A DNA stretch of 64,000 bases, from the NCBI RefSeq assembly GCF_022965805.1, contig NC_133104.1:24362069-24426068 (forward strand). The letters are read 5' to 3'. The translations under genes and the position numbers were made by a program. The DNA is from Primulina eburnea (Eukaryota > Streptophyta > Magnoliopsida > Lamiales > Gesneriaceae). Below are positions 1 through 64,000 of the stretch, piece after piece (positions within the stretch are counted from its first letter, which is position 1; each line of letters opens with the position of its first letter). The notes below the pieces were generated by a model. The model was not told the origin of the DNA, searched no databases, and worked only from the letters and a program-made list of their open reading frames with translations.

Positions 1-2
1 CA

Positions 3-1550
3 GTGGTAGCTCAGTTGTCATCTCAGAGACCACTACAGTCGGAGATTCAGAAGTTTGGTCTAGAGATTTATCGTGATGGCAAGGCTCCTAGGCTGTCTAA
101 TCTGACAGTCAAATCTGATTTGCTAGACCGAATCCGAACAGGTCAGTCTTCGGATGAGCAGTTACAGAAATGGAGACTGAAAGACGAAGCCAAGGACAGT
201 GTGCTGTACACAGTCTCAGACGGCATTGTGAGATACAGAGGTAGAATGTGGGTGCCTAGTGTTGGTTCGATCAGACATGATATTTTGACAGAGGCACACG
301 CATCTCCGTATTCCATTCACCCAGGAGGCACCAAGATGTATAAGGACCTTCAGATTTTGTATTGGTGGCCAGGAATGAAGCGAGACATCCGTAGGTTCGT
401 ATCAGAATGTCTCACTTGTCAGCAAGTAAAAGCTGAACATCAGAGACCAGCAGGGTTGGTAAAGTCACTCCCCATCCCCGAGTGGAAGTGGGAGAACATT
501 ACTATGGATTTTGTTGTTGGGTTGCCGAGAGCAGTCAGAGGATCGAATTCCATTTGGGTTATAGTGGACCGACTCACTAAGTCAGCGCATTTTCTGCCAG
601 TGAAGACGACTTTCTCCATGACGCAGTATGCGGATCTTTATATCCAGGAGATCGTCCGGTTGCATGGTTTCCCAGTCTCTATTGTGTCCGACAGGGACCC
701 GAGGTTTACATCGTCCTTCTGGAAGAGCTTACATGCAGCCATGGGGACGAAGTTACTGTTCAGTACAGCTTTTCACCCGCAGACAGATGGCCAGTCTGAG
801 CGAGTGATTCAGATTTTGGAAGACTTGCTAAGAGCTTGCATGATTGATTTTCAAGGAACTTGGGAGTCTAGACTACCTCTAGTGGAGTTCACATACAACA
901 ACAGCTTCCAAGCATCTATTGGTATGGCTCCCTATGAGGCGTTGTACGGGAGGAAGTGCAGATCACCAGTTCATTGGGATGAAGTTGGTGAGAGGACAGA
1001 ACTTGGTCCAGAAATAGTTCAGCAGACTGCAGACGTGGTGGTCAAGATTCGTGACAGAATGAAGACCGCCCAGAGCCGTCAGAAGAGCTATGCAGATAAA
1101 AGGAGGAGAGATCTCGAGTTTGCCGTAGGAGATCACGTTTTTATCAAGATAGCACCTATGAAGGGTGTTATGAGATTTGGAAAGAAAGGCAAGTTGAGTT
1201 CGAGGTTTATTGGACCGTTTGAGATCTTGGACAGAGTTGGGACGCTAGCGTATCGTGTAGCCCTTCCGCCGAATCTGGCCGGGGTGCACAATGTGTTCCA
1301 TGTCTCGATGCTGAGAAAATATTTGGCTAATCCTTCTCATGTTCTGAGTTATGAGCCGCTGCAGTTGACTCCAGACCTGTCTTACGAGGAGAAACCAGTC
1401 CAAATCCTAGACAGACAGGAGCGCAGACTTCGGAACAAGACGACTAAGTTGGTCAAAGTCCAATGGCTGAATCAATCGGTGGAAGAAGCCACTTGGGAGT
1501 CAGAGGCCGACATGAGACTTCGCTACCCGGAGTTGTTCGGTAAGACTTAA
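3..1550 (+). CDS. Ty3/gypsy chromovirus pol, 3' part (integrase and chromodomain), partial at window start
   Basis: This open frame of 515 codons enters from outside the window; its first codon here is GTG, so the true start lies upstream. It begins with the tail of the RNase H region. Next comes the integrase zinc-binding domain, with His99, His106, Cys136 and Cys139. The catalytic core follows with Asp169, Asp230 and Glu266, a D-60-D-35-E spacing that is canonical. The last 55 or so residues look like a chromodomain (ILDRQERRLRNKTTKLVKVQW region). Integrase inserts the element cDNA into nuclear DNA, and the chromodomain is thought to steer it to particular chromatin. The frame is uninterrupted and runs to a stop 36 bp before the 3' LTR. 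The chromodomain plus the LTR features place it among chromoviruses, probably Tekay/Del. No break is visible, so the unseen 5' half decides whether the element is autonomous. Confidence 0.93.
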   Translation: MVAQLSSQRPLQSEIQKFGLEIYRDGKAPRLSNLTVKSDLLDRIRTGQSSDEQLQKWRLKDEAKDSVLYTVSDGIVRYRGRMWVPSVGSIRHDILTEAHASPYSIHPGGTKMYKDLQILYWWPGMKRDIRRFVSECLTCQQVKAEHQRPAGLVKSLPIPEWKWENITMDFVVGLPRAVRGSNSIWVIVDRLTKSAHFLPVKTTFSMTQYADLYIQEIVRLHGFPVSIVSDRDPRFTSSFWKSLHAAMGTKLLFSTAFHPQTDGQSERVIQILEDLLRACMIDFQGTWESRLPLVEFTYNNSFQASIGMAPYEALYGRKCRSPVHWDEVGERTELGPEIVQQTADVVVKIRDRMKTAQSRQKSYADKRRRDLEFAVGDHVFIKIAPMKGVMRFGKKGKLSSRFIGPFEILDRVGTLAYRVALPPNLAGVHNVFHVSMLRKYLANPSHVLSYEPLQLTPDLSYEEKPVQILDRQERRLRNKTTKLVKVQWLNQSVEEATWESEADMRLRYPELFGKT

Positions 1551-1565
1551 TTTCGAGGACGAAAT

Positions 1566-1586
1566 TTTTATAAGTGGGGGAGGAAC
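1566..1586 (+). promoter_or_regulatory. Polypurine tract of the first chromovirus
   Basis: A purine-rich run (AAGTGGGGGAGGAAC) lies directly against the TG that opens the LTR and follows the usual pol tail motif CGAGGACGAAATTT. It would prime plus-strand DNA synthesis during reverse transcription. Confidence 0.85.
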
Positions 1587-3035
1587 TGTAGTGCCCAAAT
1601 TTAATACACGTATAACCCATGCATTCATTTAATTATTAAATCATCTAAATTAAATTTAAATGAGTTTTGGCGATGCATGATTTATTTAAATGCATTATTT
1701 TAAATTATTTATGTTTATGTGATGCACGTTAAAATGTCTTTCGAGCTTAATGATTCAGGCGATTATTCGAGGCGAGATCGAGGAAGAGACCGGTGACGAT
1801 TGTGACCAGTTAAAATATGGTATTTTATTTTAAGTTGAGTTTGGGGGCATTTTAATTAATTTAGTGAGTTTTAGCATTTTTGAATCCTAAATTAATTATT
1901 TTGTGAGTTTATGATTTTAGAACTTTTAAAGTCTAGTATGGTGTGTGTTGTATTTTAATTAAAGAATTTTATTTAAAAGTGAGTAAAGTTAATATTTCTT
2001 TTTGTAGAGGTTTTATTATTTGGGGGAGACTAGCATTTTAAATTAGTTTAGTAATTATTTTAATTAGCAAATTAGTCTCCTAAATATTTAAAACACACGC
2101 ACACACACAAACACACTTTTACACACACCTAGACACGCACAAACACACACACAAGTTCATTCTAGACTTTTATTATTTTCAAAGAGAAAAACCTAGGGTT
2201 CTAAAGCCTATAGCAGCCGCCCCCTTCCCTTCATTTTTCCAGCAAGATTTTTCGTGATTTTACTTCGAGAAAAACGGTGCCACGTTCGTCCCGGATCAAG
2301 CCTTTCTCTATCTCCGCTTCGGTGTCGTCTTTCGGTAACGTTATCATCTTAAAGGCACGTATAATCTGTTCTTGCTGTGTCGATCAAGTCATATATTGTA
2401 TTGCGTTGTTTTTATGCGTAAAAGTTATGTATGATGATAGTAGTTTGAGCGGATCATGAATCGGATCAATTTCGAAGGAAAATTTTTAGATCTAAAACTC
2501 GTTTTTACTGTTCATGTCAAAACTGCGATTTTACTGTTCATATTTTGGGAAAACTTTCAACGGCAAGGTCGTAGAGCGTTTCGATACCTTCGATTTGATA
2601 TATGATTCGAAATTTTTGGACAAAAATTGAGTGAGTTATGGCGTTTTTCGTGGGACTGCTCAAACTGCGACTTTTACGTAAATTATGTTCTTGAAGTTTT
2701 ATGTTGCAGGCCTCGTTGGGGATCGACGGGTGATCGTTGCTGCGTATAGGTATATTATTTATGATGTTGGGATGTATAATGAAGCGTCGTTTCTTGTCAT
2801 TAGGCGCTTGGGAGATTGAATGTCGTATAGAACCGTTTGTTGTCAAAAAGTCTCGTTCACAGGTTTGTTGGGTTGATTGTGATTTTGGGTTGTTTCGGGA
2901 CAATTGTTTAGGCTTGGGTCATTGAATTAGTAGCCTAAGATGAGCTCGTGGTGTCGATTCGTAGTCCGTGCAATCGAGTCTAGAAAGTTAAGCGAAACAT
3001 GTACAAAATTTTCGTTGGTTCGCGTTCACAGTAGG

Positions 3036-3293
3036 TGCACGGACCCACACCCGGACCTCTACACGGGGTCCGTGCCTTTTGTTCTTCCGTAGTGTCTTTT
3101 TACAGTGTCTACACGGACCCCCACACGGACCTATGCACGGGGTCCGTGCCCCTCCCTCCTTTGCGGTGCCTTTTACAGTGTCCACCCGGACCTCTACCCG
3201 GACCTCAGCACGGGGTCCGTGTCTCCTCATTTCTGCGCACACAACTTCCAGTACCTACACGGACCCATGCACGGATGTAGGTACGGGGTCCGT
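3036..3293. repeat. Array of imperfect palindromes, CACGGACC...GGGGTCCGTG type
   Basis: At least four units pair an arm like CACGGACCC with its reverse complement GGGTCCGTG across roughly 20-30 bp, often with a middle CCGGACCT. Units are separated by unrelated spacers such as TTTTGTTCTTCCGTAGTG. The same module occurs in the unrelated LTRs at 18770-18932 and 22433-22610. It is CpG-rich in an otherwise AT-rich LTR. Confidence 0.85.
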
Positions 3294-3607
3294 ATCCTTC
3301 TATTTTGGGAAAAATAATATAGTTTGTTTTGAGGTTGATGTCATGATTTAGGGCAAGGATTATCGAGGTCGTGTCATGGGAAATTTTAGAACGTCCTAAG
3401 TAATTATCGAACTCGAGAGTAAGTATGATTTCTACGTTAAGTTATGTGAGTTGAGCATACAAGTGTATGTTAGTATGTTGCAGCAACGGCCCCGATCGAA
3501 GTCCAACGAATCCCTCAACGCCAAGTAAGTATGTATGACGTGCAATAAAATATTTTAAGTTTTCGAGGTATGCTAAATGTCTTGTGACCAAATTATGTTA
3601 GGATTGG

Positions 3608-3728
3608 AAAGCGTTAAATTATGAACGGGGACCAATCCGCCCGTTAAATTATGAACGGGTTAGATCGTGGTTGTGAAGCGTTAAATTATGAACGTGGATC
3701 AACTGGCCTGTTAAATTATGAACAGGGA
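3608..3728. repeat. Short tandem-like repeats around GTTAAATTATGAACGGG
   Basis: The core GTTAAATTATGAACG recurs about four times in 120 bp. Units are alternately flanked by GATCAA/CCAATC and CCGTT, so that CCGTTAAATTATGAACGGG copies are near palindromes. It lies inside the LTR, downstream of the CpG-rich array. No function can be assigned. Confidence 0.75.
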
Positions 3729-4354
3729 TCTTATGTATGCGGCAGTGGATACGTCCCTGTCAGCCCAGTACTGTGGTATAGTCTGATCAGGCTCATTTAT
3801 GTTACGGGTCACTTGCTTTGAAACATCCTCTACGCAAAATGATGAAGTTATGTATGTTTACGTATGCAGTATGTTTATGGAAGTTTAAGTTATGGCACGT
3901 CGGAGTATGTATGTACGTATGTTCAAGTTTTAATGCACAAGTTCAAGTTTCAAATTATGTATGTCCTATTTTAAAGTTGCATACGACCTTAATATGTAGT
4001 ACTCGTTATTCCAGTTTATACGTGTTGAGTCTTTAGACTCACTAGACTTGATCGATGCAGGTGACTATGTTGAGGAGACAGGAGGTGATGACCAAGGGGC
4101 AGGCTTGGGCTGAGTGGCAGGCTAAACCCGAGGACCGCAAGTTTATGTTTATGCAAATTTTTAAAATACTCTGATGTTTTGATTTGAACGTGAGACGTTT
4201 TGAGACAGTTTATTTTAGCAAAATTTTATTGGTGACGGATGATGGTGAGATTTATTTTTATGAATGTTGAGTGACGACCGTATGAATGTTTTTATTTAAG
4301 AAAATTTTTAATTCTTCCGCAAATTTTAAGTAGTGTAGAATACGGTTCGTTACA

Positions 4355-4741
4355 CTTCCAAATATAGTCGTAGCCGAATCATTAATCTTTACATGGAATT
4401 CTCAAAAACTAACTAAACTAGCACCGAAAACCATCAATAGTTTCTTAGAAAATCTACAAGTCTCAAGAGCATTTATAATCTTCAAGATTAACTTATGATC
4501 CATCAGTACTACTAGCAAAAAATCAATACAAACAATCCATTATTTGTTTAAATTTAAGTAAGTACTGCATAAGTAAAGTCTAGACACAAAACATTTCATG
4601 AAAACATACTATTAAAATATTTCATGCTTTAAACGAAATGCGTAAACGTAAAACTTACAGACCGAAGACGTGACTTCGTGAGCTTCTTGAGATCAGTAGT
4701 AGTACAACCCTTTACAAGAACATAGGCTCTGATACCAACTC
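4355..4741 (-). mobile_element. Remnant of the 5' interior and primer-binding site of a minus-strand LTR element
   Basis: Read on the minus strand, TGGTATCAGAGCC (complement of 4725-4737) follows the LTR at once. That matches the initiator-Met tRNA primer-binding site of plant Ty3/gypsy elements. The rest of the leader runs left until it is cut by the chromovirus inserted at 4354. I see no coding sequence in it. Confidence 0.75.
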
Positions 4742-7700
4742 TAGAGGCCCGAAATTCTTTCTTGAAAATTTGCGGAAAAATTTGAAATTTTTTATAAAAA
4801 TAAATAACTTGCCTCATTCATAAAATAAACTGAATAAAAGTTTTAATGTTTAATGTAACAGCGGAATAAAAGTTTTAAATGTTGAAATAGCAGCGGAAGT
4901 AAATATCTGTTTCAAAACAACAACTTAAAATAATTCATCGTGATAAAAATGAGTTTGCATAAAAATGATAAATAAACTGATAAATGAGGTCCTCGGGTTC
5001 CTACTACTACCGACCCAAGCTAGCTCACTGGTCCCCGCCCTCGGTCCCGACCTCATTAGTACCTACAACAATCAAGTCTAGTGAGTCTAAAGACTCATTA
5101 TGCATATATCGTGAATAACAAGTAAAATATATCATAAAGTTTCATGTCATATAAAGATATCATATCGTAAAGTGTAACATGGAAATCGTGTCATGAATAA
5201 TTATAAATACGTGCATAACTGAACTGAAAATCGTCAGTGAAATTTCTGCTCGATAGAGCTCTGTCATGAAATAGCATATAATAATTTTCTGTTGAGAATA
5301 TGTTCTACGCTAGTGGCCCATAACGTGAAATGAATCGTCTGATCAGACTAAACCACAGTATAATGGGCGATAGAGATCATCACAGCCCTTAAACTGAATA
5401 TCCGTACCAATACATGAACATGAACCGGTCAGTGACCACCGGATGAAGTAATAATCCCATGACAAGCTGCAATCCCATGAACGTGCCACAAGCAATATCA
5501 CATATATCTCAAAAATGAACATTTTATATTTTTATGCACGTAATATAATTAAATGTCCTGTATTATTTTACCGAATGGGTAGGATCGTTCCCAGGCTTGC
5601 TACGACCTAATTCTAACATGAGAAAAATGCAAATAATACTAACTTGAGAATGACTTCATAATTGAACCCAAAAACGTGGTCAACTAGACCAACAGCTGAA
5701 ATTCTAACCATGACTCCGTACCAACCCGAACCATCATTTAGTCATGGTTAAAATACACCTAAAATGATGAAATAATGCTCCTAAAAATTGTACAAGTCGA
5801 AATTTGGTAAATGGAGGCCAAAACAACCGGCCAGAGCCTCTTACCAACATCCTAAGGTATGGTTTGAACCATGGCTAAGGTCACTAGGCCAGCCACGATT
5901 CAAGCAACACCATAAACATCACCACGCTTCCAACCGAGAACCAAACTGCACACGTGGGACGTCTTGTTTGTTTTGCTGTCAAATGAAGGATCCAATGGTT
6001 ATGAGGTTAACCATGGTCCATGCTAGACATGCTAAGGTGTTTTATGAGTCATGGCTAAGGGCTAGAAGCCAACCACAACCCACTTGACACCTTAAAAACC
6101 GAAACTCAACACACACACCCGAAACCAGAATTTTAAAACCGAGGGGCGGTGTTCTTGTTTGTTTTAAAAATCAAGGGGGACATGAACCAAGCCATGAAAG
6201 GGCATCTTGGTCACGTCCTAAACATGTCAAGGAAGGATTCTAAGCATGGCTACAGTCCCTAGGGCAGCCAAGATCAGAATCTTCACCTTAGACAAGAAAC
6301 ATGCAAATCGGGCCACAAAAATGACATGACGAGGAGTTGTTGTCAAAACGTGTTGCAAAGGGGGAAATGGGCTGTAACTAATGGACTACCACCTTCCTAA
6401 CACACCCTATAACATGACCATAAGCAGCCTTGAGCCCCTGGAAATCGAGCCAACCCTGAAACAGCAAAAACATACCAAACCGTGAAGGCATAGGAGAAAC
6501 CGAAAAATTCTACACATAAATTTTGGAAAGTTCTTGACATGATTTCGGTTTTTGCCTTCTTAATCATGCACATGAAATGTTTCAAAATAAATATAGGACT
6601 TGATTGAAGTGCAAGGATAACATTTACATGCCTTGGATTTTGTTATGAAGAAAACAAAACTGATACGACGACACGGCGCGGCGGAGACGGAGTGTTCTTC
6701 TTTTGTTTCTACTTTTCTCTCTTGATTTTCCTTGGACTCTCACGATTTTTCTCTACTGAAATGCTCTGAAATTTTCAAAATTATGGAGAGGGAAAATGGC
6801 TAGGAGAAATGAAGGGATGTCTACTAATTAAATGGGGATAGAATGGCAAGATCAAATCTTTCTATCCTAGAATTTGAAAGATATAAGGGAATTGATTTGA
6901 TTTGAGGGAGATACAATGAGGTGGTGACCGATTTCTTGCTTACAAATATGGGTAGGAAAATTTCTTAATTAATAATTATTGAAGATTAAATTGTTAGGGA
7001 ATTATCTCCCAAGAAAAGATAAGAAAATGAATTAAAGATTGAGAGTTGCCAAATATTTTAAATTCTATCCAAGGAGTGGCCGATTTCTACAAAAATATGA
7101 AGGAGAAATATTGCTTAAATCATTAATTATTGTTGATTAAAAACGAAGGGATTATCTACCAAAGATGGATAAGGAAAGAATCTAAGTTTGTGAGTTGTCA
7201 ACTAAATTCAAATCTTCTACAAAGGGGTGACCGAAAATATTTTAAATAAATGAGGTGAAATATTTGTTAAATCTTGTATTTTAAATCTTTAAAGTTTTAT
7301 CTACCCATTAGGTATTTTAGTGAATTAATAAATTAGTTTAGGATGATAATTATCTTGCATGCATGGCTAATTCTTTAAGTTAAATTACTATCATGTTAAG
7401 TTGACATTCCTTAATTAATAAGCCTAGATTAACTTATCTCAATTGGTCACATATTTTAATTTAGGCTTTTAAATTAAATTATTGGACATAAAGGAACTTA
7501 TTTACTACTTATCTCAAGTTAATTAAATAAATCCTTAAACTTTCTTTTATTTTAAAATGACTTATTATTTATCTTAAATAAATTCTAGGAATGTTTCTTA
7601 ATATTAAATTTTATCTCAATACTCCAACTCCAGTCCTGCCTCGCTTATTTAACTGAAAAGATAAAACTAAACTTATGCGATTTAAAATAAATAATCATGA

Positions 7701-7803
7701 CTAACAACTTTAAAAATGCTTTAAATAATAAAGAAATAATTTTTAATTTAAATACTAGAAATTATGCATGGCTTATACGTAGTCTAATTTAACGGGTTCT
7801 ACA
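4742..7803 (-). mobile_element. 5' LTR (about 3.06 kb) of a minus-strand Tekay-like element
   Basis: On the minus strand this opens with TGTAGAACCCGTTAAATTAG and ends against the primer-binding site at 4737. The expected terminal CA is not clear, the end reading GGGCCTCTAG. The block TCTAGTGAGTCTAAAGACTC at 5079-5098 is the reverse of one in the LTR at 1587-4354, so both belong to related families. The short open frames in it (5788-6087, 6397-6585) contain no recognisable domain and I treat them as chance. Confidence 0.8.
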
Positions 7804-8429
7804 ACAACCCTCCATCTAGGACTTTCCAAGTGGTTCTCACTTATCGAGTGGAAACATCCTATTTTATGGTTGTACACCATTAGTTCTTATGACCCGGGAC
7901 AACATTTAGACTCTATATGCTAGCATTGTACTTTGACTTGTTTACCGACTCTCATGGGGTCATCAGGTGGCAATGTTGGGTGTTTTGTCGAAACATATAG
8001 GAGTCGATGCATTGTAGTCGGGGATTCAATTCTTACCTTCGGTATGGATATTTTATGTGATCTCATGTATATGTAGTATGAAATCTCTAATCAGAGTATG
8101 GTTGTAATTATGAAAGGAGTTTCATAGATTACACCATCGATGCAACTACGAGATGACACATAGTATCGATTCTTTGACAGCTCTCGATATACCAATAGTT
8201 GTCTAATCGGTCGGGATATATAAGTTGAAGGGACCGTACTATACGCTAATCATAATTGAATGGTTCTTGCAGGTACTATCATTTGATACTTATAGAATCA
8301 TGTAAGCGATGCTGCTAGGCGTTTAACATGATTGATTGGGTACTATCTGTGTAGTAGCCCGAATTCCAAATTGGGTAATTAACGGAGTAATGGTGATTAA
8401 GAAGGTTTAATGTGTAATTTTGACCGAGT

Positions 8430-8650
8430 CATGATCGGACGGACCGGAGATGGTTCGGAAGCACCGAAGAGTTCGGAAGGTCCGAAGTGAGTTCGGTGGA
8501 TCCGATCATGAGGTGTCAAGAGCAGCTGGACACGTGCATGTTCGGACGGTCCGAAGTGTATGATCGGGGGATCCGATCATGAGCTGTCAAGAGCCGATGG
8601 ACACGTAAGAGTTCGGACGTTCCGAAGAGGGTTCGGACGATCCGAACATG
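8430..8650. repeat. CpG-rich palindromic array, TTCGGACGGTCCGAA / GATCCGATCATGAG type
   Basis: Repeated units include TTCGGAAGGTCCGAA, TTCGGACGGTCCGAA, TTCGGACGTTCCGAA and TTCGGACGATCCGAA. A second motif, GATCCGATCATGAG with GTGTCAAGAGC or CTGTCAAGAGC, alternates with them. An identical copy lies at 10189-10409 in the other LTR. It ends just before the TATA box. Confidence 0.88.
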
Positions 8651-8661
8651 GCCTATAAATA
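8651..8661 (+). promoter_or_regulatory. LTR TATA box
   Basis: CCTATAAATAG directly follows the palindromic array; the copy in the 3' LTR is at 10410-10420. It is the best core-promoter match in this LTR. Confidence 0.7.
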
Positions 8662-9777
8662 GTGGTCGGATTTCCTCATTTTGACTCGCCAATTCAGAGA
8701 ATTCCATAGCATTTCAGTCGTTTCTGACAGGTTCTAGTCTTGTTCCGAGATTTGGGCACTAGCGGGGAGCTGCTGGTCTTGTAGCAGAGCTGTGCTCTAG
8801 TTGGGAGCTAGCGGCATCAGCGGGCTAGCGACGGACGAAGGTTTGGAATTTTATCAGTATTTATCTCAGGATTATCTAGTTAGGTCTGGTAGATAAGTTT
8901 AGTGATGGTTTTCACTTGATGAATAGGCTTGGATTAGACCTGTTGTCTGGTTGTTCCAGTGGATTAGGATTGCTGTGATAGAGGTACGAAAGTACTATCC
9001 GAGATATCCTGGTTGAGTATACATTCTTATATGTGTTGCATGATTATGTGGTGCATTGATATATGTCATATGATGCATGCTATTATGTCACGTTTATTAC
9101 TGCACGTTGCATTTCATGTTGAGCCGTATCTTCTTCGAGATAGCCTTTACTGTTGAGCTGTATCTCTTTCGAGATAAGCTATATCTTGGGGCCGCTCAGC
9201 CCTGTCTTGTGGACGCATGGACACCGAGAGTACACAGTGGCCGACGGGTCGGGAGGGCTTCGGTGGTCCGGGACATTTTAGGTCCACGTCTGTCTTGTAG
9301 TGGATGCAGTGACCCAGAGGTGTACCGCGCGGCACTATCCACTTGGCGCCTCTAGACTGAGCATTGTTGAGATCCTTTTGTGACTCCTGTTTCTTGACTA
9401 CCCCGGTATCATGATCATAGCATGTGCATTTCATATAGGTCTGTATACTCATACTTTTGTACTGGGCGTTCTTATCGCTCACGTCCTCGGTTTTGTTTAT
9501 TCTTGGACACCCCATTCCCACGGGGCAGGCCTCAGGTTGGACAGCTCAGGAGGAGCAGGAGGAGGACGTTGAGTAGCTGGTTGGTTTAGTTTATCGGTAT
9601 TGTTTTGCTTCGATATGGTTGTATTGGGTATTTTATTTTGAGTTATTCTAGATTTCGATTGGGTTGTATAACCATTATTTTTGTTGACTTTTCCGCCGTT
9701 ATCTCTGATTATTGTTAATTAGGTTAATTGCATGCTTAGTTCTCAACTAGTAGGTGATTCTGGAACGGGTCACTACA

Positions 9778-9795
9778 TTTATGGTATCAGAGCAT
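9778..9795 (+). promoter_or_regulatory. Primer-binding site (initiator Met tRNA)
   Basis: TATGGTATCAGAGCATGCG follows the terminal CA of the 5' LTR by one or two bases. TGGTATCAGAGC is the usual site complementary to the 3' end of initiator Met tRNA in plant Ty3/gypsy elements. Confidence 0.85.
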
Positions 9796-9875
9796 GCGTA
9801 CGATTTTGGGATATAGATTCTGTTTTGGGATTTCCGTTGACCAATTTACTAGTTTCCCCATTCTATGTTGTAGCA

Positions 9876-10028
9876 ATGGCTGACCACTTTGGTGATGAGA
9901 GTAGTCAGGGAAGTGTAGGTCGTTGGGGTGACCAGGACGATCATAGACGTCATTCTTTCCATTTCTACTCCGATGGGTCATTCGGTTTTAGCCAAGCGTC
10001 TAGTGATGGGTTGTCCCTTAGATTTTGA
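9876..10028 (+). pseudogene. Residual gag start fused to the element tail
   Basis: A 50-codon frame starts with ATG, three bases after the acceptor-like TTGTAG, and begins MADHFGDESSQGSVGRWG, the kind of start seen in chromovirus gag. It then runs into sequence lacking any gag core, zinc knuckle or pol domain. A single large deletion has joined the gag beginning to the pol tail. It can encode no working product, but the retained 5' piece may keep packaging or leader signals. Confidence 0.7.
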
Positions 10029-10085
10029 GGGTAATGATGTTGTTATTTTCGTTTTGTTCATTCTCTAAGCTTGATTTCGAGGACG

Positions 10086-10108
10086 AAATCTTTTTAAGGG
10101 GGGGAGAA
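10086..10108 (+). promoter_or_regulatory. Polypurine tract
   Basis: AAGGGGGGGGAGAA sits against the TG of the 3' LTR, after CGAGGACGAAATCTTTTT, the same tail as in the chromovirus at 1550-1586. This links the derivative to an autonomous Tekay-like parent. Confidence 0.85.
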
Positions 10109-11536
10109 TGTAGTAGCCCGAATTCCAAATTGGGTAATTAACGGAGTAATGGTGATTAAGAAGGTTTAATGTGTAATTTTGACCGAGTCATGATCGGACG
10201 GACCGAAGATGGTTCGGAAGCACCGAAGAGTTCGGAAGGTCCGAAGTGAGTTCGGTGGATCCGATCATGAGGTGTCAAGAGCAGCTGGACACGTGCATGT
10301 TCGGACGGTCCGAAGTGTATGATCGGGGGATCCGATCATGAGCTGTCAAGAGCCGATGGACACGTAAGAGTTCGGACGTTCCGAAGAGGGTTCGGACGAT
10401 CCGAACATGGCCTATAAATAGTGGTCGGATTTCCTCATTTTGACTCGCCAATTCAGAGAATTCCATAGCATTTCAGTCGTTTCTGACAGGTTCTAGTCTT
10501 GTTCCGAGATTTGGGCACTAGCGGGGAGCTGCTGGTCTTGTAGCAGAGCTGTGCTCTAGTTGGGAGCTAGCGGCATCAGCGGGCTAGCGACGGACGAAGG
10601 TTTGGAATTTTATCAGTATTTATCTCAGGATTATCTAGTTAGGTCTGGTAGATAAGTTTAGTGATGGTTTTCACTTGATGAATAGGCTTGGATTAGACCT
10701 GTTGTCTGGTTGTTCCAGTGGATTAGGATTGCTGTGATATAGGTACGAAAGTACTATCCGAGATATCCTGGTTGAGTATACATTCTTATATGTGTTGCAT
10801 GATTATGTGGTGCATTGATATATGTCATATGATGCATGCTATTATGTCACGTTTATTACTGCACGTTGCATTTCATGTTGAGCCGTATCTTCTTCGAGAT
10901 AGCCTTTACTGTTGAGCTGTATCTCTTTCGAGATAAGCTATATCTTGGGGCCGCTCAGCCCTGTCTTGTGGACGCATGGACACCGAGAGTACACAGTGGC
11001 CGACGGGTCGGGAGGGCTTCGGTGGTCCGGGACATTTTAGGTCCACGTCTGTCTTGTAGTGGATGCAGTGACCCAGAGGTGTACCGCGCGGCACTATCCA
11101 CTTGGCGCCTCTAGACTGAGCATTGTTGAGATCCTTTTGTGACTCCTGTTTCTTGACTACCCCGGTATCATGATCATAGCATGTGCATTTCATATAGGTC
11201 TGTATACTCATACTTTTGTACTGGGCGTTCTTATCGCTCACGTCCTCGGTTTTGTTTATTCTTGGACACCCCATTCCCACGGGGCAGGCCTCAGGTTGGA
11301 CAGCTCAGGAGGAGCAGGAGGAGGACGTTGAGTAGCTGGTTGGTTTAGTTTATCGGTATTGTTTTGCTTCGATATGGTTGTATTGGGTATTTTATTTTGA
11401 GTTATTCTAGATTTCGATTGGGTTGTATAACCATTATTTTTGTTGACTTTTCCGCCGTTATCTCTGATTATTGTTAATTAGGTTAATTGCATGCTTAGTT
11501 CTCAACTAGTAGGTGATTCTGGAACGGGTCACTACA
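10109..11536 (+). mobile_element. 3' LTR of the young deletion derivative
   Basis: 1428 bp, identical to the 5' LTR except for two substitutions noted by eye. The target duplication ATCTG follows at 11537-11541. Confidence 0.93.
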
Positions 11537-12944
11537 ATCTGACTTGAGATCTAACATTCTTATTATCAAGGAGTTGATAAGTAAGAATGAAGCAATTGAG
11601 GTATGCTAATATAAGGACATGTTTAGTCCCGAATCACATGGAGATATGAACCCACAACTAGTTATATCGATGAACCATGGAAGGCCACACAAGTGCTAAC
11701 TTTCTAGATCCCGTTGAGAAGTAAAAATAGTTCAATGTGTTGAACGACTTATAAAAGAGTTTATAAGCGCAAAGAAAAATATAAGTATGACTCCTATAAG
11801 GAGAATGTAATTTTTAATTTATGGAATTGTTCCTAAATTAAAAGTTTGCCAAATAAATAATGTATTTGAAAATTGTGATTTTCATAAACATTGTTATGGA
11901 CTAAATTAAGTTAATTCAAGTTTTGAATTAATTAAACACTAGTGGACCTAGTAGAGTCCAAATAATTAAATTAATTCAAGTGTTGAATTAATTAAATAAT
12001 ATTGGGTCTTGTAGAGCTCAATAGGAAATAATTATTCAACTAGTGGGCTTGAGTAAAATCAAGTAAAGTTTAAATGATATCAAATATGTTTGAGACATTT
12101 AAATAAAAGTCCATGAGCCTTGTAATTGTTACAAGCCCAAGTAGAAAGCATGCTAGGGAGGTGAATAGTTGGATGCTATTTTTTCAATATCCAAGGCATG
12201 GCATGCACATGCTCACTTTAACTTTTTCATACACCAAGAAAGAACACTTCTCCTTCTCTCTACACACTAGATGGCCGAAATTTTCAAGAATCATTCTCTT
12301 TCATTTTGCTTCTTCAATTGTTGAAGATTGCACTATCTTCTCAAAGAAAAATCCTCTAATTTTTCTAGTGCAAAATTAGAGGGGATGTTCCTTGTTGGTG
12401 TTGGGCTTAATTTTTGAGCAAGGAGTGCTCATTGGAAGTTTGAAGATTTGTCTTACCATTGGAGAGCTTAGTTGTTTGACAACTATGTTGGAGCCATCAT
12501 CAATCTTTTAAGATTGATATGTATATTTTCTAAAACACTCTATGAATGTCATTTTGTGCTTTATTGTATTTGCTACACACTATAGTGTTTAGGTTGCTCG
12601 ATTTCTTGTATGAAAATAATTTTGAAAATTCTGTTGCGCAAGCAAGCACCTTAAACGATCCCCTTTCATTTCATATTTATCCTGGATCACTAAAAAGAAA
12701 TTTGCGGAGCCGTTTATCGGTGTGTTAAAAAAGATGAAGAATAGGTGCAATGTGTTCTTACATGAGACTAAGTTCGTGAAAATGACAAAAAAGGTCTGGA
12801 TTTTGAATTGAGGAAGAAATTCCAAGGCATGCAGTTCAGGGATTTCTTCGAAGTTGGCTACAAAAGTTGTTGAATATGAGGAATTGTTAAGAGAAGAGTC
12901 ATACAAAAAGAAAAAAAACCATGGGGTATGGAGAACATTGCGTT

Positions 12945-13949
12945 TGTTAGAATAGGTGCCCGTCGAGCCAACTGTTGGCCGAAAGTTTACATTGAAACTC
13001 TATGAATAAAAAATATTTATTTTAATAATATTTGAAATTATTGTTTTGTCACATCTTTATTTGTATACACATGCTTGTTGTAAAGATAAAGACGTTAAAT
13101 ATACAAATAGTAGAAAGAATATGAGATGCTCATATGATCTGTATAATGAAACTCATATTTGGAATACTGTATATTCTAAACAGTTCCTAGTCGATTCAGC
13201 CGCCGCTAAGAAGGATAAATGACGCTCGAGTTTGAGACTAGTATCTGCGATGTGAGTACCGTGTATTATTGGTAGGGGACATTGTGATGTTCGAGCATGC
13301 AGATAGGTGCTCATTGTAGAGTGCACTGAACAAGTCTCCATAAAAGACTTTCCAAGTGGTTCTCACTTATCGAATGGAAACGTCTTAGTTTATGGTTGTA
13401 CACCATTAGTCCTTATGACCCGGGACAACATTGTGACTCTGTATGCTAGCATTGCACTTTGACTTGTTTACCGACTCATATGGGGTCATCAGGTGGCAAG
13501 GTTGGTTGTTTTGTAAAAACATATATGAGTTCACGCATTGTACTCGGGGATTCACCGCTTATCTTCGGGTATGGATATCCTATGTGATCTCATGTATTTG
13601 TAGTTTGAAATCTCTGATAAGAGTATTGGTGGTAATTAAGAAAGGAGTTTCTTATATTACATCATCGATGCAACTACGACTTGACACATAGTATCAATTC
13701 TTTGACAGCTTTCGATATACCAATATAGTCGAATCGGTCGGGATATATGAGATGAAGAGACCGTACTGTACGCTAACCATAATGGAATGGTTCTTACAAG
13801 CACTATCATTTGATACCTAAGGAATCATGTAAGCGATTCTGCTAGGCGTTTAATATGATTGATTGAGTATTATCAAACTTGAGTTCTGACGTTCTTATTA
13901 TCAAGAAGTTGATAAGTAAGAATCGAGCAATTGGGATATGCTCATATAA
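12945..13949 (+). mobile_element. Second LTR copy of the family at 7818-12640, truncated on the right
   Basis: It opens with TGTTAGAATAGGTGCCC, a plausible LTR start. From 13347 it matches 7818-8349 and then 11542 onwards, and it is cut at 13949 where the CACTA end begins. With the left copy it could be the 3' LTR of one strongly reduced element. Confidence 0.65.
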
Positions 13950-14215
13950 CACTACAACAAAATATGCATTCAACCACACTGAAAAAACAACGGTTTTTTG
14001 AAAAACCGTTGTCTTTTACTTTTTATTAACGGTTTTAGTGAAACTGTTGTCTTTTAGCGTGTTTTTTTTGGGGGGGTCAAAGACAACGGTTTTATAAACT
14101 GTTGTCTATTAGTATGTTTTTTGGACAAACGACAAAGGTTTTCTAAAACCGTTGTTGACTGGCGTGTTTTTTTTGGACTAACGACAACAGTTTTCTAAAA
14201 CCGTTGTGGATTCGC
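13950..14215 (+). mobile_element. One end of a CACTA (En/Spm-like) DNA transposon
   Basis: The end reads CACTACAACAAAATATGC after TAA, which may be one copy of a 3-bp target duplication. It is followed by five or so subterminal repeats of the form ACAACGGTTTT...AAAACCGTTGTC, alternating in orientation (for example 13986-14013, 14082-14106, 14184-14208). Such subterminal repeats are transposase-binding sites in CACTA elements. I found no matching opposite end (a TTTTGTTGTAGTG), so this is a truncated end or a broken MITE. Confidence 0.72.
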
Positions 14216-15051
14216 GTTGTATTTACAAATCATAAGAAATTTACAAAACATGAAAAATATCATAAATATTTTTTGAAATCGGAATGAAATAACTTAGAAA
14301 TGCTAAAATCTGGAATATAAAGATAAAAATACTTGAAATGCTTCCTAAAATTCGTAGATTTTCTGTTGGAACATTTTTTGAGTTTGATGTTGAGTTGTGT
14401 TGTCATAGTTGATTCCTTGCTTTTGTTTATCTATTTCTCTTGCAGTTACTCTCTCCACTCCCCACTTTCTCTGAACGTGTAACACTTATCGTGTTCAGAG
14501 TGGAACGTGATTGTGTGCAAAATTTGCGACCCGTATGTATTATTTGGGCAAAAATACATTTATACCATTTAATTCAATATTTCGTGGGTTTATCATATTT
14601 GGCCCAATTTTTATTTTAATGCAAACACTACCTCATTATTAATTTTGTTTTGATAAAATTTTGACACCGGCTTCAGGATTCTCTTCAAGTGAGGAGTGTA
14701 AGCCCCACTTGAAATGTCCATTAACCCCTGTCATAATCCATAATCCCGGTCCACTCTCAGGTCTCCGTTCCACCATTACATAAAGATCCAAGCTTTCACA
14801 TTTCTGCGTCATTTATCTTTCAAGTAATTTCTTATTACGTATAGACTTCGTTTAGCTTGTGGATTTTGGTTATTTTTATTCTACATGATCTTATTTTTGG
14901 GGCTGACTTTGAAGTTTATCCCCAAGACTTGATTTTTTTAGTCCTTTTTACTTCTTTTTTTATTTCTTGGAGATGATTCGAAGTTCTGGGCTTCTGATTT
15001 AAGGGTTCTTTTTGGTGATTACGGAGAATTTTTGTGGTAGTGGTATCTCAG
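14216..15051 (+). promoter_or_regulatory. Upstream region and first untranslated exon of the BIR1-like gene (inferred)
   Basis: There is no open frame of note. A TATA-like CATTACATAAAG occurs at about 14775-14786, followed by a pyrimidine-rich stretch, so transcription probably starts near 14800. A possible first untranslated exon ends at CAG|GTGGGT (15049-15057). The distal part (14216-14700) is AT-rich with no recognised element. Its closeness to the CACTA end means transposon sequence lies within about 600 bp of the inferred start. Confidence 0.45.
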
Positions 15052-15747
15052 GTGGGTTTTTCTGCATATGTTTCCCTCTATGTTTGCGTGATTATTTGGG
15101 TCATGTGAATTTATTCTGATTAAGAGGCATAAATGGGTGAAGTCCGAGTATGCTTTTGTGATGTATTTGGTCATCTTTGCTTTTGTGATGTCGTATCGTT
15201 GTTGGAGCCGTTGGTTTTGATTCTCCAGCTTCTTGTTATCTGTTTTCTTGTATCTTTTTTTCCTCTGATTAGGGTTTTTGTGTTCTTTGGGGATAGAGGA
15301 AGTGTTGAGTTTAGTTAAGTCTTTATTTGAGATATTAACCGTGTTAATGATATTTGACTGCTTCATTTCCTGTAATCAAACTCTTAAAACTCATAATACT
15401 GATGAAGATATAGAAATTTTTTCAGTAATTTGTATACTTCATTGTGTAAACTTGTCTTTTCTGTTATGATTCTGGTGTTTGATTTTGTTAAAGGGAATAC
15501 ATTTTTATGCTGATAAATGTTTAACATCCGGAATTAGTTATGTTTGTTCTTTTTGATTGCCTTTGAATTATTCAACGGTTGAGTATTCACCTTTGGATTC
15601 AATGGGGATGATCTCATCTGCCATGGATTGGTTGTGGAGTGATTTGGGGTCGGAAACTGTTAGCCATGATCTGGAATAGCATATGTTAGATTCACCTGAA
15701 AGGTTTTAGATGTTGTCTGATCTTTTATTCGTTTGTGTTTGTTTCAG
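15052..15747 (+). other. Putative intron in the 5' untranslated region
   Basis: A donor CAG|GTGGGT and an acceptor TTTGTTTCAG|GAAGTG bracket an AT/T-rich stretch of 696 bp with no supported coding frame. The acceptor lies 64 bp upstream of the start codon. This is inferred from site quality only. Confidence 0.5.
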
Positions 15748-15811
15748 GAAGTGAAGTATGTGATTTGTGATGCACCAAAAACCTTGAGTTTGATTTCAGT
15801 TTTGGTTCTTC

Positions 15812-17909
15812 ATGATGGCCCCTTCATCAGAATTCATGTTATTCTGTTTTCAAGCTCGTCCTACTCTCGTTATCACCTGTATTTGGCTGATCCTGACTGA
15901 ATCAATCTGCTGTGCCGCTCAAAGTGACGTGGACTGTCTCAAATCCATAAAAGATTCTTTGGAAGACCCACTCAACAACTTAAGATATTCATGGAATTTC
16001 AACAATAGCACTGAGGGATATATCTGTAGGTTTAGTGGCATTGAATGCTGGCACGAAAATGAGAATAAGGTCCTTAATATCAAGCTAGTGGACATGGGAC
16101 TTAAGGGAGAGTTTCCTCAAGGAATTGTTAATTGCTCATCATTGACTGGCTTAGATATTTCAAACAACAACATATACGGCAACATTCCAAATAATATCTC
16201 AAATTTAATTACCTATGTGACGACACTTGACCTATCATCCAATCAGTTATCGGGAGAGATCCCCGAGGATCTTGCCAAATGCCAGTACTTGAATTCTATT
16301 AAACTTGACAACAACCAATTGAGTGGTCAAATCCCTCTTCAGATCAGCCTACTTAACCGAATCAAGTCATTTTCTGTGGCAAACAACAAATTGACTGGTC
16401 CAGTTCCCAGATTTTTCAATGCAACTACTGAGGACTATTCAGGTAATTTGGGACTGTGTGGTGGTCCTTTGCCCCCGTGTTCGGATGTTTCAAAGAAAAC
16501 CCGTGCTCCGATGATTGTTGTGGCAGCTGTTGGTGGTGTGGTTATTTCTGCCTTAGGTGTAGGAATCAGCATGTTTTTCTATTTGCGTAAGATGACGAGA
16601 ACAAAGAAGGATGAAGATCCTCTGGGCAACAAATGGGCAAGGAGTATCAAGGGTACCAAACGCACCAAGGCAAGATAAATGCTTACTTTCATAGAATTTT
16701 CGTTTTTAATCTGAATCGAGGCTAAATTACTTTGATGTGGCTTATGTTAGATTCTTGGCTCACATTTCGTAAGTTCCTCTTAAAAATTTAACATCGTGTC
16801 CTATCTTTCTTTAAATTTTTTTCTTCCATCATCTTATTTGTGTTTGAAATTTTTCTGTACCTGTTTCCGTATGAAGGATAACTGAGAATTGTATATTTTT
16901 TCAGCTTAAAATGTTTGACAAAACAGTGTCTAAAATGAACTTAAGAGATCTCATGAAGGCGACTAATGACTTCAGCAAAGAAAATATTATCGTGTCGGGA
17001 AGAACTGGAACGATGTACAAAGCAGTACTTGAGGATGGAACATCTCTTATGGTGAAGAGATTGCAGGATACTCAACACTCAGAAAAAGAATTTATGTCTG
17101 AAATGGCTACTCTAGGAAGCGTGAAACACCGCAACTTGGTTCCACTTCTCGGGTTTTGCATGACTAAGAAGGAAAGACTCCTGGTCTATAAGAACATGCC
17201 GAATGGTAACCTTCATGGTAAGCTGCATGAGGTAAATGATGGTGGAAAAGTTATGGACTGGCCTTCCAGGCTCAAAATCGCGATTGGGACAGCAAAAGGA
17301 TTCGCATGGCTCCACCACACTTGTAATCCACGTATAATTCACCGAAATATCAGTTCAAAATGCATACTGCTGGACGTGGATTATGAGCCCAAAATCTCAG
17401 ATTTTGGACTTGCTAGGCTCATGAATCCCATTGACACTCATGTCAGCACTTTCGTGAATGGTGATTTCGGGGAGTTGGGGTATGTCGCTCCTGAATATAC
17501 TAGAACTTTAACGGCCACCGCAAAAGGTGATGTCTATAGTTTTGGGGTTGTTCTTCTGGAGTTGGTAACCGGGGAGAAACCAAATTTTGTCAAAAAGGCC
17601 CCCGAAAGTTTCAAGGGGAATCTAGTCGAGTGGATTTCACAACTCTCAACTACCTATGAGCTTCAAGATTCGATTGACACAGCCTTGAAAGGGAAAGGTT
17701 ATGATAACGAGCTTCTCCAATTTCTGAAGGTCGCCTGTAATTGTGTGCTTCCTGGTCTGAAAGAGAGGCCTACGATGTTCGAAGTTTACCAGTTTTTGAG
17801 AGCTATTGGACACAATTACAACATCACAACGGAAGACGATGTTTTGGCACTATCTGACGTTGGGGATACGGAACATCTCATGGAGCTCATAGTTGCTCGA
17901 GATGCATGA
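15812..17909 (+). CDS. BIR1: BIR1-like LRR receptor pseudokinase (exons 15812-16669 and 16905-17909)
   Basis: Joined, the two exons give 620 residues, the usual length of this family. Order: signal peptide (1-36), an LRR N-cap with the Cys pair near 71 and 79, about five LRRs (86-205), a Cys-rich juxtamembrane motif near 215-223, one membrane span (about 233-257), and a kinase-like domain (about 300-590). Known of the family: BIR1 (At5g48380) binds the co-receptor BAK1 at the plasma membrane and restrains cell death and immune signalling. Seen here: the ATP-site Lys337 and DFG at 452-454 are kept. The catalytic loop reads HRNISSKC instead of HRDLKxxN, and the first glycine of the P-loop is Val, so catalysis is doubtful. 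The phrases MNPIDTH, FVNG and GTKRTK match BIR1 closely. It is the only intact host gene in the window. ATG 15812 is used because it gives the signal peptide; 15815 is equally possible. Confidence 0.93.
16670..16904 (+). other. GC-AG intron of the BIR1-like gene (235 bp)
   Basis: Exon 1 runs to AAG and the next bases are GCAAGA, a strong donor except that GC replaces GT. The acceptor is TTTTTTCAG at 16896-16904. Splicing there is phase 0 and gives GTKRTK-LKMFDK, colinear with BIR1 proteins. Reading through meets TAA at 16676-16678. GC-AG introns are about one in a hundred in plants and typically have such strong surrounding consensus. Confidence 0.85.
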
Positions 17910-18619
17910 TAGAACCATGAAAAGAAACTGAATGGATGTATAATGGTTAGTGACTTTGTGGTGCTTATGTAATTATATCTTGATATTGTTGTTGGTTTTA
18001 AATAATTTTTGTATGCTATTTTTATAAATATTAGTAACATTGGTAAGTATGAAGAACGAACTACTTTGAGTTATTGTGAGATGAAGAGATTTCTTGATTT
18101 GCGCTATGATTAGGCTGCTAGCTTTGAGATACATAATGTTTGGTGTATTTTGATTTATACATGAATAAATGTGCATTAGTCAAATTTCTCGGCTAGAAGT
18201 GTGGTTTCATGAATGATTATTCTTGTAATATTTTTTTGGGCATGGGTATTTTAAGATTGTAGTTAAGAAATATCTCGTGGTTGATTTTATTTTTTGAACG
18301 ACGTGATCTCAATAGGGAAAGGTTTTGAACGACGTCGGTTATTTCTACGTTACCAATATTATATAATTTTTTTTGGTGGACAAATATCTAAAGAAAACTA
18401 AAATAAAATTTTTAAATCCAATGACATTCATTGGTTACTGGATATTTATGCACAAATACTGAGATTCAAAAAAAAAAAAAAAAAAAAAAAAATTAAAATG
18501 GTGCGAAATTATATAGATACACAAAAATTCAAAAACGAACATGACCGTATATACACGAAATATTCATCTGTCAAAGGATATTTTTCCATCGTATTTAACA
18601 CAATATGATATTCCATAGG
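17910..18619 (+). other. 3' untranslated region and intergenic DNA
   Basis: Downstream of the stop, the sequence to about 18180 is the likely 3' UTR. AATAAA-like ATGAATAAATG at 18161-18171 is a possible polyadenylation signal. The remainder is AT-rich with an A-run of about 23 at 18469-18492, and holds no supported gene. Two GAACGACGT copies near 18296 and 18327 are noted without interpretation. Confidence 0.5.
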
Positions 18620-19418
18620 TGATATGAATCTGGCCGGACATGACGTGCTAATGATTGAAAGAAGATTCAAGGATGCATTGCATGGACTCATGAGCGATCG
18701 AGATGCATGGGGGTGAGCTTGAAGGCCAAACGAATACCATTAAAAAAACGACCGAGTATACACGGACCCCACCCCGGACCTGTACACGGGGTTCGTGTCA
18801 GTCTTCCTCAAAGAAGAGAATTACCGAGTCTACACGGACCTGTACACGGGGTCCGTACCCTTTGATATATTTGGCGGAAATTATAGTGCCTACACGGACC
18901 CCATTCCGGACCCATACACGGGGTCCGTGTCTAAAGATACCCGCAAAGATTTTGGTGCAGATTTGGTTCAGAATTTGTTTAGAAAATTATCTTTTGATAT
19001 CTTTTGATTTTGTATTAATATATGCACGAATTTTATTGATGGTAAAGACATTATGAATTATTCATTTTTGAGTTTAATCATATTGATAGAGTTTTTCTCT
19101 CAATTTCAAAGCTTGGCTTTGTATACACTTTTTTGTGTTTCTGAAATCAAACTTATCAAAGTTTAATACTTTGTGGCATTTGTCGATTGTTCTTCACTCG
19201 GATTGTCAAATACGAGTTCTTTGAAGGTTCGCTTGAATTTCGATTGTTTATCTTCGTTAATATTTGTTGCTAAATCATTCGTGATTTAGAGGTGAATATT
19301 ATACACTTACTTGTTTAAAAAGATCGGGACAACACAACTGTTTCTTTGTTTCATCGAATCGAGGGTGTGACTCCGTTTTTGAGCGTGTTTGCTTTTCGTG
19401 GTTCGAAGGATCGCATCA
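18620..19418 (+). mobile_element. 5' LTR (799 bp) of the RT-less element
   Basis: It aligns with the 3' LTR from end to end, apart from scattered substitutions and a gap of about 53 bp after GAGCGATCGAG (near 18700), which the 3' LTR retains. The terminal pentamers TGATA and TATCA/CATCA form the short inverted ends. Confidence 0.9.
18770..18932. repeat. CpG-rich palindromic array, CACGGACC...GGTCCGTG type
   Basis: Three units read CTACACGGACC(CC) ... (GG)GGTCCGTG with CCGGACC inside. The sister copy is at 22433-22610 in the 3' LTR. The unit matches the array at 3036-3293 in a different LTR family. Confidence 0.85.
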
Positions 19419-19435
19419 TTTGGTATCAGAGCTTT
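19419..19435 (+). promoter_or_regulatory. Primer-binding site (initiator Met tRNA)
   Basis: TTTGGTATCAGAGCTTTAGG follows the terminal CA of the 5' LTR. The 12-base core TGGTATCAGAGC (19421-19432) is identical to that of chromoviruses. Confidence 0.9.
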
Positions 19436-20131
19436 AGGTTCCCTTTTATTCAAGTAAGTTTATCCTTTTCATTTTCAGATCTGTGTTTATCTTTTATTTG
19501 TTATCAGATCTGTTTGATCTTTCGTTCTTCATCTTCGTGAATCTTGTGATTCTCGAAATTGTCAGATTTTTTTTTCTTTTTTCGAGTGCACAAACAATCC
19601 TTGTGCAAGAGAAAAGAAAAAGTACAAAAATTCCGAAATTTTGCCATAGATTGGTTTTGGTATTTTGTTCTAGTCTCTTGTGGGAGCCATATTCAAGTGC
19701 TTCTCACAATAAAATAATAATAATAATAATAAAATATTGTCTATTATTTTAGCATTGAATATTGTTCTTATCTCTATTGTGAGTCATATTCAAGTGACTC
19801 TCACAATAAAAAAAATAAAAATTATTATTTCAAATTTCTTGTTTTACGCAGTCCGTGTAAGTCAGTTTGCAAGTGTAGTGAAGTTTGAACTTGTGAGTTT
19901 GATGCACACAAGCTACAAAGCCTGAAAGCATACCCTACGAGAGAATTCTTAAAATCTAGTGAAATACTTGAGGGAGACTGTTTATTTCTTGGAGTGACGT
20001 GCTAGGTTATGTAGTGAGGACAAAAAAAAAAAGAGAGAGTCGAGTGAATATTCATTGGAGTGACCAGTGAGGATTTGTGGTGAGGAACTTTATTCTTTAT
20101 TGTTTTATACTAACATTTTCTTGCAGGTATA

Positions 20132-22245
20132 ATGATTGACGAACGTCAATTTCAAACAATGTTAGGAGGGTTGAATAGAAAATGGGAGAAGGAGTTTAAA
20201 TCTCTACGAGAAAAGTATAAGAAGTGTGAAGAAGAGGAGATGTATGATAGACATGTTGATGAGAATAGACGAGGTAGTGGAATTGAAGGAAGTAGAGCGT
20301 TGTATTTAGATCGTTATGATGATAGGCGAAGTGATGAGATGAAAAGGGTGATGAGGAAGAATTTTTTCCAAATCACAATGATGGGAAAGGTGGTAGGAGA
20401 GATGAACATGGCTTGTATGATAATTTGTTGGCATCCACCTGGCGGCCCAACGGAAACGACAAAATCATGGGAAGCTCAATGGTTGAGTCGAGGCATGAAG
20501 CTACAAGGCATGAACATCGAGGTACATCTAAAACTTCTAGCCCACATACTTGTGATATTATATGTTGTTGATGTTTAGAAGTTGGGCATGATATTCGCAA
20601 TGTCCGCGTGAGGAGATGACAGTAGTAGGGTCGTCCGTCGAGCTTGAGCCTCAAATTGTGGTTGAAGTTTGAATTGAGCCTGAATATGAGGTTGAGGTTA
20701 TGAAAATTATTGATAATAGTATTCCACTAGTTGATGAGTTAAATGGTTTTAAACAATGTATAGTGGAAGCTGAATCATTGAGCGGTGAAGAAGTATCTAA
20801 TTTGTCTACTATGAAAGAGAGGAGTAGGCATGAAAAACTTATGTTGGCTACATGCTTAGAGGAACCTTGTGCTTCTCTTGTTCAATTGATCCAAAAGGAG
20901 TCCCTGAGGTTCAACTGACACTTCATGAATTGAGTGAAAAAGAATTAAAAATGGCCGAAAGAAAGAGTGAACAAAAGAGTGAGATGGCTATAGAAAAGAA
21001 AAAAGGAGAGAAAAGATGAAAGAGAAAAAGAGGCCAAAGAAAAGAAAAAGAAAAATAAATTGATGGCCTAAAAGAATGAGGTAGAAAGTTATTTGTTCTC
21101 GAATAAACCATTTCATGTACCTATGTACAAGTTGGTTTATTCTCATTATGATGATATAGCCGGTTCAATCCCGAGCATTGTTACTTCTTATTTGCAGGAT
21201 TATGGTGACGTCATGATGAGGGGACGAGCAAGTGTTGATGGTGTGAGAATGCAATGGGGCGACCCATGTGATGTTGAGCACAATCACCGTGAGGTAAGCA
21301 TAGTTGTCACCGCAACGACTATGAGGTATGGCTTTCTTTGCTATCTCAATTCTTTGTTTCGTTGTTTTCCAGAGTTTGGGGAACATGCTGCAAATGTGGT
21401 AGGTGTGAGGCCTAATTTAAGTTTTATTCTTGTCTCAAATTCTTATGGTTACCAAAGTAGTGAGATATTGCATGTACCTATTGAGAATTTTGATTTGTCA
21501 CGATTTTATAAATTGGTGGGACGTCGTGTTGACAATGGTTTGTATGCATTAGACTTAAATCCAGGTGTCGTGTTAAAGGATTGCATGAATGGAACATTGG
21601 ACATGTTATATTGGCATGATTTTATTTGTTTGGTGATAGTAGTGAAAAAAGCATGAATGAATATAAGAATTTCTATGTTCATGATGAATATATTTTTAAG
21701 GAGATTAAATTGTTCATGTTATGTTCATTTTATGAATTAATCGCTAATGAGGCGTATTGTTGTGATTTCATCATTGATAAAATTCATGATTATATGTGTT
21801 GGTTGCATATGAAGAGATATGTTAAGTGGTGTAGTCAAGGGTGCATTGGATATAGGGAAAGGGCATCTAAGCTAGATTCTTATATGTTGCATCAATTATA
21901 TCTTATTCCTAGTAGACTATGGTCGTACTCATGCATGAATATTATTTTGGTGTTGACTAGGTCTAAGAAGGGGAGAAATCTGATTTTTGTGATACTTAAT
22001 GATATCTCGTTGTTATTATTTGGTGTCATTTGTTATTTGACGTTTGGTAAAATTGATGAGTTTATAGGAAACACAACGGGAATGTTGGGATTTCAAGTGC
22101 GGAAGGAGCGAGCAAACTATAGCGCCTACAAACATGATATTAAAGGTAAGAATGTTGATAATTTAATTCTTTTTATTACTAACTTGCTTCGTTTTTGCAT
22201 AGGTAGTCAAGATTTGAGGACAAATCTTTTTGAAAAAGAGGAGTA
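20132..22245 (+). pseudogene. Degenerate gag and pol remnants of the RT-less element
   Basis: 20132-20578 is a charged, gag-like frame (MIDERQFQTMLGG start). 20700-20918 is a short follow-on. 21093-21656 begins with a stretch like the linker before RT in chromoviruses (SIPSIVTSYLQDYGDV resembles the common LPS..SLLQEFQDVF). 21626-22245 keeps a weak integrase core: MNIILVLTRSKKGRNLIFVI corresponds to the usual MDFVLGLPRSKKGRDSIFVV, so the first catalytic Asp has become Asn. It also keeps the pol tail DLRTNLFEKEEYDMN, which runs into the 3' LTR. RT, RNase H and the remaining integrase catalytic residues are absent. The comparison strings are family consensus from memory. No protein function should be expected. 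Confidence 0.7.
22230..22245 (+). promoter_or_regulatory. Polypurine tract
   Basis: GAAAAAGAGGAGTA lies directly upstream of the TG of the 3' LTR; the coding tail of pol overlaps it. Confidence 0.75.
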
Positions 22246-23097
22246 TGATATGAATCTGGCCGGGCATGACGTGCTAATGATTGAAAGAAGATTCAAGGAT
22301 GCATTGCATGGACTCATGAGCGATCGAGAAGAGCTCGCAAGCAAGGTTCCAAGCCTTGAAGGAGTCGTGATGCATGGGATGCATGGGGGTGAGCTTGAAG
22401 GCCAAACGAATACCATTAAAAAAACGACCGAGTCTACACGGACCCCACCCGGACCTGGTCCGTGTCAGTCCTCCTTAAAGAATAGAATTACCGAGTCTAC
22501 ACGGACCCTTCCACGGACCTGTACACGGGGTCCGTGCCCTTTGATATATTTGGCGGAAATTACAGTGCCTACACGGACCCCATTCCGGACCCATAAACGG
22601 GGTCTGTGTCCGAAGATACCCGCGAAAATTTTGGTGCAGATTTGGTTCAGATTTTGTTTAGAAAATTATCTTTTGATATCTTTTGATTTTGTATCAATAT
22701 ATGCACGAATTTTATTGATGGTAAAGACATTATGAATTATTCATTTTTGAGTTTAATCATATTGATAGAGTTTTTCTCTTAATTTCAAAACTTGGCTTTG
22801 TATACACCTTTGTGTGTTTCTAAAATCAAACTTATCAAAGTTTAATACTTTGTGGCGTTTGTCGATTGTTCTTCACTCGAATTGTCAAAGACGAGTTCTT
22901 TGAAGGTTCGCTTGAATTTCGATTGTTTATCTTCGTTAATATTTGTTGCTAAATCCTTCGTGATTTAGAGGTGAATATTATACACTTACTTGTTCAAAAA
23001 GATCGGGACAACACAACCGTTTCTTTGTTTCATCTAATCGAGGGTGTGACTCCGTTTTTGAGAGCGTTTGTTTTTCGTGGTTCGAAGGATCGTATCA
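22246..23097 (+). mobile_element. 3' LTR (852 bp) of the RT-less element
   Basis: It carries the full version, including the stretch of about 53 bp deleted from the 5' LTR. It has its own copy of the CACGGACC array at 22433-22610 and is followed by the target duplication ATAGG. Confidence 0.92.
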
Positions 23098-23102
23098 ATA
23101 GG

Positions 23103-23489
23103 TGCTTTAAATTTTATTTAATATTTAATATTTGCTATACAACAATTTTTCACTTTATTGCTAATGTAATATATTGAAAAGAACCCATTAAACAAAAGTG
23201 AAAATGGAAAAAAAAAAAATAAATGAAATTTTTGAAAGGGATCGGTTATGGGTGTACGGAATGCGCAACAAAAGTTTTTTTTAGAAAATTAGAAAAAACT
23301 TGTGTGAAGCTGTCTCACGAGTCGTATTTGTGAGACGGATATCTTATTTGGGTCATCCATGAAAAAGTATTACTTTTTCAGCTAAGAGTATTACTTTTTA
23401 TTGTGAATATCAGTAGAGTTGACACGTCTTACATATTAGGATCCGTGAAACGGTCTCACATGAGATCCACTCTAGAAAATTTACAAGAG
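23103..23489. repeat. AT-rich DNA with a MITE-like inverted repeat at 23311-23476
   Basis: 23311-23476 starts TGTGTGAAGCTGTCTCAC and contains TTGTGAGACGGATAT. It ends with ATCCGTGAAACGGTCTCACAT, so its ends are imperfect inverted repeats of a GTGAGACCGTCTCAC-like core. I know this as a common short dispersed repeat of asterid genomes, from memory. The flanks 23103-23310 hold nothing I recognise. Confidence 0.55.
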
Positions 23490-24528
23490 CAAAAAGCAAG
23501 CACCCTTTACTAGTGTGTAGCAAATACTAAAAACACAAAATCATACATATTGTGCTTTAGAATTTTACCTATTAATCATAAGGATTGTTGATGGCTCCAA
23601 CTAAGTTGTCAAACAACTTAGCTCTTCAATTGTAGACAATCTACAAGATTCTTTTGAGCACTCTTTGCTCAATATCAAGCCCACCATCAACAAACTAGAA
23701 CCACCTTGCACTTGTACTAAGAAATGCATGACATTTTCATTGAGAAGTTTGCTTTCAAATCATCAAAAGTGAATAAACAAAATTTTACGAATAATGAAGA
23801 AGTTTCGGCCAAGGGGTTGCTTGGAGGATAATAGGAAAATTTTTCTTGGTGTTTGAAAAAGTTAAAGTGTATTTCAAAGGGAAAAAGTTAAAGTGTATTT
23901 CAAAGGCATGCTTGCCTTTAACTCAAAATGTTGACTTCTAACCTTTCACCTCCATAGCATGTTATTTGGGTTTATAACATGTACAAAGCCCATGGACTAA
24001 TTTTTAATATCTCAAACACATTTGAGATAAATAAAATCTTACTTAAATTTATTCAAACCCACTAGTTGAATAATTATTTCCATTTGAGCTATACAAGACC
24101 CAACGTTATTTAATTAATTCAACACTTGAATTAATTTAATTATATCGACTCTATTAGGTCCACTAGTATTTAATTAATTCAACAATTGAATTAATTTAAT
24201 TAAGTCCATAACAATGTTTATGAAGATCACAATTTTCAAATACATTATTTATTTGGCCAACTTTTATTTTAGGAGCACTTATACTAATTAAAAGTTATAT
24301 TCCCCATATAGAAGTCATACTTCTAATTTTCCTTGTACTTATAAACTCCTTTATAAGTCGTTCAACTTATTGAACTAATTTTCTTCTCAACGGGATCTGG
24401 AAAGCTAATACTTGTGTGACCCTCAATGATTTATTGATACAACTAGCAATGAGTTCACATCTCAATGTGATTCAAGACTAAACATGTCCTTATATGAGCA
24501 TACCCATTTGCTCCATTCTTACTTATCA
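23490..24528 (-). mobile_element. Reverse fragment of the LTR family at 7818-12640
   Basis: Read on the minus strand, it parallels 11560-12640 (TGGAGCCATCA, TTGAATTAATTAAATA and AACGGGATCTGGAAAGCTAA blocks are shared in reverse). It is cut at 24528 where another LTR opens. Confidence 0.65.
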
Positions 24529-25002
24529 TGTAAGGTCCAAAATTAAGACGACGTAATCCAACTGCATGCAAATATAGGGAAAATGAATAAATAGCAAATT
24601 AAATTGTTTTAATTGCTTAAATTGATTATTTTGACATGTTTATATGATTTTAAAGTAGTTTTCTACTTGAATGCATAAAAGTGTATTCTTATATATTATT
24701 CAAGTTACGATCGAGGAACGGAGACCGATGACTAAAAAATGAAAATTGTTTTTATTAAATAATTGTTTAAAATAAGGTTGATGCTTTTTATTATTCTTTT
24801 AAATAAGGAGTTTTTGGCTGATTTTATACGCCGGGACGTAATTTTTATCGTTATTCGATTTTCAACAAAAATACGAACGTTTTGACAACTCGGCTAATAA
24901 TTTCACAAACTTTCCTAAACGAAATAATTTTTAAATGCATAATTTAAAACGCCTGCTTATTCGTTTTCTTAAAACATGCTAGAGTTTTTTTTATTTTTTT
25001 TC
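24529..25002 (+). mobile_element. 5' fragment of a Tekay-like LTR
   Basis: It opens TGTAAGGTCCAAAATTAAG and contains ACGTTTTGACAACTCGGCTAA, which recurs in reverse near 38530-38550. So this piece and the LTR at 25003-38870 are the same family in opposite orientation, meeting at a T/A-rich seam near 24990-25002. Confidence 0.65.
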
Positions 25003-25653
25003 ATACCTCACATAGCATTCGGCCGAACCATAAAATATTTTTGACATTATTTTAAAATAAATCAACCAACTATAATTTGAAAACCAGAGTAAATACTTTA
25101 GCATAAAATTATCCAACATTTTACTCAACCTAAAAATAACATTTGAAAAGTATAGCCCGTAATATAACCTCTCAAAAATATCTCATAACATAAATAAAAG
25201 TCATAAAAATATCATTAACATCACTTCAAATCAAAAATCATAACTAGTGCGGAAAACTAGAGTCGGTCCTCGGGTTATGTGCATCTTTAGTCCAGCAAAT
25301 TCAACCATCAAGACCTTCATAAACATTATTATCATAAACACCTGAATCAATCACACCTAGTGAGTCTCAAGAATCAACACACCATAATCTTGATAACAAG
25401 TAATACATATACAAAACGCACGCACCGTAAAAATACTTGTACTTAAAATATCGTTTTCATGAATATGCATAAACTTTAAACAATAACATTTTCCTAAACA
25501 TTTTTGTAAGGCCCAAGAATTTAATTACTGTAATCAGACGTTGATTAATTGACAGAATTGAGGTTATAGGAACTCAAATGAAGAAGCAGGGCATCGTTAT
25601 ATTATAAGGCAATATGTTGGACCGAACATCTTAAGATGTTAGACCGAACATCT

Positions 25654-25826
25654 CGCGCCCGAGCGGTAGAAAAGAACCGCCCGAGCGCCAATTTTACTTC
25701 TTGGACAGAAAGTATGGCGCCCGAGCGGTAATTTGTGACCGTCCGAGCGCCAGGAGATGTTCGGTTGAGGATCTGGACAGAAACTTCCGCGCCCGAGCGG
25801 TAATTTGTGACCGCCCGAGCACGAGT
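25654..25826. repeat. CpG-rich palindromic array, GCGCCCGAGCGGT type
   Basis: Pairs of GCGCCCGAGCGGTA and ACCGCCCGAGCGC, separated by about 7-10 bp, form near-inverted repeats. Three such pairs alternate with spacers containing ATGTTCGG or TGGACAGAAA. The array ends about 50 bp before the TA tract. Confidence 0.85.
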
Positions 25827-25871
25827 CATGCAGGATGAAAAGTTGCCACGTTTCCCTTAGCATGCGATTTG

Positions 25872-25877
<6 letters not shown>

Positions 25878-25933
<56 letters not shown>
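25878..25933. repeat. (TA)n microsatellite at the presumed TATA position
   Basis: About 28 TA units stand between the CpG-rich array and the GTAAGT donor-like site, just where related LTRs have a short AT-rich core such as ATGAATATATTATG. The same arrangement occurs in reverse at 55188-55237. Confidence 0.9.
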
Positions 25934-25934
<1 letters not shown>

Positions 25935-26620
25935 CAAACGTATTTTTCAGAGAGAAAAGAAAAGGGAAACCGAAGGGAAACGCTGGGATAATTGTTGTTT
26001 TTTTGCGATTTGAGTATAGCACCGAGTTCCTAGCGACGAGAGCTTCAACTGGACGTAAGTTTTACTACGTTTTGATATGATTTGAAATTATGATGTTGTT
26101 GGAATTGAATACACGTCATATATGATGTTCTTGACATGTTAGACATCATAGAATCAAAGTCAGATTAAGAAACGGACTGATTATGGAATTGTTATGAATT
26201 TTGGAGTTGAATTGATATCAGAATTGTATCATTATCAAGTATGAGATGTTAGAATTGATACCTGACTGATATGATATTACTGGGTATATTGAGATGATGA
26301 CGTTATGCTGTTGAAACGAAATTTGATTGAGTTCTGATTATATCCAGTACTGATTGAGTGGTGTATTAATACCGTACCCTCGATATTGTTATTGTCAGGT
26401 TGAGTATTGACAGGCTTTGAGTTCGAGACTTCGACAGAGTCAGAATAACAGAACGACATGTATAAATTAATGTTGAGTTGGGATTGCACAACTCGAGTAA
26501 GGTTTGACTCGAGTTTTCTTAAATCACATACTGTAGTTTATTGCCTTGATTTGCATTGATATTTGCAATTAATGAGATTGATATGTGTGGGCTATTGATT
26601 CATAGCCAATGTATGTGTTG

Positions 26621-26780
26621 ACTGCTGATTCGCTAGTCATTGGCTGAGTCGTCTAGTTACTGGCTGATTCGTCTAGTTAGTGGCTGAGTCGCTTAGTCAC
26701 CGGCTGATTCGTCTAGTTATTGGCTGATTCGTCAAGTCCTTGGCTGATTCATCAATTCTGTGGCCGATTCGCCCAGATAC
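26621..26780 (+). repeat. Eight tandem copies of a 20-bp unit (TGGCTGATTCGTCTAGTTAN)
   Basis: The period is exactly 20 bp for eight copies. TGGCTGATTCG or TGGCTGAGTCG heads each unit and the second half varies. It lies in the presumed transcribed part of the LTR. Related LTRs (31000, 37500, 48300) lack it. Confidence 0.85.
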
Positions 26781-27062
26781 TGGATATATGAATTATATCG
26801 ATGCCGTTTAGGAGTTGATTCATTCCTATCGACTGAGATTCGATATATTTATCATTATTCAGACACCGAGATCCCTAGATTAGGATTGTGTCGAGTCTGA
26901 GACGACGCGTCGGTTGAGTCGAGTCTGAGACGATATGTTGATTTACATTGTTTATATCATTCATGTTTGTTGAGTTGCTACATGTGATGATATAGTATTT
27001 ATGCTTTTATATATGTTTTTATATGATTGCATGTTTACATTGTTTATACTGGGATTTATTCT

Positions 27063-27118
27063 CACCGGAGTTATCCGGCTGTTGTCTTGTTTTGTATGTG
27101 TGCATGACAACAGGTGGG
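27063..27118 (+). promoter_or_regulatory. Conserved LTR block with two inverted repeats
   Basis: CCGGAGTTATCCGG is followed by CTGTTGTC, a loop of about 20, then GACAACAGGTGGG. The same block occurs at 31170-31224, 37680-37735 and 48563-48618 (plus), and at 39160-39217, 45346-45403 and 53744-53802 (minus). It is the best-conserved segment among these LTRs. It could be an RNA structure in the transcript leader. Confidence 0.75.
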
Positions 27119-29726
27119 GCTGGATCAGGGTCAAGAAGAGGATGAGAGAAGACAGTTAGCGTGGAGATCCGGACTTAGAAGTAGATCTGTTATATCACCT
27201 GAGGTGTCGTGAAGAAACAGTAGTTATTATGATTTATCGTTGTACAGGACTTATACTTAGATCTGAGTAATGATCTTGTAAATGAGATATGACTTATTTC
27301 ATATGCTGCGTACTCTTGAAATTAAAAAAAAAATTTAGACCCTGTTTATTTTAATTGATTAATTATTCCCAAAAAGTGATTAAGAATTGAATTAAGTTCG
27401 GGTCCTCACAATTTTCATGATGCATAAACTTTAAATAAAAACATTTTCATAATAATGCATCAACTTTAAGCGTAAACATTTCCATAACCTTTTCATAAAC
27501 ATTTTCATAAACATTTTCGTAAATATTTTCATATCATCGTAAATATATTCATTTGAACCTGCATAACTTGGACCTCAATATTTTTCTTTTCCTCATTCTT
27601 AACATGTATTCTTTCATCATGATCATTAATATTTTTCTTTTTTATTGAATTCAGCGTTAATTGTGACTTTCCTCAATCCTCAAAAGTCTATGGATCCATC
27701 TACATGAAACCACAGCAATGGACGATGGGGACATCAGCGACATAAGATCAGTCAACTGAGCCTTGGCCTATCCTCAATCATATCCTCATATCATCATTAG
27801 TCGATGGATCCATCTACATGAAACCATAGTACTGGGCGGCGGGGACATCGACGAAAATCTCGTCAACTGAGCCTTGGTCTATCCTCTTTTGAATAGAAAT
27901 ACGATCGTCGGGGATCGCTCTGGGGCCTTTTCCCATAAATGGGCTCTCTCTGGGCCTTCTCCCCTCACGATATTCCCATTCTTACCTCAAATCTCATAAC
28001 CTCAATAGTCACAATTACTTCACTTCCTTCAACGTTTTACATTCTTATCACTTTATAAAAATCATGCATTTAATATCTTTTTCCTTTTAAAAACAAGCAT
28101 GCAACATTTCTTTTAACGTTATCGTTTTCTCATAAAAATCCATAAATATTTTAAAAGAAACCTTTTAACATATAAAAATCCATAATTCTTTTAAATAAAT
28201 ATTTCAACATCATAAAAATTTAAAATATGCATTTAAATCATAAACATTTTAACATATTAAATCATAACCTTTTAAAATGACATTTTGACATAATAAATCG
28301 TAAACATTTAAAATGACATAATAAATCATAAACATTTAAAATAAATGTCATAAAAATTCATAAACATTTGGAATAATCATATTAGCATATAAAACTACAT
28401 TCAGGACACTGTCATGACGTTTACTAATTTCTAAGTATAAAAAGACCGTTTTACCCCTGGACGTAAAATTTCACGTTTTTGACTTTTTCTTAATTTCAAT
28501 GACTCTAACATGTCACAAATAATTATTTAAGCTTATATAATTTTCTCGTATTTTTATTTAGCTTAAATCGAGAACTTTTATAATTAGTCTTTAAATAAGA
28601 CATATTAACGCGTTTTAGTCCCGAATTAAACCAAACTTAATATAAAATTCTCCAATTAAAAAATTAGAATTTTAATAATTATTTGAGCTTAAATATAATT
28701 TTCCCTAATTTTATAAAACATAAAACTTGACGTTTCAATTAACTCGTTAATTAGCGTTTCGTGCGGCGATTAATCCCGAATAAATCCAAAACTCATTATT
28801 TTGATCCCAAATTTTAACCAATTTTATTCTACCCTTCCAAGTCATGAGCCACCCCCGTGGACCCATGGATTCAATTTTAGCCTTTTAATTTTCGTTTTTG
28901 ACACACTAACGAACCCACCGAGCCATTTCCCGATTTACTCGAGCCACGCCCAAGCTACCTTGAGCCAAAACCTAGAAAACCAACCTAGGGACCCTACTGA
29001 CCAAGCCCAGCCCAAAAACCCAGCCCTGGCCCGCACAAAAACTTGCTGTAACTCGGCCCATATTTCTGCATGTGTGTGTGTGTGTTCTTCCTTGTATGTC
29101 TAGGACTCGTAACCCAACTAGGACTCTCCCAGCCGAGCCACCACTGAGCCCACATGACCCTCAACATCCCTGGACCACGCCCAGACCAAACCCCTTGGAA
29201 CCCCAAGCTCGAAGCACCTGAATCAAAGAACACCAGCTGCGCGACTTGCTTCTCCTCACGGTTCCTACTTTTTCTTCGAGCCAGCAGCAACCCAGCCGCC
29301 CCAACCCCTAGTCCGACCCCTGTCCATGACCCTTGGACCCTGATGGACCTACCTTGAGCCACCTAGCCCCAGCAGCGAGCCCCCTTGGCTGCTGTCATCT
29401 TCACAGATCCGGCGAGGAGTCCCTTCTCCATGGGACTCCTCCTTGGCTGCACGCGAGGGGTCCTTTCCTGACCCTGACCCAAGTCCCTTAGGACCCAACA
29501 CCCTTACCAGGTAGAGCCCCTAAGTCCCATGCACAAGAACGAGGCAACAAGACACATACATGCACAAAAACCTTCAACTCACACAAACCTTCAACTCTCG
29601 GCCCCCCTTTTTCTTGATTTCTCTCGGCTATTCCAGCTTGATTTAATCATGTTGCAGCGTTTTGTGTGTGTTTCTAGTACCCTAAAATGTGTGCAAAACA
29701 CCCTTAATCCATACCTTAACCATGGC

Positions 29727-31514
29727 TGTAAGCCCAAGATTATATTACTGTAATCAGAAATCATTAATTGATAAAATGATGTGATTATAGAAGGAAAATA
29801 CCGAGAAAGCCAAGATGAAGACATGTATTATGTGCGAGGACAAAACACCTCGCGCATATGCGCGAGAAGAGGCGCGCATATGCACGAGCATGGCAGAAGA
29901 CCTCGCGCATATGCGCGAGAGAGGGCGTGCATATGCGCGAGTATGTGAAGAGAAGAAATGCTAAGACAGTAGGTCTCGCGCATATGCGCTCAGACAGGGC
30001 GTGCATATGCGTGAGCAGTTGAAGTGTTATGTGACAAGACAGTAGGTCTCGTGCATATGCGCCATTGAGGGTCGCGCATATGCGCGAGACGTGCAATACA
30101 AAGAAGTTGGCCACTTGTCCTAGCCATGAATATATTATGTAAGTTCTCCTTTTTCTTCAGAATTACATCAAGGAAACGAGATCCGCCCGTCTGATTTTCA
30201 AGTCTTCTCAGATTTTAGAATTGTGATTTCACGAGATCCGCCTGTCTGATTTACGATCCGAATTTAGTAACGTGTTTCTCTCGACAAAGGCTTCACACGG
30301 ACGTAAGTTTTCTTGTTTTTTGTTATGGTTTGAAAATATGATATTGAAGGAATCACGATATGATGTATATTATGTATTTTTGAGATTGTAGTAATTGTAT
30401 AATCCAAACCAGATCGGAGAACAGATACCATATGAAATTTTTATGATTTTCAGATGTGATTTGATTGAGATTATATAGATTTGGTATCAGATTGTGTTGT
30501 TGATTGATTATGAGTTATAGAGATTGAAGTCTATTGATATTGTATTGCCGGTATTTCGAAATTGTACCGTTATACCGTCAGAATTTGATAAGATTGAGAT
30601 GTCTTGTTTGAATGGAATAGTGATATTGTATTTCTAGAATATGTCATGCCAGATTGGTATTGAAGACTTTGAAGACAGAGCAAAGCCAAAACCCGAAAAG
30701 AAATGTATAAATCAATGTTAACCGGGAGATACGACTCGAGTTTCCCAAAACCACATACTTGCTTGTTATTGTTTTAATACCTTTGTACTACTTGAATGTG
30801 TATGCTTATTCTATTGATTTATAGATAAGCAGAGAATAGAAGATAGATATCGAGAACGAGTCTTTGGCAGATGTGCCTAGTCTTCGGCAGAGGTGCCAAG
30901 ACACTAGATGTTTGGTTTATATTGTTGTGCTTAGGAGTAGATCGACTCCTATTGCAGAGATTCAATATAATGTGCCAACGTCCGGGAACCGGGATCCCTA
31001 GACTAGAGAAGATTCGAGTCAGAGATTAAGAGTCAAAGAGTTTGATTTATAGTTTTATATCGATTCATGTCTTTTTGATTTGATACATGTTATTGATATC
31101 TGTTATATGCTTTTTTATATGTTTATATGAAATGCATGTATACGTTTTTTATACTGGGAATTATATTCTCACCGGAGTTATCCGGCTGTTGTTGTGTTTG
31201 TATGTATGCATGACAACAGGTGGGAAAAGATCTGGGTTAAGAAGAGGATCTCAAGATTAGAGTGGAGATCCGGACTTAGAAGTAGATTTGATTTTCAGCA
31301 CTTGATGTAGTTGTTGAACACTAGCTGATTATGATTTTATTCTGTATAAGACTTGTGCTTCGGATCATGTGTATATATTGCACTTGAGTTGTAAATGAAA
31401 TAAGATTATCTGTGATATGTTGCGCACTTATGTCTTTTTTTTTTAAAAAAAATTTAGACCCAATACAATTAATTGATCCAATTAACCCCAGAAGATGAAT
31501 TAGGTTCGGGTCCC
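29727..31514 (+). mobile_element. 5' LTR (about 1.79 kb), GCGCATATGCGC family
   Basis: It opens TGTAAGCCCAAG and ends near TTCGGGTCCC. It includes the CpG-rich array 29849-30089, the donor-like ACGTAAGTTTT at 30301-30311, and the conserved block 31170-31224. A stretch of AGGATT/TTGTAGTTGTTG sequence then leads to the LTR end. The terminal CTCACA and following primer-binding site are missing, apparently in a deletion of some tens of bp. Confidence 0.88.
29849..30089. repeat. CpG-rich palindromic array, CTCGCGCATATGCGCGAG type
   Basis: The unit CTCGCGCATATGCGCGAG is a perfect 18-bp palindrome. About eight perfect or decayed units occur, spaced by GAAGAGGG, CATGGCAGAAGAC or GACAGTAGGT spacers. 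A more decayed sister copy lies at 36348-36592. Confidence 0.9.
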
Positions 31515-31677
31515 TAATACATGCTAGCATCACATAATGTTTTACTGCTTTAATACATGTTTACCTGATTATCTGATTTGATTGGAAATGTGTATTATTG
31601 GAAAATGAATCAGACCCGATTCTTGATCAGAGGTAAGATGATCAGAGGAGTACTGAGACAAATTTGTCAGATTTGAT

Positions 31678-31699
31678 TACTAACCTTTTTGATAATTAG
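31678..31699 (+). promoter_or_regulatory. Splice-acceptor-like site directly before gag
   Basis: A perfect branch-point motif TACTAAC (31678-31684), a T-rich stretch and TTAG lie two bases before the gag ATG (31702). Comparable sites stand at 49146-49167 in the related element and, in reverse, at 44719-44739. Confidence 0.5.
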
Positions 31700-31701
31700 A
31701 T

Positions 31702-32457
31702 ATGCCTCCTCGAAGAATTCCGGAACAGGGTAGTAACTCAACTAATCCGATGGATGTCACAGAAACCCCGATGGAAACATTACTGAAGAGATTTCAGTCG
31801 TTTAAACCGCCGAATCTGAAAGGAACTGAGAAATCAGTTGACTGTGAGAGCTGGCTTGATGACGTTGAGATGTTGTTTGAATCCCTTGACTATACAGATG
31901 AGCGAAGAGTTAGACTGTTTAGATTGATTGGGCACCAATTGCATGACGTTGCAAAGAATTGGTGGCTTACGACAAAGAGAGCATTGGAGCATCGAGGTAC
32001 AGTTATTACTTGGAAAATATTTAAGACTGAATTTTATCAAAGATTTTTCCCAGCATCGTACAGAAAAGACAAGGGTCCAGAGTTTGCTAATCTGAGACAG
32101 GGTCAACTGAATATTGAAGAATATGCGGCCAAGTTCTCTACCTTGTTACGATTTGCTCCTCATGTTTCTGAGAATGATGAAGATGTTGCTGATCAGTTTA
32201 TCAATGGGCTGAATCCTGAGATCTTTACACTGGTAAATACCAGAAGACCAAATAATTTTGCTGATGCTTTGAACAGAGCCAAAGGAGCTGAAGCGGGCTT
32301 GATTATGCAGAAAGGAGCTTCGTATGTGGCACCAGTACCGAAACAACAACAACCTTCCCCTCAGTTCCACCAACCCCCTCCCATATTCGAGACTGGCAGT
32401 AGCAGCAGCGGGAAGAAAGATCATTTGAAAGCCCGAGGGAAAAAGTTTAAGAAGTAA
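31702..32457 (+). pseudogene. gag of the 29727-38033 chromovirus, 251 codons then a stop
   Basis: The start MPPRRIPEQGS and the motifs CESWLDDVEMLFESL, VAKNWWLTTKRALEHRG and INGLNPEIF are the retrotransposon gag core that builds the virus-like particle. The frame ends at a TAA in the basic, Ser-rich linker before the zinc knuckle. The following stretch (32458-32830) keeps a recognisable but shifted knuckle relic (ICRQQ.HFARIC-like, out of frame). The core alone is complete, but nucleic-acid binding is lost, so it is classed as broken. Confidence 0.85.
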
Positions 32458-32859
32458 GGTAGCAGTTCATCTAGCTCCAGTGGTTCACGACAGAGCCAGA
32501 GTTATACCGGGTCTATTTCAGAACTTGTGGAGGAAGACATCCCACAGAACAATGCCAAAGAGTAATTTGGTAGTTGAAACATCTGCAGACAGCAGGAACA
32601 TTTTGCCAGAATTTGTCCACAACGAGGTTATCAACGATCTCAGGGAGCAGAATCATCTGGATCAGTGGCTCAGCCTGATAGACGATCATCTGATGTTCAT
32701 TCATTCCATCCAGCAACTGCCCAGTCACAGCCGAGGCCAAGAGGAAGCCAAACTGTTAGCCAGCCTCCGAGACAGCAGGTCAGAGTGTTTGCTTTGACTG
32801 AAGAACATGCCTAGGAAGCACCTGATGATGTAGTTGCAGGCAACTATTCCCTTTGTGGT

Positions 32860-35800
32860 TATCCTGCCTATGTATTGATAGATACGGGTGCATCCCATAC
32901 TTTTATTTCTGAGAGATTTGCCTTGATACATGCATTACCTGTTGAGTCATTATCTGTTGTAGTGTCTGTCTCTTCACTTTTGGGGAGAGGTTTGATAACA
33001 GTGAATTCTGTTAAACATTGTGTGTTGCAGTATGATGGCAATGAGATAGAGTTAGATTGTATCGTACTTTGGTTTTCTGATTTTGACTGTATTATTGGTA
33101 TCGATATGCTGACCAAGTACAGAGCTACCGTAGATTGTTCCCAGAAAATTGTAAGATTCAGACCTGATATGGCTGATGAGTGGAAATTTTACGGTAAGGG
33201 TTCCAGATCGCGAATTCCTTTGATAACTGCATTGTCTATGATCCATTATTACAGAAAGGAGCAGAGGAATTCTTTGTGTATTCACTAAATGTACTAAAAT
33301 CGAGCCCTACATTGGCAGATTTTTCAGTGGTATGTGAGTTTGCTGACGTCTTCCTAGATGAGATTCCGGGATTGCCTCCAGTTCGAGAGATAGACTTCAG
33401 CATTGAGTTGTTACCAGGTACTGTTCCTATTTCTAAAATTCCATACAGAATGGCACCGATTGAATTGAAAGAATGAAAATAACAGTTAGAAGATTTACTG
33501 GCCAAGGGTTACATTACACCGAGTGTTTCTCCTTGGGGTGCTCCAATATTATTTGTTAGAAAGAAAGACGGTTCAATGAAACTCTGCATTTATTATCGAC
33601 AGTTGAACAAGGATACGGTCAAGAATAATATCCTTTGCCTCGTATCGATGATTTATTTGATCAGTTGCAGGGTTCTTCTGTTTATTCCAAGATCGATATA
33701 AGATCTGGATATCATCAGCTGAGAGTCAGAGATTCTGATATCTCGAAGACATATTTCAGAACCAGGTATGGCCACTATGAGTTTATAGTCATGCCGTTTG
33801 GTTTAACGAATGTTCTAGCTGTATTTATGGGTTTGATGAACCGTACATTTCAGAAATATCTCGATGATTTTGTGATTATTTTTATCGATGACATTCTAAT
33901 ATATTCAAAGAATATGACTGATCATGCTGAACATTTGAGAACCGTATTGAGAATTCTGAGAACTGAGAAACTGTATGCCAAGCTTTCGAAATGTGCATTT
34001 TGGCTGAGACAGGTTGTGTTTTTGGGACACATTATATCTGGAGATGGGATTTCTGTGGATCCTAGAAAAGTTGAGGCCGTGATCAGTTGGCCGAGACCAA
34101 CATCAGTGCCAGAGATACGCAGTTTTATGGGTTTAGCAGGCTATTATCGCCGATTCATTGAAGATTTCTCCAGTATTGCTAAGTCAATTACCGAGCTGAC
34201 TCAGAATAATGCACCGTTTGTTTGTTCAGAGGAGTGTGAATCCAGTTTCTTAGAATTGAAGAAGAGATTAACCAGTGCTCCGGTGTTGACTATCCCGTCA
34301 GGTAATGGTGATTTTATTATTTATTGTGATGCTTCTCACAGAGGACTAGCTTGTGTGATGCAGCGAGGACATGTTATTGCCTATGCCTCAATAAAATAAA
34401 GCCACATGAGACTCGCTATCTGATTCATGATCTTGAATTGGATGCCATTGTATTCTCATTGAATATTTGGTGACACTACCTTTATGGTGAGAAATTTGAG
34501 ATTTATTCTAATCAAAAGAGTCTGAAATATCTGTTTTCACAGTCGGAACTGAATATGATACAACGAAGATGGCTTGATTTATTGAAAGATTTTGATTGGA
34601 AATCAAATATTATCCGGGAAAATCCAATGCAGCAGCTGATGCACTAAGTTGAAAGGTATGTTCTTTATCCTTATCAATGTTTGGTGTTTCAAATTTGATT
34701 GAAGATTGCTGTTTGTCTAGATTAGTATTTGAAACAGATTGTAAACCTTTGAGACTCTATGTCGTTCAAGTTGAACCAGAGCTGATTTTGAATTAATGAA
34801 GCACAGAGAGTTGATCAGAATATTCAGAACTCGATTTTGATGATCAAAACAGGGCATCAATCAGAGTATCAGGTTCGTAATGATGTATTATATGTGAGTA
34901 ATCGTCTTGTGATGCCAGATGTTTCATATTTGAAACAGGAGATCTTGTCAGAAGCACACAGTAGTCGATTCAATATTCATCCTGATAGCAGAAAGATGTA
35001 CAATGATTTGAAAAAACAGTTTTGGTGGAAACAGATGAAAGCAGATATTGCAGATTTTGTATCCAAATATCTGAATTGCCAATAGATGAAAGCAAAAATA
35101 AAGAAATCAGGAGGTCTGTTGCATAGCTTATCTATTCCTGAATGGAAATGAGATCACATTTCCATGAATTTTGTTACGAAGCTACCACGTTCCTCCCAAG
35201 GTTGTGATGTGATTTGGGTTGTTATTGATAGATTGACCAAATCAACATGTTTTATTCATTACAAGATGACGTACAGACATGACTAGATGGCAGAGATTTA
35301 TGTCAGAGAAGTGGTCAGATTGCATGGAGTGCTGAAGTCGATTGTATCAGGTCGTGATCCTCGATTTACTTCGCATTTTGGCACAGTTTGCAGCAAGCTC
35401 TAGGTACGAAATTGCATTTGGGCAACTAGATTTTGGCACTAGTTGGCAAGATTCTTTGCCACTTTGTGAATTTTCATACAACAACAGCTATCAGACGAAT
35501 ATAGAGATGGCTGCATTTGAGGCGTTGTACGGCAAGAAGTGCAGGTCCCCTCTTTATTGGGATGATATCTCTGAGGTACAAGAACTTGGGCCTGATATGA
35601 TTCGATATATAATAGAGAAAGTGAAGATAATTCAGAAAAGAATGAAGATAGCTCAGGATAGACAGTCCAAATATGCCAATGTTCGATGACGACCGTTGGT
35701 ATTTGAGGAAGGAGACAAATTATTTCTGAAAATTTCTCCTTTCAGAGGCGTTGTAAAATTTGGCAAGAAAGGGAAGTTGTCTCCACGATATATTGGGCCG

Positions 35801-36130
35801 TACGAGATTCTCAATAAGATAGGTGATCGTGCCTATCGACTCGCTCTACCTCCATCTCTATCTAGAATACATGATGCATTTCATGTATCTTTATTGCAGA
35901 AATATCTCCTGATGCTTATCATATTCTTCAGCCAGATGAAGCCGAACTCGACGAGACACTGAGTTATTTTGAAAAACCGATCCAAATCCTTGATCGTAAA
36001 GAAAAACGGCTCAGAACGAAGACTATTCTGCTTGTGAAAGTTCAGTGGAGTCATCATGGCATTGAAGAAGCTACTTGGGAGACTGAATCAGATATGATAC
36101 AGAAATTCCAAGAGTTATTTCACTTATGTG
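32860..36130 (+). pseudogene. Broken pol: protease, RT, RNase H, integrase, chromodomain
   Basis: Protease: LIDTGASHTF at 32875 onwards, with the catalytic Asp kept; the frame ends at 33288. RT: 33276-34399 in shifted pieces, with a FIDD active site near 33886 in place of the usual YxDD-type box and MPFGLTNV ahead of it. RNase [13 protein letters not shown] near 34312, then stops. Integrase: zinc-binding part at 34837-35085. Its catalytic core has in-frame stops, and the second Asp reads SGRDPRF where SDRDPRF is usual. The chromodomain follows (ILDRKEKRL near 35990). Several stops and frameshifts make the whole unit non-functional. Domains keep chromovirus order, so decay came after insertion. 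Confidence 0.88.
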
Positions 36131-36204
36131 AGTTTCATGTTTAGCTTATGTTATACATTTCTTATTGTATCTGATTTTCTTGCCTGTGATTTCTAGGACA
36201 AAAT

Positions 36205-36224
36205 CAGATTTTAGAGGGGAGAAT
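36205..36224 (+). promoter_or_regulatory. Polypurine tract
   Basis: TTTTAGAGGGGAGAAT abuts the TG of the 3' LTR, after TTCTAGGACAAAATCAGA, the tail motif of this lineage. Confidence 0.8.
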
Positions 36225-38033
36225 TGTAATGTCCGAGATTATATTATTGTAATCAGAAATCATTAATTGATAAATTGATGTTATTATAGAAGGAAAAGAC
36301 CGAGAAAGCCAAGAGGAAGACATGTATTATGTGCGAAGACAGAACACCTCACTCATATGCGCGAGAAGAAGCGCGCATATGCGCGAGCATGGCAGAAGAC
36401 CTCGTTCATATGTACGAGAAGAGGGCGTGCATATGCGTGAGTATGTGAAGAGAAAAAATTCCGAGACAGTAGGTCTCACGCATATGCGCGAAGACTGGGC
36501 GCTCATATGCGCGAGCACTTGAAGTGTTATGCGACGAGACAGTAGGTCTCGCGCAATGCGCCATTGAGGGTCGCGCATATGCGTGAGACGTGCAGTACAA
36601 AGAAGTTGGCCACTTGTCCTAGCCATGCATATATTATGTAAGTTCTCCCTTTTCTTCAGAATTACATCAAGGAAACGAGAAAGCTCCCTAGGAATCTTCA
36701 AGTCTTCTCATATTTTAGAATTGCGATTTCGCGAGATCCCCCCGTCTGATTTTTTATCCGAGTTTAGTACCGTGTTTCTCTCAAAAAAGGCTTCACACGG
36801 ATGTAAGTTTTCTTATGTTTTGTTATGGTTTGAAAATCTGATATTGAAGGAATCACGATATGATATATATTATGTGTTCCTGACATTGTAGTAATCATAT
36901 AATCGAAACCAGATCGGAGAACAGATACCGTATGAAATTGTTATGATTTTCATATGTGATTTGATTGAGATTATACAGATTTGGTATCAGATTGTGTTGT
37001 TGATTGATTATGAGTTATTGATATTGAAGTCTATTAATATTGTATTGCCGGTATTTCGAAATTGTACTTTTATGCCATCAGAATTTGATAAGATTGAGAT
37101 GTCTTGTTTGAATGGAATAATGACATTGTATTTCTTGAATATGTCATGCCAGATTGGCATTGAAGATAGAGCAAAGCCAAAACCCCGAGAAAAGAAATGT
37201 ATAAATCAATGTTAACCGGGAGATACAACTTGAGTTAGATTCGACTTGAGTTTCCCAAAACCACATACTTGCTTGTTATTATTTTAATACCTTTGTATTA
37301 CTCGAATGTGTATGCTTATTCTATTGATTTATAGATAAGCAGAGAATAGAAGATAGATATCAAGAACGAGTCTTTGGCAGATATGCCTAGTCTTCGGCAG
37401 AGGTGCCAAGACACTGAATGTTTGGTTTATATTGATGTGCTTAGGAGTAGATCGACTCATATTGAAGAGATTCAATATAATGTGCCAACGTTCGGGAACC
37501 GGGATCCCTAGACTAGAGAAAATTCGAGTCAAAGATTAAGAGTCAAAGAGTTTGATTTATAGTTTTATATCGATTCATGTCTTTCAGATTTGATACATGT
37601 TATTGATAACTGTTATATGCTTTTGTAAATGTTTATATGAAATGCATGTATACATTGTTTATACTGGGAATTATATTGTCACCGGAGTTATTCGGCTGTT
37701 GTTGTGTTTGTATGTGTGCATGACAACAGGTGGGACAAGATCGGGGTCAAGAAGAGGATGAGAGATCAAGATTAGAGTGGAGATCCGGACTTAGAAGTAG
37801 ATTTGATTTTCAGCACTTGATGTAGTTGTTGAACACTAGCTGATTATGATTTTATTCTGTATAAGACTTGTACTTCGGATCATGTGTAGATATTTCACTT
37901 GAGTTGTAAATGAAATAAGATTAACTATGATATGTTGCGCACTTATGTCTTATTTTTTTTAAAAAAATTTAGACCCAACACAATTAATTGATCCACTTAA
38001 TCCTTGAAGATGAATTAGGTACGGGTCCTCACA
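36225..38033 (+). mobile_element. 3' LTR (1809 bp), GCGCATATGCGC family
   Basis: It opens TGTAATGTCCGAG and ends GGGTCCTCACA. It parallels the 5' LTR with many substitutions and small gaps, which indicates an older insertion than the 8350-11536 element. The array (36348-36592), donor-like site (36801) and conserved block (37680-37735) are all present. Confidence 0.9.
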
Positions 38034-38870
38034 ATGGCAGCCTCTTAACACAAATTAAACATGATTTTTGAATCAACAAACAAGAGTTAAACACATGCAT
38101 GTGAATAGTTGCGAAAATTATAACTTGAGTGCATTGTTTTCTTTCAAAACATGTTCAAATGAATATGATGGTGTGATAGATGATTGAAAGAAAGAAATAT
38201 GGCGTGCCTTTGCGTTATAAACGCACGAGTTTTTGTTGACGAATCGAAGAACGACGACACGAAGACTATAGCTTAATTTTCCTTGCAACCTTCGAATTTT
38301 CCTTTCAATTATGATGTGTGTGTGCCATGTAAAACTTGAGAAGGAAGACTTTGATTTGTAAAGGGGGTGTGGGGCGTCTGAATTCCTCAGAGTGGGGAGG
38401 GTTTTTGCACTTTAAATAGATAATTAAAACACTAACCAAGATTTGGCCCATTAAGGAGGTAATTAGGCCCATTAGTGCTTTAATTAAAGTATAATATTAA
38501 TTTTGTTAAAATAAGTTTGTGAATTTATTAGCCGAGTTGTCAAAACGTCCGCATTTTTCTTTAAAAACCAACACCGATAAAATTTACGTCCCAACGTATA
38601 AAATCACTTCAAAACCCATTATTTTTTTAAAAAAAGAAAAAGCATCACCCTTCATTTAAATAATTAAAAAAAAATTAACCAATAAAAACATTTTACATTT
38701 TTCAACCCTCGGTTTCCGTTCCTCGATCACAACTCGACTAATTCTTAAAATTACTTTTTAATGTAACCATGCAGAAAAGTATATTTTAAACATGCAAATA
38801 TACACAACATACTTAATTAATGTAATTAAAACATTTAATAAAATACAAGAGAATTCAATAATTACATGCA

Positions 38871-41048
38871 TGTGGGGACCCGAACGCCGATCTTTTCTTA
38901 ATCTTCTTTGGGATTTAATTATCAATTAAGATAAAACCGGGTCTAAAAATTTTTCATTTAAAATACAAGTGCGGAAGGTAATGCATCTAAATAATATACA
39001 TATCTGTATAAAAGTACAAATCTTGTACAACATGTTTCTAGATCAAATTAATCTAAGGTTCAACTACTAAAGTTCCAGTAATAAAACCTATCTATACCCA
39101 AGTCCGGAATCACCACGCTAAAATAATCTTCTCTCATCATCTTCTGACCCCGATCTTGTCCCACCTGTTGTCATGCACACATACAAAACAAGACAACAGC
39201 CGGATAACTCCGGTGAGAATAAATCCCAGTATAAAACATGGTAAGCATGTATAGAAACAATCTAAATCATAAAACATGATATCATAAACCTATTCAAAAG
39301 TAATAGATTTCATAATCTATGAAATCAAATCAAAATAAGTATGCAACTCAAATCAGATAAACATGCAATTTAACTCAAATCATATAAACATGTGATCATA
39401 ACTGAAAGCAATAAACATGGGTTTCATAGTCTATGAAACCACATCTATAAATACATGCAGATCTAGTCAAATCATATCTAGACTCGACTCAAATATAACT
39501 CTAGGGATCCCGGTGTGAATAAGACGTCACTGATCTATCACCTACCCTCCCAATCGGGGTGACTGTACGTCTTATTCCTAGACTTCGGTCTGATCTGTAT
39601 CCACATTTACAATAGGAGAATGATTTTCCCCTAAGCTGTGATATCACCGAACGTCTAGAAGTATGACTGATCTGTCAAGACTCCCTATCTTAAATGCAAT
39701 GCGTAACAAACTGTAAACAAAGCATAGCATAGCATATCAGCATATAAACAAAACATATTCATATCAGAATATAACAATAATCTAGTATGTGATTTTGTTG
39801 GGAAACTCAAATAGGATCTTATTTGAGTTATATCATCCCGAATATCACATGAATTATAACTTTTTCGTCCCTGTCTGACGAAGACGAGGTCTGGTATTCC
39901 AATATGTCCATACCTGATCTGGCAATGACAATATCGAATACATTGTATCAGTGAATAACTCAATACACAATCTGTTCTGATCAATACTCAAATCGGTATA
40001 CAATCTGATCAAATTCAACAGTATAATCATGAATCTCAATCAATATCATATCTGATCAATCTAAATCAATACTAAATCTGATCAATCTAAATCAGCTGAT
40101 GTTTCGACGGCATAACAATACTATCTGAATAACCCTGTCAATCTGAACATCACAAATATAATTCTAGAACCCATAATCTGTGTCACTACAATTCATAATC
40201 TGAATACTAACACAATTCTGGTATAGAACCTCAGTCAATATCTTTCAAAAATCATTACAATTACAGAAACAGTCTGCTCTTTAATCTGCCTTCAATTCTA
40301 CAATGTCTACGGTAGTAGAAACACCATATCTGAATCATATTCGATTCTAGCAACATCATATTCAAAACATCTCAAAACGTAATAAAACTTACGTCCTTGT
40401 GTAGCTCGTGTCACGAGGAACTCAGAACTGAAGTCGAATTTGAATTCTGACGGGCGGATTTCTAACAATCGCAACTTTAAAAGGCGTAAGGAATTTCTCT
40501 CAAAGCCTCGCCCCTTTCCACTGAATTTCTGATGATTTATTGTGTCAATCATCCATATATATATTGCATTCAAGGTCGGAAATCGTGGCTTATTTTTCAA
40601 GCAACACGCATGACCGCGGGTGCGGTCGTGTCATGCACCGTGGGTGCGCTCATGCTTCGGCATTATCTTCATTTTTCTCGAAAGCTTCGACCGCAGGTGC
40701 GATCTTGTTCTTACCGCGGGTGCGGTCACACCACCGCGGGTGCGATCTTGTTCCTACCGCGGGTGCGGTCTTGGTTCGAATAAATTTGCCAACTTTTTGT
40801 CCATGCACCGCGGGTGCGGTCTTGGTTGCACCGCGGGTGCGGTGATGCTTCGGCCTCACCTTCAAAATTCCATTATTGCATGACCGCGATTGCACTCCTG
40901 TTCTAAGCGCGGGTGCGGTCTTGCAAACCCTATTTCTCATGTCTTTTCTTCCCTCATCGCACATCATGCATTCTCAGATCTTCCGAGTCTCACGTTAATG
41001 AAGATTAATAATCTTGGTTTATCAATTCTATATTTCTCGGGCCTTACA
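38871..41048 (-). mobile_element. 3' LTR (2178 bp) of the minus-strand element, CACCGCGGGTGCG family
   Basis: On the minus strand it opens TGTAAGGCCCGAG, next to a polypurine tract (complement of 41049-41064, TAAGAGGGGGAGAAA). It ends GTTCGGGTCCCCACA. It includes the array at 40611-40922, a donor-like GTAAGT (complement of 40387-40392) and the conserved block (39160-39217). Confidence 0.9.
40611..40922. repeat. CpG-rich palindromic array, ACCGCGGGTGCGGTC type
   Basis: About eleven units around ACCGCGGGTGCGGTC, centred on the palindrome CCGCGG, alternate with spacers such as TTGTTCTTACC or ATGCTTCGG. The LTR at 47219 carries the same core in the other orientation (GCGCACCCGCGGTG). Confidence 0.9.
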
Positions 41049-43762
41049 TTTCTCCCCCTCTTAGATCTGAGTTCGTCCTCGAACTCATACGTAATCAATT
41101 CAGATATATCAGGAGAAGTGTATAGTCTCGTTTAAATCAAAACTCATATCAATGAACCCGTTCTGAAATCTCTTTCTTGTATTAACCTCTGATTCCAAAT
41201 CTGGAATAAAACTTCATGAAGTGTATTGTCATAATACTTCTTAAACTAACTCTGACAGAATCAATCTTGCCATGTGGGTTATACCACATCCGTATAAACC
41301 AATCACAGTTCAAAACAATACCCGTAATTGTTATCTAATCTGTTTATCCCAATCAAAGACCTCTACCATCACCAGCTTCAAATACCAATCGTCATCATCC
41401 GACGTTGGTTTCTTAAATCTGTTCATTCTGAACTATCTTCATCTTCTTTCGAATTTTCTTCAAAAGAATTCTGTAGTATTCACTGTATATTGTCTTGTCT
41501 ATAACTATCTCATTACCCATCTGATAAGTTGATAGCTGTTGTCACACAGTGATAATAAGTCATATCAATTAGTGCTAACATCCCGCACTAAAGCTGTACC
41601 AAAATCTTCCAATATCTGGATAATACATTCTGACTCAATCTGTAAAACCATCTAAGAGAGAGCTCGTGATATATTCTGTCACGAATACAAACTCAAGCAA
41701 AATCACAATCTGACATAATCTACTGTGGCATTCTGATCTTTCTGACCACTTCTCTGACAACGATCTGTGTCATTTGGTCATGTTTGTACGTTATCTGGTA
41801 CAAACTGATAGATATAGATTGAACAATCTGTCAATCATAATCATGTCATCTCATAATCTGGAAAGTATTGTAGTAATCTCATTACGAAATTCATCGAATT
41901 ATACTCCCCATTTCTAGTCAAAACTATACAAATTCTGTAAGAAATCTTCTGATCTTTATCTTTCTGTCTTTTCTGTTAGCGATTCAGACATATCAGTACA
42001 ATTTCTGCCAACATTTCAATACAAATTCTGTCACCACTGATCTAATCTGTCTATATCAACTCTATCTGTTCGAATACAATCCATTCTCAATTATCAAACT
42101 GAGAATTGAATCCACTACGGTGCATTTCTGACCCTATCTGTGATATCTGATTCAAAGTATTCGATATAACAAATAAGTTAATAACATAAATTAAAGAAGA
42201 AATACCTACCTGGTAATCCGTTCTGACTGTCAATATCAAATTCTGTTGACAACTCTGAAACATTCTGATATCACAAGATAATCATTCCTATACGGTACAA
42301 ATCACATATCTGTTATTCTGCTCGATGTTCTGCTCTGATTATCACATTCAAGTACTGAACATTCTGATCACATTTCTGAACTACTATAATTCTCGGATTC
42401 AGCTCTGATTCGGTTTGAACTGTATATAACCTCGACGGTTACAATAATCTGTAGCATATACGGATTCAAAACAACAATAATATCAAATCAAAGACGAAAT
42501 ATCAATATCTTATACAGATCTAGTGAGTTCAGTGAACTCATAAAACAATGATTTCTGGTAAATATCTTCATGTTATTCTGATCAACTGTTATATCTCATC
42601 TGCAAATCAAATATGCTCCCCCAAAACAATATAAGATGTCTCAAATACTGATTTAGAACAATAAAAATATTCAGCAGATATAAAGCAACAGGCGAAAATA
42701 AATAATCTGCCAAATCAGACAAAATACATTTCTGACAATTCTGACATTTCTGAAATTTCTGATATTTCTGATATCAGTATCCTATCTGTCACTGATTGCA
42801 ATCTCAACTGTGTCAAAATCAATCTGTATACTTACTTCAGATATCGCATACTCTGAATACAATCTGTTTCAAGCAGGATTCTTATCTGAATAATTTCTGT
42901 ATACAATCATCACAGTTCTCAGAATATTCAATACAATCTTCAGATATTCTATTCCATCAATCAGATGCTACAATTATATCAAAATCTCATAGATACAATG
43001 AGCATAAAATCATCAGAACATCTCTGAATATACTGAAACATGCCAAAGAGGAACACTAGATCAAATGTAACTCCTGGTTGGTACTCTTCTACTGATCTTT
43101 CAATCCATTCTGTATCATTCTGTATACTCAATATCATTCTGTACTGAATTCTAAAATAACAATCAGTATCTGATTTGAATTCAATTCTGAAATTTATCTT
43201 TCTGATATAAATTAAATCTAACATCTTATCTAGGCAAACATTAGCCAACTCATGCATTATTGGCAAATCTGCCAATGCTAGACTCGATTTCAGTAAATCT
43301 ACTGAATACATCAGGATACCATCTGTTCCTTTCTGTATTAATCGAGTTATAGACAATCTAAATATCACACGAATTCTGAATCTAGAATAATTACTGTGAC
43401 ATCTCTAGTCATCAACCATATCTGGTCTGAATCTTGTACTCTCCTGAAAGAGATCTATAATAGTTCTGTACTTGTTCAGCATATTAACATCAATAATGCG
43501 GTCAAATCAGAAACACAAGTACGTCAAAATCTAACTCAATCTCAGTCTCATCTTACTGTAGTATACAATATGTTACAGAAATCTCTGATATCAATCTTTC
43601 TTTCCCAAAAGGTATAAAGATCAATACTACGGCAATACAGACTCAACATGTACCATATATATATCAGTGCAATTCAATCAAAGATAATCGTAGGGAATGC
43701 ATTAGTATATATCAATACATATGCAATCTAATCATAAAAGAATAGTACCTGTCACTATATCA
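41049..43762 (-). mobile_element. Decayed interior without recognisable RT or integrase
   Basis: On the minus strand, 43368-42979 still resembles the segment between protease and RT ([30 protein letters not shown]). The rest is rich in TCTGAT/ATCAGA words and full of stops, with no catalytic motif visible. The autonomous functions were lost by deletion and drift. Confidence 0.6.
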
Positions 43763-44635
43763 TCAAGTGCCTCTTGGGTCTGTTCCTTGGTCACTACCAC
43801 CAGATGGTCCAGCTCCCTGAAATCTGCGGAAACCTCTTTGTGGACAGACTCTCGCAAAATGTCCAGGCTGTCTACAAATATTGCATCTACCAAGCACTCC
43901 TTGGCATTGCTCTGAGGAATGTCTCCCTCCGCAAATCCTACAATAGAATTCAGTATGGCTTGGACTGTAACCACTTGAGCTAGAGGAACCACTTCCCATC
44001 TTTTTGAATGGCTTCTTTCGAGCTTTCAGCAAATCTTGCTTCCCACTCGTACTACCGCGATCAAATCTGAGAGGGGATTGCTGTGTCTGGGGTTGCTTCA
44101 CACACAACCTCCCTAGCTGTCTAATCAGACTCACCTCAGCTCTCTTCGCTCTTCTCAGGATGTCAGCAAAATGGTAAGGTCGCTGCAGATTCATAAATGC
44201 AACTACCTCCGAATTCAACCCTTTAATGAACTGATTTACTATAGCTTCATCATTTCCAGCTAAATGAGGAGCAAAACGCAGTAGAGTAGAGAATTTAGCC
44301 ACATATCCTTCCACATTCAATTGACCTTGGCTCAAATTCTCAAACTCTGCTTTCTTGTCCTCTCGGTACGAGGTTGAGAAAAATCTTCGATAAAATTCAG
44401 TTCTGAATATTTTCCACGAAATCACTGTACCTCTCTGTTCCCACATTCTTCTATTGGTAATCCACCAATTCTTGGCGGCTTCTCGTAACTGATAAGGTAC
44501 CATTTTAACTCTCTGTTCATCTGTACAATCAAGTAAATCGAACAGTATTTCTATATCATCAAACCAGTTCTGACAATCTTCGGACGTCTCGATACCATTC
44601 AGAATCGGCGGCTGCAATAACTGAAATTCTTTCAT
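43763..44635 (-). pseudogene. gag of the minus-strand element (290 codons, start altered)
   Basis: The gag core is present (QNWFDDIEILFDLLD, AAKNWWITNRRMWEQRG, FIKGLNSEVV). Two zinc-knuckle-like clusters follow, CRICGGRHSSEQC and CNICRQPGHFARVC; the second is a CCHC knuckle that binds genomic RNA. The usual start MPPRR would fall at about 44714, where the minus strand reads ATATCGCCTCGGAG, so the ATG is damaged. The first ATG in frame lies at 44635, inside the gag core. An uninterrupted gag in an element without pol is consistent with selection for packaging, or with chance. Confidence 0.8.
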
Positions 44636-45039
44636 CTTTACTTCTAGCTGAGTTTCTGCTGCATCTATCTGTTCAGACGAAGTACTATCTCTTTCTGGAA
44701 TTCTCCGAGGCGATATATCTGAATATCAAACAATTAGTGCACAATCTATACAATCTGTCTCAGCCCTCCTCTGATCATATACCTCTGATCCAGACTCGGT
44801 TCCGATTCAGTCTTGGTAATTACATGCTGTAGTCAACTCAAATAACAACAACATGTAATAGGGAAAGCAATAAATCATGCTAGCACACACAATGTCAATC
44901 GACATTATAATAAATCTCATGCTAGCAATCACAAGAAAGGAAAGAAAATTCAATCTAACCCGCTCATTCTCTTCTATCCCAATCTATCTCAGTCTAAAGG
45001 ATCTATCAGTTCTGACTATCTCAATCTAAATGATCTATC

Positions 45040-45056
45040 GTTCTGATACCACCTGT
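45040..45056 (-). promoter_or_regulatory. Primer-binding site (initiator Met tRNA)
   Basis: The minus strand reads ACAGGTGGTATCAGAACG directly after the LTR end CCCCACA. TGGTATCAGA is the tRNA match. Confidence 0.85.
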
Positions 45057-46415
45057 TGTGGGGACCCGAATGCTGATCTTTTCTTAATCTTCTTTGGGAT
45101 TTAATTATCAATTAAGATAAAACAGGGTCTAAAAATTGTTCTTTTAAAATACAAGTGCGGAAGGTAATGACATCTAAATAATATACATATCTGTATAAAA
45201 GTACAAATCTTGTACAACATGTTTCTAGATCAAATTAATCTAAGGTTCAACTACTAAAGTTCCAGTAATAAAACCTCTCTATATCCAAGTCCGGAATCAC
45301 CACACTAAACTCATCTTCTCCCATCATCTTCTGACCCCGATCTTGTCCCACCTGTTGTCATGCACACATACAAAACAAGACAACAGCCGGATAACTCCGG
45401 TGAGAATAAATCCCAGTATAAAACATGGTAAGCATGTATAGAAACAATCTAAATCATAAAACATGATATCATAAACCTATTCAAAAGTAATAGATTTCAT
45501 AATCTATGAAATCAAATCAAAATAAGTATGCAACTCAAATCAGATAAACATGCAATTTAACTCAAATCATATAAACATGTGATCATAACTGAAAGCAATA
45601 AACATGGGTTTCATAGTCTATGAAACCACATCTATAAATACATGCAGATCTAGTCAAATCATATCTAGACTCGACTCAAATATAACTCTAGGGATCCCGG
45701 TGTGAATAAGACGTCACTGATCTATCACCTACCCTCCCAATCGGGGTGACTGTACGTCTTATTCCTAGACTTCGGTCTGATCTGTATCCACATTTACAAT
45801 AGGAGAATGATTTTCCCCTAAGCTGTGATATCACCGAACGTCTAGAAGTATGACTGATCTGTCAAGACTCCCTATCTTAAATGCAATGCGTAACAAACTG
45901 TAAACAAAGCATAGCATAGCATATCAGCATATAAACAAAACATATTCATATCAGAATATAACAATAATCTAGTATGTGATTTTGTTGGGAAACTCAAATA
46001 GGATCTTATTTGAGTTATATCATCCCGAATATCACATGAATTATACCTTTGTCGTCCCTGTCTGACGAAGACGAGGTCTGGTATTCCAATCTGTCCATAC
46101 CTGATCTGGCAATGACAATATCGAATACACTGTATCAGTGAATAACTCAATACACAATCTGTTCTGACCAATACTCAAATCGGTATACAATCTTATCAAA
46201 TTCAATAGTATAATCATGAATCTCAATCAATATCATATATGATCAATCTAAATCAATACTGAATCTGATCAATCTAAATCAGCTGATGTTTCGACGGCAT
46301 AACAATACTATCTGAATAACCCCGTCAATCTGAACATCACAAATATAATTCTAGAACCCATAATCTGTGTCACTACAATTCATAATCTGAATACTAACAC
46401 AATTCTGGTATAGAA
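45057..46415 (-). mobile_element. 5' LTR of the minus-strand element, truncated (1359 bp remain)
   Basis: It matches 38871-40215 nearly base for base. Differences include CGCCGATC against TGCTGATC and ACCGGGTC against ACAGGGTC. The homology stops at TATAGAA (46415), so the U3 part with array and promoter is gone. This copy could no longer start transcription by itself. Confidence 0.9.
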
Positions 46416-46590
46416 TTGGGCCTAGTATAGTTAACTAATGGTCCCAATTGGGCCTAGTATAGTTAACTAATTGGGCCTAGTATAGTTAACTAATAAATCT
46501 AGAACCCATAATCTGTGTCACTCCTGTTCTAAGCGCGGGTGCGTGAACTTTAAAATTTTCGGGGCAATTGGGCCTAGTATAGTTAACTAA
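46416..46590. other. Rearrangement junction with templated-insertion-like filler
   Basis: Four copies of ATTGGGCCTAGTATAGTTAAC occur at about 46415, 46446, 46469 and 46566. Between the third and fourth sit two pieces of the adjacent LTR family: TAGAACCCATAATCTGTGTC (as at 46353 and 40163) and CCTGTTCTAAGCGCGGGTGC (as at 40897). The last copy is continuous with the LTR fragment to the right and is the likely template. Confidence 0.8.
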
Positions 46591-47218
46591 TGGTCCCAAG
46601 CTTGCACATTAATTTTTCTAGAAAAAAATAAAAGCCAAAACCCGATCTTTTATTTATAAATATATAGGCCCCTTCACCCTAATGCACAAGACTCCTTTTT
46701 TCATCAAATAACACATGCACACACGCATCAACAAGGGGCAAGGCTTCGGCTTTCGCAAGGATTTTCAGCCAAGGTCTTCTCGTCGCCGTTCTTCAATTCG
46801 TCATCGAAAATTCGTGCGTAAATTATGCAAAAGCACGTCATATTTATTCTCTTTTTCTCATCTATCACACCCTAATATTTATTTGATCATGAATTGCATG
46901 GAAAACAAGTTACACTTTAATTTATTTTCGTTTTTGTGCAAAAAATGAATTTTAAAAGCATGGTTTTTGATCCAAAAACATGATTTATATGTACATGAAG
47001 GGTCTTCCATGTTATAGGATCAAAGGGGCGTGTTTTTACACAAATTATAGAGTCCTAGGATGCACTAAACCGACTGCGCACGTAGAAGAGCAAGCTGGAA
47101 CCGTAGCTTCAATTTTTCGTGTCATAGGCGATCGGTTTCAAGGGATAACCATACATGGCTTGGCTTGGTTGCTACTAGGGCTGCGCAGGGTCATGTTGGG
47201 TTAGGAGAGGAGTCCTAG
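46566..47218 (+). mobile_element. Fragment of a Tekay-like LTR
   Basis: An AT-rich TATA region (TTATTTATAAATATATAGG, 46649-46667) is followed by leader-like sequence and stops at the insertion at 47219. Style and composition match the LTRs at 24529 and 25003-38870. The short frames at 46715-46948 and 46980-47204 show no domain. Confidence 0.5.
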
Positions 47219-48911
47219 TGTAATGCCCGAGATTTTAGTTTGATACTTTTGAGTTATCATGTATTATGAATAAGGGAATGGAAGAACAGACATGGAGAAG
47301 AGACGTTGCAATTCGAGTTTGGTGGAAAAGGGACACCGTACCCGCGCCAGAAAAGATACCGCACCCACGGTGTTGGGACAGAGAGGGCAACGCACCCACG
47401 GTCCAAAAGCCAGCGCACCCGCAGTTGTTCCTTCTGAATTTGTGGAAGTGATCCAATAAGCTCAGCGCACCCGCGGTGCAGAGGGAGCGCACCCGCGGTG
47501 TGACATGCAAAATATAGAATAAACCATGTGTCCTTGCCATGCATACTTAATGTGTCATCCTTCATTCTCAGCAGCAAGAACCGAGACCAAGTTCAGAGAA
47601 TTCCTCCAAAACTTCATTCCATCTTAGACACGTGATTGTGAAGAATCCAACCGCCCGATTTTCGATCCGAGTTTAGATTCTTGCTTCCCTCATCACCGGC
47701 TACGAAAGGATGTAAGTTTTATTTCGTTTCATCATGTTTCGAAATTGATGTATGGGAGGAAGTATGATTTGAACTCTAAAATATGTTCTTGAGATTATGA
47801 GATACGTATATTTGAAACCGGAATGAAGAAATGTTACCGTATGCGATTACTACGATTTTCCAGCATATATGTGTATGAGATTATGCAGATTTCAGCATAG
47901 TAGATGTATTATGATAAGGATTATGAGTTATTGTATTGATTACTGATGTTTGAGATGACCGGTATTGCGAGATTATGCCGTTGAAATGTACCGAGATTGA
48001 ATATTGATCCGTATGTGTATTGATTTGAGTTAGAGATTGATAGAATTCATATTGAATATGCCATTTCAGATTTGTTTTGACAAGCTTCGACATCGAGACC
48101 TCGACATCGACAAAGACTGAACAACGAAAGGTATAATTCAATGTTGATTAAGGAATAATAACTCGAATCAGATTCGATTTGAGTTTCCCAAAACCACATA
48201 CTTGTTATGTTTGTAATGTACTGAGATAGGAGAGTTATTGGCAGATATGCCAAGTTTCTAGACGTTCGGTGGTATCGAGACATAGGAGAAGATCGACTCC
48301 GATTGTAGATATTCGATACAGACAGGGCCGAAGTCTAGGAATAAGATGTACCGCCACCCCGATTGGGAGAGTAGGTGGGAGACTTGTTACGTCGTATTCA
48401 CACCGGGATCCCTAGACTTAGATATAAGTCGAGTCAAAGAATAAGAGTCAAAGATGTTTTATCTGTCTTCACTAATATGTCATGATTACTGATTCATGTA
48501 TTATGATTTTGTATTTAATTGCATGATATGCATGTATACATGTTTTATACTGAGATTTGTTGTCACCCGAGTTTCCGGCTATTGTTGTGTCTGTATGTGT
48601 GCATGACAACAGGTGGGACAGAATCAGGGTCGAGAAAAAGATGAGAGATTGGATAGCGTGGTGATTACGGGTGTAGAAGATGGACTAGTAGTTTTTACAT
48701 TTGATATGTAATGTGTTTCCAATACTAGTTTGTGTAAGTATGTAATGAAACAAGACATGTACCCACTTTGTTGAAAATAAAATAGAGGTATCATTTGTGT
48801 ATGATTTATATACAATTGTTTTTCATATTAAAAGCAAAATTTTGACCCACATTTTCTAGCAAAGATCCAATTAATCCCAAAGACAATTGAGTTAGAGCCC
48901 GGGTCCCCACA
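47219..48911 (+). mobile_element. 5' LTR (1693 bp), GCGCACCCGCGGTG family
   Basis: It runs TGTAATGCCCGAG to GGGTCCCCACA. It holds the CpG-rich array 47336-47503, the donor-like TGTAAGTTTTATTT at 47711-47724 and the conserved block 48563-48618. The preceding CCTAG (47214-47218) would be one target copy. Confidence 0.9.
47336..47503. repeat. CpG-rich palindromic array, GCGCACCCGCGGTG type
   Basis: About six units vary between CGCACCCACGGTG and CGCACCCGCGGTGC, separated by spacers such as TTGGGACAGAGAGGGCAA. The core is the reverse complement of the array at 40611-40922. Confidence 0.85.
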
Positions 48912-49169
48912 ACAGGTGGTATCAGAGCGAAAGATCTTATACTGAGATAGAATAGAATGAGCGGGGGTAGATTGAATTCTCTTCCTTGCTTTTATTGTGC
49001 TAGCATAATTTATTGCTTTCACTATTACATATTGTCTTGTTATCTGAGTTGATTACAGCATGTATTTGCAATGACTGAATCAGAACCGATTTTGGATCAG
49101 AGGTATATGATCAGAGGAGGACTGAGATAGATTGTATAGATTGTGTACTAATCCGTTTGATAATCAGAT
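48912..49169 (+). promoter_or_regulatory. Primer-binding site and leader up to gag
   Basis: ACAGGTGGTATCAGAGCG follows the LTR end. The leader ends with TACTAAT (49146-49152), a T-rich stretch and ATCAG two bases before the gag ATG, an acceptor-like arrangement shared with 31678-31699. Confidence 0.8.
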
Positions 49170-49415
49170 ATGCCTCCTCGACGAGTACTGCAACCAGTAG
49201 CAAGTCGAGCACCAGAACAAGGCAGTACTTCCAATGATCCGATGGATGTGACCGCTACACCGATGGAGACTTTGCTGAAAAAGTTTCAGTCGTTTCGACA
49301 ACCGACACTGAAGGGCACAGAAAATTCAATGGAGTGTGAAAGCTGGCTCGATGACATCGAGATGTTATTTGAATCTCTTGATTATACCGACGAGCGACGA
49401 GTTAAACTTATTGGG
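49170..49415 (+). pseudogene. gag, first part (interrupted)
   Basis: MPPRRVLQPVASRAPEQGS ... CESWLDDIEMLFESLDYTDERRVKL closely parallels the gag at 31702. The frame runs into the inserted LTR at 49416 and stops in it. The second half resumes at 62486, so the gene is cut by a 13-kb insertion. Confidence 0.9.
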
Positions 49416-50995
49416 TGATAAAGATAAAAAATTGTACATTAATTATTTTATAATATAAATATATAGTTTTTGTTTTATTAAATGTTTAAATATTACATGT
49501 TTTATAATAAATTGTATAAAATATAAGTTGTGTGTAATTATAAGTTTTTAATAATTTTTACAGGTTCGATAAAACAAGAATAACCTTGGCGTTGCAAATG
49601 GGATTAAGATGATTCTTGGACCTGTAGAAAGTTGATTATAATATCTACAATATTGTTGACAAGCATGAGATAAAAATTCTCTCACAATTGGGATCAAATT
49701 AAGCAACAAAGAAAGTTACCAAAGGAGTGGCAGTTTTACCATGCTCTAGTATTTTGACCATATCTCTCAAATTACTTAGTCAAATATTCTGAAAAAAATA
49801 CCACAACTAGACAACTCAATTATCCCCATGTTTCTTTTTATGTGAAGAAGCAAATTCGGAGAAGAAGATTTTCAAAAGTGATGTGTAATATAATATTAAT
49901 TTCTTGGAACACCAATGAAGACTTATGTGTAAAAAAATAATATTTTATTTGTGGTTGACTCCCCAAATTTGGCTATAAATAGGGGTGCATTGTAATGTAT
50001 TGAGATGTCCCTCATTCTATGAACAAACCTTTGAGTTCATAATATTTCTCTCTATATTTTTCTTTTATTTCTTCATTTAAATATAATTAGCATGTTAATT
50101 TCATATTCAAAGTTTTACACTTTGAATAATCAATAGCTAACTTCCTAAAGTTGAGATGATAAGGTGAAACTCTTGGCATGATAATAAGGTTATTAAAAGG
50201 TAAGAATCTATGTTTTATATTATTTAATCATTATTTATTGTTTATGTTATATTTATTTCTTTAAGCATTTTTATACCCTACTTATAAGTGGGAGTTTTGA
50301 TTTATTGTTGCTATATGTTACACTAAATTCTTGGAAACATTTAAATGTTAGTTTGGTATTACCAACCATTTAAAGTGGATGCCTTGATTTATTATATATA
50401 AATATATTATAATATTAAATTCTTGGAACCATTTAAATGTTAGTTTGGTTTTACCAACCATTTAACTTGGATTCCTCGATTTACTATATATAAATATATC
50501 ATAATAATATTTTCTTGGTACCTTTTAAATGTTAGTTTTTTACCAACCATTTAAAGTGGGAACCTTGATTTAGTGTTTACAAATATATATATAGCACAAT
50601 AAATACTTGACCACATTTATAAGTTTTGGTATATATTATATATTTATGAGATAATAATTTATAACATAATATAAATATGATTATTTAATATATTGGAACC
50701 ATTTTATTAAGTGGATTTCAATATTGTTCGTTAATGTTAACTTTATTAAAATACCAAGAGTGGATCCTTTAATCTCAACTACTTAAATTAAAATTTGAAC
50801 AATTAAAATTTACCCATTAAAGATTCAAACAATTAAAATTAAAAAAGAAACAAAAACAAAAACAATAACAAAAAGACATTGTAGTGGACTTGTAATTACC
50901 TTAGCTTCCCTGTGGATACGATATTCGGACTCACGGAATTATACTACTTGTGAGGACAACCTGCTCTTGAGAGTGCAACAATCAAAGTCGCAACA
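49416..50995 (+). mobile_element. 5' LTR (1580 bp) of the Athila-like element
   Basis: A TATA box GCTATAAATAGGGG lies at 49971-49984. From about 50325 to 50600, three to four imperfect repeats of roughly 92 bp carry the words TTCTTGGAACCATTTAAATG and TTTACCAACCATTTAA. The LTR ends GTCGCAACA. Confidence 0.9.
50325..50600. repeat. Imperfect ~92-bp tandem repeats inside the Athila-like LTR
   Basis: Each unit has CTTGG(A/T)ACC(A)TTTAAATG, GTTAGTTTGG, ACCAACCATTTAA and CCTTGATTTA. The 3' LTR carries the same set at about 61805-62080. Confidence 0.8.
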
Positions 50996-51018
50996 AGTTT
51001 TTGACGCCTTTGCCGGGG
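50996..51018 (+). promoter_or_regulatory. Primer-binding site (Asp-tRNA-like)
   Basis: AGTTTTTGACGCCTTTGCCGGGG begins right after the 5' LTR; the Athila site is, from memory, TGGCGCCGTTGCCGGGG, so two or three bases differ. Confidence 0.75.
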
Positions 51019-51190
51019 AAGTATAATTTAATTTCAAGTCTATTTAATATTGTTTATAGTTTATTTTTCTTTATTTGTATTTTATTGCTTTTGTGTTTTT
51101 TTTTTATTTTTCTTTTGCATTTGCATGAGCATTTGGTCAGGTACACTTAGTGATCGACTCATTCGAAACAACCCTTTATTTTTACAAAAC

Positions 51191-52725
51191 ATGGCGGAAG
51201 AACCCATCCAAGAAAATGAAGATGAAATTCAATCTCAACATGATCATGATAGACGAAGAACACTTAGAGATCACATGAATCCTAGACGTACTAGTGCACC
51301 TTCATGTCTAGTTTTTCCCCCTGATGCATCTCATTTTAATTTTAAGCCTGGTATTATCCAACTTTTACCCAATTTTCATGGCTTAGATTCTGAAAATCCA
51401 TACATGCATTTACGAGAGTTTGAAGAAGTGTGCAACACATATAATGATCTAAATTGTAGCATGAACACCATTTGACTTAAGCTTTTTCCTTTTTCTTTAA
51501 AAGATAAAGTTAAACTTGGCTACAAAATCTTAGATCGGGATCCATTCGAACTTGGGATGAATTGCAACAACAATTTTTGAAAAAGTTTTTTCCATCTCAT
51601 TGAACAAATTCTTTCAAAAGGCAAATCATCACTTTCACTCAAAAACAAGGAGAAACTTTTTATCACTGTTGGGATAGATACAAAGAATTGCTTAATCTTT
51701 GTCCACATCATGGTTTTGAAATTTGGAGAGTTGTTTCTCAATTTTATGAAGGCTTAACACCTAAAGATAGCCAAATGGTTGAATTTATGTGTAATGGAAC
51801 ATTTGAAGATAAAGATCCAAACGAAGCAATTGAGTATCTCGATTCATTAGCTGAAAATGCTCGAAATTGGGATACTATAGGTACAATTGAACCATCAAAC
51901 AAGATTCAATCTCCTACATCTGGTGGAGGTATGTACACTCTCAAAGATGAACATGATCTTCAAGCTAGATTTACCTCTTTGGCAAGAAAAGTTGAGGCAC
52001 TTGAATTGAAAAAGAATGGTCAATTAAAATCTGTTCAAGAAATTGTGTGTCACATCTGTGATACAAGTGATCATTTTACAAAAGATTGTCCCAATTTACC
52101 CTCTTTTAAAGAATGTCTCCATGAACAAGTCAATGTTTTGAACAATTTCAAAAGGCCAAATTTTGAACCATTTTCTCAAAATTACAATCTTGGTTGGCGA
52201 AATCATCCAAATTTTAGTTAGAGGAATGATAATGTTGCACAATTTCCGCAACCAAATTTTCAAAATCAACAAAATTTTCAAAATTATGCACCTTATGTTC
52301 CTCCACCTAAAAGGAATTTGGAAGATTTATTGAATTCTTTCATTGCAAAGGAAGAGTCTATCAATACTCAAACTGCTCAAACCATGACAGATTTGAAAGA
52401 TACTCTTGCTAAATTTGCATCTGCACTTAATGTTCATGAGAAAGGTAAATTTCTTTCACAACCTCTGCCTAATCCCAAGGATCATCATTCACAAACTGGA
52501 ACTTCTGGAACTCAACCGATGGATCAGGTAAAATCTGTTATTACCCTTCGAAGTGGTAAGGTTGTGGAAAAATCCATTCTTGAACCTTGTGAAGATGATG
52601 ATAAATCAACTTCAAAGGGTAAGGAAGTGGAACCCATAACTTCCGAAGAGGAGGTTCAACAGACAGTGTCACCACCATTCCCTCATGCATTGAAAAATAC
52701 AAAAAAAATCAAATTTGAATTCTGA
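51191..52725 (+). pseudogene. gag of the Athila-like element, broken by stops and a frameshift
   Basis: It starts MAEEPIQENEDEIQSQ, about 195 bp after the LTR. The segment GIIQLLPNFHGLDSENPYMHLREFEEVC matches the Athila/Tat gag core. A TGA ends the first frame at 51475, and the frame shifts before 51688. 51688-52221 holds HFTKDC of a CCHC-type knuckle (CHICDTSDHFTKDC). A TAG at 52219-52221 is followed in the same frame by 52222-52725, with ITLRSGK, a common phrase near the gag C-terminus in this group. Gag would form the particle and bind RNA. It cannot be made whole from this copy. Confidence 0.85.
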
Positions 52726-53416
52726 TATATATGATATTTTTAAACAAGTAAAAGTTAATATTCCTTTATTAGATGCAATAAAACAGGTACCATCATATGC
52801 CAAATTTTTGAAAGACTTGTGCACTGTGAAAAGAAAATTGAATGTGAAAAAGAAAGCAATTTTAGCCGAACAAGTAAGTGCAATCATTCAAAATAATAAT
52901 ACTTTGAAATACAAAGACCCTGGTTGTCCTACTATTTCATGTATTATTGGAGAACGAAAGATTAAAAAAGCCTTGCTTGATCTTGGAGCTAGTGTTAATT
53001 TACTTCCATATTCAGTTTATCAAGAACTCAATCTAGGCGAGTTAAAATCTACTTCGGTAACACTTTTACTTGCTGATAGATCTGTTAAAGTGCCAAGAGG
53101 TATGGTAGAAGACGTGTTGGTCCAAGTTGATAACTTTGTATATCCTGTCGATTTCATAGTTTTAGATACACAACCTATCGAAGCTTGTAATACAAATCCT
53201 GTAATTCTGGGTCGTCCATTTTTAGCAAATTATAATGCTCTTATAAATTGCAGGAATGGAATAATGAAGTTGTCATTTGGTAACATGACCTTGGAGCTCA
53301 ATGTTTTTAATCTTTGTAAGCAACCACATGACAAAGGAGATGAAAGTGGAGATGAAATTTTATTGAAACTCTTGTGGAAGAAAACATTCAAGAAGGGAGT
53401 ACTCGTGATCAATTAG
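52715..53416 (+). pseudogene. Protease region of the Athila-like element
   Basis: A 233-codon frame contains LLDLGASVNLLP, the Athila/Tat form of the aspartic protease active site (DLGAS in place of DTGAS), then ILGRPFLA, the second conserved protease segment. It overlaps the gag end in another frame. It ends at 53416, 32 bp before the nested solo LTR. The protease would cleave the polyprotein. Domain order and motifs are clear; the break downstream separates it from RT. Confidence 0.85.
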
Positions 53417-55182
53417 ATATTTGTTCAATTGAAACTGTTAAAGAAAATTGTGGGGACCCGGACGCTAATTATCTTCTTACTCATTATTGGGATTTAATTA
53501 TCAGTTCTGATAAACAGGGTCTAAAAAAGATTTTCTTTTTTTAAAATGTAACTGCGGAAGGTAATGGAATTTAAACAATATACATCTCTGTATAAAAACT
53601 ACAGTTCAGCAGAAAAGTACAATACTGTACAACCTAAGTCTAAGGTTCAATTACTAAATTCAAGTAATAAACCAAGTCTGCTACAAGTCCGGAATCACCA
53701 CGCTAACTCGTCTTCTCTCATCGTCATCTCGACCCTGATCCAGCCCCACCTGTTGTCATGCACACATACAAAACAAGACAACAGCCGGATAACTCCGGTG
53801 AGAATAAATCCCAGTATAAAACATGGTAAACATGCATATACACATAATGATTCATGGAACATGCTGTCCTGAATAAACGCAAAGACAATAGTAATAGATT
53901 TCATCATCTATGAACTCTAATCTAACTAAACATGCAATTCAAATCAGATAAACATGCATGTAAATAGTCTAAATCATGAAACATGCTGTCATGACTGAAA
54001 GTAATAACAATAGGTTCCATAGTCTATGAAACCAATTCATCTACGCATGCTGTTCTAATCAAATCATGTCTAGACTGGACTCAACTATAACTCTAGGGAT
54101 CCCGGGGTGAATAAGACGTCAATGGCTGTCACCTACCCTCCCAATCGGGGTGACTGTACGTCTTATTCCTAGACTTCGGTCTGAGCTGTATCGACGGCTG
54201 GCAATAGGAATAATGGCTATTCCTACGCTGAGATACACCGAACATCTAGAGAATTGACAATGACTGTCAAAGACTCTCCTATCTTAGCTGCAATGAATAT
54301 CAATCTGAAACAAAGCATAATCATATTCATATCTGAATATGGCAATAATCTCATACTTTTGAATAAAATGCTAAAATCAAAGCATAAACATATTAAAGTA
54401 TAAAGAACAGTCTAGTATGTGATTTTGTTGGGAAACTCAAACGAAATCTGATTTGAGTTGTAGCTTCCCAAATATCACATGAATTATACCTTTGTCGTCC
54501 CTGTCTGACGAAGACGATGACCTGTATTCAAATCTGTCCATATCAAATCTGAAAAGACAATATCGAATACATCGTATCAATGAATAACTCAATTCACAAT
54601 CTGTTCTGATCAATACTCAACTCAGTACATAATCTGATCAATATCTGAACAAGATACAATTCAATTCATGTCGTCGATATCACAATACAATCTAAATCAT
54701 ATCTGAATCTGATTAATCTAAATCAACTGATGTTTCGACGGCATAACAATACAGTCTGAATAACCCCGTCAGTTCTGAACATCACAATATAATACTGGAA
54801 TTCATAATCTGTGTCAATACAATTCATAATCTGAATACTAACACAATTCTGGTATAGAATCTCAGTCAATATCTTTCAAAAATCATAACAATTGTATAAA
54901 CAGTCTGTTTCTCAATCTGACTTCGATTCTATAATGTCTAACATGACAAGAACATCATATATGACTTCTATTCAATTCTGACCATAGCATAATTTCAAAT
55001 CATGTCTAAACGTAACAAAACTTACGTCCAGTTGTAGCCTGTGTTGATAGGAACACAGTGCTGAAGTCGGATTCAAAATCTGACAGACGGATTTCTCACA
55101 AAAGGCGTAAGGATTTTTCACTCTTTTTCAGAAACCTTTCTCGACTCTTTCTTCTTTTTTTCCTTTCTGAATTCAAAGATTG

Positions 55183-55187
<5 letters not shown>

Positions 55188-55237
<50 letters not shown>
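55188..55237. repeat. (TA)n microsatellite at the presumed TATA position
   Basis: About 25 TA units lie between the CpG-rich array and the donor-like site, mirroring 25878-25933. Confidence 0.9.
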
Positions 55238-55240
<3 letters not shown>

Positions 55241-55284
55241 GTAGCATTTCGAGAGACCAAATGGCAACTTTTCCTATTGCATGC

Positions 55285-55465
55285 CGCGCGCTCGGGCGGT
55301 AAGAAAGTACCGCTCGGGCGCGGCACTTTCTGTCCGGTTGTTAACTTATTATCCATTGGCGCTCGGGCGGTAACTTTCTACCGCTCGGGCGCCACATGTT
55401 CTGTCCCAAACTTCTTCTTGTGGGACGCTGGCGCTCGGGCCGTCCTTTTCTCCCGCTCGAGCGCC
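55285..55465. repeat. CpG-rich palindromic array, GCGCTCGGGCGGT type
   Basis: Three pairs of GCGCTCGGGCGGT and ACCGCTCGGGCGC arms, about 10 bp apart, are separated by spacers with TTCTGTCC. It is the reverse counterpart of 25654-25826. Confidence 0.87.
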
Positions 55466-55595
55466 GAAGGTTCTGTCCAACTTCTCGGCTAACCATGCCA
55501 CGACGCCCGGCCTCGTCATTTGAGTTCGTATAATCTCACTCATGATAATTAATCAATGTCTGATTAAATAATTAAATCTCGGGCATTACAAAAAT

Positions 55596-58579
55596 ATTGA
55601 AATTGATCTTGATGATTTTATCAGGTATCACTCGTTACCAGGATCAGAGAAAGAATTTGATGCAAAATATGAGAACAAAGACGAACCAGCAATATTGGAG
55701 TTAAAACCCTTGCCAGAAGAATTGAAGTATGCATTTCTTGGAGAAGATGAAACATATCCGGTGGTAATTTCTTCCAAACTTGAAAGTGATCAAGAAGGTA
55801 AATTAGTTGATATGCTTAAAAGACATAAAAATGCAATTGGGTGGACACTAAAAGATCTCAAAGGAATCAATCCACTAATTTGCTCTCACAAAATTCACTT
55901 CGAAGAAAATGCAAAAACATCTCAACAACCACAAAGGAGATTAAATCCACACATGAAAGATGTTGTGAAAACTGAAGTTCTCAAATTACTCGATGTTGGG
56001 ATTATCTACCCTATTTCTGATAGTAAGTGGGTAAGCCCAACACAAGTAGTTCCAAAAAAATCTGGCATCACTGTGATAAAAAATGAAAAAGGTGAATTGT
56101 TAACAAGTCGAGTCTCATCTAGTTGGCGGATGTGTATTGATTATAGAAAATTAAATGACGCCACTAGAAAAGATCATTTTCCATTACCATTTTTGGATCA
56201 AATTTTAGAAAGAGTAGCAGGTCATCCATACTACTGTTTTCTTGATGGATATTCAGGTTATTATCAAATTCCCATTGCACTCGAAGATCAAGATAAAACT
56301 ACATTCACATGTCATTTTGGAACACTTGCATTTAGAAGGATGCCATTTGGATTATGCAATGCCCCAGCAACATTTCAAAGATGTATGCTAAGCATTTTTT
56401 GCGACATGGTTGAAAATTGTTTGGAAATTTTCATGGATGATTTAACTGTCTTTGGGAATACATTTGATAATTGTCTTGAAAATTTGGAAAAAAGTTTTAA
56501 AAAGATGCGAGGAAAAAGGTCTTATTTTAAATTGGGAAAAATGTCATTACATGATTACTTCTGGAATTGTTTTAGGATATGTCGTGTCATCTCATGGAAT
56601 TGAAGTTGATAAAGCAAAAGTTGATGTCATTGCCAATTTACCCCCTCCAAAAACCATTAAAGAAATTCGCTCATTTTTGGGACATGCTGGATTTTATAGG
56701 AGGTTTATAAAGGACTTTATTTTAATCTCTAAACCCATTTGTAACCTCTTAACAACACTGCATTTGAGTGGACTCAAGAATGTCAAAATGCTTTTGATAA
56801 AATCATTCGACATTTAACATCATCTCCTATCATGCAACCTCCTGATTGGTCTTTACCATTTGAAATCATGTGTGATGCGAGTGATTATGCAGTCGGTGCA
56901 GTATTGGGTCAAAGAAGAAACGGTAAGCCTTATGTGATATATTATGCAAGTAGAACTTTAAACAATGCTCAAATGAATTACTCCACAACTGAAAAAGAAC
57001 TACTTGCTGTAATATTTCCATTAGATAAATTTCGTTCTTATTTGATTGGATCAACGACTATTGTGTTTACTGATCATTCTGCTATTATATATTTGTTGAC
57101 CAAACAGGATGCAAAGCCACGACTGATACGATGGATTTTGTTGCTCCAAGAATTTGACATTGTGATCAAAGATAAAAAAGGAATCGAGAATGTCGTAGCC
57201 GATCATTTATCAAGACTAGTAACAGGATCATCTTGTGAAATGACACCAATTAACGATAATTTTCCTGATGAACATGTATTTTCAGTTACTACTACACCCT
57301 GGTTTGCTAACATAGTAAATTTTCTTGTGACAGGAAAAATGCCACCGCAATGGAGTTCTCAAGATAAATGAAAATTTTTGAATGAGGTAAAAAACTTTTA
57401 TTGGGATGATCCGTATCTGTTCAAGTATTGTCCGGATCAAATTTTTCGACGTTGCATACCCGAAAATGAGGTAAGTAGTGTCATTAAATTTTGTCATTCA
57501 GAAGCATGCGGAGGACATTTTTCTTCAAAGAAAACGGCTGCAAAAATCTTGCAGTGTGGATTTTATTGGCCCACTTTGTTTAAAGACACCCACGAAATCT
57601 GCAAGATCTGTGAAAATTGTCAAAAATTGGGTGCGATTTCAAAAAGAAAGATGATGCCTTTGAATCCTATCATTGAAATTGAAATTTTTGACTGTTGGGG
57701 AATTGATTTTATGGGACCTTTTCCACCGTCGTTTGGATACTTGTATATTTTAGTTGCAGTTGATTATGTTTCCAAATGGATAGAGGCAATTCCATGTCGA
57801 ACAAATGATCATAAAATCGTCATCAAATTTTTGAAAGAAAATATTTTTAGTAGATTCGGAATTCCTCGAGCTATGATAAGTGATGGGGGAACTCACTTTG
57901 TTAATAAACCATTTGCTTCATTAATGAAAAAATATGGTATTAGTCACAAAGTAACTACTCCTTATCATCCTCAAACAAATGGACAAGTTGAATTAGCTAA
58001 TAGGGAGATAAAGCAAATTTTGGGAAAAACTGTTAACTCAAATAGAAAAGATTGGTCTCTGCGACTTAATGATGCACTTTGGGCATATCGAACAACTTTT
58101 AAAACATCATTGAATATGTCTCCCTATAGGTTGATTTATGGAAAACATTGTCATTTGCCTGTGGAATTGGAACATAAAGCTTATTGGGCGATCAAAACTT
58201 TAAATTCAAGCATGGATGATGCCAACAAATTGCGTAAATTGCAACTTAATGAACTTGATGAACTCAGAAATGACGCGTATGAGAATTCAAGGATTTATAA
58301 AGCAAAAATCAAATCATTTCATGATAAAACAATTCTTAGAAAATCTTTTGAGATTGGTAAAAAAGTTTTGCATTATAATTCTTGACTTCACATATTCCCA
58401 GGAAAATTACGATCAAGATTGACAGGCCCATATGTTGTAAAGCATGTGTATCCTTATGGAGCTGTGGATATTGAAAATCCTAAAAATGATGATGTTTTTA
58501 AAGTGAATGGACAAAGGCTTAAACCATTTTTGGAAAATGAAATCTTTCAAGAAGAGTTTATTTCCCTTTCTGATCCTTA
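55596..58579 (+). pseudogene. Broken pol: RT, RNase H and integrase of the Athila-like element
   Basis: RT: 55695-56603, with CIDYRKLNDATRKDHFPLPF, RMPFGLCNAPATFQR and the active site FMDD near 56434. A shift near 56500 moves RT into another frame (56452-56817). RNase H: 56832-57371 with [22 protein letters not shown] and TDHSA, then a TGA at 57369 in the same frame as the integrase. Integrase: 57378-58385. It has a zinc-binding part ([18 protein letters not shown]) and a catalytic core with [16 protein letters not shown] and [12 protein letters not shown], so all three acidic residues are kept. The tail at 58386-58579 is shifted and has no chromodomain. Two or three frameshifts and one stop make pol inactive. 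Confidence 0.9.
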
Positions 58580-58593
58580 AATTTTTATGTTGC

Positions 58594-58620
58594 ATTTAAT
58601 TTTGTTTGTTTTTATTTCAG
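58594..58620 (+). promoter_or_regulatory. Strong splice-acceptor-like site before the extra frames
   Basis: TTTTGTTTGTTTTTATTTCAG ends at 58620, 132 bp upstream of the 181-codon frame. Env-like frames of other elements are often expressed from spliced RNA, so this could serve the two extra frames. No donor has been tied to it. Confidence 0.45.
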
Positions 58621-58752
58621 GTTTCCTTAATCTTTTTATTTTCCCGGTTAAATGGCGGATAACGGTACTCCGTGACTCTCATAGTCGGTTAAATCAGTTT
58701 CCCACAATTGCTGATACAAAAATAAAAAAAAATCATTTCTTTTCTTTTCAAA

Positions 58753-59298
58753 ATGGATGAAATTCTCTCAAAAATTTGTAAATATTTTCCCTCTGTTTCT
58801 GAAAGTGTTTTAAGAAAAATTTATACAGGAAGGTGTGAAAGATTGAGATTGCTAATGCAAAAAGAAATTCCAGAAGATATTCGTCTTGTAATTGAAGCTA
58901 AGATCCGATTAGGAGGAGAAGTTCCACAATCATTGCTCATTCGGTATTTGCCTGGATTAGGAAAAAGCACTTATGCGAAAAAACGAAGGGCCAAAAGTTT
59001 AGGGGTTTGTCATAAGTGTGCAAGATGGACTTGTGACAAACGATGCAGATCTTTGGGATGTGTTTCCAATAACAGAGAAGATAAAATTGATTTCATTAAG
59101 AATGGGCTGAGTAAGGAGTCTTTAGATAACATCTTATTGACTCTTGAGACGCATTCTAGTGGACATGTGCATATTGAACTTCTTCGTTTATGGAAACAAT
59201 TTCAAGATGAACGTCATAGTCTTGGGAATCTGACTAAAAAAGACCCTGTTTGCCAATTTATAAGAAAATTGGATGAGAAATATATCCTCGACTCATAG
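58753..59298 (+). CDS. Unknown 181-residue basic protein with a Cys cluster, carried in the env position
   Basis: An uninterrupted frame starts ATGGATGAAATT after a pyrimidine-rich TTTCTTTTCTTTTCAAA. I do not recognise the family. Residues 1-60 are amphipathic with many Lys/Arg. Near residues 66-86 is the phrase PGLGKSTYAKKRRAKSLG. It is followed by CHKCARWTCDKRCRSLGC, five Cys spaced 2, 4, 3 and 4 apart that could bind zinc. The C-terminal third is predicted helical (LLRLWKQFQDERHSLGNL). No signal peptide or membrane segment is seen, so it is not a typical env. After the stop, another frame continues with YPRLIEGVEAVSGRKTRGKLKKK, so the original protein may have been longer and basic at its C-terminus. 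It sits between integrase and the LOG relic on the same strand. Its open frame in a decayed element is notable. Confidence 0.6.
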   Translation: MDEILSKICKYFPSVSESVLRKIYTGRCERLRLLMQKEIPEDIRLVIEAKIRLGGEVPQSLLIRYLPGLGKSTYAKKRRAKSLGVCHKCARWTCDKRCRSLGCVSNNREDKIDFIKNGLSKESLDNILLTLETHSSGHVHIELLRLWKQFQDERHSLGNLTKKDPVCQFIRKLDEKYILDS

Positions 59299-59383
59299 AA
59301 GGCGTTGAAGCCGTTTCTGGACGTAAAACCAGAGGAAAATTAAAAAAAAAGGTAAAAACACGGCTGGATCCTCTACACAAACA

Positions 59384-59997
59384 TTGAAAAATATTTGTGT
59401 ATTTTGTGGGTCGAGTCCTGGAAAAAGTGAAGTGTTTGTAGAAGCAGCGAATAATCTTGGAAAGATATTGGCTGAGAGAAAAATTCACTTGGTATATGGG
59501 GGAGGTAATATCGGGTTAATGGGATTTGTTTCAACATCTGCTCATCTTGGAGGTAGTCAGGTTTTGGGTATTATTCCTACAGCTTTAGCTGAAGGAAATA
59601 TTTCAGGTGTTACGATTGGGGAGGAATTAAAAGTTTCTTCTATGTATGAAAGAATCACTCAAATGATTGAAAATTCTGATGCTTTTATCGCACTACCAGG
59701 TGGTTTGGTACATTAGAAGAAATTTTTCACACTGTTTCTTGGGCACAACTTAATATCCATAATAAACCTGTGGGCTTGTTGAATATCAATAATTATTATG
59801 ACAGTTTGTTGATATTTCTTGATAAAGCTGTGGAACAGAATTTCATTTCAGAAAATTCACGACGGATGCTCATCTGTGCTTCGACTGCCGACCAATTAAT
59901 TGATGATTTGGAAGCTTTTGTTCATAAGCCTGATCCGATGATAGAAAATATCAATTGGTCGCAATCAAGCAGTAAGAAAAGGAAGTTGGATCATTGA
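59384..59997 (+). pseudogene. LOG: LOG-like cytokinin riboside 5'-monophosphate phosphoribohydrolase, captured and broken
   Basis: LOG enzymes release the free cytokinin base from its riboside monophosphate, the last activation step, in the cytosol and nucleus. The first frame (59384-59716) has ICVFCGSSPGKSEVF, LVYGGGNIGLMG, QVLGIIPTAL and DAFIALPGG, in LOG order. The second (to the TGA at 59995) has GTLEEIF, SWAQLNIHNKPVGLLNINN and the LOG C-terminus. Together they span about 204 codons, close to normal LOG length (about 210). There is no intron, whereas plant LOG genes have several. Two lesions: the start position reads TTG, not ATG, and one base is lost near 59704-59708, inside the PGGxGTxxE nucleotide-binding motif. 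Wording such as AANNLGKILAERKIHLVYGGG is nearer to LOGL10-type proteins than to LOG1-LOG8, from memory. It lies inside the retrotransposon, 86 bp after the preceding frame. Confidence 0.88.
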
Positions 59998-61206
59998 TTC
60001 AAACGTCGTGGATTGGTTTGCGTTTGTTTCAGTTTGTTATCTTCAATAAAATTCCAGGTGATATCTCTTTCATTATGTACTCTTTATTAATAGCTATTTT
60101 GACATTAGGGACAATGTCATATTCTGATTGGGGGGAGAACAAATTTAAAAAAAAAATAATTAAATATTATTTAAAATAAAACCATATTTATTGTTTGAAC
60201 CTTAGTAATTTTTGCAAAAATTTCATACTTTACATATTTGAAAGATTTAAATTAGAACATGTATTAATCTATTTAAGAATGTTTAAATTTTTATTTGAAA
60301 AAAGGTCATTTTTAATATTCTGATCAATATAAAAATATGATTTATGAAATCTTTTTGAGTGATTAACCATTGTGATAAAATTAGGTATTAAAGTATATGG
60401 CCCAAGATATACCTTATAAGAGTGCCTAAAATTTTAAACTCACACATATTTTGTGAGTGAGTGGAGAGGACTGAGAAAACAGCTTTCGAGCCTTTATTGA
60501 TCATGAGAGAGACTATCTATTGTTTAGATCTTGAGTTCTTATTTTGAAAAAAAAAATGATATTTCCTGGGAAAAAAAAAAGAGGAGAAAAAAAAAGGAAA
60601 GATATTGAAGATCTATGTAATTTTTAAGTTATATGCTACGACCCATATATCTCTCATAAAAAAAAAGAGAGAAAATTATTGTACAAATTAAATAAATATG
60701 TGGTCAAGAAGCATAAACTTAGTTTGATTCCATGATCTTATGAAAAAAAATAATAATAAAAATAATCAGGAAAAAAAAATATATAATAAGAACAACTAGA
60801 TTTTGAATCAATGGATTTTCTATCTTTTGATTAGTTTGGCTCGTTTGTCTGTCTGCATTCTGTAAACTATTTCCTTTAGCATTTATCTGTATTCCAACTC
60901 CATGAGAGAAATCATTGCCATAAATTTGAAACATTTATTAACCTGTGAGGATTTGGAGTTGAGACTCTTACTAGGAATTTCTAAAGGCCGTATACATTTA
61001 ACTACCTGAAATAAGCTTTGAATTGATCATCTCAAATTATTTCACAAATTATAATTATGATGATCTTGATATAACTTTGACAGTTTTCAAATTTAATTTA
61101 AACACTTGGATAGTTTTGATTACATTTCTATTTAAATTAATCAATATGTTTTGTATTGTTATTAACGCTTAAATTGCTAGGGACTAGCAATAAGCTGGTT
61201 GGGGAG
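59998..61206 (+). mobile_element. Non-coding 3' interior of the Athila-like element, with two polypurine tracts
   Basis: ACATTAGGGACAATGTCA followed by GATTGGGGGGAGAAC (60125-60140) is a signal commonly seen after the coding part of Athila/Tat elements. The true 3' polypurine tract is AAGCTGGTTGGGGAG (61192-61206), after TTGCTAGGGACTAGCAA, a 17-bp inverted repeat. In between lies A-rich DNA (several A-runs at 60546-60780) with no supported gene. Confidence 0.65.
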
Positions 61207-62480
61207 TGACAGTTTTACCATGCTCTAGTATTTTGACCATATCTCTCAAATTACTTAGTCAAATATTCTGAAAAAAATACCACAACTAGACAACTCAATT
61301 ATCCACATGTTTATTTTTATGTGAAGAAGCAAATTCGGAGAAGAAGATTTTCAAAAGTGATGTGTAATATAATATTAATTTCTTGGAACACCAATGAAGA
61401 CTTATGTATAAAAAAATAATATTTTATTTGTGGTTGTCTCCCCAAATTTGGCTATAAATAGGGGTGCATTGTAATGTATTGAGATATCCCTCATTCTATG
61501 AACAAGCCTTTGAGTTCATAATATTTCTCTCTATATTTTTCTTTTATTTCTTCATTTAAATATAATTAGCATGTTAATTTCATATTCAAAGTTTTACACT
61601 TTGAATAATGAATAGCTAACTTCCTAAAGTTGAGATGATAAGGTGAAACTCTTGGCATGATAATAAGGTTATTAAAAGGTAAGAATATATATTTTATATT
61701 ATTTAATCATTATTTATTGTTTATGTTATATTTATTTCTTTAAGCATTTTTATACCCTACTTATAAGTGGGAGTTTTGATTTATTGTTGTTATATGTTAC
61801 ACTAAATTCTTGGAGCCATTTAAATGTTAGTTTGATATTACCAACCATTTAAAGTGGATGCCTTGATTTATTATATATAAATATATTATAATATTAAATT
61901 CTTGGAACCATTTAAATGTTAGTTTGGTTTTACCAACCATTTAACTTGGATTCCTTGATTTACTATATATAAATATATCATAATAAAATTTTTCTTGGTA
62001 CCATTTAAATGTTAGTTTGGTTTTACCAAGCATTTAAAGTGGGAACCTTGATTTAGTGTTTACAAATATATATATAGCACAATAAATACTTGACCACATT
62101 TATAAGTTTTGGTATATATTATATATTTATGAGATAATAATTTATAACATAATATAAATATGATTATTTAATATATTGGAACCATTTTATTAAGTGGATT
62201 TCAATATTGTTCGTTAATGTTAACTTTATTAAAATACCAAGAGTGGATCCTTTAATCTCAACTACTTAAATTAAAATTTGAACAATTAAAATTTACTCAT
62301 TAAAGATTCAAACAATTAAAATTAAAAAAGAAACAAAAAAAAAAAAACAATAACAAAAAGACATTGTAGTGGACTTGTAATTACCTTAGCTTCCCTGTGG
62401 ATACGATATTCGGACTCACGGAATTATACTACTTGTGAGGACAACCTGCTCTTGGGAGTGCAACAATCAAAGTCGCAACA
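61207..62480 (+). mobile_element. 3' LTR of the Athila-like element, missing its first ~312 bp
   Basis: It matches 49728-50995 of the 5' LTR. The first 312 bp (49416-49727 in the 5' copy) are absent. The join reads GGGGAGTGACAG; the polypurine tract supplies GGGGAGTG and the 5' LTR has AAGGAGTGGCAG at the homologous internal point, so GGAGTG is shared. TATA box CTATAAATAGGGG at 61451-61463. Confidence 0.88.
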
Positions 62481-62485
62481 TTGAG

Positions 62486-63420
62486 CATCAGCTGCAAGAA
62501 GTTGCAAAGAACTGGTGGCTTACCACGAAGAGAGCGTTGGAGCATCGTGGCATAGAGATCACTTGGAAAGTTTTTAAAGCAGAGTTCTATCAGCGACTCT
62601 TCATGTGTCCTACCGAAAAGACAAAGGTGCTGAATTTGCCAATTTGAGACAGGGACAACTGAACATCGAGGAATATGTGGCAAATTTTTCGACATTGCTC
62701 CGATTTTCTCCTCACGTTGCAGAGAGTGACGAGGCCGTTGCGGATCAGTTTATCAATGGCTTGAATCCGGAAATCTTTACCTTGGTGAATACCGGTAGAC
62801 CGAACAACTTTTTAGATGCCTTGAACCGTGCCAAGGGGGCAGAAGCTGGATTGCTTAGGCAACGAAGCACTTCCTATGTCGCTCCAACTTCGAGACCGCC
62901 ACAACCCTCAATTCAACCATCTTCCAGAATTGAGAGTGGTGGTAGTAGCAGTGGCAAGAAAGATCAACTGAAAGTGAAGGGCAAACAATTCAAGAGATCA
63001 AGAAGCAGTTTGTCGAGCTCTAGTGGATCACGACAGAGAGGTCCGGGTCAGAGTACTGAGTATATAGGTGTGTATTGCAGTTCTTGAGGAGGCAGACATG
63101 CCACCGAGCAGTGTCAGTGTTTGATGGGTCGCTGCAACATCTGCAGACAGCAGGGACATTTCGCCAGAGTATGTCCACAGAAAGGGGTACAAAAAGCTCA
63201 GAGTGTAGGAGCATCTGGTTCAGTAACTCAGCCAAAGAGGCAAGCTTCATATGTTCATTCCTTTCAGCTAACCCCTATACAGACCCAGCCCCGAGCCAGA
63301 GGTAGCCAGACAGTGAGCCAACCTGCCAGACAGCAGGCTCGAGTATTTGCACTGATAGAAGAACAGGCCCAAGATGCGCCAGATGATGTGATAGCAGGTA
63401 ACTGTTTTCTTTGAGGTTAT
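62486..63420 (+). pseudogene. gag, second part, with zinc knuckles
   Basis: HQLQEVAKNWWLTTKRALEHRG resumes the gag cut at 49415, a few codons having been lost at the join. A frameshift lies near 62600. 62605-63087 contains LRQGQLNIEEYVANFSTLLRFSP and FINGLNPEIFTLVN. A TGA at 63085-63087 falls inside the first knuckle (GGRHATEQC follows). The second, CNICRQQGHFARVC (63133-63174), is a good CCHC knuckle, in another frame. The Ser/Gly/Gln-rich stretch after it leads to the protease. It cannot yield full-length gag. Confidence 0.88.
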
Positions 63421-64000
63421 CCTGCTTATATATTGATAGATACGGGTGCATCTCATACTTTTATATCTGAGCGATTTACATTGAGATATACATTGCCTGT
63501 CGAGTCATTATCTGCTGTAGTATCTATTTCTTCATCGTTGGGAAGTGGTCTTATATCCGTGACTTCGGTTAGACATTGTATATTATAGTTTGAGGGTCAT
63601 GAGATTGATTTAGATTGCATTGTGCTTGGATTGGCTGATTTTGACTGTATTGTTGGGATCGATATGTTAACCAAGTACAGAGCCACTGTAGATTGTTTCC
63701 AGAAGATTGTCAGGTTCAGACCAGAGATGGCTGACGAGTGGAAATTCTACGGGAAGGGTTCCAGATCTCGGATTCCCTTAGTATCTGTTTTGACGATGAA
63801 ACGATTGTTACAGCAAGGAGCAGAGGGGTTCCTTGTGTTCAGTAGATCTACTGAAATCGAGCCCAGCATTGGCAGATCTGCCAGTGGTATGCGAATTTTC
63901 TGATGTATTCCCAGATGAGATTCCAGGATTACCTCCAGCCCGAGAGGTAGATTTCAGTATTGATCTCCTACCAGGTACTGTTCCTATATCGCGAGCTCCC
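63421..64000 (+). pseudogene. Protease and pre-RT region, truncated by window end
   Basis: LIDTGASHTFISERF (63433-63477) is the aspartic protease active site. After an in-frame TAG near 63586 the frame continues with LADFDCIVGIDMLTKYRATVDC and FRPEMADEWKFYGKGSRSRIPL, matching 33086-33220 of the related element. A shift before 63900 moves it to [22 protein letters not shown], the segment just ahead of RT. RT itself lies beyond the window. Confidence 0.88.

Follow-up and report, generated by a model that had tools for sequence, protein, structure and literature searches.

Analysis of a 64,000-nt window of the Primulina eburnea genome (GCF_022965805.1, 812 Mb; contig NC_133104.1, 24,362,069-24,426,068) points, with a probability of about 0.6, to a high-copy Ty3/gypsy retrotransposon in which an accessory module of two genes lies between integrase and the 3' LTR. 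The module would consist of a homologue of the flexivirus nucleic-acid-binding proteins (NABP) followed by a LONELY GUY (LOG)-type enzyme, with functions that we infer. Here, the window means this whole stretch of DNA. Both genes lie in the interval 58753-59997, NABP at 58753-59298 and LOG at 59360-59997. The original prediction had read the entire interval as LOG, in the position of an expected env-like frame. A third gene consisting of LOG alone was rejected, since 58753-59298 is a separate, intact NABP gene (Carla_C4 25.4 bits, cutoff 20.9); NABP takes the env-like position and LOG comes second behind it.

Element architecture

Several features were defined by comparison with L001 (DAIEQH010000041.1), a 3.3-kb plant-like contig from a bacterial MAG record, in which the integrase and NABP frames are intact. 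This contig is filed under a Nomurabacteria MAG yet encodes a plant-type Ty3/gypsy integrase and NABP, and its presence in that bin is a probable case of plant contamination. The window copy has the following features.

49411-49415, no strand: 5' target duplication TTGGG; its 3' partner is TTGAG at 62481-62485 (4/5 match)
49416-50995, + strand: 5' LTR, 1,580 nt, TG...CA, from LTR comparison with other copies
50996-51021, + strand: primer-binding-site region AGTTTTTGACGCCTTTGCCGGGGAAG, presumably complementary to tRNA-Asp
51050-52725, + strand: gag region with several broken frames; zinc-knuckle-like stretch scoring below cutoff
52715-53416, + strand: aspartic protease (PF13650, E 1.8e-6)
53449-55101, + strand: nested insertion in the gap between protease and reverse transcriptase, from repeat comparison; approximate outer edges
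55695-56603, + strand: reverse transcriptase (PF00078, E 2.8e-21)
56832-57371, + strand: RNase H (PF17917, E 1.6e-36)
57378-58579, + strand: integrase (PF17921, PF00665); frame open until 58385 and shifted after it
58609-58620, + strand: putative 3' splice-site-like TTTTTATTTCAG 5' of the NABP gene, from sequence only
58640-58715, + strand: conserved non-coding leader 5' of the NABP gene, from alignment with L001 only
58753-59298, + strand: NABP gene, 181 aa, intact; Carla_C4/Viral_NABP family, C86-x2-C89-x4-C94-x3-C98
59296-59341, + strand: conserved trailer, predicted to fold into two small hairpins; 88% identical to L001 across 101 nt (two sequences compared)
59341-59342, + strand: junction at which a 144-nt GT...AG segment is precisely missing, from spacer comparison with other copies
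59360-59997, + strand: LOG gene, broken in the window copy; start codon lost, frameshift near 59704-59713
61207-62480, + strand: 3' LTR minus its first 311 nt, from comparison with full LTRs of other copies

The order protease, reverse transcriptase, RNase H and integrase was recovered by Pfam scan in the window copy, with broken frames, and paired TG...CA LTRs with a target duplication were found in all eight copies in which both LTRs were located. The element is a plant Ty3/gypsy retrotransposon, probably of the Athila lineage to judge by its motifs. The Athila ORF-1 family PF03078 was absent from the Pfam matches of the nine window frames scanned. This family is not obligatory for Athila, because 16% of Athila elements have it (PMC6317226). 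A tRNA scan of the window found none.

LTRs with a matching target duplication had been predicted, and both are present; the 5' LTR, however, starts at 49416 and not near 49728, and the duplication matches at four of its five positions. A start at 49728 with a 5-bp duplication there was rejected, as AGGAG precedes that point in 8/8 comparable copies. The supposed polypurine tract at 61206 turned out to be a deletion edge, because the window 3' LTR lacks its first 311 nt.

The repeat family of the nested insertion has three copies in the window, at 38871-40468, 45056-46416 and 53449-55101, the last of them inside the element. The leader block, window 58640-58715 and L001 1667-1742 (GGCGGATAACGGTACTCCGTGACTC...GTCGGTTAA), is strongly conserved, above the bases just 5' of it, and is a possible RNA element. 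An Rfam scan of 58500-60200 gave two matches, both far below cutoff. In the trailer one stem is changed on both sides, CTGG/CCAG in the window and CTAG/CTAG in L001, the two sequences compared.

Copy number and insertion age

Searches of the genome gave 1,420 candidate places for NABP and 1,172 for LOG. The best 150 of each were scored: all 150 NABP places match and 145 have no internal stop, while all 150 LOG places match the first LOG piece at E 2.2e-60 or better, 148 of them without an internal stop. Both genes are thus abundant in the P. eburnea genome; counts of pairing and intactness need not hold genome-wide, because the scored places are those most like the window copy. NABP copies are grouped on C13 at 8.0-18.2 Mb and on C15 at 11.05-11.06 Mb, with three within 7 kb on C15; these groups are perhaps nested or tandem arrays in a pericentromeric location.

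For dating, ten copies were hand-picked from the paired list, with both ends sampled; the LTR was incomplete in two of the fetched stretches. The full LTR is about 1,570 nt long (1,478-1,578 nt in the eight other copies) with ends TGATAA...GCAACA, and the eight of the ten with both LTRs located all have exact 5-bp target duplications. Among these eight, the K2P distance between LTRs is 0 in five, 0.00064 in two and 0.00127 in one, so that the sampled, hand-picked copies inserted very recently. The window copy, with a K2P of 0.017, is older than all eight. The original prediction had supposed that the element once altered hormone levels; the word "once" is doubtful, because the LTRs of 5/8 dated hand-picked copies are identical.

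The NABP gene

The window NABP matches Carla_C4 (PF01623) at E 1.4e-5 over 37 residues with the score given above, and reaches 22.1 against Viral_NABP, just under the cutoff of 23. For the L001 protein the scores are 20.4 for Carla_C4 and 34.1 for Viral_NABP. A protein search gave 255 matches at E <= 0.01 from 302 candidates; the 120 listed matches carry a precomputed Carla_C4 assignment, with Xanthoceras, Populus, Rhamnella, Orobanche and Acer as the sources of those that are named. Across 112 aligned sequences, the four finger cysteines are conserved in 107, 108, 111 and 110. Each of the two viral families matches 17 of 18 NABP relatives at E <= 0.1, with Viral_NABP reaching E 2.9e-8 and spanning 84-88 residues.

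A first fold model had a pLDDT of 53. With a model of pLDDT 68, the two best of nine BFVD matches were flexivirus silencing suppressors, neither of them significant (E 0.26 and 1.6). A PDB search with the NABP alignment gave a best E of 0.33, tblastn of NABP against phage sequences gave six weak records (best E 0.4), and scans of viral contigs with NABP, LOG and integrase gave no confirmed match. In the NABP tree, from which nothing is concluded because it was displayed without branch support, the LOG-bearing members are set apart from each other. Silencing suppression is a role of the viral relatives of NABP, one of which acts as a plant transcription factor that causes hyperplasia (PMC12172455).

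Pairing of NABP and LOG

When the best 150 places of each list were compared, a listed LOG place lay 88-245 nt downstream of NABP in 93 of the 150 NABP places. Eighty loci were then fetched, 40 taken from the 57 unpaired NABP places, 20 from the 93 paired places and 20 from the 57 unpaired LOG places, and both genes were found in 75 of them (36/40, 20/20 and 19/20, respectively). The four unpaired-NABP loci without LOG are L022, L052 and L059, in which the match ends inside the spacer, and L050, in which it ends just past the LOG start. Intact frames were counted in these 80 loci for NABP (65), for LOG (67, of which 66 are the 212-aa frame) and for both together (55). Integrase lies upstream in 17 of the 18 longer records L002-L019, two of which are the window itself, and LOG was seen in 17/18. 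The predicted association of LOG with the element therefore recurs from copy to copy, and the order integrase-NABP-LOG is recurrent in the element family.

A second subfamily, with a 232-aa open frame, accounts for 12 of 150 rows among the listed matches. The only place of this subfamily that was read, L120, has the same NABP-LOG order, with NABP 59% and LOG 67% identical to the window; its NABP contains stops. LOG was not found in the 1 kb behind NABP of L001. Because of this relative, NABP seems to be the common third gene with LOG added behind it, and LOG may be dispensable in some lineages.

Searching with a query of one NABP and one LOG protein, 422 proteins matched among 4,309 candidates. 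Both domains occur in 4 of 120 listed proteins, two from Orobanche gracilis and two from Citrus; one Citrus model, P0258, scores 20.5 for Carla_C4, just under the cutoff of 20.9. A true NABP-LOG fusion was considered and is unlikely, because the four joined models skip the end of NABP and the start of LOG, as predicted introns would. They look like neighbouring NABP and LOG genes bridged by predicted introns. One Rhamnella gene model joins integrase to NABP, and two Xanthoceras LOG models include a 29-residue piece of the element polyprotein.

A probable spacer intron upstream of LOG

In most copies the spacer between NABP and LOG holds a segment of ~144 nt that starts with GTGAGCC and ends with TTTCGCAG, 24-28 nt before the LOG start. 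Of the 98 records L002-L099, some of which are the same place, 73 contain both splice ends. The exact segment is missing in four records that represent three places, the window, L016 and L064, and the remaining records are without one end string or the anchor used for scoring. An intron-less junction was found at seven genomic places, window included, against none in a reversed-pattern control; these may stem from fewer than seven events. In L001 the same GTGAGCC string is present, without LOG.

The precise GT-AG loss suggests that RNA is spliced a short distance ahead of the LOG start codon. It is best read in this way because it is common to copies of an element with an RNA intermediate, and since seven sites carry the intron-less junction, copies were probably made from spliced RNA. 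The observed splice alone does not explain LOG translation, because the stop codon of NABP precedes the intron that is removed.

The LOG gene and its origin

The prediction that a Ty3/gypsy element holds an intronless LOG between its integrase and its 3' LTR was borne out, with PF03641 (Lysine_decarbox) found in both window pieces (E 1.5e-11 and 5.1e-19). In the window copy the first codon is ACG, and the frameshift near 59704-59713 falls inside the PGGxGTxxE motif. Both pieces match the Arabidopsis LOG structures 2a33 (LOG3) and 1ydh (LOG8).

PGGxGTxxE is present in 67/67 intact element LOG copies. The RK pair, found in all four reference LOG chains, is kept in 4 of the 220 readable sequences among 240 LOG relatives; 192/220 instead have R with L, M or I after it, and the Arg is kept in 201/220. 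Element LOG chemistry may differ, because most relatives have lost the Lys of this pair. A basic tail, SKKRKLDH, ends 61 of the 67 intact element LOGs. Among the 120 listed LOG proteins P0241-P0360, mostly of the Populus type, 101 have LxLxL within their final 12 residues, usually preceded by a basic patch; such tails (e.g., KKLRLDLSLRL, against KKRKLDH in the window family) resemble the EAR repressor motif. One Populus relative, P0342, passes TIGR00730 (172.9, cutoff 96.35) and scores 122.7 with NF058542, below the 300-bit equivalog cutoff, a shortfall that says little on plant-type LOGs because that model serves bacterial and archaeal annotation and the comparison has no plant LOG control.

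Host LOG genes were searched with a 35-residue query, longer host queries being swamped by element copies. This gave 15 places with 65-91% identity and short open frames of 36-123 aa, against 53-59% identity at element-type places. The one host locus that was read, L121, is split into six exon pieces and clusters with Arabidopsis LOG3 (93/95), to which it is 91% identical; the element frame is intronless by comparison, as had been predicted. Element-type LOGs are ~50% identical to L121. In a tree of 19 chosen sequences, of the kind proposed originally, they make up a clade of their own (84/92, or 95/96 when Xanthoceras is left out), apart from the plant and bacterial references (two Arabidopsis, one of the host's own and two bacterial). 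In the sampled trees, whose taxa were hand-chosen, a single LOG clade holds sequences from rosids and from one asterid, and one old capture would be the simplest reading. Capture of a spliced host mRNA, as first suggested, is a possible origin that fits.

Apparent selection on both genes

The dN/dS calculation proposed for element-borne LOG gave 0.20 between subfamilies (five copies against L120), with bootstrap pN/pS limits of 0.249-0.446. Pairwise values between the window and L001 are 0.28 for NABP and 0.11 for integrase. All of these are approximate, because synonymous sites are well diverged (dS about 1.2); for NABP and LOG dN/dS is well below 1. Within the family, pN/pS among intact copies is 0.39 for NABP (35 distinct) and 0.41 for LOG (49 distinct), values that lean low because the copies were preselected as open frames. 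Against a spectrum-matched null with stops excluded, the observed-to-null ratio is 0.55 for NABP and 0.49 for LOG, the pairs not being independent. One-step codon variants present in >= 4 distinct copies are more often synonymous than singletons for LOG (p 0.018) and for both genes pooled (p 0.003); for NABP alone this test gave p 0.16. Both genes appear to be kept by selection.

Alternative explanations

A LOG that was captured once and is copied along as a passive passenger, functionless for the element, would agree with L001, in which NABP has no LOG in the 1 kb behind it, and with the broken LOG of the window, where the insertion is fairly recent (K2P 0.017). The dN/dS of 0.20 between subfamilies already weakens this idea; together with the intact 212-aa frame in 66 of the 80 fetched loci and the single clade across rosids and an asterid in the sampled trees, it makes a passenger decidedly unlikely. 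Unlikely, too, is a neofunctionalised Rossmann protein that no longer activates cytokinin and whose basic KKRK tail would serve a nuclear role or partnership with NABP: the motif PGGxGTxxE in 67/67 intact copies and the Arg retained in 201/220 relatives argue against it, set against the RK change to mostly R plus L, M or I (192/220) and the basic tails, whether SKKRKLDH (61/67) or the KKLRLDLSLRL-like ends of the Populus type. The intronless frame would also suit a retrogene that entered the window locus separately. This is refuted here and keeps a negligible probability, as LOG stands behind NABP in 75/80 loci and in the second subfamily, the two genes are joined in gene models of two other genera, and no poly(A) follows LOG in the window or in three other copies inspected. 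A LOG confined to one locus, host introns or a separate poly(A) tail had been named as contrary findings; LOG is not confined to this locus, its frame has no introns, and the four copies viewed have no poly(A).

The likeness of NABP to flexivirus proteins could also be convergence on a short zinc finger with a basic stretch. The Carla_C4 match covers only 37 window residues, Viral_NABP stays at 22.1 below its cutoff of 23, the L001 and Citrus P0258 proteins fall just short for Carla_C4 (20.4 and 20.5 against 20.9), and the fold match is not significant. Convergence is nevertheless quite unlikely, given that two viral Pfam families each recognise 17/18 members at E <= 0.1, with Viral_NABP values up to 2.9e-8 and matches over 84-88 residues, and that the two best of nine BFVD matches are silencing suppressors of flexiviruses, albeit with E values of 0.26 and 1.6.

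Proposed mechanism

In the preferred reading, a Ty3/gypsy element with a NABP-LOG module, LOG would be made from spliced element RNA. NABP would use its zinc finger and basic stretch to bind nucleic acid and, as its viral relatives do, may counter RNA silencing and protect element RNA, or change host transcription. LOG would release active cytokinin locally in cells that express the element, and the raised cytokinin could favour dividing or meristem cells, by way of which new insertions pass to the next generation. The full proposal is tentative, with slightly less than even odds: a currently mobile lineage would keep under selection a counter-defence and hormone module, made up of a silencing-suppressor homologue and a cytokinin-activating enzyme, with LOG expressed via splicing, and would reprogram replicating cells in a virus-like manner.

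Relation to known systems

Like the env-like third ORF of Athila elements, the module lies between pol and the 3' LTR; unlike it, the Primulina sequence has its matches in viral NABP and LOG and none in the Athila ORF-1 family. The element LOG resembles plant LONELY GUY enzymes (2a33, 1ydh) in matches over both pieces and in PGGxGTxxE in intact copies, and differs from the Arabidopsis LOGs in being 44-53% identical, intronless, in a separate clade, changed at RK and basic at its tail. With the flexivirus cysteine-rich/nucleic-acid-binding proteins (Carla_C4, Viral_NABP), NABP shares the Pfam match and a C4-type finger with an adjacent basic stretch, whereas it is encoded by a retrotransposon, is about 181 aa long and has LOG behind it. 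AlkB domains are likewise known from flexiviruses. Phalaenopsis Gypsy elements with an AlkB domain also combine a retrotransposon with an extra regulatory gene; the gene is another one, and demethylase activity in vitro was shown for it (PMC9289625).

The original prediction knew of no description of a LOG gene in such an element, which is wrong for LOG alone. In 2011 Steinbauerova et al. reportedly described two Athila-like elements similar to LOGL4. A LOG (YgdH) domain has been published in Gypsy elements of Citrus and, without an abundance filter, of Populus (PMC9289625, citing Steinbauerova et al. 2011). These elements are alike in having a LOG domain inside a plant Ty3/gypsy element; section 12 of PMC9289625 mentions no viral-type protein, intron, age or selection test for them. 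The published Citrus elements are probably of the same lineage as the Primulina element, because Citrus NABP-LOG gene models were found. Open PMC literature, searched mostly at the level of titles and abstracts, yielded no retrotransposon described as carrying NABP and no account of NABP paired with LOG. The presence of LOG in Ty3/gypsy elements is therefore already published, and the viral-type protein and the pair are without a report found in that literature.

Implications

If the proposal is true, a "selfish" plant element manipulates the hormone and silencing pathways of its host by genes of its own, beyond gag and pol. Plant RNA viruses and retrotransposons would be linked through a shared gene family, and genes would have been exchanged between flexiviruses and retrotransposons, in either direction. 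The many intact and some very recent copies would offer a tractable system in which to ask if raising cytokinin is a means by which retrotransposons enter the germ line.
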